Made by a program: the position numbers and the translations under genes. The notes below the pieces were generated by a model. The model was not told the origin of the DNA. It made no database searches and saw only the letters and a program-made list of their open reading frames with translations. A stretch of 47,130 nt of DNA, taken from Candidatus Elulimicrobium sp. GTDB lineage: Bacteria; Patescibacteriota; Minisyncoccia; Phycocordibacterales; UBA918. Each line of letters begins with the position of its first letter. Position 1 is the first letter of the stretch. The stretch is taken from NCBI GenBank assembly GCA_022730015.1, contig DZBU01000007.1, positions 1 to 47,130 of the forward strand, written 5' to 3'. This document shows positions 1 through 47,130 of the stretch, piece after piece.

Positions 1-52
1 GCTTCACAAAACTAAAAAACAGCATGCAGGTGCTGTTTTTCTTAACGTTTTG

Positions 53-123
53 TGCGGGCGAGAGGAATCGAACCCCCAACTACTGCTTGGAAGGCAGTCG
101 TTTTACCACTAAACTACGCCCGC
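53..123 (-). tRNA. tRNA-Gly (anticodon TCC)
   Basis: Reverse complement GCGGGCGTAGTTTAGTGGTAAAACGACTGCCTTCCAAGCAGTAGTTGGGGGTTCGATTCCTCTCGCCCGCA folds as a cloverleaf; 7-bp acceptor stem, CTTCCAA anticodon loop, GGTTCGATTCC T-arm. Confidence 0.96.
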
Positions 124-286
124 GAGCGAGTAAGATAATGCTAAGCTTGCTTGGACATTAGCCTTACGAGCGAAGCGGCCGTATCGTTAGATACACCCGC
201 AAGAAGATAAAGTGCTCACAATATTTCTATCTCGCTACTCCAAAACTGAAGTCCCACCATCCTAGCATACCCAACTAAGATTTCAA

Positions 287-370
287 TCAGTAATGCAAAA
301 GCCCCTGGCTAAGGGACTTTTGCGTTGTGGTGGGAAATAGCAAAGGAATACTCCTTATATTTCCGTTCAT
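287..370 (-). CDS. putative 27-aa peptide MNGNIRSIPLLFPTTTQKSLSQGLLHY
   Basis: TATAAT at 396-401 (-), GGAGG 9 nt before ATG; the 3' part of the ORF overlaps a GCAAAAGTCCCT/AGGGGCTTTTGC hairpin. Confidence 0.3.
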   Translation of the reverse strand: MNGNIRSIPLLFPTTTQKSLSQGLLHY

Positions 371-423
371 AGCGTATTACCTCCGCTACCTGAAAATTAT
401 AGCATAGCTAGGAAAAGAAAAGA

Positions 424-458
424 AAAAGCGGGCAGGGCCGAAGGCCCCGCCCGCTTTT
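424..458. terminator. bidirectional intrinsic terminator downstream of HU gene
   Basis: aaaagcgggcagggcc-gaag-gccccgcccgctttt hairpin. Confidence 0.8.
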
Positions 459-473
459 AATAAGAAACAGTAA

Positions 474-746
474 TTACTTCACTGCATCCTTGAGAGCCTT
501 CGCTGCACGGAACTTTGGTACGCGCATTGCTGGCACCTTTACGGTCTCACCAGTGCGTGGGTTACGAGCTTCACGTGAAGCACGCATCTTTGCTTCGAAG
601 ATACCAAATCCTGCGACTGATACCTGTGAACCGTCCTTCATGGCTGCTTCAATGCTGCCAAACACTGCGTCGACAGCGCGCTCGGCGTCTGCCTTAGTGG
701 TGTCGAGAACCTCGTGCACTTTGCTGATGATGTCTGCTTTGTTCAT
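474..746 (-). CDS. hup: HU family DNA-binding protein
   Basis: MNKADIISKVHEVLDTTKADAERAVDAVFGSI...VSVAGFGIFEAKMRASREARNPRTGE is a typical HU/IHF sequence. Confidence 0.95.
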   Translation of the reverse strand: MNKADIISKVHEVLDTTKADAERAVDAVFGSIEAAMKDGSQVSVAGFGIFEAKMRASREARNPRTGETVKVPAMRVPKFRAAKALKDAVK

Positions 747-1099
747 AGATCTGAAATTTAAATTCTATGCGTTTAAAATTGTGGTGAGCGATAACTCAAG
801 CACGGTGCCGTAAATTGGCTTGAAAACATTATATAGCAAGGCTTTTCTCCTGCAACGACTACACAAATGAATATCGTGTGGTGTAATTTATTTTTGGTAG
901 TTAATGGAAAAAGCACCTGACCTACTTTCTCGAGACACGAATGAAGAAAATTACGGAGCTAAGCGACAATAATTTTCAAATGCCAGAATTTATTCTCTTC
1001 TTGAGTGAATTCTGACCAAGTTCTCTGCTCAGAATTGCTAGACGCTATTCCTCCGCAAGGTCTCTTAAAAGTAGGTCGGGCGCTTTTTTATGACACTAA

Positions 1100-2632
1100 C
1101 TACCGCGCGTAACTCACTACTCGCGTCTCCCGAATGACATGCACCTTGATCTCACCTGGGTAGCGCAGCTGCGCCTCAATGTTCGTAGCTATGGTGCGCG
1201 CTAAGGTATTTGTCTCAAAATCATTGAGTGCGGTTGGATTGACGAGCACGCGAATCTCCCGACCAGCGGCAATAGCAAACGCTTTCTCAACACCAACCAA
1301 GCTAGTGGCGATATTTTCAAGATCAGATAAACGTTTGATGTAGTTCTCGAGTGAATCACGACGCGCACCTGGGCGACCACCAGAGATAGCATCAGCTACC
1401 TGCACGATGATGGATTCTGGTGTGTCGTATGGATACTCTTCATGGTGCGCACGCATGGCGTGAATGACCGCGTCATTCACTCCATATTTCTCAAGGATGC
1501 GAATACCAATTTCCACATGAGTGCCAGCCACTTCATGGCTCACGGTCTTGCCGATGTCATGGAGAAGTGCACCCGCTCGCGCTACAGCTGGATCGGCGCC
1601 GACCTCCTCTGCAATGATGCTCGAGATATGGGCCATTTCAACCGAGTGCCAAAGTACATTTTGACCATAGCTCGTACGGAAGTGTAGGCGACCAAGAATG
1701 GTCACTAGGTCGGGATGCAGGTTCGGCACGTTGGCTTCATAACAAGCCTTCTCTCCCATAGCACGCACGGTCTTGGCAACTTCAGCGCGGGCTTTTTCAA
1801 CCACCTCCTCGATCTTGGCGGGTTGAATGCGTCCATCTTTAAGAAGCGCCTCGAGCGCCACGCGAGCAATCTCGCGACGGATCGGATCAAAGGAAGAAAG
1901 GACGATGTATCCAGGGGATTCATCAATAAGAACGTCGACGCCAGTCGCATGTTCAAAAGCGCGGACGTTTCGTCCTTCTTTACCAATGACCTTGCCTTTC
2001 AGGTCGTCGCTTGGGATCTCGACATGGGCGGTCATCAGGCTCGGTGCCATGGTATTACCGAGACGATGAACAGCCGCCAAAAGGATGTTCTGCGCTTTGG
2101 CTTCGTATTGTTCTTCAGAAAAGCGTTCGAGCTTCATGAGGCGTGTACTAAGGTCCTCTGCTCGTTCGACCTCCACTTTTTTAATGATGTGCTCGAAGGC
2201 TTCTTCTTTAGAAATGCCAGCTACCTCGGCGATCTTTTTATCAATATCGTCTTTTCGTTCATCAAGTTGCGCTTTGATCGATTTGATCTGCTCGACTTTG
2301 GTGCGCAGATCTTCCTTTTGTGAATCTAGTTCGATCTGTCGTTCGTCGAGGACTTCTTCTCGTTTCGAGAGTCGTTCTTCCTTCTGCTCAAGTTTTTCCT
2401 CCAGGTGCTTTCGCTCAGTTTTCGCTTCGTTCTCGATCTTTTCGGCCTTTGCCTCTGCTTCCTCCACTACCGACAAAGCCTTCCGTTCGGCTGCTATCTC
2501 GCGCTCTTTGATCGTCAGTTCCAGTGAATTCCGCTTGGACTGAGCGTGTAGATATCGTGCCGCATAACCAACTGCAATACCGAGAAACAAAGCGCCAACC
2601 AGCAAAACCGCAAAAATAAGGGGTGTTGGCAT
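1100..2632 (-). CDS. rny: ribonuclease Y
   Basis: N-terminal TM, long coiled coil, KH domain (GKVIGKEGRNVRAFEHATGVDVLIDE) and HD domain (ALLHDIGK). Start taken at MPTPLIFAVLL rather than the longer ORF. Confidence 0.95.
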   Translation of the reverse strand: MPTPLIFAVLLVGALFLGIAVGYAARYLHAQSKRNSLELTIKEREIAAERKALSVVEEAEAKAEKIENEAKTERKHLEEKLEQKEERLSKREEVLDERQIELDSQKEDLRTKVEQIKSIKAQLDERKDDIDKKIAEVAGISKEEAFEHIIKKVEVERAEDLSTRLMKLERFSEEQYEAKAQNILLAAVHRLGNTMAPSLMTAHVEIPSDDLKGKVIGKEGRNVRAFEHATGVDVLIDESPGYIVLSSFDPIRREIARVALEALLKDGRIQPAKIEEVVEKARAEVAKTVRAMGEKACYEANVPNLHPDLVTILGRLHFRTSYGQNVLWHSVEMAHISSIIAEEVGADPAVARAGALLHDIGKTVSHEVAGTHVEIGIRILEKYGVNDAVIHAMRAHHEEYPYDTPESIIVQVADAISGGRPGARRDSLENYIKRLSDLENIATSLVGVEKAFAIAAGREIRVLVNPTALNDFETNTLARTIATNIEAQLRYPGEIKVHVIRETRVVSYAR

Positions 2633-2851
2633 GCAATTATTTCTTATGTTGTTCGTAAATCCAGTACATTTTAACTGTACTAGAGAGTCGGGGGTTTGTA
2701 AAACAGCGGCGGGGTTGCATCTTCTCAGGTGCATTGAAGACTGAATGGTGGGTCGCTGAAAGCAAATATCTGACTGCGCAGTGAATAGTTGCCATTTGTG
2801 AAGAAAGATGGCATCTTGTGAGCGGACTAGTTTTTATACAAAGGGGGAAAC

Positions 2852-3175
2852 ATGGAAACAATGACCATTGAAGAACTTTCGAATCTAGACATTCGCGACC
2901 TACTTGTCGAATCCGGATGCCCACTAGAAGGTTTTACCATCAGTCGTGATGACTTTAGTTCAATTCGGATCATCGCGGTGCAGTATTTAGCGAAAGAAAA
3001 AGTCAGTCTTGAAAAGGCTCTGCAGTGGGCATTCTTCAAACGAATGGAATTCACTGGACGGATGGAGACTGTCTTACGTGCGGTCAGCGATCACGAGCGG
3101 CACACACTGTCTGCGGTCGCTTTTACTAATGACCAGATCCCTCAGAAAAATGGAAAGTATCCCCATTCTGTGTGA
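2852..3175 (+). CDS. hypothetical protein (107 aa)
   Basis: AAGGGGG just upstream of ATG and an intrinsic terminator immediately downstream. Confidence 0.7.
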   Translation: METMTIEELSNLDIRDLLVESGCPLEGFTISRDDFSSIRIIAVQYLAKEKVSLEKALQWAFFKRMEFTGRMETVLRAVSDHERHTLSAVAFTNDQIPQKNGKYPHSV

Positions 3176-3180
3176 TACAA

Positions 3181-3218
3181 AAATCCCCGGTGCCATAATT
3201 GGCTGTCGGGGATTTTTA
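3181..3218 (+). terminator. intrinsic terminator
   Basis: aaatccccggtgccataattggctgtcggggattttta. Confidence 0.8.
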
Positions 3219-3251
3219 TAGGGTTGCCGCTGCTTTGGGTGGGAGGAGTAT

Positions 3252-3860
3252 TTACGAATAGATCTTATCTACAATACCGTATTTCACCGCCTCTTCGGCA
3301 TCCATGAAGAAGTCACGATCTGTGTCTTTCTCGATCTGCTTGAGGGACTGCTTGGTTGCTTTAGCGAGCATGCTGTTGAGCCGATTCTTGGTCTTCACAA
3401 TGTGCTTGGCAGTAATTTCAATATCGCTCGCCTGACCTTGCGCACCACCCCACGGCTGATGGATCATTACTTCAGCATTAGGAAGTACAAAACGCTTGCC
3501 GCGGGCTCCCTGCGAGAGAATGATCGATCCCATAGACGCTGCCATTCCTACGCACACAGTCGCAACATCAGGCTTGATGTGGTTCATGGTGTCAACAATC
3601 GAAAGCCCAGCGGTTACACTTCCACCAGGTGAGTTAACGTAAAGGAAGATGTCTTTTTTTGGATCTTCTGCCTCTAGGAAGAGTAGTTGGGCCACAATAA
3701 GACTAGCTGTGTAATCTTCGATCGGACCGGTTACAAAGATAATCCGCTCTTTAAGAAGGCGAGAGTAAATATCAAACGCACGTTCTCCGCCAACGGTCTT
3801 TTCAATGACCATTGGGACGAGAGTAGCTTGTGGCAGGTCGTTGTGTTTTTCGGGTTTCAT
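3252..3860 (-). CDS. clpP: ATP-dependent Clp protease proteolytic subunit
   Basis: [60 protein letters not shown]; start at MKPEKHND. Confidence 0.96.
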
Positions 3861-3989
3861 AATTTGTTTCAAATTTTCAGATTCACTAGTTGGTACTCGC
3901 GTATCGTAACAAAATTGCAGAAAAAGCAAAGCTTTCCGGTATAAATGAAAAGCCGCCTTACGAGAAAGGCGGCTGGAGAAGCTGGAGTG

Positions 3990-4181
3990 TTACGCTTTCA
4001 GCGCAATGATCCGGCGTAGGGTTATGTAGGCGGGTGATTGCCGAGAAAGACAGTTTCCTTCGATTGCTGGACAGCGACCGTCGGACTTGCGGTTGTTACA
4101 GCGACTGTGTCCAGGCTTGCGGTTGCAGCTGAATGTAACTAGGATCGGGCTGAGTTGTTGCTCAACACTGGTACTAATCAT
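3990..4181 (-). CDS. small Cys-rich protein (63 aa) with CNxxPGHSxC-x8-CPx6C motif
   Basis: GAAAGGGGCCATAAAATG ribosome-binding site, hairpin plus TTTT downstream (3949-3975); motif shared with the ORF at 26818. Confidence 0.65.
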   Translation of the reverse strand: MISTSVEQQLSPILVTFSCNRKPGHSRCNNRKSDGRCPAIEGNCLSRQSPAYITLRRIIALKA

Positions 4182-4377
4182 TTTATGGCCCCTTTCATCG
4201 GTATATAAAGAACAATGCTATTTTGTTCAGAAACAAAAATTCCCGGTCGAGCCGGGTGTCTCATGACAATTTGTCCCTGGCTCCTACACACCAACACCAG
4301 TCAAACAGATTCGCTTTCTCGAAAGAGCAAGGAAAGGGTTTAATAAAGATGCGGTATGCACATGTGCATCATAATCA

Positions 4378-4405
4378 AAAAGACCAGTTTTGCAACTGGT
4401 CTTTG
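4378..4405 (-). terminator. intrinsic terminator (second of tandem pair after tig)
   Basis: AAAGACCAGTTGCAAAACTGGTCTTTTT on the minus strand. Confidence 0.7.
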
Positions 4406-4429
4406 GTGTTAATCAAGATTTTTCAAAAA

Positions 4430-4528
4430 ACCGGTCAACATTGCTTTCTTCAGACAGGGATCAAGTCCTATGCTCAGCCGTTTAGGAGACGGCTTCCGCA
4501 ATGTCTTCAGAAAGCATTGTTGACCGGT
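4430..4528 (-). terminator. large hairpin (26-nt arms, 23/26 paired) with T6 tract, downstream of tig
   Basis: ACCGGTCAACATTGCTTTCTTCAGAC at 4430-4455 against GTCTTCAGAAAGCATTGTTGACCGGT at 4503-4528; inner stem AGCCGTttaggagACGGCT; minus strand ends ACCGGTTTTTT. Confidence 0.6.
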
Positions 4529-4537
4529 CTACTACAA

Positions 4538-5662
4538 CTACTTTGACTCCAAGCTCTTCATTACAGCTTCATTGAGAAGGACCGAAGCGACGTAGAGGCG
4601 CACGCGGTGTTCGTCAGCGTCTTTAAAGCGTTCCATTAGCTCACTTGTCTGCTTGTTTACCTGCTCCATATCAGGAGTGATATTTTCTTTTTTAGCAATC
4701 TCGTTAAGAAGGAGTTGGAGTTTGGCGCGCGTTTCAGCTGCTGGAGTCCACTCCTTCTTAAGGTCTTCCTTAGTCTTTTTGATGTGGGTGAGATAGTCAT
4801 CCATCTTAAGATTGGCGCGCTCAAGGTCTTCCTCCATCTGGGCAAACATTTGGTTTATCTCCGAATCGATAAGGATCTGTGGGAGCTCCAATTCAGTCTT
4901 GGCAATGATGCCATCGGTAATATCTGCGCGGTGCTTGGCGGCGTTCTGCTGCTTCTTTTCAATCTCGAGGTGTTCTCGAAGCTTGGCTTTGAAATCAGCG
5001 ACAGTTTCAAACTGCCCAGGTTGACCAAGGGTTTTTACATACTCATCGGTGAGCTCAGGAAGCGGGGCGTCTTCCTTTTCGTCAGCCTCAGATTCTGGGG
5101 CAGGGAGGTCACTGTCGTCTGCCTTAGCGGCGGCTTTAGATTGGAGCCGTTCGTAAGCAGCTTTTTGACGCTGAATATCTTTGATCTGTTTTGCCAATTC
5201 TTCTTCGGTCACTTCGTCACTTGGGTGGTTAGTATTGACCTCCTTAGCGATCTTTTCATATTCGGGCAGCTCAAACTTTGGTAGGACAGCCACGGTTACA
5301 GTAAAAGCTAGGGGGTTTCCCGGTGCGATCTTGGTAATCTCGACTTTTGGATGACCAATAACCTCGAGTTTGTGCTCTTCTACTATATGTGGGTAGGCAT
5401 GAGCGATCGCTCGCTCTGCCATTTCAGCTAAAAGGGTCATTTCTCCGAGGTGTTTTTCTAATACTGGAGTTGGAATATGTCCTTTGCGGAAGCCTGGTAA
5501 GTCAACGTGCTTACCAAGTGCTACGAGAGCCGCGTTACGCTCACTTTGTAATTCCACATAGGGAAGTTCGCCGCTGATCTTGACTATCGAACCAGGGAGT
5601 GTCTCGATAGTAAATGCTTTCTTAAAGTCGACTTCGTGGTTGTGAGAATGTGATTGTGACAT
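4538..5662 (-). CDS. tig: trigger factor (peptidyl-prolyl isomerase)
   Basis: Trigger-factor N-terminal domain with LPGFRKGHIPTPVLEKHLG; C-terminal helical arms. Confidence 0.9.
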   Translation of the reverse strand: MSQSHSHNHEVDFKKAFTIETLPGSIVKISGELPYVELQSERNAALVALGKHVDLPGFRKGHIPTPVLEKHLGEMTLLAEMAERAIAHAYPHIVEEHKLEVIGHPKVEITKIAPGNPLAFTVTVAVLPKFELPEYEKIAKEVNTNHPSDEVTEEELAKQIKDIQRQKAAYERLQSKAAAKADDSDLPAPESEADEKEDAPLPELTDEYVKTLGQPGQFETVADFKAKLREHLEIEKKQQNAAKHRADITDGIIAKTELELPQILIDSEINQMFAQMEEDLERANLKMDDYLTHIKKTKEDLKKEWTPAAETRAKLQLLLNEIAKKENITPDMEQVNKQTSELMERFKDADEHRVRLYVASVLLNEAVMKSLESK

Positions 5663-5720
5663 AGTGTTCGCCAGTGTACGAAAGATTGCAGAAAATGCAA
5701 CTATTTTTTAGCAACTAAAA

Positions 5721-5771
5721 AACCAGCGAGATTTGCAGGGCCTTTGTGACCAGATGCAAATCTCGCTGGTT
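5721..5771. terminator. hairpin terminator (17-bp stem)
   Basis: aaccagcgagatttgca ... tgcaaatctcgctggtt. Confidence 0.7.
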
Positions 5772-5780
5772 TACGTTGTC

Positions 5781-6194
5781 TTACTCTAGTGACGCTTCAA
5801 GTTCAGTCTCGATATTTTGCAGTTCAGCATCAAGGCTATCAAGATTAGTTGCCTCGAGATCTGCTTCTATAGCACTCAGTTCGTCTGAAGGACTGGTTAC
5901 CAACATCATGTCAGTTTGGGCTTCAGCCGTGGTGCTTTCTGGTTCGTTGTTCTGTTCGGGAGTTGGACGAGCAACTTCAGGTGTGGAAAGGGCGGGGGTG
6001 GTGGTCAGTGTGCTGAACCAGTAGTACATGCCTCCGAGTATCAGTACTAAAAGCAAAGCAAGAATAAGAAGAAGTGGGCCGCTAATGATACTTGATCCTG
6101 CATCAGCATCAGGTGCTTGGAGGGCACCATTTTTTGGCATTTTCATTTCTAGACCTTCGAAGTTTGGTTCTTGTATTTTGTGATCTTCTTGCAT
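5781..6194 (-). CDS. hypothetical single-pass membrane protein
   Basis: TM segment GPLLLILALLLVLILGGMYYWF, followed by an acidic low-complexity C-terminus. Confidence 0.75.
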   Translation of the reverse strand: MQEDHKIQEPNFEGLEMKMPKNGALQAPDADAGSSIISGPLLLILALLLVLILGGMYYWFSTLTTTPALSTPEVARPTPEQNNEPESTTAEAQTDMMLVTSPSDELSAIEADLEATNLDSLDAELQNIETELEASLE

Positions 6195-6227
6195 ACGTTA
6201 TATGAGATTAGAGATTGATCAAGGTTG

Positions 6228-6917
6228 CTACTGCTCCGCAGGGCCCGTTTCATCGGTCGTATTGTTGCGAACCGCTTCACTAGTGCCGGCGCCAAGTTCT
6301 GCTTCAGTTACGGCTTCTTTTAAGGCGGCAACACTTGCTCGCATTGCTTCGTGAGCAGCTCTAAGATGATCTCGAACGGAGGTATAGGTCATTTTTACAT
6401 CATTCCATGCAGCCCGGACGTCTTCGGAGCCAACGGCTGTTGTCACGTCCCGATCGATAGTGCTAATTGCTGCCGCTGCTGCATCAAGTGATTGCTGTGC
6501 AGAAGCTAGGTATTGGGCAGCTTCACTAACGTCGACGTCGAGCCCCTCTAATTTTTTGATTCGACTCGAGAGGCGGTCGATGATGTTTTGTAGTCTGGCA
6601 ATGACAGCATCGATCCGATTACTCATGTTTGCAGCCAAATTGACAATACGTTCTTGCGCGCGTGCCTCAAGTGCCGTGCGACGCTCCTCAATGTTCTGCT
6701 GTATTTCAGCTTTACGTTCTTCTACCACCTGTTGACGTTCAGTCGCAGTATCTTGCCTTTCTATTTCTCGGGCTTGGCGTAGTTCCTCGAGCGCAGCTTG
6801 TTCCTCGATTGGATTAGTCATGTCCTGCGCGAGAGCGAGAGCAGCGCCACCAAAGAGGGCCAAAAATATCGCATGACTGATAATAATATGTGTAATTGTT
6901 TTCATAGTATTCGTCAT
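6228..6917 (-). CDS. hypothetical exported coiled-coil protein
   Basis: N-terminal signal (ISHAIFLALFGGAALALAQ), then a long heptad-like region; start may be the internal MKTITHII. Confidence 0.7.
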   Translation of the reverse strand: MTNTMKTITHIIISHAIFLALFGGAALALAQDMTNPIEEQAALEELRQAREIERQDTATERQQVVEERKAEIQQNIEERRTALEARAQERIVNLAANMSNRIDAVIARLQNIIDRLSSRIKKLEGLDVDVSEAAQYLASAQQSLDAAAAAISTIDRDVTTAVGSEDVRAAWNDVKMTYTSVRDHLRAAHEAMRASVAALKEAVTEAELGAGTSEAVRNNTTDETGPAEQ

Positions 6918-7031
6918 TGTAAAACGCTTAATAGGACTCCCTTATAGTAAGTACCTATAAAGTATAGCGCCGCTGGGGATTTACCCCAGCGGCGCTATAC
7001 ACAGCCGTAGTTGATTTTTACAATATAAGCT

Positions 7032-7550
7032 TTATTTCTGTGCGTCGTAGAGTTCTCTACTTTTCACAAAGGCCGCTTTAGCCTCTGCTGCTCCGTGCCA
7101 TTTACCAACCGATACTTCTTTATTCTGTACTTTTTTGTACGTCTCAAAGAAGTGAGTCATCTCTTTAATGAAGTGCTTATTAAGATCTCCGATATCATGA
7201 ACATCAACAAAACGAGGATCGTCGATCGGTACGGCAACTACCTTATCATCACGCTCTCCACCGTCAATCATTTCCATGATCGCTACCGGTCGAGCTTTCA
7301 CGAGAATGCCAGGAGCTAGTGGGTAAGTGGTGACCAGCACGACGTCGAGAGCATCGCCATCATCGAAGTGAGTCTGGGGTACAAACCCGTAATCAAATGG
7401 ATAGTCTTGTGCAGTGTGCATAACACGATCCAGTGCTATGATGCCGGTTTCCTTGTCGATCTCGTATTTGTTCTTTGAGAACTTTGGGATTTCGATGATG
7501 ACGTTCATTTCATCGGCAGTACCAGCAGGAATATCATGTAGAAGATTCAT
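7032..7550 (-). CDS. ppa: inorganic pyrophosphatase
   Basis: MNVIIEIPKFSKNKYEIDKETGIIALDRVMHTAQDYPFDYGFVPQT...DGDALDVVLVT. Confidence 0.97.
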   Translation of the reverse strand: MNLLHDIPAGTADEMNVIIEIPKFSKNKYEIDKETGIIALDRVMHTAQDYPFDYGFVPQTHFDDGDALDVVLVTTYPLAPGILVKARPVAIMEMIDGGERDDKVVAVPIDDPRFVDVHDIGDLNKHFIKEMTHFFETYKKVQNKEVSVGKWHGAAEAKAAFVKSRELYDAQK

Positions 7551-7576
7551 AGTTGTATCTGATTTATGAAGTATCG

Positions 7577-8968
7577 TTATGCTAATTGCTTTTCAGCTTC
7601 TTCGGGTGTATCGATTTCATCTTCTTCCTCCGTGTCTGGAGTCATGTCACGATCTCCAGTTTCATCTGCTTCGTCAAGAACTTCTTCAAGATCTGGTTTG
7701 GTGGTCGTTGCATCTTCATTTTCTAAGACGTCATCGTCTTCACCAACCTCGCTATCAAGAGGTGCTTCAAGATCAACAGCTCCATCAGCATCTGCTTCAG
7801 CGAGTTCCTCGCCAGTGTTTGCAGAAACGATGTCGATTTTCCAGCCGGTGAGCTTTGCTGCCAATCGAACGTTCTGTCCGCCGCGACCGATAGCGAGTGA
7901 TTGTTGGTCGTTTGCTACTTCAGCAATGGCATGACCTCGTTCATTGGTCTCAGCATTAGGCTCTGATTCAATACGAATATTCATGACTTGCGCAGGAGAA
8001 AGTGCGTCTTCAATGAATTCGGCTGGTTCAGGTGACCATTCAATGATGTCGATTTTTTCACCGCCGAGCTCACTCATAACGGTAGAAACACGAACACCAC
8101 GCTGCCCCACCAAGGATCCAACAGGATCGATGTGTTCATCATGGGCGTACACAGCGATCTTGGTGCGTGCGCCAGCTTCGCGAGCGACAGCTTTGACTTC
8201 AACAGCACCGGTCTGCAATTCGGGGGCTTCAATCATAAAGAGAGAGACGAGGAAATCAGGGTGTGAGCGAGAAAGTTTGAGAAAGATTCCGCGTGGGGTT
8301 TCTTCTACCGCAAGAAGAATGGCGCGAACTCGTTCTCCTGGTTTGAAGCGTTCGCCGGGAATTTGTTCCTCGTATGGCATGATCGCGGTAACTCGACCGA
8401 GATCAACGTAGAGGTTGCCACGTTCAAAACGCTGAACATGTCCAATGACAATGTCACCAGCTTTCTGACCGAATTCAGCGAGGGCTGATTCTTTTTCGGC
8501 CTCGCGGATCTTTTGCATAATGACCTGCTTGGCGGTTTGGGCAGCAATGCGTCCAAAATCATCTTTTGATTCAAGGGGGAAGACAAGCTCTTCGTTTAGC
8601 TGTACGTCCTTCTTGATCATGCGAGCCGTGTTAACCATGATGTGCTTTTCATCATCAAAACGCACTTTCTTTTCCTCTCCCTCCATTTCAGTTTCCTCTC
8701 CTTCCTCTTCGATTGGGTTACCCTCTTCATCAAGTTCTGGTTCTGGCTTTAACATGCTTTCGTCAACCACGATCTTGATTTGGTTGAAGGTGGTCGTACC
8801 GCTATTGAGGTCAAATTTGCAGGTAATGATCTGGCCACGCTTTCCGAATTCTTTTTTGTACGCAGTAGCAAGCGCTTGTTCCATAGCATCGATCATGCGT
8901 TCGCGGGGAATGCCACGCTCTTCTTCCATTTCAGCGAGGACGGAATTGATTACTTTTAGGTCAAACAT
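7577..8968 (-). CDS. nusA: transcription termination/antitermination protein NusA
   Basis: NusA N-terminal, S1 and KH motifs (DPVGSLVGQRGVRVSTVMSELGGEKIDIIEWS; AIGRGGQNVRLAAKLTGWKIDI); long acidic tail; start at MFDLKVINSV. Confidence 0.95.
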   Translation of the reverse strand: MFDLKVINSVLAEMEEERGIPRERMIDAMEQALATAYKKEFGKRGQIITCKFDLNSGTTTFNQIKIVVDESMLKPEPELDEEGNPIEEEGEETEMEGEEKKVRFDDEKHIMVNTARMIKKDVQLNEELVFPLESKDDFGRIAAQTAKQVIMQKIREAEKESALAEFGQKAGDIVIGHVQRFERGNLYVDLGRVTAIMPYEEQIPGERFKPGERVRAILLAVEETPRGIFLKLSRSHPDFLVSLFMIEAPELQTGAVEVKAVAREAGARTKIAVYAHDEHIDPVGSLVGQRGVRVSTVMSELGGEKIDIIEWSPEPAEFIEDALSPAQVMNIRIESEPNAETNERGHAIAEVANDQQSLAIGRGGQNVRLAAKLTGWKIDIVSANTGEELAEADADGAVDLEAPLDSEVGEDDDVLENEDATTTKPDLEEVLDEADETGDRDMTPDTEEEDEIDTPEEAEKQLA

Positions 8969-9309
8969 ATGTGATTTGTTAGTGGTTAATTGTGTTTTTC
9001 TATATAAAGTCAAAAATATGTGATGATTCTCGCCACGCCACTTCTAGGTAGGAAGTGATGTGGCGAGCGCTCAATTTTATAAAATCGCAAGGCGATTAAT
9101 AAAATTGGCGTCTTACGAAAGCTGCTCGGCCAAAGGCCGAGCAGTCGTCATCAGATAAAGTGAGTGTACTCTGGGTAAAGAAAAAAGTCAAAAATAATTA
9201 AATAGCATCTAGCTGTAGTCAGTCGTGTACATCTTTGCTGTGCGAGAGTGGTGCGATGGTATACTGAGAACAACTCGTACCGGAGGTTTAATAGTTCATT
9301 GTCTTCATT

Positions 9310-11058
9310 GTGCGTATCCAAGACGAACAACTCAAACGTTTCATACTCGATGCCGGGCTTATTACCAAGGCTGATATCAGTGCGGCCGAAAAGGTTGCCA
9401 AAGAAGAAGACCGTACACTCAGTGAAGCGTTGATCGCTCATGGACACATGACAGAAGACGATGTCCGTCGAGTTGAATCATATGTGCTTGGTATTCCCTT
9501 TGTGTCGCTGAAGAACATGAAGATCGAGTTTGAGACGCTCTCACTTATTCCCGAACCAGTGGCGCGCAACCACAACATCATTGCATACAAGCGCACTGAC
9601 GAGACGCTCGAAGTAGCCATGCTCGACACCGCTGATCTTCCCGCCATCGACTTCATCAAAAAAAAGGTAGAGCTCCGTATTCAGCCGCGACTCACGGATA
9701 CCGAATCAATGCGTTCGGCCTTGCGGCAGTACCAAAAGACCTTGAAAGATGAGTTCGGTGATCTCATCATGAAAGACGCTTCCGAACTAAAGATACTGAA
9801 TGAAGACGGGGAGGAAGTGAATGAGCATGAGCTCAAGAAAATGGCAGAAGACCTACCGGTGGTACGTATTGTCGATACGCTGCTCCGACACGCCATCATT
9901 CAAGGCGCTTCAGATATTCATATTGAGCCAGGAGAAAACGAAGTACTAGTACGATATCGTATTGATGGTATTTTGAACGACGCAATGAAGCTTCCAAAGA
10001 TCGCTGCCGACAGTATTGTTGCGCGTCTAAAAGTACTCTCTGGTCTAAAACTCGATCAAAAGCGGTTGCCCCAAGACGGACGTTTCAAAATGGAGATGGA
10101 TGGACAAAAAGTTGCCTTTCGTGTTTCGATTTTACCTGTTTTTTACGGAGAAAAAGTAGTAATGCGCTTGCTGCGAGAGAACCGAAGTGGTTTTTCACTC
10201 GAGGGAATCGGGTTTCATGGTACAACGCTCGATCGTATTCACCGTGCGACACGAGCTACGACGGGTATTATTTTGGTCACTGGACCGACTGGTTCTGGTA
10301 AATCTACGACGCTCTACACGATCCTTGATATCGTTAATACTCCTGAGGTAAACATCTCTACTATCGAAGACCCAATCGAGTACCAGATGCCTCGTGTCAA
10401 TCAATCACAGGTGAAACCTGAGATCGGATTTACGTTTGCCGCCGGGCTACGCTCACTGATGCGTCAAGATCCTGACATCATCATGGTAGGAGAGATTCGT
10501 GATGAAGAGACGGCCAGTTTGGCGATCAATGCGGCGCTTACGGGACACTTGGTGTTGGCTACTTTGCACACTAATTCTGCGGTCGGTACGGTGGCCCGCT
10601 TGATCGATATGGGTGCGGAAGCGTTCTTGCTTGTTTCAACCCTTCGGGTAGCGGTTGGCCAACGTCTGGTACGTAAGTTGGCTGATGATCGTTTGTCGTA
10701 CACGCTCACGAAAGCTGAGCGCGACGAACTTGGGAAAAAGGTTGATCTTGACCATGTTCTAAAAGCTTTGAAAGAAGAATCAATCGTCAAAGCAGATGCT
10801 ACTTGGAATGACATCCCGTTCTATCATCCTAAGGAACGAGGAGAGACAGAAGATGGATACAAGGGGCGAATGGGTATTCATGAAGTTCTAGAAATGTCAC
10901 CATCAATTAAGGAAATGGTCATGTTAGGGAAGACTGGAGATGAAATAGAAGTGCAGGCTCGTAAAGAAGGAATGTTGACCATGATCGAGGACGGCATCTT
11001 CAAGGCAGCCCAGGGTTTGACCAGTATTGAAGAAGTGCTACGAGTCGTTAATGAATAA
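9310..11058 (+). CDS. pilB: type IV pilus assembly ATPase PilB/GspE family
   Basis: MshEN-like N-terminus; Walker A GPTGSGKSTTLYTIL; GEIRDEETASLAINAALTGHLVLATLHTN; GTG start. Confidence 0.93.
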   Translation: MRIQDEQLKRFILDAGLITKADISAAEKVAKEEDRTLSEALIAHGHMTEDDVRRVESYVLGIPFVSLKNMKIEFETLSLIPEPVARNHNIIAYKRTDETLEVAMLDTADLPAIDFIKKKVELRIQPRLTDTESMRSALRQYQKTLKDEFGDLIMKDASELKILNEDGEEVNEHELKKMAEDLPVVRIVDTLLRHAIIQGASDIHIEPGENEVLVRYRIDGILNDAMKLPKIAADSIVARLKVLSGLKLDQKRLPQDGRFKMEMDGQKVAFRVSILPVFYGEKVVMRLLRENRSGFSLEGIGFHGTTLDRIHRATRATTGIILVTGPTGSGKSTTLYTILDIVNTPEVNISTIEDPIEYQMPRVNQSQVKPEIGFTFAAGLRSLMRQDPDIIMVGEIRDEETASLAINAALTGHLVLATLHTNSAVGTVARLIDMGAEAFLLVSTLRVAVGQRLVRKLADDRLSYTLTKAERDELGKKVDLDHVLKALKEESIVKADATWNDIPFYHPKERGETEDGYKGRMGIHEVLEMSPSIKEMVMLGKTGDEIEVQARKEGMLTMIEDGIFKAAQGLTSIEEVLRVVNE

Positions 11059-11063
11059 ATGAT

Positions 11064-12293
11064 ATGGCAACGTTCACTTACACTGGAGAAGATCGCGAAG
11101 GAAACAAGGTTACAAACACTGTAGAAGCTGAGGATCGGTTTGCCGTGTACGCGATTGCGCGCAACCAGGGGCACACTGTCGCATCTATTGATACAAAAGG
11201 TAAGCGGCGACTTGGTGGGTCGTGGAACATGGAGCGACTCAACTACATGATGAGCCGAGTGAAGGAAGACGAGTTGGTAATGGTGACTCGTAATCTTGGT
11301 TCTATGTTGGTCGCTGGTCTTACCATCACACGCGCCCTCTCTGTTGTTGAGCGACAGAGTAGTAACCCTCGGCTGCAGGGTGTTGTGAAGCGGATCATTG
11401 AACGTATAAATCAAGGAGATCCTTTTAATGAAACGCTCAAAGAATTTCCTGAGACCTTTAATAATCTCTATGTTGCTATGGTACGCGCTGGAGAAGAGAG
11501 TGGTAATTTAGCTGAGTCACTAAAGACACTCGCTATTCAAATGGAACGTGCTTCAAACCTAAAGAAGAAGGTAAAAGGAGCTATGATCTATCCGGCCATT
11601 GTGGTCACGGTTATGGTTGTCATCGGTATTTTAATGATGATCTACGTGATGCCGCAGATCACCGGTGTATTTAAGGGTATGGATAAAGAGCTTCCTGCTA
11701 CGACAAAGATCCTGATCGGTGTCAGTGACTTCCTGGTCAACTACACTGTTCTTGCGTTAGGTGGATTAGTGGGATTGGTCTTGGGATTCGTGTATGCCCT
11801 TCGCACTAAGTGGGGGAAGATTGCTTCATCATGGATCGTTGTGCGATTGCCAGTCATTGGTAACCTTGCAAAAGAGACCAATGCCGCTCGTACTGCACGT
11901 ACGCTCTCCTCGTTACTTAATTCTGGAGTTGATGTGATCAGGTCGATCACTATTACTGAGGAAGTTTTACAAAATGTTTTTTACAAAGAAGTTTTACAAG
12001 ACGCAGCGAAGCGAGTAGAAAAGGGTACGGCTTTGTCTGAAACGTTCATCGAACGAAAGGATCTCTATCCAATCTTGGTGGGAGAAATGATCCTGGTGGG
12101 AGAAGAGACAGGACAGATCGCGGGCATGCTTGGCGAGTTGGCAATCTTCTATGAAACAGAGGTGGAGCGAAAAACTAAAGATCTTTCAACGATCGTCGAG
12201 CCGATCCTTATGGTAGTGATCGGTGCTACCGTTGGATTTTTTGCACTCGCCCTGATCGCACCGATTTACTCTATCTCAGATGGTTTGAAATGA
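11064..12293 (+). CDS. pilC: type IV pilus inner-membrane protein PilC / type II secretion F family
   Basis: Two T2SF-like repeats (MVRAGEESGNLAESL; ILVGEETGQIAGMLGELAIFYE) and TM segments. Confidence 0.93.
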   Translation: MATFTYTGEDREGNKVTNTVEAEDRFAVYAIARNQGHTVASIDTKGKRRLGGSWNMERLNYMMSRVKEDELVMVTRNLGSMLVAGLTITRALSVVERQSSNPRLQGVVKRIIERINQGDPFNETLKEFPETFNNLYVAMVRAGEESGNLAESLKTLAIQMERASNLKKKVKGAMIYPAIVVTVMVVIGILMMIYVMPQITGVFKGMDKELPATTKILIGVSDFLVNYTVLALGGLVGLVLGFVYALRTKWGKIASSWIVVRLPVIGNLAKETNAARTARTLSSLLNSGVDVIRSITITEEVLQNVFYKEVLQDAAKRVEKGTALSETFIERKDLYPILVGEMILVGEETGQIAGMLGELAIFYETEVERKTKDLSTIVEPILMVVIGATVGFFALALIAPIYSISDGLK

Positions 12294-12299
12294 TGACAT

Positions 12300-12755
12300 A
12301 TGAATAAACGATTAACACTCATTGGTTTTACATTGATCGAGATGTTGATCACGTTATCTCTTCTTGCGCTTGTTGCCACACTGTCGATCATCGGCTTTCA
12401 AAACTTCGCTCGATTTCAGCAGTACAATCAGGCAGTCAGTGACGTGACCTTTGTACTCGAACAGGCTCGTCTCAGTGCCCGGTCAGCGGTGGCGGATGAA
12501 AGTCATGGCGTTAAACTCGATACGGCCTCTCTCACTGAGTTCACCGGTAGTACCTTTGTGGGTGGTGATCCAGATAACATTGTCCATACCTATGGGCTAA
12601 TCACTTTGCAGCATGGCCTGACTGGCGGTGCAGATGAAATCGTTTTTCAAAAATTGACTGGACTACCTTCAGCAACTGGTACGGTCACAGTAGTGGGAGC
12701 GATCTTTACTGCTTCAACAACTATCGAGATCACTGGTGCGGGTGTTGTACAATAA
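12300..12755 (+). CDS. prepilin-like protein (GspH-type)
   Basis: Class III signal peptide GFTLIEMLITLSLLALVATLSIIGF. Confidence 0.85.
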   Translation: MNKRLTLIGFTLIEMLITLSLLALVATLSIIGFQNFARFQQYNQAVSDVTFVLEQARLSARSAVADESHGVKLDTASLTEFTGSTFVGGDPDNIVHTYGLITLQHGLTGGADEIVFQKLTGLPSATGTVTVVGAIFTASTTIEITGAGVVQ

Positions 12756-12762
12756 TCACAAC

Positions 12763-13242
12763 ATGAAGCTCATTTCTAATAAAGATCAAGCTGGCGTCTC
12801 TCTCGTTGAAGTAATGATCGCGATTGCGATTATTGCAATAATGATCGTCGTGGTTGGTTACTCAGTACTGACGTACGTTGATGCCCGTACACAGTTGCTT
12901 GATGATACAAAAGGCCTGTACCTTGCAGAAGAAGGGGTAGAGTTACTTCGAGCACTTCGTGACGAAGACTGGAATACGATCGATGTCCTTACGCTTGGCG
13001 ATACCTACGGTTTCACCGTTTCGACCACTACGATTGGTATAGCCGGAGCAGCAGAGATCATTGATGGGGCGTTCCATCGATCATTTGTAGTCAGTGAAGT
13101 GCGGCGAGATGGCAACGATGACATTGATCTTTCTGGTGGTGGCTCTGTTGATCCTGACACTCGATCGGTAACGGTTTCAGTGTTTGGCCCAACAGGAACG
13201 ACTTCGCTTACTTCAATCCTTACTAACGTCAATGCTATATGA
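12763..13242 (+). CDS. prepilin-like protein (PilV-type)
   Basis: AGVSLVEVMIAIAIIAIMIVVVGYSVL; ATG at 12763. Confidence 0.83.
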   Translation: MKLISNKDQAGVSLVEVMIAIAIIAIMIVVVGYSVLTYVDARTQLLDDTKGLYLAEEGVELLRALRDEDWNTIDVLTLGDTYGFTVSTTTIGIAGAAEIIDGAFHRSFVVSEVRRDGNDDIDLSGGGSVDPDTRSVTVSVFGPTGTTSLTSILTNVNAI

Positions 13243-13772
13243 TCAAAGGATTCGGTATTTGTATGGGTAAAGCTTCGTTGTGTCGTGGATTCACGATTGT
13301 CGAAGTGTTGGTGTATCTGGCGATCTTTATAGTGGTATCGACTGCTTCAGTTACCTTTTTATTTTCTCTCAATGATCTTGTCGGTCAGTATCGGATCGAA
13401 ACGGTGTTATATCGCTCAGGGACAGGGGCGATGGAGCAGATCTTGCTGGCGGTTCGCCAAGCTGATCAAGCTGATCCCGTTGATACCATTGAGGATTCAC
13501 CAAGTAACGGCAGACTTACTGTAGAAAATGCTGCTATCACCACTTCGTTTACACTCATCGCGGGGGATTTGAATCTAGAAATAAATGGTGAACAGTACGG
13601 TGACCTGGTGATGGATGAGGTCATAGTTGATAGTTTCACGGTGTACTACTACCCACTTTCTAACAATCGTGAATTTGTTCGTGTCCGACTTTCGCTGACG
13701 GGTGCCGTGACTGGCATGCAGAGCAAGAGCATTACATTATATGGTGGGGCAGTTGTTCGAGGCGCAATATAA
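13239..13772 (+). CDS. prepilin-like protein (PilW-type)
   Basis: RGFTIVEVLVYLAIFIVVSTASVTF; overlaps the upstream stop codon. Confidence 0.83.
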   Translation: MIKGFGICMGKASLCRGFTIVEVLVYLAIFIVVSTASVTFLFSLNDLVGQYRIETVLYRSGTGAMEQILLAVRQADQADPVDTIEDSPSNGRLTVENAAITTSFTLIAGDLNLEINGEQYGDLVMDEVIVDSFTVYYYPLSNNREFVRVRLSLTGAVTGMQSKSITLYGGAVVRGAI

Positions 13773-13774
13773 AT

Positions 13775-15109
13775 ATGAGACAGCAAAAACAAACCTCAAG
13801 GGGAGCGGCAATGATGATCTTTGTACTGTTCTTTGCGTTTGCTACCAGTGCACTTTTGTTCATTCTAGGGCAGAGCATCTTTTCTGACCTCTCTGACTTC
13901 AACCGACTAACCGACAGCAAGCAATCTTTTTTGGTGGCCGAAAGTCTTACTGATGATGTGGTGTACCGTCGCGTCTTTGGTACATTCGATATTGATTCTG
14001 TAGAAACCCTGATAGTAGGACCAGTAGTAGCACAATCGACCACCACGTATGATTCACCGTCTGATGTCTATACAATAAACACCTTGGCTCGGAAAGGTAC
14101 TACGCATCGTAAAAGCACGGCAGAGATGTCGATTGGGGTTGGTTCAGCTTTCAACTATGGACTACAAGCGGGAAATGGCGGAATCACTCTTGCGAATAAT
14201 TCACGCATCATCGGTAATGTGTACTCAAATGGTACGGTGCAGGGTGCTGGCAGTTCGGAGGTCTTGGGTGACATTGTTTCAGCGGGCCCAGCAGGCCTCA
14301 TCAAGGATATTCACGCTACAGGATCGGTGTACGCAAACACGATTGATTACATTGATGCTGATAAAGACGCGTACTTCAATGTCCAAATTGGAACAAACGC
14401 ACAAAATCCAGTCGGTGGGACCCGTAATTCACCATGGGTAGTAGCGCCGACCAGCACATTCCCGATTCCTACCAGTACCATTCAAGAATGGAAAGATGTC
14501 GTGGATGACTACGGTACGGTCATCGCTGCCACTGACCCAGCCTGTTCAAGCGGTACGTATACCATCGATACCAGTATTACTATTGGCTATTTAAAAGTGG
14601 AGTGTAATCTTGATATTGTAAAAACAGGCGCATCGACGATTGTTACCCTTACGGGACCAGTCTGGGTGCAAGGTAATTTAAGCTTTACTCAGGGTCCGAC
14701 TATACAGGTGCATCCTAGCTTAGGCAGACGTAGTGTGCAGATGATCGCTGACAACCCTTCGGATCATCTGACTAGTAGCCAAATTGAGATTCGAAACTCG
14801 ACTAATTTCCAGGGGTCAGGAGATAGTCGTTCATATATCATGCTCTTATCACTGAATGACTCTGCAAAAACGGGAGGTCCGGAAGTCGCTATTGATATTT
14901 CGCAGTCAGCCAATGGTTCGATAGTGGCGTATACAGATTCTGGGTTGGTTGAGATCGGTAACGGTATTGATTTACGTGCTATTACTGGCTACCAGATAAA
15001 TGTGGCACAAAACACGGATGTGGTGTATGAAGTCGGTCTGGCGAGTCTGCTTTTTACGTCGGGTCCTGGTGGTGGGTATGTTTTGAATGATTGGCAGCAG
15101 GGTGAATAG
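13775..15109 (+). CDS. pilus-associated exported protein (PilX-like N-terminus, repetitive beta-rich body)
   Basis: N-terminal hydrophobic helix GAAMMIFVLFFAFATSALLFIL; body contains NNSRIIGNVYSNGTVQGAGSSEVLGDI-type polymer-forming/adhesin-like repeats. Confidence 0.7.
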   Translation: MRQQKQTSRGAAMMIFVLFFAFATSALLFILGQSIFSDLSDFNRLTDSKQSFLVAESLTDDVVYRRVFGTFDIDSVETLIVGPVVAQSTTTYDSPSDVYTINTLARKGTTHRKSTAEMSIGVGSAFNYGLQAGNGGITLANNSRIIGNVYSNGTVQGAGSSEVLGDIVSAGPAGLIKDIHATGSVYANTIDYIDADKDAYFNVQIGTNAQNPVGGTRNSPWVVAPTSTFPIPTSTIQEWKDVVDDYGTVIAATDPACSSGTYTIDTSITIGYLKVECNLDIVKTGASTIVTLTGPVWVQGNLSFTQGPTIQVHPSLGRRSVQMIADNPSDHLTSSQIEIRNSTNFQGSGDSRSYIMLLSLNDSAKTGGPEVAIDISQSANGSIVAYTDSGLVEIGNGIDLRAITGYQINVAQNTDVVYEVGLASLLFTSGPGGGYVLNDWQQGE

Positions 15110-15112
15110 AAA

Positions 15113-15146
15113 CAGTGCGGGACCCTTTGGGCCCCGCACTGTTTTG
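15113..15146 (+). terminator. intrinsic terminator after pilus operon
   Basis: acagtgcgggaccctttgggccccgcactgtttt. Confidence 0.8.
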
Positions 15147-15166
15147 CTGTGCTACAATCTTCAAGT

Positions 15167-15925
15167 ATGAAACAAACCGTACCGCTGATCGTTGGTAACT
15201 GGAAAATGAACCCAGTCACTATGGCTGATGCTGTAGCTCTCAGTATCGCTATTGCTCGTAAACAAAAGACCGCATTAGAGCCACAGGTTGTAATTGCACC
15301 GTCGTTCCCGCACCTTTCTGAGGTGGGAAAAAAGATAAAAAAAAGCACTGTTGCACTAGCTGCACAGGATGTTTATACGCAACCCTTAGGGCCGTTTACT
15401 GGTGAGGTATCTATTACCCAACTTAAGGATCTCGGCGTGCAGTACGTCATTGTTGGCCACTCGGAACGACGGGCACTTGGTGAGACTGATGAGTTGGTGT
15501 GCGAAAAAGTGCAGGTAATCTTGAAACATCAGCTCATACCGATTGTGTGCATAGGGGAACGCGAACGGGATGAGCAGGCAAATTTCTTCACGCTTATTGA
15601 AGATCAACTACGGAGTTTAGCCGAGGTCCTCCCCGCTGCTGCTATCAAGAAAGTTGTTGTCGCGTATGAGCCAATCTGGGCTATTGGTACTGGCAACACG
15701 GCGACTGTTGAAGATGTAAAAGAGATGCAGTTATTCATTGAGACCGTACTTACAAAACTGTATGATCGGTCGACAGCAAGGAAGGTTCGATTGCTCTATG
15801 GTGGTTCAGTAAAACCAGAAAATGCAGCCCTGCTGCATCAAGAAGGAGACATGGAAGGATTTTTAGTGGGCGGTGCCAGTCTTAAGGCAGAAGATTTTGC
15901 CGCTATTATAAAAGCAGTATCATGA
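15167..15925 (+). CDS. tpiA: triose-phosphate isomerase
   Basis: VGNWKMNP, YVIVGHSERRA, VVAYEPIWAIGTG, LLYGGSVKPEN. Confidence 0.97.
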   Translation: MKQTVPLIVGNWKMNPVTMADAVALSIAIARKQKTALEPQVVIAPSFPHLSEVGKKIKKSTVALAAQDVYTQPLGPFTGEVSITQLKDLGVQYVIVGHSERRALGETDELVCEKVQVILKHQLIPIVCIGERERDEQANFFTLIEDQLRSLAEVLPAAAIKKVVVAYEPIWAIGTGNTATVEDVKEMQLFIETVLTKLYDRSTARKVRLLYGGSVKPENAALLHQEGDMEGFLVGGASLKAEDFAAIIKAVS

Positions 15926-17049
15926 AAATGAGAAAGATCACTGACATAAAAGAATTGCGTGGGAAGCGTGTGCTGCTTCGCGCTTCGCTAAACATTCCTC
16001 TTAAGGATGGAGTGATACAAAATCATCTTCGACTCAAGCGGACGCTACCCACAATGCGCTACCTGCGTGAGCAGGGAGCCAAGGTAGTGATCATTGCTCA
16101 TATCGGACGGGAACCAGAGGAAACGTTGCAGCCAATATACGAAGAGCTTTTGAAGTATCTCCCGATCCACTGGGGAGGAGACCTTACGACCGAAGGGTTT
16201 AGACAGCGAATGGAGCTCATGAGTGATGGTGATATTCTCATGGCAGAAAATCTCCGCCAACATGAGGGAGAAGAAGTAAACGATCCAGATTTTGTGGCTC
16301 GGCTAACAGCACTCGGTGATATATTTGTGAATGATGCTTTTGCAGAGGCACACCGAGAACACGCGTCAACGTATGGGGTGGCACTGAAGCTTCCTGCTTA
16401 TGCGGGGCTCACGCTCCTTGAAGAAGTGACCGAACTGCAGAAGGTAATGCAGCCACAGCACCCATCCCTCTTTCTGCTTGGTGGTTCCAAGTTTGAGACC
16501 AAGATGCCCTTGGTAGAAAAATATTTGGAACTATATGATCAGGTGTTCATCGGCGGAGCCTTAGCACACGATATCTTCAAAGCCCGCGGTTGGGAAATGG
16601 GGAAGTCACTCGTGTCTGAGGTTTCACTAAACGGAGCAAAATTCTTGGAAAGCAAAAAGCTACTCGTCCCGATCGATGTGATCGTGGAGGGTCCAGATGG
16701 ACGACAGATCAAAACCCCTGATAAGGTGACTAAAGATGAAAAAATATTTGATTGTGGCCCGATGACCATCGATATGCTCGCGACGTATATTGAAAAAGCC
16801 AAAACAATTTTGTGGAATGGGCCGTTTGGTGCCTATGAGTATGGGTATATGCAGAGTACCGAGATCACGGCACGGCACATCGCCGCGGCTGATGCGTATT
16901 CGGTCCTCGGTGGAGGTGACACGGTCGCGGCAGTCGAAAAGATGCGCATCAATGAACTGTTCGGGTTTGTGTCGGTTGGTGGAGGCTCCATGCTCTCGTA
17001 TTTGGAGCACGGATCGACACCGGTGTTGGATCTACTTCAGGATAAGTGA
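15922..17049 (+). CDS. pgk: phosphoglycerate kinase
   Basis: GKRVLLRASLNIPL, FVNDAFAEAHREHASTYG, LGGSKFETKMPLVEKYL, WNGPFGAYE, GGGDTVAAVEK. Confidence 0.96.
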   Translation: MKMRKITDIKELRGKRVLLRASLNIPLKDGVIQNHLRLKRTLPTMRYLREQGAKVVIIAHIGREPEETLQPIYEELLKYLPIHWGGDLTTEGFRQRMELMSDGDILMAENLRQHEGEEVNDPDFVARLTALGDIFVNDAFAEAHREHASTYGVALKLPAYAGLTLLEEVTELQKVMQPQHPSLFLLGGSKFETKMPLVEKYLELYDQVFIGGALAHDIFKARGWEMGKSLVSEVSLNGAKFLESKKLLVPIDVIVEGPDGRQIKTPDKVTKDEKIFDCGPMTIDMLATYIEKAKTILWNGPFGAYEYGYMQSTEITARHIAAADAYSVLGGGDTVAAVEKMRINELFGFVSVGGGSMLSYLEHGSTPVLDLLQDK

Positions 17050-17059
17050 TGTTCGAGAA

Positions 17060-17095
17060 AAACAGCGAGGGCCCTTCGGGCCCGCGCTGTTTTTG
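17060..17095. terminator. intrinsic terminator
   Basis: aacagcgagggcccttcgggcccgcgctgttttt. Confidence 0.8.
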
Positions 17096-17102
17096 TGCTG
17101 AC

Positions 17103-17501
17103 TCACGGAAGAGCTGTCTTGATGTCCGCAGCCTGTTTGGAGAGGACTTCATCAGTTGCCTCTTGCTGTTGCATCATCGCCTTACCAAGGCTCTCTACTT
17201 CGGTCATTGGATATAGTCGCAAGTGCACGTGCGGTACTTCAAAGCCTTCCACGACGAGACAGGTGCGTACCGTGTTGAACACCTCGTCAGATGCTTTGGC
17301 AACTTTCTGCGCGACGGCAAAAAGGTGGTGATAGGTTTCTGCCGAGAGATCAAAGAGATAGTCAGTTTCTTGTTTAGGAATGACGAGTGTTTGCCCCGGA
17401 ACGGCAGGGAATTTATCCATCAGAACCACGCAAACCTCGTCCTCGTAAACAAAATGCCCCGGAATTTCGCGGTTGATTATTTTAGTGAAGATGGTGCTCA
17501 T
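17103..17501 (-). CDS. HIT family hydrolase
   Basis: STIFTKIINREIPGHFVYEDEVCVVLMDKFPAVPGQTLVIPKQE...VPHVHLRLYPM. Confidence 0.9.
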   Translation of the reverse strand: MSTIFTKIINREIPGHFVYEDEVCVVLMDKFPAVPGQTLVIPKQETDYLFDLSAETYHHLFAVAQKVAKASDEVFNTVRTCLVVEGFEVPHVHLRLYPMTEVESLGKAMMQQQEATDEVLSKQAADIKTALP

Positions 17502-17571
17502 GGTTTCTTGAGTTAGCGACTAAGTACTGAGAATGGTACCATAGCTGTCACGACCTGTACTCAGAAGACTG

Positions 17572-17672
17572 AAGCAGACCGGTCGCGCGCTTAGCGAGTA
17601 GCGACTATGCGCGGGAGGGTTTGGCTGGGGCGCGCAAGGAGCGTGCGAGTCTAGGGCGCAACCGGTCTGCTT
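17572..17672. repeat. 12-bp perfect inverted repeat bracketing a GC-rich segment upstream of recJ
   Basis: AAGCAGACCGGT (17572-17583) and ACCGGTCTGCTT (17661-17672). Confidence 0.6.
17630..17651 (+). repeat. short dispersed repeat copy 1
   Basis: gcgcgcaaggagcgtgcgagtc; one mismatch to 19415-19436. Confidence 0.6.
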
Positions 17673-17678
17673 TAAAGC

Positions 17679-19370
17679 ATGTCTGCCTATATATTCCCAG
17701 ATCCAGCAAAAGAGACTCCAACTATCGTAGAAGGGGTATCACCACTTATCAATCGCCTTTTGGCGGCGAGAGGAATTCTGAATGCGGCCATTGCCAAGGA
17801 ATTCCTCGCGCCCAACTACGACACGCAGCTACATGACCCGCTCCTCCTCAATGACATTGCCGCCGCCGTCTCGCGCATAAAGAATGCGATTGTACAAAAT
17901 GAGCGGATCGCGATCTTCAGTGACTATGACTGTGATGGTATTCCAGGGGCTGTTGTGCTCCATGACCTCTTCCAAGCGCTAAACTACGAAAACTTTCAAA
18001 ACTACATCCCACACCGACACTACGAAGGATTTGGACTCAGTACGCTGGCGATCGATCGGCTCGCTGAAGCGAATGTGAAACTTATCATCACGATCGACTG
18101 CGGCACCTCCAACATTGAAGAAGTTGCTTACGCCAAAGAGAAGGGAATCGATGTCATCATCACCGACCATCACGAACCAGAGGAAGAATTGCCAGCGGCT
18201 GTTGCAGTGGTAAACCCAAAGTTAGGAGAGTATCCATTTCCGCATCTCTGTGGAGCAGCGGTTGCTTTTAAGCTCGCACAAGCGATACTGATGAAACTCG
18301 AGCACGATGTAAAGCCTGGTTGGGAGAAATGGTGGCTCGATATGGTGGGTATCGCTACCATTGCTGACATGGTACCGCTCGTAGGAGAGAATCGTGTGTT
18401 GGCACGCTATGGCTTGCAGGTCTTGCGAAAATCACGTCGACCCGGGTTGCAGCAACTTTTAAAGAAAGCGCGGATTGACCAACGCTATCTCACAGAAGAA
18501 GATATTGGGTTTACGATCGGCCCGCGCATCAACGCCGCTTCACGAATGGATAACCCAGAGGATGCGTTCTACATGCTATCGGAAACCGATGTGGCGCGGG
18601 CCGGAGAGCGGGTTGAACATCTGGAACGGCTGAATGTTGAACGCAAGACACAAGTGGCACTCATGACCAAAGATCTTCATAAGCGAGTGAGTACGCTTGA
18701 AGTAGTTCCCGAAGTACTCGTGATGGGACACACTGAGTGGCGGCCGTCACTCGTGGGACTCGCGGCTAACAAACTAGCGGAAGAGTACGGCCGCCCAGCC
18801 TTTCTTTGGGGTACGGATGGTAATGGTGTATATAAAGGATCCTGTCGCTCGGGTGGGACAGTGAGTGTGGTGAAACTAATGCAGTCGGCCAAAGGAGTGT
18901 TCATCGAGTCGGGTGGCCACCATGCGTCGGGCGGGTTTTCGGTAAAGGAAGAACATATTTTTACCTTTGGTGAACAGCTCAACTTGGCGATGGCGGAGCT
19001 CGGCGCTGCTGCCGCGGTATCGGAAGAGCGAGTGATCGACGCCGAGCTCCGCCTCGACGAGGTCAATGAACTCTTGATCAAACAACTAGACCAACTTGCT
19101 CCCTACGGCACAGGAAACCCAAAGCCACTTTTTGTATTTAAGCAAGTCACGCCGAGTGTGGTCGAACTGTTTGGCAAGGCCAAGGAACATACGAAACTCA
19201 CTTTCATGACCGAGCGAGGTAAGCTTGAAGCGATTGCCTTCTTCCAGGTGCCTGAGCAGTTCAAGAAGGTTCCGCAGGTAGACAGTCCCTGTGACTTGGT
19301 CGCTCATGTGGAACGTTCGTTCTTCATGGGACGACAGCAGATCCGCTTGCGGATTGTGGAAGTACTTTGA
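17679..19370 (+). CDS. recJ: single-stranded-DNA-specific exonuclease RecJ
   Basis: DHH motifs (FSDYDCDGIPGAVVL; DCGTSNIEEV; IITDHHEPEEELP; GPRINAASRM) and DHHA1 (SGGHHASGGFSV). Confidence 0.95.
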   Translation: MSAYIFPDPAKETPTIVEGVSPLINRLLAARGILNAAIAKEFLAPNYDTQLHDPLLLNDIAAAVSRIKNAIVQNERIAIFSDYDCDGIPGAVVLHDLFQALNYENFQNYIPHRHYEGFGLSTLAIDRLAEANVKLIITIDCGTSNIEEVAYAKEKGIDVIITDHHEPEEELPAAVAVVNPKLGEYPFPHLCGAAVAFKLAQAILMKLEHDVKPGWEKWWLDMVGIATIADMVPLVGENRVLARYGLQVLRKSRRPGLQQLLKKARIDQRYLTEEDIGFTIGPRINAASRMDNPEDAFYMLSETDVARAGERVEHLERLNVERKTQVALMTKDLHKRVSTLEVVPEVLVMGHTEWRPSLVGLAANKLAEEYGRPAFLWGTDGNGVYKGSCRSGGTVSVVKLMQSAKGVFIESGGHHASGGFSVKEEHIFTFGEQLNLAMAELGAAAAVSEERVIDAELRLDEVNELLIKQLDQLAPYGTGNPKPLFVFKQVTPSVVELFGKAKEHTKLTFMTERGKLEAIAFFQVPEQFKKVPQVDSPCDLVAHVERSFFMGRQQIRLRIVEVL

Positions 19371-19414
19371 TTTCTAAGCAGCCCTCTTCCGGCTCTTAGT
19401 GAGAAGCGGCCGGC

Positions 19415-19436
19415 GCGCGCAAGGAGCGTGTGAGTC
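19415..19436 (+). repeat. short dispersed repeat copy 2
   Basis: gcgcgcaaggagcgtgtgagtc. Confidence 0.6.
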
Positions 19437-19494
19437 GAAGGCTGAGGGACTTCCGTTCTGTGTAGATAATAGTTACTATGCTAGTCTAAAATTC

Positions 19495-20196
19495 ATGAAA
19501 ACAGTCACAATCTTTACCGATGGAGCAGCTAAAGGAAATCCTGGGCCAGGCGGCTACGGGGCAGTCTTATCTTTTGGAGATCGCGTCCTAGAGATCGGGG
19601 AAGGTAAAGTGCTAACCACCAACAACGAAATGGAGCTGCGAGCGGTGGTAGAAGCGCTAAAGCAAGTGCCGGCTGAGATAAAAAAAGTGTCGATATACAC
19701 TGACTCGAAGTATGTTGTACAAGGTGCTACCAGTTGGATCTTTGGCTGGATGAAAAATGGCTGGCAGACAAAAGTCGGGGGCGATGTATTGCATAGGGAA
19801 GTTTGGCAGGAACTCGCAGCGCTGCTCAAAAAAGTTCAGGTTGATTGGCACAAAGTGCCGGGCCACGTGGGAATCATTGGTAATGAGCGGGCTGATTCGA
19901 TTGCGTCCGATCTTGGTGAAGGGAAGTCGGTGAATTTCTATGATGGACTGCGGACGTCATATGGTTATGAAATTGAAAATGTCTCCTATGACGAAGAGAA
20001 AGCGGCACAGCGTAGCGACGCCCGTAAGCGACAGTCTATCAAAGCGTATTCTTACGTGAGTAAGGTGGATGGTGTCACTGAAACGCATCAGACCTGGAAA
20101 GAGTGCGAGGAGAGGGTTAAGGGAAAGAGTGGTGTTCGATTTAAAAAGGCCATTTCTGCAGAGGAAGAAAAGACGATCATCGCGGACTTTTCATAA
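19495..20196 (+). CDS. rnhA: ribonuclease HI with C-terminal viroplasmin-like domain
   Basis: FTDGAAKGNPGPGGYGAV, NNEMELRAV, YTDSKYVVQG, GNERADSIA; C-terminus AYSYVSKVDGVTETHQTWKECEERVKGKSGVRFKKAIS resembles a caulimovirus-VI/RNase H1 hybrid-binding domain. Confidence 0.93.
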   Translation: MKTVTIFTDGAAKGNPGPGGYGAVLSFGDRVLEIGEGKVLTTNNEMELRAVVEALKQVPAEIKKVSIYTDSKYVVQGATSWIFGWMKNGWQTKVGGDVLHREVWQELAALLKKVQVDWHKVPGHVGIIGNERADSIASDLGEGKSVNFYDGLRTSYGYEIENVSYDEEKAAQRSDARKRQSIKAYSYVSKVDGVTETHQTWKECEERVKGKSGVRFKKAISAEEEKTIIADFS

Positions 20197-20260
20197 TGTT
20201 CAGCGTGTCGAGTATGGCACGAGCTGGCGCTTGGTGTGCCTTTTGTGGTAGGTTGGCAAC

Positions 20261-20677
20261 ATGGATACAATAGTGATCTATGCTCATGGTGAGTCTCGGG
20301 GTAACCCAGGGCCGGCAGCCGTTGGAGTACAGATATGTGATGAGGTAGGGACTGTCAGACGAGAGATCTCAGAGCAGCTTGGTAATGCGACCAACGAGTA
20401 CGCGGAATATTTTGCGGTAATACGGTCACTGCAGCTCGTTCAAGAACTTTTTCCTGGCAAGACCAAGCAGCTGAAGTTCAAACTCCATCTGTCTGGGGAG
20501 GTAACTAAGAAACAATTGAATCGCGAAATACCAATCACGCACCCCGGTCTAGTGCCTCTGTTCATTGAGGTTCACAACCTGCGTGTGGTAAGTTTCCCAC
20601 ATCTTACCTTCGCTCATGTGCGCCCAGAGCTCAACAAAGAAGCCGATCGACTGGTGAATGGGGCGCTTGACGCTTAG
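20261..20677 (+). CDS. RNase H-fold protein with degenerate active site
   Basis: YAHGESRGNPGPAAVG, ATNEYAEYFAV, LNKEADRLV parallel RNase HI motifs. Confidence 0.8.
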   Translation: MDTIVIYAHGESRGNPGPAAVGVQICDEVGTVRREISEQLGNATNEYAEYFAVIRSLQLVQELFPGKTKQLKFKLHLSGEVTKKQLNREIPITHPGLVPLFIEVHNLRVVSFPHLTFAHVRPELNKEADRLVNGALDA

Positions 20678-20754
20678 GTCACTTCACTGTAACGTTCATA
20701 TTTAGGTGCACATGATTACGTGTGTTGTGTTCCATAAAAGTTGGAGGAGTAAGT

Positions 20755-21015
20755 ATGAGCAAATCTGGCATAAGAGAGTCAAATTCCCTGCTTGCAGCAG
20801 CGCAGGAAGCGATCGTTTCAATTGGCAGCGGTTCCTCAAATATCCCCGCTGATGGGTTGTTGGAGCTTCATCAAGAACTCAATGAATGCATTGACGATCT
20901 GCATAAAAACGCCCGACACTGTTGTCCCCAATTAATGAAGAAGCTCAAGTGGTATCGATTATTGTTTAAGCGAAAGCTTGAAGAGCAAAAAAATATTTCA
21001 TCGGTCTTTGCGTAA
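20755..21015 (+). CDS. hypothetical protein (86 aa)
   Basis: TTGGAGGAGTAAGTATG ribosome-binding site; terminator downstream at 21029-21054. Confidence 0.75.
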   Translation: MSKSGIRESNSLLAAAQEAIVSIGSGSSNIPADGLLELHQELNECIDDLHKNARHCCPQLMKKLKWYRLLFKRKLEEQKNISSVFA

Positions 21016-21028
21016 GTGGCAAGATCAA

Positions 21029-21054
21029 AACCGCGACAATGTCGCGGTTTTTTT
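21029..21054 (+). terminator. intrinsic terminator
   Basis: aaaccgcgacaatgtcgcggttttttt. Confidence 0.85.
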
Positions 21055-21081
21055 ATTGTGAACTTTGCTACACTTATCTGT

Positions 21082-22653
21082 ATGCAGTCAAAGCTTTTTT
21101 ACGGTGCTCTCAGCGCCCTGGTGTTTGGAATTGGGATACAGAGTGTCTGGCCTTTGTCTTTATTAACAACCATATGGATCCTATTTTTAGGGATGCTACT
21201 AGCACTCTTGTGGCGGCGATACGAGACCCAGATATTTTTATTAGTTAGTGTTTGTTTGATGGCTTGTTCCCTGGGACTGCTTCGTATGGAAGTTGCTGCT
21301 AGTCAATTTGGGAATTCTACACTTGAGAATTCTTTGAATGAACGAGTATTACTTACTGGTGTAGTGGTGTCAGAACCTGATCAGCGAGAAAAAACAAAGC
21401 AGTTTTACGTAGAAGTTGGAGAGGATAAACTTTTAGTGAGCACTGATCGACTGACTGATCTTTCGTACGGTGATCAGGTAATGGTGAATGGTGTACTAAA
21501 GAAACCAGAGTCGTTTACGACCGATTTAGGAAGAGCGTTTGATTATCCTGGATATCTAAAAGCACGCGGAGTCGAATACCAGATCTCGTTTGCAGAGGTG
21601 GAGGTGACCGGCTCAGGAATGGGGAATCGAGTCATGAGCATTCTCCTGATAACTAAAGTTCGATTTATAGAGTCGCTCGAGCAGGTGATTCCCGAGCCAG
21701 CTGTCAGTCTGGGAAAGGGTCTCTTGCTTGGGGTCAAGTCTGCCCTTGGGGCTGACATTGAAGATGATTTTCGAAGAGCGGGCATTATTCATATTGTGGT
21801 CCTTTCAGGGTACAACGTTATGTTAGTAGTGGCGTTCATTCTCTTCTGTTTCTCCTATGTGATGTCATTACGATGGCGCTTGCTTTCGGGAATTGTCGCG
21901 ATCGCGGCCTTCGCGCTTCTGGTTGGTCTTTCAGCAACAGTAGTCCGAGCAAGCATAATGGCATCGTTACTATTGCTCGCGCAACTAATCGGTAGGCAGT
22001 ACCACGTGTTGCGCGGGCTTTGTTTTGCTGGAGTGATGATGCTCATCAGTAACCCGTATCTACTCCTGTATGATGTTGGATTCCAGTTCTCCTTTATGGC
22101 AACGCTTGGCCTGGTGCTATTTATACCGCAATTTGAGTCGATAATGGTGGAACGAGGAAAGGCTCTCGGTTGGCGAGCGTTCATGTTGGCTACGATTGCG
22201 ACACAAATAGCAGTATTACCACTTTTGATGTACCACATTGGAGAAGTATCGCTGATTGCACTGCTCGTTAATTTACTCATCTTACCGATCGTGCCTATTG
22301 CCATGCTGCTTACTTTTCTCACGGGTATGGCTGGCTTTGTATCAGTCACATTAGCGAATGTTATTGGATATGTAGCTACATTGACACTGAAGTATATTTT
22401 GGTAATTGCCGATCAATTTGCCGCATTACCGTTTGCAGTTATTGGTATTTCATCCTTCCCCGCTTGGGGTGTATTTGTACTTTATGGAGCAATGATTTTA
22501 ATTTGGTTTTTGGTAAAAAGTAAAAAACTCAAGGAAACGAACGTGCTGAGTGGTTGGGTGAACGAGTCAGAGCAGAAGATAGCTGCGCAAACAAGGACCG
22601 AAGAAGTAGATGATGATCGTGAGAAGGGTAGTGTGCCAGTCTTCTTTCGTTAA
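21082..22653 (+). CDS. comEC: ComEC/Rec2 family competence protein, membrane channel part
   Basis: DUF4131-like OB region and GIIHIVVLSGYNVMLV...multi-TM core; lacks the metallo-beta-lactamase domain. Confidence 0.92.
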   Translation: MQSKLFYGALSALVFGIGIQSVWPLSLLTTIWILFLGMLLALLWRRYETQIFLLVSVCLMACSLGLLRMEVAASQFGNSTLENSLNERVLLTGVVVSEPDQREKTKQFYVEVGEDKLLVSTDRLTDLSYGDQVMVNGVLKKPESFTTDLGRAFDYPGYLKARGVEYQISFAEVEVTGSGMGNRVMSILLITKVRFIESLEQVIPEPAVSLGKGLLLGVKSALGADIEDDFRRAGIIHIVVLSGYNVMLVVAFILFCFSYVMSLRWRLLSGIVAIAAFALLVGLSATVVRASIMASLLLLAQLIGRQYHVLRGLCFAGVMMLISNPYLLLYDVGFQFSFMATLGLVLFIPQFESIMVERGKALGWRAFMLATIATQIAVLPLLMYHIGEVSLIALLVNLLILPIVPIAMLLTFLTGMAGFVSVTLANVIGYVATLTLKYILVIADQFAALPFAVIGISSFPAWGVFVLYGAMILIWFLVKSKKLKETNVLSGWVNESEQKIAAQTRTEEVDDDREKGSVPVFFR

Positions 22654-22655
22654 AG

Positions 22656-22692
22656 AAAAGCGGGCGTGGCCGAAGGCCACGCCCGCTTTTCT
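22656..22692. terminator. bidirectional intrinsic terminator
   Basis: aaaagcgggcgtggccgaaggccacgcccgctttt. Confidence 0.85.
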
Positions 22693-22698
22693 GCCTCA

Positions 22699-23277
22699 TC
22701 ACACTAGTCGATCTGACACTACTTCCCAATTAAGATTTTTGAAAAAGGCAGCGACGTATTTTCCTTTATCAGCTGAAAGATAGTCTCGCAGATACGAGTG
22801 TTCCCACATATCGAGTGCAAGTACAATATCAAGATCAGCGAGTTGGCCAATGTGTTGTTCATCAACCCAGGTTTGCACGAGCTGGTCAGTGTGTGGGTCG
22901 TGGTACAGCATTGCCCAACCAACGCCGCGAGTCATGGCAATCTCTTGAAAACGATGCTGCCACGTTTCAACACTCCCCCACTGCGCTTCGAGCTTATGTT
23001 TGAGTGTCCCCTCAGGAATCGTTGTGGGACCACCTTCAAATTGGGAGAAATAGTACTCGTGGTTGCGCATCCCACCAAACTCAAAACCTAAGCGACGTTG
23101 CATCTCAGTGATAGCAAAGGCGTTGTTCTCTGGATCATTGCCATATGCAACGATCTTATCGTTGATCACGTTTACATGCTTTACATACCCCCGATAGAGC
23201 GCGAGGTGATTCTCGATCGTGTCAGCAGAAATACCCTCAAGAACAGGAATAATAAAAGTCAGTGGTTCGTATTTCAT
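22699..23277 (-). CDS. sod: superoxide dismutase (Fe/Mn family)
   Basis: LALYRGYVKHVN, GGMRNHEYYFSQFEGG, LALDMWEHSYLRDY; start at MKYEPLTF. Confidence 0.9.
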   Translation of the reverse strand: MKYEPLTFIIPVLEGISADTIENHLALYRGYVKHVNVINDKIVAYGNDPENNAFAITEMQRRLGFEFGGMRNHEYYFSQFEGGPTTIPEGTLKHKLEAQWGSVETWQHRFQEIAMTRGVGWAMLYHDPHTDQLVQTWVDEQHIGQLADLDIVLALDMWEHSYLRDYLSADKGKYVAAFFKNLNWEVVSDRLV

Positions 23278-23331
23278 AATCGTGGAGATTAGTGAATAAG
23301 ATAATGTTCGTACGCATTGTATCATGGTGGT

Positions 23332-24231
23332 ATGTCACGAGTAGTCACGATACGTGGAGCAGTGTTGTCGATGCTTATCCTGGTAGCGCTGGTGGTGTGG
23401 TGGCCGGCCGTAGCGCGCCCCTTTGACAAAGTCATTGGAAGTACCCTTGGGGTGGCCGGCCCCGCCAATCGATACCTCACAGTTCGGTTTTTAGATGTTG
23501 GTCAGGGTGATGCGATTCATGTGAAGACACCTGATGGATATGAAATGCTCATTGATGGTGGGCCGTCAGCGGTGGTGCTTCGTGAGTTAGCGCGAGAGCG
23601 CTCATTTTTTGATCATTCGATCGATGTGATGATTGCAACTCACCCCGATACTGATCATGTGTCAGGCTTGGTCGATGTCCTCAAGCGCTATGCTGTCGGT
23701 ATGATAATTAAAACCGCTGCTGATCATGATGCACCAGCAGCGGTTGCCTTTGAAAAGGCCGCATCAGCTGAAGGAGTACAGATAGTGATTGCTGAAGCAG
23801 GTCAACAGATACAACTTGGTGCTTCAACGACGATTCGTGTTTTTTCGCCTCATGGCAATACGAGCGACTGGGAAAATAATGTTGCATCAGTGGTGGTACA
23901 GATCATTTATGGTGAGATGGAATTCATGTTGACCGGTGATGCGCCGAGTGGAATTGAAGAATATCTTGCTGCCATGTACGGTGAGCGATTAAAGAGTGAC
24001 GTATTAAAGCTTGGACATCATGGTTCGAAAACCTCCTCGAGTGAAGAATTTTTAGGGGTAGTACAACCACAGTATGCGGTGGTGTCAGCGGGGAGAGACA
24101 ATCGGTACGGGCACCCGCACAGAGAGGTGGTCGAGCGCGCCGGCGCAGCCGGCGCGCGTATTATAAGCACAGCCGAACTAGGAACGATCATGTTTCAGAC
24201 TGATGGCGAGCGTTTATGGACGGTTGAATAA
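23332..24231 (+). CDS. ComEC C-terminal-type metallo-beta-lactamase fold protein
   Basis: RFLDVGQGDAIHVKTPDG, ATHPDTDHVSG, LTGDAPSGIEEYL, LKLGHHGSKTSSSEEFL, SAGRDNRYGHPH. Confidence 0.9.
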   Translation: MSRVVTIRGAVLSMLILVALVVWWPAVARPFDKVIGSTLGVAGPANRYLTVRFLDVGQGDAIHVKTPDGYEMLIDGGPSAVVLRELARERSFFDHSIDVMIATHPDTDHVSGLVDVLKRYAVGMIIKTAADHDAPAAVAFEKAASAEGVQIVIAEAGQQIQLGASTTIRVFSPHGNTSDWENNVASVVVQIIYGEMEFMLTGDAPSGIEEYLAAMYGERLKSDVLKLGHHGSKTSSSEEFLGVVQPQYAVVSAGRDNRYGHPHREVVERAGAAGARIISTAELGTIMFQTDGERLWTVE

Positions 24232-24232
24232 A

Positions 24233-24264
24233 AAAGCCGGCCCCTTTGGGGCCGGCTTTTTTAT
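24233..24264. terminator. bidirectional intrinsic terminator
   Basis: aaaagccggcccctttggggccggctttttt. Confidence 0.85.
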
Positions 24265-24269
24265 TCAAC

Positions 24270-24512
24270 CTAGATAAGCTTTGCTTTCTTGAGTGTCGCG
24301 TAAGCGCCATTTTTTGCGATGGTACGAAGTGCGGCGGTAGAAACCTTTACAGTGACAGTCTTGCCAAGTTCAGGAACAAAAATTCGCTTCTTTTGCAAGT
24401 TTGGTTGACGGGTTGTTTTTCCGCCAGGGTTAAATTGTGTCGCACGAGTGCGGTTGCTATAGCGGCCTCCGATTTGAGTCTTCTTGCCGGTGATGTCGCA
24501 TTGCTTTGCCAT
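24270..24512 (-). CDS. rpmB: 50S ribosomal protein L28
   Basis: MAKQCDITGKKTQIGGRYSNRTRATQFNPGGKTTRQPNLQKKRIFVPELGKTVTVKVSTAALRTI. Confidence 0.95.
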   Translation of the reverse strand: MAKQCDITGKKTQIGGRYSNRTRATQFNPGGKTTRQPNLQKKRIFVPELGKTVTVKVSTAALRTIAKNGAYATLKKAKLI

Positions 24513-24621
24513 ACAAGTATTTAATTAGTGGCGCCATACTACCATGTTTGCTTGATAATGCAACCATCAAGACCAGTAATTACTTTTACAATAGCAGCAA
24601 CTACGCTACTATTACGTGGTT

Positions 24622-25284
24622 ATGGATCCAATATCAAATATTTTCTTGGTTGTCATTCTGATCATTTCGTTCATGATCAGAAATATAGTGTACGGATATG
24701 TGGCTGATTGGCTTGGTGATCCAACCGCTCGTCTCTCGGGTCGCATCACGGCAAATCCCCTTAGTCACATTGATCCACTTGGTACAGTGATCATTCCAGG
24801 AATCCTTATTTTTACTGGCACAGGGATTGTCATTGGTTGGCCAAAACCAGTTCCGTACAACAAGTACAACTTTACGAACCAAAAATGGGGAGAGGTGCTG
24901 GTTGGTGTCTCTGGTTCATTAGCAAATCTGGCACTGGCTATCATTTTTGCTTTGATTATTCGATTTGCGCCAGGGATTGAGGAGTCGTTCGTTGATCTAT
25001 CGGTTGATGTTGTGCTGCTCAACCTTTTCTTGGCCTTTTTCAACCTCATTCCAATCCCACCACTTGATGGTTCAAAGATCCTTGCTAATATACTCCCGTT
25101 CAATCTGTCGTATAAGTATTCACAGTTCATTCAGTCAATGGAACGAAGCCCCTTCCTTTCGATGGTGATAATTCTACTCATCTTTATGTTCTTCATCGGT
25201 GGCCCTTTCTTCGTTGGAATGTTGTATCTTGGGTCATTTTTGACTGGTTTTGATCCAAATACTTTGCTAGGGCTCTATCGTTAG
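24622..25284 (+). CDS. site-2 protease (M50) homologue lacking HExxH
   Basis: YGYVADWLGDPTARLSGRITANPLSHIDPLGT and NLIPIPPLDGSKIL are S2P motifs; the HExxH position reads RNIVY. Confidence 0.85.
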   Translation: MDPISNIFLVVILIISFMIRNIVYGYVADWLGDPTARLSGRITANPLSHIDPLGTVIIPGILIFTGTGIVIGWPKPVPYNKYNFTNQKWGEVLVGVSGSLANLALAIIFALIIRFAPGIEESFVDLSVDVVLLNLFLAFFNLIPIPPLDGSKILANILPFNLSYKYSQFIQSMERSPFLSMVIILLIFMFFIGGPFFVGMLYLGSFLTGFDPNTLLGLYR

Positions 25285-25307
25285 TTTTGAAATAACGACA
25301 GCCTGGT

Positions 25308-25335
25308 TTGCAAAAAATCCTTAATGTAGTACATT
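25308..25335 (+). promoter_or_regulatory. putative rpsL promoter TTGCAA-16-TACATT
   Basis: TTGCAA 25308-25313, TACATT 25330-25335. Confidence 0.5.
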
Positions 25336-25349
25336 ACGTGGGCTAAATT

Positions 25350-25763
25350 ATGGCAACAATTCAACAATTAACCCGTAAGAAGCGAACCGACAAAGCACGA
25401 AAGAGTAAGCGTGCGGCTCTTGAGACTGGATTCAACAAGATCAAGAATCAGCCGAACAGCTACTTTTCGCCGTTCAAGCGCGGAGTATGTACTCGTGTGA
25501 CCACCAAGACCCCTCGTAAGCCGAACTCAGCGATCCGCAAGATTGCTCGTGTCCGCCTTTCAAACGGTCAGGAGATCACAGCGTACATCCCAGGTATCAA
25601 GCACTCACTGCAGGAACACTCAGTGGTATTGGTTCGCGGCGGTCGTGTGAAGGACATCGGTGTGAACTACACCATTGTGCGTGGTAAGTACGACGCCACT
25701 GGAGTAGCAGAACGCCGCATGGGTCGCTCACGTTACGGAGCAAAGAAGCCAAAGGCCAAGTAA
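25350..25763 (+). CDS. rpsL: 30S ribosomal protein S12
   Basis: [29 protein letters not shown]...[16 protein letters not shown]. Confidence 0.98.
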
Positions 25764-25833
25764 TAACTTGCTTTTGCAAAGAGGCTAGCGAGCCTCATAA
25801 AAATTAATAGTTTATATTCGCTACAGATTATAG

Positions 25834-25993
25834 GACGCGATGCAACCCAAAAGGTACGGCATCAAACTATGCGAAGAATGAAAAGGTGATATTGTCATAC
25901 TTTCTCATTCTTAGTTAAGAAGGTTACTAAGAATTAAAACAAGGACGTAAGTCTTCTTGGGAGGTGCGCTAGGAATGGTGCACACCCAAGAAG
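25834..25993 (+). promoter_or_regulatory. structured rpsL-rpsG intercistronic region
   Basis: Successive stems, e.g. GAATGAaaag...ctttCTCATTC, TTCTTAGT...ACTAAGAA, and CTTCTTGGG (25953-25961)/CCCAAGAAG (25985-25993). Confidence 0.5.
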
Positions 25994-26032
25994 TAACGAT
26001 TTATATAGTCGTACACTCCTTATAAATCAGTT

Positions 26033-26503
26033 ATGCGACGACCAATTAAAAAACGACCAACCGTATCACCAGATGTTGTGTACGGTCAGGTAGATGTTGA
26101 ACGACTCATCAACTACGTCATGCTTCGTGGCCAGAAAGAGACCGCGCGCAAGATCGTGTATGCAGCTTTTGATATCATCAAGGAAGGTAAGGAAGGAGGA
26201 GACCCGATCGAAGTCTACAACGCTGCTGTCCGCAACGCTGGTCCGCTTATGGAAGTACGTTCACGTCGCGTCGGTGGTGCAAACTACCAAGTGCCACGTG
26301 AGGTGCGTCCGGAGCGACGTCTTGCAATGGCACTTCGTTGGATCATCGCTGCTTCTCGCAAGCAGAAAGGTGTACCAATGCACAAGGCACTTGCAAAGGA
26401 ACTCATGCTTGCCGCTAAGGAGGAAGGAGATGCGGTAAAGAAGAAGGAGGATACGCACAAGATGGCTGAGGCCAACCGTGCATTCGCACACTTCGCTTGG
26501 TAA
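26033..26503 (+). CDS. rpsG: 30S ribosomal protein S7
   Basis: MRRPIKKRP...VERLINYVMLRGQKETARKIVYAAF...EVRSRRVGGANYQVPREVRPERR. Confidence 0.98.
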   Translation: MRRPIKKRPTVSPDVVYGQVDVERLINYVMLRGQKETARKIVYAAFDIIKEGKEGGDPIEVYNAAVRNAGPLMEVRSRRVGGANYQVPREVRPERRLAMALRWIIAASRKQKGVPMHKALAKELMLAAKEEGDAVKKKEDTHKMAEANRAFAHFAW

Positions 26504-26535
26504 GTAAAGCTTTCTTTCAGCACTCACTCGAAGAA

Positions 26536-26568
26536 GAAAACCAGATCATATGATCTGGTTTTCTTTTG
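26536..26568 (+). terminator. intrinsic terminator after rpsG
   Basis: gaaaaccagatcatatgatctggttttctttt. Confidence 0.8.
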
Positions 26569-26817
26569 CTCATTCGTTTGAAAGTAATTCCACAATTGAC
26601 GCCGCGCTTCGTTGCCACGCGAAAAATTTTCTTCACTGGGCACTAAGCCCCATTCAGAAAATTTTCCGCTCGCGCCTCGCACAGCATCTAATTCTGAAAT
26701 CACCTACAACAAAAAAAGACCCACAGGGTTCTTTTTTGTTTGCGTTATCATTTTTCTTTGTCTATACTGAAAAAAGCAAGAAGTATGTACATCAACGTAT
26801 TACGGGAGTAGACAGAC

Positions 26818-27117
26818 ATGGAAAAAGAGCAAGCATTTCCAATGGAAAGTAAAGGAGAATGCAATCTGTATCCTGGACACAGTCAGTGTCTAAAAAGAAT
26901 CAATAAGGGAAATTGTCCAGATAAGGAAAATCACGGGTGTAGTTCAAAACAACGAAAACACGCAACGGATTTTGACCTTCGAAGGATCCAGGAGGCTCAT
27001 TTCATGAGGGCTCTCGCCGAAGGAAAGCATCTGGAGCCATTTCCGGGTGAGCCAGACCACACAGGTGCCGTTAAAGAAATACTCGAGCGCAGCCCATCCT
27101 TCAAGCCCTATCCGTGA
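26818..27117 (+). CDS. small Cys-rich protein (99 aa) with CNxxPGHSxC-x8-CPx7C motif
   Basis: GGGAG upstream of ATG; ECNLYPGHSQCLKRINKGNCPDKENHGC; shares the motif with the ORF at 3990. Confidence 0.7.
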   Translation: MEKEQAFPMESKGECNLYPGHSQCLKRINKGNCPDKENHGCSSKQRKHATDFDLRRIQEAHFMRALAEGKHLEPFPGEPDHTGAVKEILERSPSFKPYP

Positions 27118-27280
27118 GGTCTGGGTTAGAAAGGTTCTTGATCGTGGAAACCACGTAAATTTAAAAGCCAAGCGTTAGCTTGGCTTTTTCCTTGGGACAT
27201 TAGCTACAAAGAAGGGACCTTCGTATACTCATTCGAAAAAGAAAACCACCCAGTAACTACTGGGTGGAAATTTTTGAACT

Positions 27281-27841
27281 TTATGGAGAGGTGACGGTGG
27301 AACAATAGTCAATTGCTTTTTCCAGTCGCCGTATGTCTTCCACGATTTTACTCAAAGTTCTTGAGGAGAGTATCGTTGTTAGTGGCTGATCTGCATCTAC
27401 CGACTCAAGATCTTGATGAAGACCTAACTCTTTCTCAACCAACATCTTTCTAAAATGCTTGAGAAGCATCTGCTGAGAAGTCTCATCTTGGATCCCATTT
27501 TTTAAAAAATGTTGATACTCATCAGGGCAGGTGTCGATGAGCCGGATGAAGCTACTAATGAGACGTTTCTCTACTTTATCGTCCTCATCATAGATACCTT
27601 CAAGCAAGCAGTTGAGGAGATCCTCCAGATGTGAGTATTTTGTATCGGTCTCACGCTGTCGTTTGGTGAGACTGTACAAGAAAATCATTTGTACAGCAAT
27701 TACGCCGGTAAGGAAGAGTGTCCAAGCAAAGGGAATGATCAGCTTATCGATGTGAGCCTTCCATAAAACGATACATGACGAGCCAAGGATTGCCAAAGAC
27801 AGGAAAAGAGAAGGGTAACTAACGGTTTTATTAAAGGACAT
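27281..27841 (-). CDS. hypothetical membrane protein (2 predicted TM)
   Basis: TTGGGAGAAAAACATG ribosome-binding site; hydrophobic segments SLFLSLAILGSSCIVLW and FAWTLFLTGVIAVQMIFLY. Confidence 0.75.
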   Translation of the reverse strand: MSFNKTVSYPSLFLSLAILGSSCIVLWKAHIDKLIIPFAWTLFLTGVIAVQMIFLYSLTKRQRETDTKYSHLEDLLNCLLEGIYDEDDKVEKRLISSFIRLIDTCPDEYQHFLKNGIQDETSQQMLLKHFRKMLVEKELGLHQDLESVDADQPLTTILSSRTLSKIVEDIRRLEKAIDYCSTVTSP

Positions 27842-28005
27842 GTTTTTCTCCCAAAAAGAGGTTTAAGAATGAATCTGCGACGATAATACAATTATTTATA
27901 AAGGTGTCAAACGCATATGAGCTAGTATGCACAGGCTGGGTTTTTACAAGTTTTTTTCTTATCGTGCGTGATACAATGAGAATTATCATCTTAAGGAAAG
28001 ACACT

Positions 28006-28287
28006 ATGGAAAGAATGCTACAACCACAAGAGGAATTTGAAACCTCATTTGATCGTGAAGCTATTGCTACTGAAGCAGCAGAAACTGCTCGAGTCATACT
28101 GTCTGAACGTATTGATGAATCACTCAGAGCTGAGGAACGTTTTGTTTCCATCATTGAACTTATGCAAGAATTGGCGGACGATAATGGCAATCGTTTTATT
28201 GTCGAAGCGCTTGCAGAGCGACTTTCTTATGAAAAGAAAGTACTCGAATTACAAACTTTTGAGGATAGGTATCCGCTGGCAGTCTAG
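28006..28287 (+). CDS. hypothetical protein (93 aa)
   Basis: TTAAGGAAAGACACTATG; helical, acidic. Confidence 0.65.
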   Translation: MERMLQPQEEFETSFDREAIATEAAETARVILSERIDESLRAEERFVSIIELMQELADDNGNRFIVEALAERLSYEKKVLELQTFEDRYPLAV

Positions 28288-28320
28288 GTAAGAAGATGAT
28301 GTTTCTGTTCTTTTGTTCTC

Positions 28321-29373
28321 ATGACCTTTGATTTTGATACTGAAATTAAACAGCACCTCGCTGTGGTTCGCTCCCTCCAAAAACCATCAGGGGTGTTTAC
28401 TGCGTCTGCGTTTGACGTTGATACTGGCTACGACAAGGCCTGGTTGCGTGATATTTATTTCATGACGCTTGGGTTTCTCGAAACGGGGGAGCTTGAAGTG
28501 GTGCGGAAAGCCGCCAAGGCTTTTTTAAAGCTGTTTGTGAAGCATAAGGATAAGATCAATTGGGCCATTGAAAACAAGCCCCACGAAGCGTGGCAGTACA
28601 TCCACGCTCGATTTCACCCGGAGACCTTTGAAGAATATTGGGAAGAGTGGGGAAATAGTCAAAATGATGCAGTGGGTGAGGTGCTCAATCTTATCGTGAC
28701 TCTTGAGCAAATGGATCAGGGAGTGGTGAAGACTGCAGAGGAACGAGAAATGGTACAGAAAATTGTCGACTATTTGGTGAACTTGGAGTATTGGCAGGAC
28801 GCTGACAATGGTATTTGGGAAGAGAACATGGAGGTACACGCATCATCGATTGGTTCAGTGGTGGCCGCTTTGCGAAAGGCAGATGAGATCGAGTGGCTTT
28901 ATGTACCGGCGCATGCCATTGAGCGTGGAGAGCATGCTCTCCGTGCACTTCTGCCACGTGAGTCAGTCACGAAGTTTTGCGATTTAGCATTACTTTCACT
29001 CATTTACCCATTTGCGGTGACAACAGAGGAGGAGACGTCTGAGATATTGAGAAATGTTGAATATCATTTGGTGCGTGATAAGGGCATCATCCGCTACAAG
29101 CTCGATCGCTATTACAACAACAACATCGACGGATACAGTGAGGAAGCCGAGTGGTGTTTCGGATTGGCGTGGCTTGCCATTATCTATGCAGAGCTTGGTG
29201 AAAAGGAGAAGGCTTACTATTGGTTACGAAAGGCAAAGGGCACGGTGACGCCAGACGGCAAAGTACCAGAGCTCTATTATTCACACAGTGATACATACAA
29301 TCATAATACGCCACTGGGCTGGTCTGAAAGTATGTATGTAGTGGCACTCCTGAAAGTGAAAGGGTTGGGGTAA
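28321..29373 (+). CDS. glucoamylase/GH15-like (alpha/alpha toroid) protein
   Basis: SGVFTASAFDVDTGYDKAWLRDIYFMTLGFL...SQNDAVGEVL...LGWSESMYVVALL resembles the GH15/phosphorylase-kinase-alpha fold. Confidence 0.75.
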   Translation: MTFDFDTEIKQHLAVVRSLQKPSGVFTASAFDVDTGYDKAWLRDIYFMTLGFLETGELEVVRKAAKAFLKLFVKHKDKINWAIENKPHEAWQYIHARFHPETFEEYWEEWGNSQNDAVGEVLNLIVTLEQMDQGVVKTAEEREMVQKIVDYLVNLEYWQDADNGIWEENMEVHASSIGSVVAALRKADEIEWLYVPAHAIERGEHALRALLPRESVTKFCDLALLSLIYPFAVTTEEETSEILRNVEYHLVRDKGIIRYKLDRYYNNNIDGYSEEAEWCFGLAWLAIIYAELGEKEKAYYWLRKAKGTVTPDGKVPELYYSHSDTYNHNTPLGWSESMYVVALLKVKGLG

Positions 29374-29391
29374 GTTTGGTATACTTTTTGT

Positions 29392-29472
29392 ATGAAATAT
29401 TTAAATATTGCCATTTACGTCTTTCTTGGTATCGCGATCCTTGCTGCGGTGGCGGGAATGATTTTGGATTAA
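29392..29472 (+). CDS. 26-aa hydrophobic peptide MKYLNIAIYVFLGIAILAAVAGMILD
   Basis: TATACT 6 nt before ATG; strong terminator directly after the stop. Confidence 0.55.
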   Translation: MKYLNIAIYVFLGIAILAAVAGMILD

Positions 29473-29477
29473 AAAAG

Positions 29478-29515
29478 AAAATCGGCCGAGACACAAAGTG
29501 TCTCGGCCGATTTTC
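29478..29515. terminator. bidirectional intrinsic terminator
   Basis: aaaatcggccgagacacaaagtgtctcggccgatttt. Confidence 0.85.
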
Positions 29516-29553
29516 ATTTGTCTCACGAGCTTCTCTCGTGTATGGTATAGCCC

Positions 29554-31044
29554 ATGTCACAAGAAGGACTTATCGTTTTTAAAAACGTGTCGTATGAATA
29601 CGATGCAACCAAGCCAATTTTACGTGGTGCAAACTTTGTCGTGCGTCGCGGCGTGAAGCTGACTCTAATGGGCCAAAATGGCGCAGGTAAATCGACCCTG
29701 TTTTCTCTTATTACGGGTAGGGTCAGACCGGACGAGGGTGATATCAATTTGCAACCACGAACTTCAATCGCAATCTCGCGTCAGATTATTCCTCGTGATG
29801 AACTGGCTCTCACAGTGCGTGAATTCTTTGAGCGTTGCTTTGGTGAGAAAGTGTACGATATCGATCCGCGTATTGATGAGGTACTTGAGGTGGTCAATCT
29901 CACACCGACTGAAAAAGCCAAAGCGACTTTCAAGGATCGTATCATCGGCAGTTTTTCTGGTGGCCAGCAGGCGCGTCTCCTTCTGGCTTCGGCGCTCATT
30001 CAGAATCCTGACGTACTCTTACTTGATGAGCCGACCAACAATCTCGACGTGGCGGGTATCGAACATCTCACGGCCTTTCTTAAGGAGTACCGCAAGACCG
30101 TACTGGTCATTTCTCATGATGCTGACTTCCTTAATTCATTCACCCAAGGGGTACTCTATCTCAACACCCAGACCCGCCAAGTAGAACAGTACAACGGCAA
30201 CTACCACGCGGTAGTAAAAGAGATTGCTGCGCAAGTCGAAAAGGAACAGCGAAAAAACGCGCAACTAGCCAAGCAGATTCAGGCTGATAAAGAAAAGGTT
30301 AACTACTTTGCCAGCAAGGGAGGAAAGATGCGCCTAGTTGCCAAGCGCATGCGTGACGATATTGAGGAGGCGGAAGAAAATAAAGTAGATGTACGTAAGG
30401 AAGATAAAACCATTCGATCATTTACTATCGAGACTCAGAAAGATATCCCCCTTGAGGTGCTCAAACTCACTGAGGTGACTGTCATCAGAGATCATGAACC
30501 AAAGCAAGCTGAGTGCGATATCGTGCTCAAGCGCGGTGAACACCTCCAGATTGTCGGGCCAAATGGTATCGGTAAGACCACTCTTCTTGAGAGTTTGGCT
30601 GGTGGTCATGCTACAGGTGAGCACATCGCTCCAGGAATTCAAATTGGGTACTATCGTCAGGATTTTTCAAACCTTGATTTTGATAAGACCGTGTTTGAGA
30701 CATTGATGGATTCGATGAAACGGAAGCTGGAAGAAGAACTACGTTCGATTGCGGCTGGCTTCCTGCTCTTTGGTGACGTGATGAAGACAAAGGTCGGTTC
30801 ACTGTCTGAGGGGCAGAAGGGTTTGGTCGCGTTTACGAAACTTACTATGGAAGAACCAGGGCTTCTTATTCTCGACGAGCCGACTAATCACATCAACTTC
30901 CGTCATATTCCCGTGATCGCACAAGCACTCCATGACTATAAAGGAGCGATGATACTCGTCTCGCACGTGCCAGATTTTGTTGAGCAGATACACATTGACC
31001 AGGTGTTGGATTTGAATAAATTGAAACCGAAGAAGAATAAATAG
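29554..31044 (+). CDS. ABC-F family ATP-binding protein
   Basis: Two NBDs: GQNGAGKSTLFSL / FSGGQQARLLLASALIQNPDVLLLDEPTNNLD and GPNGIGKTTLLESL / LSEGQKGLVAFTKL / LLILDEPTNHIN; no TM. Confidence 0.93.
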   Translation: MSQEGLIVFKNVSYEYDATKPILRGANFVVRRGVKLTLMGQNGAGKSTLFSLITGRVRPDEGDINLQPRTSIAISRQIIPRDELALTVREFFERCFGEKVYDIDPRIDEVLEVVNLTPTEKAKATFKDRIIGSFSGGQQARLLLASALIQNPDVLLLDEPTNNLDVAGIEHLTAFLKEYRKTVLVISHDADFLNSFTQGVLYLNTQTRQVEQYNGNYHAVVKEIAAQVEKEQRKNAQLAKQIQADKEKVNYFASKGGKMRLVAKRMRDDIEEAEENKVDVRKEDKTIRSFTIETQKDIPLEVLKLTEVTVIRDHEPKQAECDIVLKRGEHLQIVGPNGIGKTTLLESLAGGHATGEHIAPGIQIGYYRQDFSNLDFDKTVFETLMDSMKRKLEEELRSIAAGFLLFGDVMKTKVGSLSEGQKGLVAFTKLTMEEPGLLILDEPTNHINFRHIPVIAQALHDYKGAMILVSHVPDFVEQIHIDQVLDLNKLKPKKNK

Positions 31045-31084
31045 GCGTTACAAAATAACGCTTACACAAAAGCCCAACACGTAG

Positions 31085-31816
31085 TTAGTTGTCTGCTTGG
31101 TTAAAGATACTTAAATCTTTTAGATTGACGACGCCATCTTGATTGAAATCAGAGCGAAGATTCTGAGTTGCAAACTGTGTCATAAAAATACTGGTGTCAG
31201 CTATTGTTTGTTTTCCGTCCTGATTCAGGTCGATGTTTGCCTTTGCTGGCAAAATAAGTAAACGTGGGCTGTCTACAGCCAGGTTTTCATTGAGTGCCTC
31301 TGGCGGAAGAGTGTTAGAGGTAATAGTGAAGATGGTTTCTAGCGGAGAAGGTACCGGTGCATCTGTCCCGAGCCCGTCATGTTTGAGAATTCTGATGTTG
31401 TTCATGGTGATAATACTTTCACCCAATGCTTTCGGTTTAAAAGTAACCCGTATGATATCTTCTGTTCCCGTAAATCCTCCAGGGCGAGTAATACCACCAG
31501 TAAAAGTAAGGGTTCCTTCGCCGTTATTATACCAAGGTTCCTCTGCCCATAAGTCAGCGACTGAAGTGTTGTAATCGATGGCAGCTATTTCTAATTGGGC
31601 AGTATCAAAAAGAAGAATTCCAGTAAATACATTGACCGCTTCAGAGGCGGTGAGGTGTAGGTTCACTGAGAAGGGTTCATTGATGACGGGGGTCTCATTG
31701 GTAATTTCTATAGAGATGTTTGCGGTGGATTTACTAAGTGTCGGTACTAGTCCGAAACTAAGGAGACTTATGAGAGCTCCGGCCATAAGCATTTTTCCTA
31801 GTGGTACACCAAACAT
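31085..31816 (-). CDS. exported protein with cohesin-like domain plus type I dockerin
   Basis: Signal peptide; ISIEITNETPVINEPFSVNLHLTASEAVNVFTGILLFD (cohesin-like); paired dockerin repeats DLNQDGKQTIADTSIFMTQF / DFNQDGVVNLKDLSIFNQ. Confidence 0.8.
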   Translation of the reverse strand: MFGVPLGKMLMAGALISLLSFGLVPTLSKSTANISIEITNETPVINEPFSVNLHLTASEAVNVFTGILLFDTAQLEIAAIDYNTSVADLWAEEPWYNNGEGTLTFTGGITRPGGFTGTEDIIRVTFKPKALGESIITMNNIRILKHDGLGTDAPVPSPLETIFTITSNTLPPEALNENLAVDSPRLLILPAKANIDLNQDGKQTIADTSIFMTQFATQNLRSDFNQDGVVNLKDLSIFNQADN

Positions 31817-31894
31817 CCTATAAGTATAGCAGCTAGTAAATAAGCGATTAGTAGAACTCTTTACACTTCTTGTGTGCAAGCTCATACTGTAAAG

Positions 31895-32200
31895 ATGAAA
31901 AAGCTATGGGATGAATATATTGCGTACCTAAAGGATAATCCGAAAGGGTATTGGTTCAAGCGGAAATTATATGGCTGGGGTTGGACACCAGCTAGGCCAG
32001 CTGGCTGGGTGACTATTGGTGTTTATCTCTTGAGCATTTTTGGTTTAGTGATCTATGCGGAAAACACGGGGTGTGCTGAAGAAGATCCAACAAATTTTTT
32101 CTTAGCTATTGCTGGCGCTACGATATTGCTTCTCATTATTTCGTGGCGTACCGGTGAGCCACCGAAATGGCAGTGGGGAAGAAAAGAGAGAAAAGACTGA
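31895..32200 (+). CDS. hypothetical membrane protein
   Basis: WVTIGVYLLSIFGLVIYA and FFLAIAGATILLLIISW hydrophobic segments; CATACT 6 nt before ATG. Confidence 0.7.
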   Translation: MKKLWDEYIAYLKDNPKGYWFKRKLYGWGWTPARPAGWVTIGVYLLSIFGLVIYAENTGCAEEDPTNFFLAIAGATILLLIISWRTGEPPKWQWGRKERKD

Positions 32201-32472
32201 TGGCTCATTTTGTCTACATGGTTGAGTGCGCGGATGGAACGTTGTACACGGGGTACACGACTGATGTCGAAAAACGTCTCATTGAACACAATGGTGAAGG
32301 GAAGACAAAAACTGCAAAGTCGGCGGGGGCGCGTTACACGCGCCCCCGCCGACCGGTCACCCTTGTATATACAGAGTCATTTGCCACCCGCAGCGAAGCG
32401 CTGCAACGAGAGTACGCCATCAAGCAGCTGACCCGCAGCGAAAAGTGGTTACTAAAAGAAGGCTGGCGGTAG
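32200..32472 (+). CDS. GIY-YIG nuclease family protein
   Basis: FVYMVECADGTLYTGYTTDVEKRLIEHN...LVYTESFATRSEALQREYAIKQLTRSEK. Confidence 0.95.
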   Translation: MAHFVYMVECADGTLYTGYTTDVEKRLIEHNGEGKTKTAKSAGARYTRPRRPVTLVYTESFATRSEALQREYAIKQLTRSEKWLLKEGWR

Positions 32473-32492
32473 TGATGCTATATACTGTAGCT

Positions 32493-32702
32493 ATGGAACC
32501 CAAACTACAAGAACAGCTCAATGAGCAAGAGATCAAGATTAACCAGATCTATGAGTCAGTCAAAAAAACCGAACGCTATTTACGCTGGACATTCTGGGTC
32601 ACTATCGGAATGGTGGTGCTGCCGGTCGTGCTCGCACTGTTCATTATTCCGCCACTCGTAAGTGAGATGTCGGAGTCACTCAGTGGACTAACGGGGCTTT
32701 AA
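32493..32702 (+). CDS. hypothetical single-TM protein
   Basis: Coiled coil followed by WTFWVTIGMVVLPVVLALFIIPPL; TATACT 6 nt before ATG. Confidence 0.7.
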   Translation: MEPKLQEQLNEQEIKINQIYESVKKTERYLRWTFWVTIGMVVLPVVLALFIIPPLVSEMSESLSGLTGL

Positions 32703-32708
32703 TATTGT

Positions 32709-33140
32709 ATGAACAAGCATCTTGAATTTTTCTTTGGCATCATCATTCTCTTTCTCATGGTAATGGTACTGTGGAAATTCCTTGAGCCGGCTCCAGTTAC
32801 TGAGATAGGATTGCCAGGCGGAGGAACCTCAGAACAGCCCGTCGCTTGCACCATGGACGCTAAAATGTGCCCGGACGGTTCGTACGTCGGGCGAGTCGGT
32901 CCGAATTGTGAGTTTGCTCCCTGTTCGGAAGAAGCAACTGAATCTTCAGTTACTCAGTATTGCGGTCCACGACCGACTGAACCAGGAGCATGTATTGCTG
33001 TGTTTGAGCCAGTCTGCGCGCAAGTGCAGGTTGAGTGTGTCACAACTCCTTGCAATCCAGTTCCACAGACGTTTGGAAATAGCTGCGAAGCATGTGCTAA
33101 CAGCCGTGTACTCTCGTATGTAGAAGGAGAGTGTCTCTAG
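32709..33140 (+). CDS. exported/anchored protein with Kazal-like Cys-rich domain
   Basis: N-terminal TM; CTMDAKMCPDGSYVGRVGPNCEFAPC and CIAVFEPVCAQV...TFGNSCEACANSRVLSYVEGEC. Confidence 0.75.
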   Translation: MNKHLEFFFGIIILFLMVMVLWKFLEPAPVTEIGLPGGGTSEQPVACTMDAKMCPDGSYVGRVGPNCEFAPCSEEATESSVTQYCGPRPTEPGACIAVFEPVCAQVQVECVTTPCNPVPQTFGNSCEACANSRVLSYVEGECL

Positions 33141-33400
33141 AATCGATCTGGAGAGAGTGGAGTTTGGAGAGAATTTTCGCCGAGCGGCACGTCGCTAAAG
33201 GTATTTAAAACAGAGACGAACACACTGCCGAGCAGGGCTACCAGTACGGTTGCGCCGATGACGGTACCCAAGCCGTACACCATGCCACGCACAAAAGCAT
33301 ACTTGAGAGAGTTCTGTCGTTGAATGTGTGAGTCGAGACTTTGTAGTACCTCGAGTAGTTTTGGCGGCTCGGGGGCGTCAGTTGGTTTGTCGTGTTCCAT
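33137..33400 (-). CDS. hypothetical membrane protein (DUF5665-like)
   Basis: LKYAFVRGMVYGLGTVIGATVLVALLG; TACAAT 7 nt before ATG. Confidence 0.7.
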   Translation of the reverse strand: MEHDKPTDAPEPPKLLEVLQSLDSHIQRQNSLKYAFVRGMVYGLGTVIGATVLVALLGSVFVSVLNTFSDVPLGENSLQTPLSPDRF

Positions 33401-33513
33401 GCCGATTATTGTATCACCTGTGACATATCAGTTACACACGGTAGGGGAGAGACAAGAATATGGATGTTGCCTTATACTTATTGAAGCGGAAATTATTAGA
33501 CTAATCGCATGTT

Positions 33514-33582
33514 ATGGCAAAAGGAATGGATAAAAAGAAAGAAGTGAAGAAACCAAAGAAGGATAAGGTAGTAAAGAAGTAG
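33514..33582 (+). CDS. 22-aa Lys-rich peptide [22 protein letters not shown]
   Basis: ATG-to-TAG ORF followed by a strong terminator (33586-33625). Confidence 0.5.
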
Positions 33583-33585
33583 AGA

Positions 33586-33625
33586 AAATGGGGCCGGCGC
33601 TTTGCGCCGGCCCCATTTTCTTTTT
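33586..33625 (+). terminator. intrinsic terminator
   Basis: aaaatggggccggcgctttgcgccggccccattttctttt. Confidence 0.85.
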
Positions 33626-33635
33626 AACTCTCGCG

Positions 33636-33664
33636 TTGCTGTTTTAAAGAAAATACCGTATAGT
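33636..33664 (+). promoter_or_regulatory. putative fusA promoter TTGCTG-17-TATAGT
   Basis: TTGCTG 33636-33641; TATAGT 33659-33664. Confidence 0.5.
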
Positions 33665-33778
33665 ATGCCCGCATTGCCTGGTGAGGCTTTTCCTATTTAT
33701 TTAAGGCAGAGAATTGTGCGTTTGCACACACTAGGAGAGACAAGCAATTATCATTATTTAGTAAATACTTTTATAACT

Positions 33779-35944
33779 ATGGCACGAGCATTCCCACTCG
33801 AAAAACTGCGCAACTTTGGTATTGTCGCGCACGTGGACGCGGGTAAAACTACTACATCAGAGCGTATCCTCTTTTATACCGGCGTCAGCCACAAGATCGG
33901 CGAGGTGCACGATGGTGCAACAGTAACCGACTGGATGGAACAGGAACGTGAGCGCGGTATTACCATTACTGCGGCGGCTATTTCTTGTAACTGGTCTAAG
34001 ACCAGGGAAGAAGACCGTAAGGATACTTCAAAGATGTATACCTTTAACATCATTGACACTCCTGGTCACATCGACTTTACCGCTGAGGTAAAGCGTTCTA
34101 TGCGTGTGCTCGACGGTGCAGTAGTAGTGTTCGATGGTTCGGCTGGCGTAGAGCCACAGACTGAAACCAACTGGGGTTATGCCGACGAAGCCAACGTACC
34201 ACGTATTTGTTTCGTCAATAAGATGGACAAGATGGGGGCAGACTTTGATGCTTCCGTAAAGTCCATTCACGATCGTCTCTCCAAAAAAGCTGTTCGCATT
34301 CAACTCCCGATTGGTCGCGAAGATACGATCTCTGGTGTCATTGATCTTGTTGGCATGAAGGCCTACCGATTTAGCGGTGATATGGGTATGACTGTGACGG
34401 AAGAAGAAATCCCAGCTGATATGCTCGAAGAAGCCAAGAAATGGCGTGGTGAGCTTATTGAACAGGTGGTAGCGCATGATGATGTGCTGATGGAAGCGTA
34501 TCTCGGTGGTGAGGAGCCAAGTCTCGAAGATCTCAAAAAGACCCTTCGTAAGGCTGTCATTGCTAATGCGATATTCCCGATCATGGCCGGTACTTCACTT
34601 CGTAATATTGGCGTACAGCTCGTGCTTGACGCGGTGGTAGATTACCTTCCGTCACCAATTGATCTCCCTCCAGTAAAGGGTATCGATCCAAAGACCGAAG
34701 CGGAAATTGAACGTAAGCCATCAGATGAAGAGCCGTTTGCCGCGCTTGCCTTTAAGCTTCAAGACGACAAGTTCGTTGGACAGCTCGCTTTCTTCCGCGT
34801 GTACTCAGGTTCAGTGAAAGCTGGATCATACATCGTGAACTCTTCAACGGGCAACAAAGAGCGTGTCGGTCGTATTGTTCGTCTCCTTGCAGATAAACGT
34901 ACTGAGATCGAAGAAGTGTTCGCTGGTGAGATCGCTGCGATGGTGGGACTTAAGGAAGTGAAAACTTCACACACCCTGTGTGACGTTGATAAGCCAATTA
35001 TCCTCGAGCAGATCACTTTCCCAGAACCGGTGGTTGCTGTGCGTGTTGAACCAAAGACTAAGAATGACCAAGAGAAGATGGGTGTCGCTCTCAAGCGTCT
35101 CTCTGATGAAGACCCAACCTTCAAGGTATCTACCGACGAGGAAACACTCGAAACTATCATTGCTGGTATGGGTGAGCTGCACCTCGAGATCATTGTTGAT
35201 CGTATGAAACGAGAGTTCGGTGTTGAGGCAAACATCGGTCAGCCACAAGTGGCATACCGTGAAACTATTCAGGGTGAAGCAGAGGCTGAGTACAAGTACA
35301 TCAAGCAGTCAGGTGGCCGTGGTCAGTATGGTCACGTCAAGATCCGCATTAAGCCGCTGCCACCAGCACCTGCAGAAGATGAAAAGGTGGCCAAGAACGT
35401 CACTCGTGAGGACCACTTCGAGTTCATCAACAACATCAAAGGAGGTGTTATCCCAGGTGAATACATACCAGCCGTGATGAAGGGTGCGAAGGAAGCGATG
35501 ACTCGCGGTTTCGTCGCTGGTTACAAGATGGAGGATGTGTCAGTTGAGCTCTTCGATGGTTCGTACCACGATGTAGACTCTTCAGAAATTGCCTTCAAGC
35601 TTGCTGCTATCAATGCTTTTAAAGAAGCTGCTAAAAGAGCAAATGCGGTTATTCTTGAACCGATCATGAAAGTGGAAGTTCGTACTCCAGATGAATACAT
35701 GGGAGACATCAACGGAAACATCTCATCAAAGCGTGGTCAGGTAGAGGGTACTGAAGAAATGGGTGGTAAAACTATCATTCATGCCAAAGTACCGCTCTCA
35801 GAAATGTTCGGATACACCAACACTTTGCGCTCAATGACCCAGGGTCGCGCTTCGATGACTATGGAGTTTGATCACTACGAAGTGGTACCACCAAACGTAG
35901 CGATGGAGATCAAGAAGGTGCGTGGTGTCAAGGATGAGGATTAA
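33779..35944 (+). CDS. fusA: elongation factor G
   Basis: [26 protein letters not shown]...[12 protein letters not shown]...[10 protein letters not shown]; start at MARAFPLEK. Confidence 0.98.
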
Positions 35945-35962
35945 TCTAAAGTAAAGAATTAA

Positions 35963-35997
35963 AATGGCCGGCCCCGAAGGGGCCGGCCATTTTAATT
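35963..35997. terminator. bidirectional intrinsic terminator after fusA
   Basis: aaaatggccggccccgaaggggccggccatttt. Confidence 0.85.
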
Positions 35998-36070
35998 CAA
36001 TTCCCACAGTCCTGTCATACAAAAAAGAAAACCCCGCAAAAAGGCGGGGTTGGTGGGCGTAGTAAGGCGC

Positions 36071-36466
36071 TTAATCGTAGGGAAGTAGTTTGGTCAGAAA
36101 GAACGTCACGCGTACTCCCTTTTCCGGATCAATGAAAATGACGCCGGGGCGAATATCGATGTCGTCGGCCGGAGCACTGGGAAAATATTGAGCGCCAAGC
36201 TGTTGGTGACGGCGTCGGTAAAGGTTTTCCAGTTCGTAAACCTCATCGCGACGCAAGGACATTTTCTTCAGGTCTTCCAGGGTGAAGTTGTTGCCCGAGG
36301 CGGCGACGACGTCTAGATGCAACACTGAAACTTTTCCTCGTCGGCCAAATTGTGTGTCGGGGCCAGCGATGACCTTTGTGTACACAGCAATGTTGTTGAT
36401 GGTCCCAAGTTTTTGTGGAGAGTCGATATCTTCGTCTGCAATAACAGTAAGTTCAGTTTTCTGCAT
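36071..36466 (-). CDS. hypothetical protein (131 aa)
   Basis: Strong AACAAGGAGGAGCCATG ribosome-binding site; terminator at 36021-36051 on the minus strand. Confidence 0.8.
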   Translation of the reverse strand: MQKTELTVIADEDIDSPQKLGTINNIAVYTKVIAGPDTQFGRRGKVSVLHLDVVAASGNNFTLEDLKKMSLRRDEVYELENLYRRRHQQLGAQYFPSAPADDIDIRPGVIFIDPEKGVRVTFFLTKLLPYD

Positions 36467-36589
36467 GGCTCCTCCTTGTTAAGAACGGTAAAAACTCACG
36501 AAGTTATACCACAAGAAGAAAAAAGTACAGAAAAATTCCCCCTGGTAGAAGAAGAGCTTTGGGACCACCCTAGGGCACTGTAAATGTCC

Positions 36590-36617
36590 TTGCAAAATAT
36601 CCCTTCTCTGGTACCAT
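36590..36617 (+). promoter_or_regulatory. putative tuf promoter TTGCAA-16-TACCAT
   Basis: TTGCAA 36590-36595; TACCAT 36612-36617. Confidence 0.5.
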
Positions 36618-36746
36618 AGCCGCACCGCCCACAGGTATCCTGTGTGTGGAGAGAAAATAATTGCTCTTTCACACGTGTCTTCGCGTTCAAGCGAGGCGCG
36701 GCGTTCTCGCGCCGTCTCACTTGCACACGGAGGATCCGACGCTGGG

Positions 36747-36798
36747 AAAGAGCCCGAAGTTTCACCTCGATAATTGGTCGTGAAACTTCGGGCTCTTT
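36747..36798 (+). promoter_or_regulatory. 18-bp perfect stem-loop in tuf leader
   Basis: AAAGAGCCCGAAGTTTCA (36747-36764) / TGAAACTTCGGGCTCTTT (36781-36798). Confidence 0.65.
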
Positions 36799-36855
36799 AT
36801 GTCTCTGCGTCAGTGTGCGGTTTATCATTACTTACCCTAATTTTAAGTATTACTT

Positions 36856-38049
36856 ATGGCAGAAGCATTTGATCGCACAAAGCCGCACATTAACGTCGGT
36901 ACCATTGGTCACGTTGACCACGGTAAGACTACTTTGACGGCTGCAATTCTCACCACTCTCAAGGCTCACGAAGCTGAGGGATACGGTGCGAGCGTAAAGG
37001 GAGTCGACGAGATCGACAAGGCTCCAGAAGAAAAGGCACGTGGTATTACTATTTCGCTCTCACACTCTGAGTACGAAACACCAACTCGTCACTACGCGCA
37101 CATCGATGCGCCAGGTCACGCTGACTACATCAAGAACATGATCACCGGTGCCGCTCAGATGGACGGCGCAGTGCTCGTGGTAGCAGCGACTGACGGTGCG
37201 ATGCCACAGACTCGTGAGCACGTACTCCTTGCCAAGCAGGTGGGTGTACCAAACATCATCGTGTTCCTCAACAAGTGCGACATGGTGGATGATGAAGAGA
37301 TGCTCATGCTCGTTGAAGAAGAACTCCGCGAGCTCCTTACCCACAACGGATACGACGGTGCCAACGCTCCGATCATCCATGGTTCAGGTCTTAAGGCTCT
37401 CGAAGGAGACGCTACCTACCAGCAGAAGGTACTCGACCTCGTTAACGCGATGGATACCTACTTCCCAACTCCAGAACGTGATCTCGACAAGCCATTTCTT
37501 ATGCCGATCGAGGACATCTTCTCAATTGAAGGACGCGGTACGGTAGTAACTGGTCGTGTAGAACGCGGTTTCGTAAAGGTAGGTGAGGAAGTAGAGATCG
37601 TTGGTATCAAGGATACTGCGCTCACTACCGTTACTGGTGTTGAAATGTTCAACAAGCAGCTCGACCGAGCGCAGGCTGGTGACAACGCTGGTATTCTCCT
37701 CCGTGGAACCAAGAAAGAAGACGTCCACCGTGGACAGGTGCTTTCTAAGAAGGGTTCTGTCACTCCACACACTGAATTTGAAGCAGAAGTATACGTGCTT
37801 TCAAAGGATGAAGGAGGACGTCACACCCCATTCTTCTCTGGTTACAAGCCACAGTTCTACGTTCGTACAACCGACGTAACTGGTGACGTAACACTCGCTG
37901 AGGGAACAGAGATGGTAATGCCAGGAGATACAGCAACCTTCAAGGTAAAGCTCGTGGCTCCAGTAGCGCTCGAAGAACAGCAGAACTTTGCTATCCGCGA
38001 GGGTGGTAAGACTGTAGGTGCTGGTGTGGTAACAAAGATCGTTGCATAA
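36856..38049 (+). CDS. tuf: elongation factor Tu
   Basis: [23 protein letters not shown]...[27 protein letters not shown]. Confidence 0.98.
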
Positions 38050-38109
38050 GCAACACTTGTAAGTGCCTACACCTGTTCGGTGTAAGGTAGAAACATGTAA
38101 ATTATCACT

Positions 38110-38445
38110 ATGGCAGACACTACAGAAAAAACCGGTGCGATCAACAAACTTCGCATTCGAGTACGGGCCTACGAAAATAAGATCTTGGATGCTTCTGTGA
38201 AGCAGATCATTGACACTGCTATGCGTTTTGACGCAAATGTAGTTGGACCAATTCCTCTGCCAACAGAGATCAAGAAATATACGGTCAATCGTTCAACGTT
38301 CGTACACAAGGACGCGCGAGAACAATTTGAAATGCGTACTCACAAACGAGTGATCGACATTCTTAATCCAGGTCCAAAAGTTGTAGAAGCTCTCACCAAT
38401 CTTTCGCTTCCATCTGGAGTGAACATTGATGTGAAAATGATGTAA
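38110..38445 (+). CDS. rpsJ: 30S ribosomal protein S10
   Basis: KLRIRVRAYENKILDASVKQIIDTAMRFDANVVGPIPLPTEIKKYTVNRSTFVHKDAREQFEMRTHKR. Confidence 0.98.
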   Translation: MADTTEKTGAINKLRIRVRAYENKILDASVKQIIDTAMRFDANVVGPIPLPTEIKKYTVNRSTFVHKDAREQFEMRTHKRVIDILNPGPKVVEALTNLSLPSGVNIDVKMM

Positions 38446-38453
38446 CGAAAACA

Positions 38454-38487
38454 AAAAGACCGCGGGCATAGCCCGCGGTCTTTTTGT
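38454..38487 (+). terminator. intrinsic terminator after rpsJ
   Basis: aaaaagaccgcgggcatagcccgcggtctttttg. Confidence 0.85.
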
Positions 38488-38546
38488 TTTCCCAGATATC
38501 CACAGTTAGTACTTGCAGATTTTGACTATTGGTAGATAATATACAG

Positions 38547-38590
38547 GTAACAGGAGGCGGATCCCGTAGGGATCCGCCTTTCTCTGTTAC
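38547..38590 (+). promoter_or_regulatory. long stem-loop GTAACAG...CTGTTAC enclosing ggcggatcc/ggatccgcc
   Basis: gtaacaggaggcggatcccgtagggatccgcctttctctgttac. Confidence 0.55.
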
Positions 38591-38697
38591 TCTCATTGAC
38601 TTCGCAAGAAAAACATGGGAATCGAGGCGACGCAGTAGAAATTGTTCTTTATATAGAAACTGTCGAAGTTTCTTAGTTCTTTATAACTCCAAGTTTT

Positions 38698-38820
38698 ATG
38701 CAAAACTTAGAAAATAACAAAATGACGTTTCAAAATGAGCACAGCTGGATGGTCCAGTTACTCAGCTTAGCAATGGTTGGCGCACTTGCATACCTGCAAA
38801 TCGCACCGATGGTTGTCTAA
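38698..38820 (+). CDS. 40-aa small membrane peptide MQNLENNKMTFQNEHSWMVQLLSLAMVGALAYLQIAPMVV
   Basis: Complete ORF with hydrophobic C-terminal half; terminator at 38839-38862; alternative ATG at 38722. Confidence 0.5.
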   Translation: MQNLENNKMTFQNEHSWMVQLLSLAMVGALAYLQIAPMVV

Positions 38821-38838
38821 CCAAAAAGACGTTATCAG

Positions 38839-38862
38839 AAAAGCCGCCATGCGGCTTTTTTC
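38839..38862 (+). terminator. intrinsic terminator
   Basis: aaaagccgccatgcggctttttt. Confidence 0.75.
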
Positions 38863-38908
38863 TTATATAAAAACACCCCGCCTTTGTGAGGGGGGTGTTC
38901 AGCCTACT

Positions 38909-39091
38909 TCACCACCGTTTGGGTTTTTTGGTGGAGTTCCTCCGACGTTTTGTGTAATTTCGATCCTTGTCGTGTAAAAAAGGTGGCATTTGCTGCACAT
39001 ACGTAGGGATCGGCGGAGCCGTGAGTGGTATCAGAAGGGGTGATTTAAATGAAAGAGCAAGACTCAGTGCGACAAGGACATGTTCTATCAT
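38909..39091 (-). CDS. small exported basic peptide (60 aa)
   Basis: CACCAGGAGAACAACATG ribosome-binding site; MIEHVLVALSLALSFKSPLLIPLTAPP then RNYTKRRRNSTKKPKRW; terminator GAACACCCCCCTCACAAAGGCGGGGTGTTTTT downstream. Confidence 0.6.
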   Translation of the reverse strand: MIEHVLVALSLALSFKSPLLIPLTAPPIPTYVQQMPPFLHDKDRNYTKRRRNSTKKPKRW

Positions 39092-39167
39092 GTTGTTCTC
39101 CTGGTGGTGTCTGGATTGGTTTATAACAGAAAGTGGTCCAACTGACAATCAATAATAGGTAAGATCC

Positions 39168-39195
39168 TTGCAAAACTAGAAAAAACTTGTATACT
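39168..39195 (+). promoter_or_regulatory. putative rplC promoter TTGCAA-16-TATACT
   Basis: TTGCAA 39168-39173; TATACT 39190-39195. Confidence 0.6.
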
Positions 39196-39246
39196 CAGCC
39201 CAGCTTTTAAGACCTATGTACGGGAAATTTCCCGGACCAATGGGCA

Positions 39247-39305
39247 CAAACCGCGCGGATTTTTCGTTGCGAGCTGTGCTCGCGCCAAAAAATCCGCGCG
39301 GTTTG
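39247..39305 (+). promoter_or_regulatory. 18-bp perfect stem-loop in rplC leader
   Basis: CAAACCGCGCGGATTTTT / AAAAATCCGCGCGGTTTG, with inner GCGAGC-tgt-GCTCGC. Confidence 0.65.
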
Positions 39306-39352
39306 TTGTATGGGTCAATCAAAAGCAATTTATTAGGTTAGTCCATACAAGA

Positions 39353-39973
39353 ATGAAATTCATTGTTGGAACAAAGACCGGTATGACGCAAATCTTCGAT
39401 GCCGAAGGAGTCTGCCGGGCTGCTACCGTTCTCAAGGTATCGCCAGCCATCGTGGCACAGGTGAAATCAACTGAAAAAGATGGCTATGTAGCGGTTCAGC
39501 TTGCCTCTGGTGAGCAAAAGGAACATCGTGTGAGCAAAGCACAAAAAGGGCACTTTGGAAGTGCGCTTGCACTCTCTCGCGAGTTTCGTCCGCGTACTGG
39601 AGAGGAAGCACTGATCAGTGGTGTCGAAAAGGGAGCAAAGATTGACGTTTCTATCTTTGTGCCAGGAGATGACATTACGGTTTCTGCTATCTCAAAAGGA
39701 AAGGGCTTCCAGGGTGTGGTGAAGCGTCACGGTTTCCGTGGCGGTCAGCGTACACACGGTCAGAAGCACTCTGAACGTGAACCAGGATCAATCAGTGCCA
39801 CTGGCTTCATGCGCGTTATCAAAGGTACTCGCATGGCTGGTCGCATGGGTAGTGATCGCATTACCGTTAAGGGACTCAAAGTACTACAAGTAAATGCAGC
39901 TGAAAATACGCTTGTCGTATCAGGAGCTGTTCCAGGTCGAAAAGGAACATTAGTAGAGGTCTACGGGGCCTAA
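39353..39973 (+). CDS. rplC: 50S ribosomal protein L3
   Basis: KFIVGTKTGMTQIFD...KGFQGVVKRHGFRGGQRTHGQKHSEREPGSI. Confidence 0.98.
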   Translation: MKFIVGTKTGMTQIFDAEGVCRAATVLKVSPAIVAQVKSTEKDGYVAVQLASGEQKEHRVSKAQKGHFGSALALSREFRPRTGEEALISGVEKGAKIDVSIFVPGDDITVSAISKGKGFQGVVKRHGFRGGQRTHGQKHSEREPGSISATGFMRVIKGTRMAGRMGSDRITVKGLKVLQVNAAENTLVVSGAVPGRKGTLVEVYGA

Positions 39974-39987
39974 GTAACATCATACAT

Positions 39988-40671
39988 ATGGATGCAAAAG
40001 TATTCTCACAAGAAGGAAAGGAGACTGGGAAGGTAACTCTTCCAGAAGCAGTGTTCGGTGTTGCTTGGAACCCAGATCTCGTTCACGAAGTGGTCATTGG
40101 TATGCAGGCAAATGCTCGTCAGAGTTCAGCCCACACCAAAGGTCGTGGCGATGTTCGTGGTGGTGGTAAGAAGCCATGGAAGCAAAAGGGAACTGGTCGC
40201 GCACGACATGGTTCACGACGCTCACCGATCTGGGTGGGTGGAGGTGTTTCTCATGGTCCACGCAATGAAAAGGATTACTCAGTCAAGATCAACAAGAAGG
40301 TGCGTGCTAAGGCACTGGCTTCTGTGCTCTCAAAGAAATTTGCAGATCAAGAAGTGCTGTTCATTGATAGCTTAAAGTTCACCGAACCAAAAGCTAAAGA
40401 CGCAAAGTCGATTGTTTCTGCACTTGCAAAAGGAGCTGGTCATGAAACACTCGCCACCAAGCGCAAGAATGCTGCGGTCGTTGTTCTTGCTGGACGTGAC
40501 CTTGTCACTGAAAAGAGCTTCCGTAACTTCGGTAATATCGAGGTTATGCAAGCCAAGGACGTCAACCCAGTTGACCTCCTCACTTATAAGTTCGTAGTAG
40601 TGGCCGACGCTGCAAGCTCAGTTGAGATCTTGGAAAAGCGTATCGTGCCAGCTGCTCCTAAGTCAAAGTAG
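39988..40671 (+). CDS. rplD: 50S ribosomal protein L4
   Basis: [50 protein letters not shown]. Confidence 0.97.
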
Positions 40672-40672
40672 T

Positions 40673-41044
40673 ATGGCTCTCTTCGGAAAAAAGAAAGAAA
40701 CCAAGGAAGAGGGTGTTGTTGAGGTTAAGAAAAGTACTGCGTCAAAAGCGCTTGGTACTGACCGAAATCTTGACGCTGTCATCATCGGACCCCGCATCAC
40801 TGAGAAGTCAGTAATGCATGGAGAGCAAAACGTGTACACTTTTACAGTGAAGCGTGATGCCAACAAGTTCCAGGTTCGTGATGCAGTAAAGGCACTCTAC
40901 AACGTGACGCCGGTGAAGGTGAACATCGTCAACAAAAAACCTGCAGAGCGCCTGATGGGTAGCCGCAGTCGCACCAAGCACGTGCCGGGCATGAAGAAGG
41001 CCTACGTGTACCTTAAAAAGGGTGACACCATTAATTTGGTGTAG
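40673..41044 (+). CDS. rplW: 50S ribosomal protein L23
   Basis: IIGPRITEKSVMHGEQNVYTFTVKRDANKFQVRDAVKALYNVTPVKVNIVN; start at MALFGKKK. Confidence 0.95.
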   Translation: MALFGKKKETKEEGVVEVKKSTASKALGTDRNLDAVIIGPRITEKSVMHGEQNVYTFTVKRDANKFQVRDAVKALYNVTPVKVNIVNKKPAERLMGSRSRTKHVPGMKKAYVYLKKGDTINLV

Positions 41045-41085
41045 TCCGTTAGGAAGATAAGGCATAAGCCACTAGTTTCTAACCC

Positions 41086-41946
41086 ATGAAATCATATAAA
41101 CCAACCTCAGCTGGACGTCGTGATAGTTCAGTCATTGAGTATAAAAAGAAGCTCACCAGCACGAAGAGCAATCCACTTAAGTCGCTCACGAAAGGAATGA
41201 GGAGCACCGGTGGACGCAACAGCGCTGGTCGTATCACTAATCACTACCGCGGTGGTGGTAACAAACGAACCTACCGAGAGATCGACTTCAAGTACAACAA
41301 GAAGGATGTTCCGGCGGTAGTCGAGACGATTGAGTACGATCCATTCCGTTCAGGTTTCGTAGCACTTGTTTGTTACGCAGACGGTGAACGACGCTACATC
41401 TTGGCTCCACAGCAGTTAGCTGCCGGTGACCAGATCATTGTGTCGGAAACCGCTAAGCCAAAAATCGGTAATCGTTTGCCGCTTCAAGCTATCCCGGTTG
41501 GTACCTTCGTGTACAACGTGGAGATCAACCCTGGAGCTGGTGCTCGTCTCGCTCGCTCTGCTGGTAATGCCGCAGAAGTGGTGGCGCAGGATGCTACACA
41601 CACGACGCTCAAGATGCCATCTTCAGAAATCCGTAAGGTCCACAAGACTGCTTGGGCTTCAGTTGGATCGGTATCAAATGAAGAGTATCGTCTCGTGAGT
41701 ATTGGTAAGGCAGGACGCGCTCGACATATGGGACTTCGTCCGAAGAACCGTGGTAGCGCGCGAAACGCCGTTGACCACCCACACGGAGGAGGTGAAGGAA
41801 AGGCACCACGAGGACATCGTCGTTCCCGTACCAAGCAGGGTCGTCCAACCGGAAAGGGACAGAAGACTCGCTCACCAAAGAAGTATTCGAACAAGATGAT
41901 CGTTTCTCGTCGCAAGCCAGGTCGGCTGATGGGGGGCAAGAGGTAA
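41086..41946 (+). CDS. rplB: 50S ribosomal protein L2
   Basis: GGRNSAGRITNHYRGGGNKRTYREIDF...NAVDHPHGGGEGKAPRGHRRSRTKQGRPT. Confidence 0.98.
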   Translation: MKSYKPTSAGRRDSSVIEYKKKLTSTKSNPLKSLTKGMRSTGGRNSAGRITNHYRGGGNKRTYREIDFKYNKKDVPAVVETIEYDPFRSGFVALVCYADGERRYILAPQQLAAGDQIIVSETAKPKIGNRLPLQAIPVGTFVYNVEINPGAGARLARSAGNAAEVVAQDATHTTLKMPSSEIRKVHKTAWASVGSVSNEEYRLVSIGKAGRARHMGLRPKNRGSARNAVDHPHGGGEGKAPRGHRRSRTKQGRPTGKGQKTRSPKKYSNKMIVSRRKPGRLMGGKR

Positions 41947-41947
41947 T

Positions 41948-41982
41948 AAAAACAAAAAAACCGGCAGCTGCCGGTTTTTTTG
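41948..41982 (+). terminator. intrinsic terminator directly after rplB
   Basis: aaaaaaccggcagctgccggtttttttg. Confidence 0.85.
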
Positions 41983-42102
41983 TTGTCCAGACTCTACCAG
42001 TATTTCAAAAATACTTTTCCCCTTGCACATATGACAAATCATTTTTGCATATGACACTTACGATATAATGAGAATTAAGTATTACTCAGTATATTATTTA
42101 GT

Positions 42103-42615
42103 ATGATGCAACCACCTGGAATCAATATCCTATTTCGCTACGGTCTGATCGGGATTTCTTTTTTTCTTCTTTTGTTGGTCATTACCATTCTTGTTTTGAC
42201 TCTTACAAAAGATGAATCTTCTTCAGAACCATCGTCCCCAATTACAACAGAAACGCTCGACAGCGATGTATCTAAAACTAGAGTCATCTCAGGTACAATC
42301 ATGTATGTCGATCCAGCTGGTGAGTATCTACGCGTGGCAGTGCCAGGGGAGGGGGTTTTCTCAGTCGGAGTGGCGGAAATGTCTACTGTAGATATCGATG
42401 GAAAGGAAATAAGTATCAGCGATCTAGAGCCAATGTCGACCATAACTGTGACGACAGATGTTTTGCCCAATACTGATCGTTATGATTATGTTATTCAAGA
42501 AGAGGCTGCAGTCGAGATTACTACCAGCGGTGCCGTAGGCGAAGCGGAAGAATTATCTGTTGAGGAGCGGATCGAACGGTTGCGACAATTAACCTCTGAC
42601 TCAGTCAGTGAATAA
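42103..42615 (+). CDS. hypothetical single-TM protein
   Basis: N-terminal TM YGLIGISFFLLLLVITILVLTLT; beta-rich domain; TATATT 7 nt before ATG. Confidence 0.75.
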   Translation: MMQPPGINILFRYGLIGISFFLLLLVITILVLTLTKDESSSEPSSPITTETLDSDVSKTRVISGTIMYVDPAGEYLRVAVPGEGVFSVGVAEMSTVDIDGKEISISDLEPMSTITVTTDVLPNTDRYDYVIQEEAAVEITTSGAVGEAEELSVEERIERLRQLTSDSVSE

Positions 42616-42631
42616 GACTACGCATAATAAT

Positions 42632-45600
42632 ATGATCACAAAAATTTTACATAAAACCGCCATGCCGGTTGCAGCCAGCCTCCTCGTTCTCTTTTCTGTC
42701 TACTTTTCAGTATTTACTGCTGAGGCAGCTGCTCCATATGGAAGATATGGCTGGGTAGATCCCATTACATCTATTGATGGTGATGATTTTAGCTGTGCTG
42801 CAAACGAGATCGCTCTTACTCTTGAAATACGAGACCGTGATACCGGGGCAACTACAACTGTTAATTCAGCAATCATTGCTGTTTTTGACAAAACTGTTGA
42901 CCCAAGAGTTCTGTATGACTGGGAGGTTGGTTCTGGTCCCCGGATCGGTCCGGTATGCTACAACCCTGACATTCATTCAGTCGCGTACGATGTAGATGGT
43001 GGAGGCGGTTACTACGATTTCTATTCATCCTACGTAGACCCAAATCCTGGAATTATGCCTCGTCAAAAAGCCATGACAGGCACGGTCTGGATTACTCCAA
43101 CCGGTGAGCCGATCGAGTATCAGCAAGTTACGCCCTCACCAGATAGTGTGACCATAGCAAGTACCAGTCCCTCGTATACCTACGCGGTAAATCACATTCA
43201 CGACGCTTACGGAGCCGACGCTCTCAGCAGGGTGAATTTCTTCGTATATGAGTTTGATCCAGCCATTCCTGGCTATACCAATACTGTCGTTAACAAGTCG
43301 GTCAATCAAAGTGGCGGTGTAGGAAACAAAACACTCCCTGCGGAAACACTAGCCGACGGCTGGTACGGATGGTCACTTTATTTACATCTCAACAGAGATC
43401 ATGCTATTGGAAGCGGAGTAACAGCAGAAGATGTGGCTAAGAGCGGTTTTCTGAATGTTTGGCAGCCGTTCGTACTTGATACCACCGCACCTACGCTTAT
43501 CCTAAATCATCTCCCCGCCGCGCCAACTGAAGATGAGACTGTCACTTTCCAGATTGATGCCGAGGATACACTGACCGGTGTTACTGATATCGAGATATTT
43601 GTTGATGGAGTATCGATTGGATCATGTACATATGCTTCGGTCTACAATGCCTCTTGTTCAAAGACCGCTGGGCCATTTAGTTCTTTGGTTGGTCATACCT
43701 ACTACGCAGTGGTAAGAGATACCGCGGGCAATACCTCAACAAGCGCCAATATGCCTTTCACGGTGACATCGGTAGTGTACCCAGCCCCACTCTCTTGCAC
43801 TTTGCCGACTACCACTGTTCTTGATACTGCTCAAGCGTGGAGTGGTACATGGTATGGTGGCTTGCAAGCTTTAGATAGGGTTGGTAATTACGCATACACA
43901 GGAGCTTCAGGTTCTGACGGGGCGGTGGGTCTATATGTTTTTGACGTTTCTGATCCCAGGAACATCATACAAGTGTCATTCTTTTCAACTCATAGTCCGG
44001 CAGCAGTTCAAAATAACACGTGGGGTAATGATGTTCTCAGTGTGGATGTCGAAGGCTCGTACGCATACTTGACAACCTACTATGGTGGCTTAGTCATTGT
44101 GAATATTTCTAATCCCGCCGCGCCAACCTTCGCTGGTAAGGTGGCATTATATGGGCTGAACCCTCCAGGAGGAGCAAAGGAAACATGGGATGTGCAAGTG
44201 GTGGGAAATTATGCATTTCTTGCCGCTGGCAGGGGACTGATCGTTGTTGATGTGTCCAACAAAGCTAACCCGATGGTCGTAGCAAACCTTGATCTAGGAG
44301 CCGATGTTTCACAAGAGATTCTGGTGTCTGGTAATTATGCTTATGTTGCGATGCGTTCCAATGGATTTTCTGTTGTCGATATTTCAAATCCTTTGCTTCC
44401 AGTTGAAACGATTCGCGTAACTAATAGTTATGATGCATCGTCTTGGGCCTACTCTATTGGAAAAAAGAACAATGTGCTCTATGTAGCAGATCATTTCGCT
44501 CAACGGATCAGTATGTATAACGTATTTAATCCAGCCTCTCCAGTTTTGCTCGGCAGCATCCCTAACCTACCTGCGAGTGATGCAAAGTCGCCTCGCGAGA
44601 TCTATGTTGAAGGTGATGTGCTTTATGCTGGAGCTGGTCGTGGAGGTGTCTACGTATTTGATATCACCAATCCAGCAAATCCTAATGAGTTGTACAATAT
44701 TGTAGAACCACCGCTAGATTTATTAGGAGGAGGAATCTGGGGAGTGATGCCACTTGATGGTACCGGCTTTACTAGATTGGTGTTTGTTTCCACCAATGTG
44801 ACTAATGCTGTATATGTTACCGAAACACAGTGTGAACCAACAGCTGATCTAACTGCCGGTGTTCCTTCTGTTGTTCCGGGTTCGGTTGAAACTGGCGAGC
44901 AGATTACCATTACAGCCACCATTACCAATACGGGTACGGTCGCTGCTGGTCCGTATGACATAGGTAATCTCTATGTTGATGCAGATGGCGATGAGAATGC
45001 TGATTACTTCATTCCGGTTTCTAGAATAGTGGTGAATACTGATCCAGCGTCTAGTCAGACTATCTCAGTTAATTGGACTATTCCAGCTGCAGCAGTAGCT
45101 GGTAATAATTATCGAGTGGGGTACTTTGCGGATGTAAACAATGAAGTAGGTGAAGGTACTGGCGACGGCCCATTTGTAAACTGGTCTGGCTGGTCTCTGC
45201 CCTTTACGGTCATAAGTGTAGTACCACCGACAGCTACTCTTTCTGGAATTGATTGTAGCATTCCATTTAATGGATCAACTTGCGACGGTTCTATCACCTG
45301 GACGATCAATAATGCGGTCGACCCAAATGTATACAACCAGAGAACGGGGAATCGCTGCTCTAGTGATTCAAGTGGCACTAATCAGCCGTGTCTACTTGAA
45401 TACGGAAATAATCTTATTCAGGCGCGTGATGGTGCGTCCATGCTGCAAGAAATCTGGGTTTCAGCAACCTGCATAGCTGGAAGCAGTTGGGATGTTGGAA
45501 GTAGCCAGTGTATTGAAACTAGAGTACCGCCAGTTATATGGATAGATGCCGTATCAAATATTGTGCGCGTCGGTCAAACTGCAGAAATTGAAGTAGGTAT

Positions 45601-45814
45601 TACTTCAGAATATAACCTAAATTGCATTCTCTATGGGGCTCAAGCGACACCAAGTACTTTTGTCCATATCGCTAATCCTTTGGAGCAAACTTACAGCACA
45701 ACAACGAAACCATTAAATTCGGCACAGGTAGTGCAGGTGATGTGTGAAGCAGGAGGTCCACAGACTACGGTCGATACTCGGATCGAGGTAGTACCGACAG
45801 TGCAGGAGATTTAA
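42632..45814 (+). CDS. large exported LVIVD-repeat / CARDB-like surface protein
   Basis: Signal peptide; repeats such as GSYAYLTTYYGGLVIVNISNPAAP, GNYAFLAAGRGLIVVDVSNKANP, GNYAYVAMRSNGFSVVDISNP; CARDB-like ADLTAGVPSVVPGSVETGEQITITATITNTGTVAAG. Confidence 0.85.
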   Translation: MITKILHKTAMPVAASLLVLFSVYFSVFTAEAAAPYGRYGWVDPITSIDGDDFSCAANEIALTLEIRDRDTGATTTVNSAIIAVFDKTVDPRVLYDWEVGSGPRIGPVCYNPDIHSVAYDVDGGGGYYDFYSSYVDPNPGIMPRQKAMTGTVWITPTGEPIEYQQVTPSPDSVTIASTSPSYTYAVNHIHDAYGADALSRVNFFVYEFDPAIPGYTNTVVNKSVNQSGGVGNKTLPAETLADGWYGWSLYLHLNRDHAIGSGVTAEDVAKSGFLNVWQPFVLDTTAPTLILNHLPAAPTEDETVTFQIDAEDTLTGVTDIEIFVDGVSIGSCTYASVYNASCSKTAGPFSSLVGHTYYAVVRDTAGNTSTSANMPFTVTSVVYPAPLSCTLPTTTVLDTAQAWSGTWYGGLQALDRVGNYAYTGASGSDGAVGLYVFDVSDPRNIIQVSFFSTHSPAAVQNNTWGNDVLSVDVEGSYAYLTTYYGGLVIVNISNPAAPTFAGKVALYGLNPPGGAKETWDVQVVGNYAFLAAGRGLIVVDVSNKANPMVVANLDLGADVSQEILVSGNYAYVAMRSNGFSVVDISNPLLPVETIRVTNSYDASSWAYSIGKKNNVLYVADHFAQRISMYNVFNPASPVLLGSIPNLPASDAKSPREIYVEGDVLYAGAGRGGVYVFDITNPANPNELYNIVEPPLDLLGGGIWGVMPLDGTGFTRLVFVSTNVTNAVYVTETQCEPTADLTAGVPSVVPGSVETGEQITITATITNTGTVAAGPYDIGNLYVDADGDENADYFIPVSRIVVNTDPASSQTISVNWTIPAAAVAGNNYRVGYFADVNNEVGEGTGDGPFVNWSGWSLPFTVISVVPPTATLSGIDCSIPFNGSTCDGSITWTINNAVDPNVYNQRTGNRCSSDSSGTNQPCLLEYGNNLIQARDGASMLQEIWVSATCIAGSSWDVGSSQCIETRVPPVIWIDAVSNIVRVGQTAEIEVGITSEYNLNCILYGAQATPSTFVHIANPLEQTYSTTTKPLNSAQVVQVMCEAGGPQTTVDTRIEVVPTVQEI

Positions 45815-45816
45815 AA

Positions 45817-45851
45817 ATAGAAAAAAGCGGTGGCCCGAACCGCCGCTTTTT
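45817..45851. terminator. bidirectional intrinsic terminator
   Basis: aaaaaagcggtggcccgaaccgccgctttttg. Confidence 0.8.
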
Positions 45852-45854
45852 GAT

Positions 45855-46172
45855 TCATTTTCCTGGTTTCCGCTCGCGCTCCTTGAATACAAATTCGCGA
45901 AGCTTCTTGCTGGCTTTGAGTGTGGCAAAGATGGCGCGTGGATTGACAGTTGTGTGTACAGCGACCTTTTGCGTACTCTGGCCACTGATAATGAGCTCAA
46001 ATCCAGCTGTGGTATACACACAGGTAATAAAACGCCCGCTGGCACCACGGCTATTGGTACGGATCTCACCGGGAGCGACCATTTTAATTCCCGATATTTT
46101 CGTAAGTTCGCTCACTACTAGAGTAGCTGTTTCGGTGAGGGTTGAGTGTTCACGGCCACGAGGTTTCGGCAT
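45855..46172 (-). CDS. conserved-looking hypothetical protein (105 aa)
   Basis: MPKPRGREHSTLTETATLVVSELTKISGIKMVAPGEIRT...ISGQSTQKVAVHTT; between terminators. Confidence 0.7.
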   Translation of the reverse strand: MPKPRGREHSTLTETATLVVSELTKISGIKMVAPGEIRTNSRGASGRFITCVYTTAGFELIISGQSTQKVAVHTTVNPRAIFATLKASKKLREFVFKERERKPGK

Positions 46173-46197
46173 ATAGTTTCAGCTTATCAGAAAAACA

Positions 46198-46231
46198 AAA
46201 AGGCCAGAAGTACGGATAGTACTTCTGGCCC
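46198..46231. terminator. hairpin terminator
   Basis: aaaaggccagaagtacggatagtacttctggcc. Confidence 0.65.
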
Positions 46232-46270
46232 AACACAGCATTCTTTGAAACGGTACGTCCACTATGCAAT

Positions 46271-46738
46271 TTAATGAGAACAAATAAATTCCGGGTCCTC
46301 ATCAGCCATCAACGGAAGTTTGGTTGCCTCAGTCAAGAGGACATCAAGGACCTTTTTACGGAGGTCTCCCTTATTGTATATCTGGATAAAGTCTAGTTCG
46401 GTCTCGCCGTGATCATATTTTATCCCTCCCCTTTCTTCCTCAGTGAACGCACCAGTATGAATTGCGTAGGCTAAAGCATGAGGTGAGTACGTGTGATCGG
46501 GGTAAGTCCCATTCTTTTTATGTTGGTCAAAGGATCGTCGACCCAGTGACAGCAGCCGCAGGTGGATGTCAGCAAACAGCTCGTTTTCATGAATGATCTT
46601 CTCTGTGATGAGTAGTTTCAACACCTGAGCCGCCGAATTGTCCCAGCCATGTGCGACCACATGATCGTCCGATAAGTTGAAAGTACCTACGGCAGTAAAT
46701 ACGACTTGCCGTAAGTCAGTAATGAATTGCGTGGTCAT
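46271..46738 (-). CDS. hypothetical protein (155 aa)
   Basis: ACAGGAGTCTCTACATG ribosome-binding site; start at MTTQFITDL. Confidence 0.75.
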   Translation of the reverse strand: MTTQFITDLRQVVFTAVGTFNLSDDHVVAHGWDNSAAQVLKLLITEKIIHENELFADIHLRLLSLGRRSFDQHKKNGTYPDHTYSPHALAYAIHTGAFTEEERGGIKYDHGETELDFIQIYNKGDLRKKVLDVLLTEATKLPLMADEDPEFICSH

Positions 46739-46889
46739 GTAGAGACTCCTGTATGTGATTGAACAAAGTGCCGCCGGGAACAATAACAGAAAAGGCTTAA
46801 AAAATAAAGCTTTGTCAAGTTTTTACGAGAGAAACCTGAGTTAGGGGAGTGAAACTTTTTCAAAAAAGTTCTGGAGAGACTCGTCAGCG

Positions 46890-46918
46890 TTGACTTTTTT
46901 CTGTATTTTCGGTATTCT
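46890..46918 (+). promoter_or_regulatory. putative rpsS promoter TTGACT-17-TATTCT
   Basis: TTGACT 46890-46895, 17-nt spacer, TATTCT 46913-46918. Confidence 0.7.
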
Positions 46919-47075
46919 CATCCAGTTCCGACCTCAATTCCTTCTGTCTGGTAACAGGAGGTATGAAGAAAAATCAAAGTGGTTGGGAGTCTCTTTTAAG
47001 ACCGGCCGTTACCTGTTTTTATTAGAGACTCTCAATGACCGCACAATTGTGCGGATTTAAACGTAAAATTAAAAT

Positions 47076-47130
47076 ATGTCACGATCACTCTATAAAGGAC
47101 CATACGTTGACGAAAAGCTCCTCAAAAAGA
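47076..47130 (+). CDS. rpsS: 30S ribosomal protein S19 (5' part, runs off window)
   Basis: MSRSLYKGPYVDEKLLKK matches the S19 N-terminus. Confidence 0.93.
   Translation, partial: MSRSLYKGPYVDEKLLKK

Follow-up and report, generated by a model that had tools for sequence, protein, structure and literature searches.

A small four-cysteine protein family of Patescibacteria, with a possible boxA-like element in the leaders of some members

Introduction

Two small open reading frames on opposite strands of a 47,130-nucleotide stretch of Candidatus Elulimicrobium sp. DNA (contig DZBU01000007.1 of assembly GCA_022730015.1; hereafter the window) encode short proteins with similarly spaced cysteines. 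They raise the question of whether these proteins, here termed W1 and W2, represent a family and, if so, what its members might do. A preliminary description of the window had proposed a new family of Cys-rich mini-proteins, defined by a CNxxPGHSxC core, further spaced Cys residues and a following LRRI segment.

Results

Two related proteins in one genome

The two frames lie where they were first described, and the Shine-Dalgarno (SD)-like sites assigned to both and the terminator assigned to W1 are likewise present; W2 also has a terminator (Table 1). The alignment of their motifs is real. With W1 as the query, the only matches in its whole genome were W1 itself and W2 (E 9.8e-6), and the reverse search with W2 gave E = 8.4e-5, the identity being 39-41% (41% over 59 aa). 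Of the 9,240 open frames with 40 aa or more that were read from separate loci of this genome, 778 kb in all, W1 and W2 alone contain the pattern C-x3-P-x4-C-x8-C-x(5,11)-C.

Table 1. Positions of W1, W2 and their flanking signals within the window
Feature	Position	Strand	Basis or remark
W1, 63-aa four-Cys mini-protein (C19, C28, C37, C44; P23)	3990..4181	-	homologues and conserved columns
SD-like AAAGGGG of W1	4189..4195	-	sequence reading; 7 nt before ATG
boxA-like TGTTCTTT in W1 leader	4207..4214	-	enriched upstream of this genome's genes
Terminator-like hairpin and U-tract in W1 5' leader	4242..4256	-	also in three same-genus members
Intrinsic terminator of W1	3951..3974	-	15 nt past stop
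W2, 99-aa member (C15, C24, C33, C41; P19)	26818..27117	+	alignment; C-terminal tail resembles GHLSDG..RRSP of family f6
SD-like GGGAG of W2	26804..26808	+	sequence reading
Terminator-like hairpin and U-tract upstream of W2	26718..26730	+	87 nt upstream of start; may be upstream transcript's
Intrinsic terminator of W2	27165..27186	+	47 nt past stop

The two genes share CCTGGACACAGTC at the DNA level, as had been noted. As a sign of recent duplication this identity was rejected, because other members with PGHS use other codons (CCT GGT CAC AGT in G182, CCC GGC CAC AGC in G223); it is only a common codon choice. The comparisons do not show that W1 and W2 are sister paralogues: a homologue in G039, a genome of another taxonomic family, is as similar to W2 (41% over 78 aa, C-terminal tail included) as W1 is.

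Homologues and their distribution

About 20 further homologues were found in two orders of one class, with profile E-values, before inclusion, down to 3e-9. Single-sequence searches of 59 genomes gave two copies in G007 and one in G006, both of the same genus, and the one in G039. Profile searches added members from the genome family f6 (G124, G182, G223, G413, G281 with three copies, G429, G366 and G427), from the window's order (G245) and from the second order of the class (G750, G739, G1192, G1218 with two adjacent genes, G1196 and G1164). The E-values of independent homologues, before inclusion, were 3e-9 (G1192), 6e-9 (G750), 1.7e-7 (G124), 5.3e-7 (G182), 8.3e-7 (G429), 1e-6 (G427), 1.2e-6 (G007), 5.8e-6 (G223) and 8e-6 (G006); G245, G739, G1196 and G1164 were weaker (2e-5 to 1.3e-3), and it was their motif that led to acceptance. 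E-values against the final model are not independent, since that model was built of the members themselves. Matches with internal stops or no Cys pattern were discarded, e.g. in G031, G029, G048, G383, G472 and G758. These results confirm that W1 and W2 are part of a genuine family of small four-cysteine proteins, hitherto without a name and spread patchily over Patescibacteria (CPR).

The searches covered samples of Patescibacteria genomes. By this reading, the gene is present in 3 of the 38 genus genomes sampled, in 9 of 21 from family f6 and in 6 of 131 from the second order; in a phylum-wide sample of 380 genomes, only the window's own genome passed E 0.001. Two of 41 matches in a pattern scan of named genomes were accepted, i.e. 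L100 (Nomurabacteria UBA11704) and L095 (D1_MAG_00076), the other 39 being judged chance frames by eye; L100, labelled Candidatus Nomurabacteria, encodes the same protein as G124. A phage origin was considered and rejected, the sole pattern match on a viral contig being a chance frame; a tblastn search of phages with W2 gave no match, nor did PHROGs.

Some copies lie side by side. G281 has two beside ftsH (L121) and a third on another contig (L122), and in G1218 (L201:708-1653) three small genes lie in tandem, of which the second and third, the latter added by eye, have the four-Cys core; the second carries an N-terminal extension with a weak match to DpnD-PcfM (E 0.25).

Signature, size and selection

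The family signature can be written as C-x(3,4)-[P]-x4-C-x8-C-[P]-x(5,11)-C. In a core alignment of 17 rows the four Cys residues are invariant and the Pro nearly so; more widely, the third Cys is missing in G1164, and the Pro is absent from its usual place in G1218B, G1218C, G1196 and G281c. The first-proposed core was too narrow; the PGHS position may also be PDSS, PHGN, PKTD, PGGL, PGRN or PETS. The His is therefore not conserved, and LRRI, initially taken as a shared trait, is common to W1 and W2 only. Apart from the four Cys and, nearly, the Pro, there are no conserved family features, neither His, nor LRRI, nor the 13 nt shared by W1 and W2 qualifying. Several members of the second order have a CNR-x-P-x2-S-R-C core, or one near to it, which matches W1 well, and W2 and several f6 members share, by eye, a C-terminal tail of the GH[LT]S[DT]G..RRSP type. 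Members span 53-113 aa, most with 4-7 Cys, and their net charge ranges from -7 to +19, which argues against nucleic-acid binding as a common trait.

The closest pair, G429 and G366 (68% identity), differs at 21, 14 and 45 first, second and third codon positions, respectively, with dN 0.25 and dS 2.69. The ratio, ~0.09, is far below the value near 1 expected of untranslated frames and indicates that the family is under purifying selection. SD-like sites were scored for 21 of 24 members (the script overlooked the AAAGGGG of W1), and 16 of 24 have a terminator within 90 nt past the stop.

Genomic sites

The family gene is flanked by tig and clpP in the window's genome (G000, W1) and, within the same genus, in G006 and G007, the latter with two copies. 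The other 27 genus genomes from which the tig-clpP gap was extracted have no such frame there, including G027, whose ClpP is 95% identical. In G029 (L131) the gap holds a different small frame, MTTKPVWEEDLPGDRWKPPIPPRDRNLP, with a strong SD and a terminator. In f6 the family gene is located past the 3' end of ftsH, whose other side is occupied by smpB (and tmRNA where found); tRNA-Ile and recG are nearby in several loci. In G750 and G1164 it is downstream of ndk (assigned in one examination with Pfam, in another from sequence similarity judged by eye), in G427 it adjoins cmk and a recR-like gene, and another member adjoins an HD-domain gene. The gene is thus retained inside a lineage, while its place (tig-clpP, ftsH, ndk or cmk) differs from one lineage to the next. 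An open-ended small protein at L200:3-312, which ends GTTGSQWIERLEKKGFRIGNYAKSILRSSDFKPTSG and has no Pfam match, is of a type that we take to be common and unnamed in these genomes.

Two independent fixed sites, each adjoining the gene of an ATP-dependent protease, are what might be expected of a proteostasis adaptor working with the adjacent protease or chaperone (tig/clpP in the genus; ftsH/smpB/tmRNA in f6). We nevertheless regard such a role as very unlikely: the gene is convergent with ftsH in f6, W2 follows rpsG in the window and others lie at the ndk, cmk and HD-domain sites, and the members' own terminators argue against an operon with protease or chaperone genes.

Library searches, structure and cell location

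Pfam, NCBIfam and PHROGs gave no family above chance for the four-Cys proteins, PADLOC gave no match, and the PDB gave no sequence match beyond endonuclease III-like protein 1 (E 1.1). A Foldseek search of the PDB with the W2 model gave no match, and nothing relevant was found in the literature on such a family in Patescibacteria. The proposal of a new family was thus borne out by the homologues beyond W1 and W2, which keep the Cys spacing, by the low dN/dS and by the libraries, in which the family has no model, so that annotation has probably given it no name. AlphaFold gave poor models (pTM 0.34 and 0.29), with a short helix, predicted at low confidence, around or just past the second Cys.

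A strongly hydrophobic N terminus was found in no member, the top 15-residue Kyte-Doolittle mean being 1.53, in a check for export signals that used hydrophobicity alone. This lack of a signal peptide-like or membrane segment weighs against a disulfide-bonded exported peptide, bacteriocin- or toxin-like, acting outside the cell against a host or competitors, even though small size, Cys-richness, fast evolution beyond the Cys residues, patchy distribution and tandem duplicates are all compatible with one. As no modification, export or immunity genes were recognised nearby, as would befit an exported peptide or RiPP, the neighbours being mostly housekeeping genes, and as neither PADLOC nor PHROGs has a match, we consider this reading quite unlikely. 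With no export signal found, our best conjecture is a fold in the cytosol, stapled by zinc; of the earlier suggestion that four Cys and a His bind zinc, the conserved Cys residues stand and the His does not, zinc itself being what we infer.

Four conserved Cys residues would also suffice for one cluster in a cytosolic iron-sulfur protein, or could serve a redox thiol protein. To our knowledge, however, the Cys spacing fits no iron-sulfur cluster motif, neither Pfam nor NCBIfam gives a match to an iron-sulfur family, and the sole PDB sequence match is the marginal one given above; we think this role decidedly improbable.

Leader hairpin and boxA-like site

In W1, G006, G007a and G007b, a GC hairpin with a U-tract ends 34-60 nt before the start and is followed by GTTCTT; the leaders of G223, G1192 and G1164 have a similar look. 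GTTCYT occurs within 90 nt upstream of 9 of 24 members versus 4 of 136 other genes, and a hairpin with a U-tract upstream of 10 of 24 versus 25 of 136, counts that are not clean significance tests because the motif was already known when they were taken and because the members are related. In the window's genome, 9 of 454 genes have TGTTCTTT upstream, which ranks it first of its 56 permutations (mean 1.9); the motif is therefore a general leader element, not private to the four-Cys family. It was observed slightly upstream of the SD of several unrelated genes (L208, L213, L215, L218, L235, L244, L245 and L252), two of which, named by eye, resemble those for a cold-shock protein and for a glucose-1-phosphate adenylyltransferase.

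The boxA consensus, GYTCTTTAANA, acts in mRNA leaders (PMC5725501), and GTTCTTTA fits its start. In the roughly 50 nt before the start codon, the consensus is perfect in G007a and partial in W1 and G006; the loci of the window's genome yielded no 16S gene whose boxA could be compared. The succession, in several members including W1, of a 5'-UTR hairpin with a U-tract and a boxA-like TGTTCTTT suggests Nus-factor control of these leaders. Two other mechanisms were rejected. Cys and Trp codons do occur in frames of the W1 and G007a leaders (WCWC, YCCW), but for leader-peptide attenuation the W1 frame has no good start codon and, by eye, nothing comparable occurs in G006 or G007b; for mutually exclusive antiterminator and terminator folding, the computed folds gave no shared alternative structure.

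The leader hairpin and U-tract of the genus members, together with the four conserved Cys, could point to a zinc or copper buffering or sensing mini-protein, made on demand via a leader attenuator. That seems unlikely, given that no metal transporter or metalloregulator was recognised in the neighbourhood, that the Cys content is mostly below that of metallothioneins, and that the boxA-like sites point to Nus factors rather than metals.

Discussion

The existence of the family, its purifying selection, terminators, fixed sites and copy-number variation are borne out by the sequences. As to its role, we tentatively favour, at somewhat less than even confidence, the reading that W1 and W2 belong to an as yet unnamed family of cytosolic proteins in Patescibacteria, stapled by four Cys around one metal, adaptor- or regulator-like, and in part throttled in the leader. 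The core C-x(3,4)-P-x4-C-x8-C-P-x(5,11)-C would most likely fold into a small loop and helix, with the four Cys residues binding one metal ion, probably zinc, as a staple; the rest of the sequence, being free to vary, may present a partner protein or an RNA with a small binding surface. The genes would mostly be transcribed singly, as accessory genes that occupy a housekeeping site specific to each lineage and are occasionally duplicated or lost, and in part of the family expression may be throttled in the leader by the hairpin and U-tract and by the boxA-like site near the SD. Against this reading, most zinc folds have CxxC knuckles, which C-x8-C-x8-C does not.

Comparison with known systems reveals partial likenesses. 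CCCH-type zinc fingers have the spacing C-x8-C-x5-C-x3-H; like the family, they have first two ligands eight apart, no CxxC knuckles and little regular structure, whereas in the family the third spacing is 8, the fourth ligand is a Cys after 5-11 residues and the charge is mixed. The family's C-x(8,9)-C-x8-C-x(5,11)-C accordingly does not match C-x(7,9)-C-x(4,6)-C-x3-H, and there is no Pfam match. Nor does the core alignment contain a conserved CxxC pair, two such knuckles being characteristic of zinc ribbons and zinc knuckles. The mRNA leaders of suhB of E. coli and of the ParE-like toxin gene CKO_00699 of Citrobacter koseri are boxA-controlled (PMC5725501) and resemble those of the family in having a boxA-like site just 5' of the SD, with a perfect GYTCTTTAANA in G007a; they differ in that the family has a hairpin and U-tract shortly before this site and that its dependence on Nus factors is putative. 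A copper-responsive upstream ORF with DUF2946 (PMC9426467) is, like W1 before clpP, a small Cys-containing frame 5' of another gene, but W1 has its own terminator and no Pfam match, DUF2946 included, and the four-Cys family is not tied to one downstream gene.

A bolder proposal, that the metal-stapled family is restricted to Patescibacteria, is boxA-controlled so as to follow ribosome synthesis, and serves as a protein-quality-control adaptor in tiny-genome cells, strikes us as highly improbable.

The leader finding hints that boxA control may operate on mRNAs in Patescibacteria as well. The genomes of these bacteria are very small; that an accessory mini-protein is nonetheless under purifying selection, duplicated and held at fixed housekeeping sites implies that it is probably useful to the cell.
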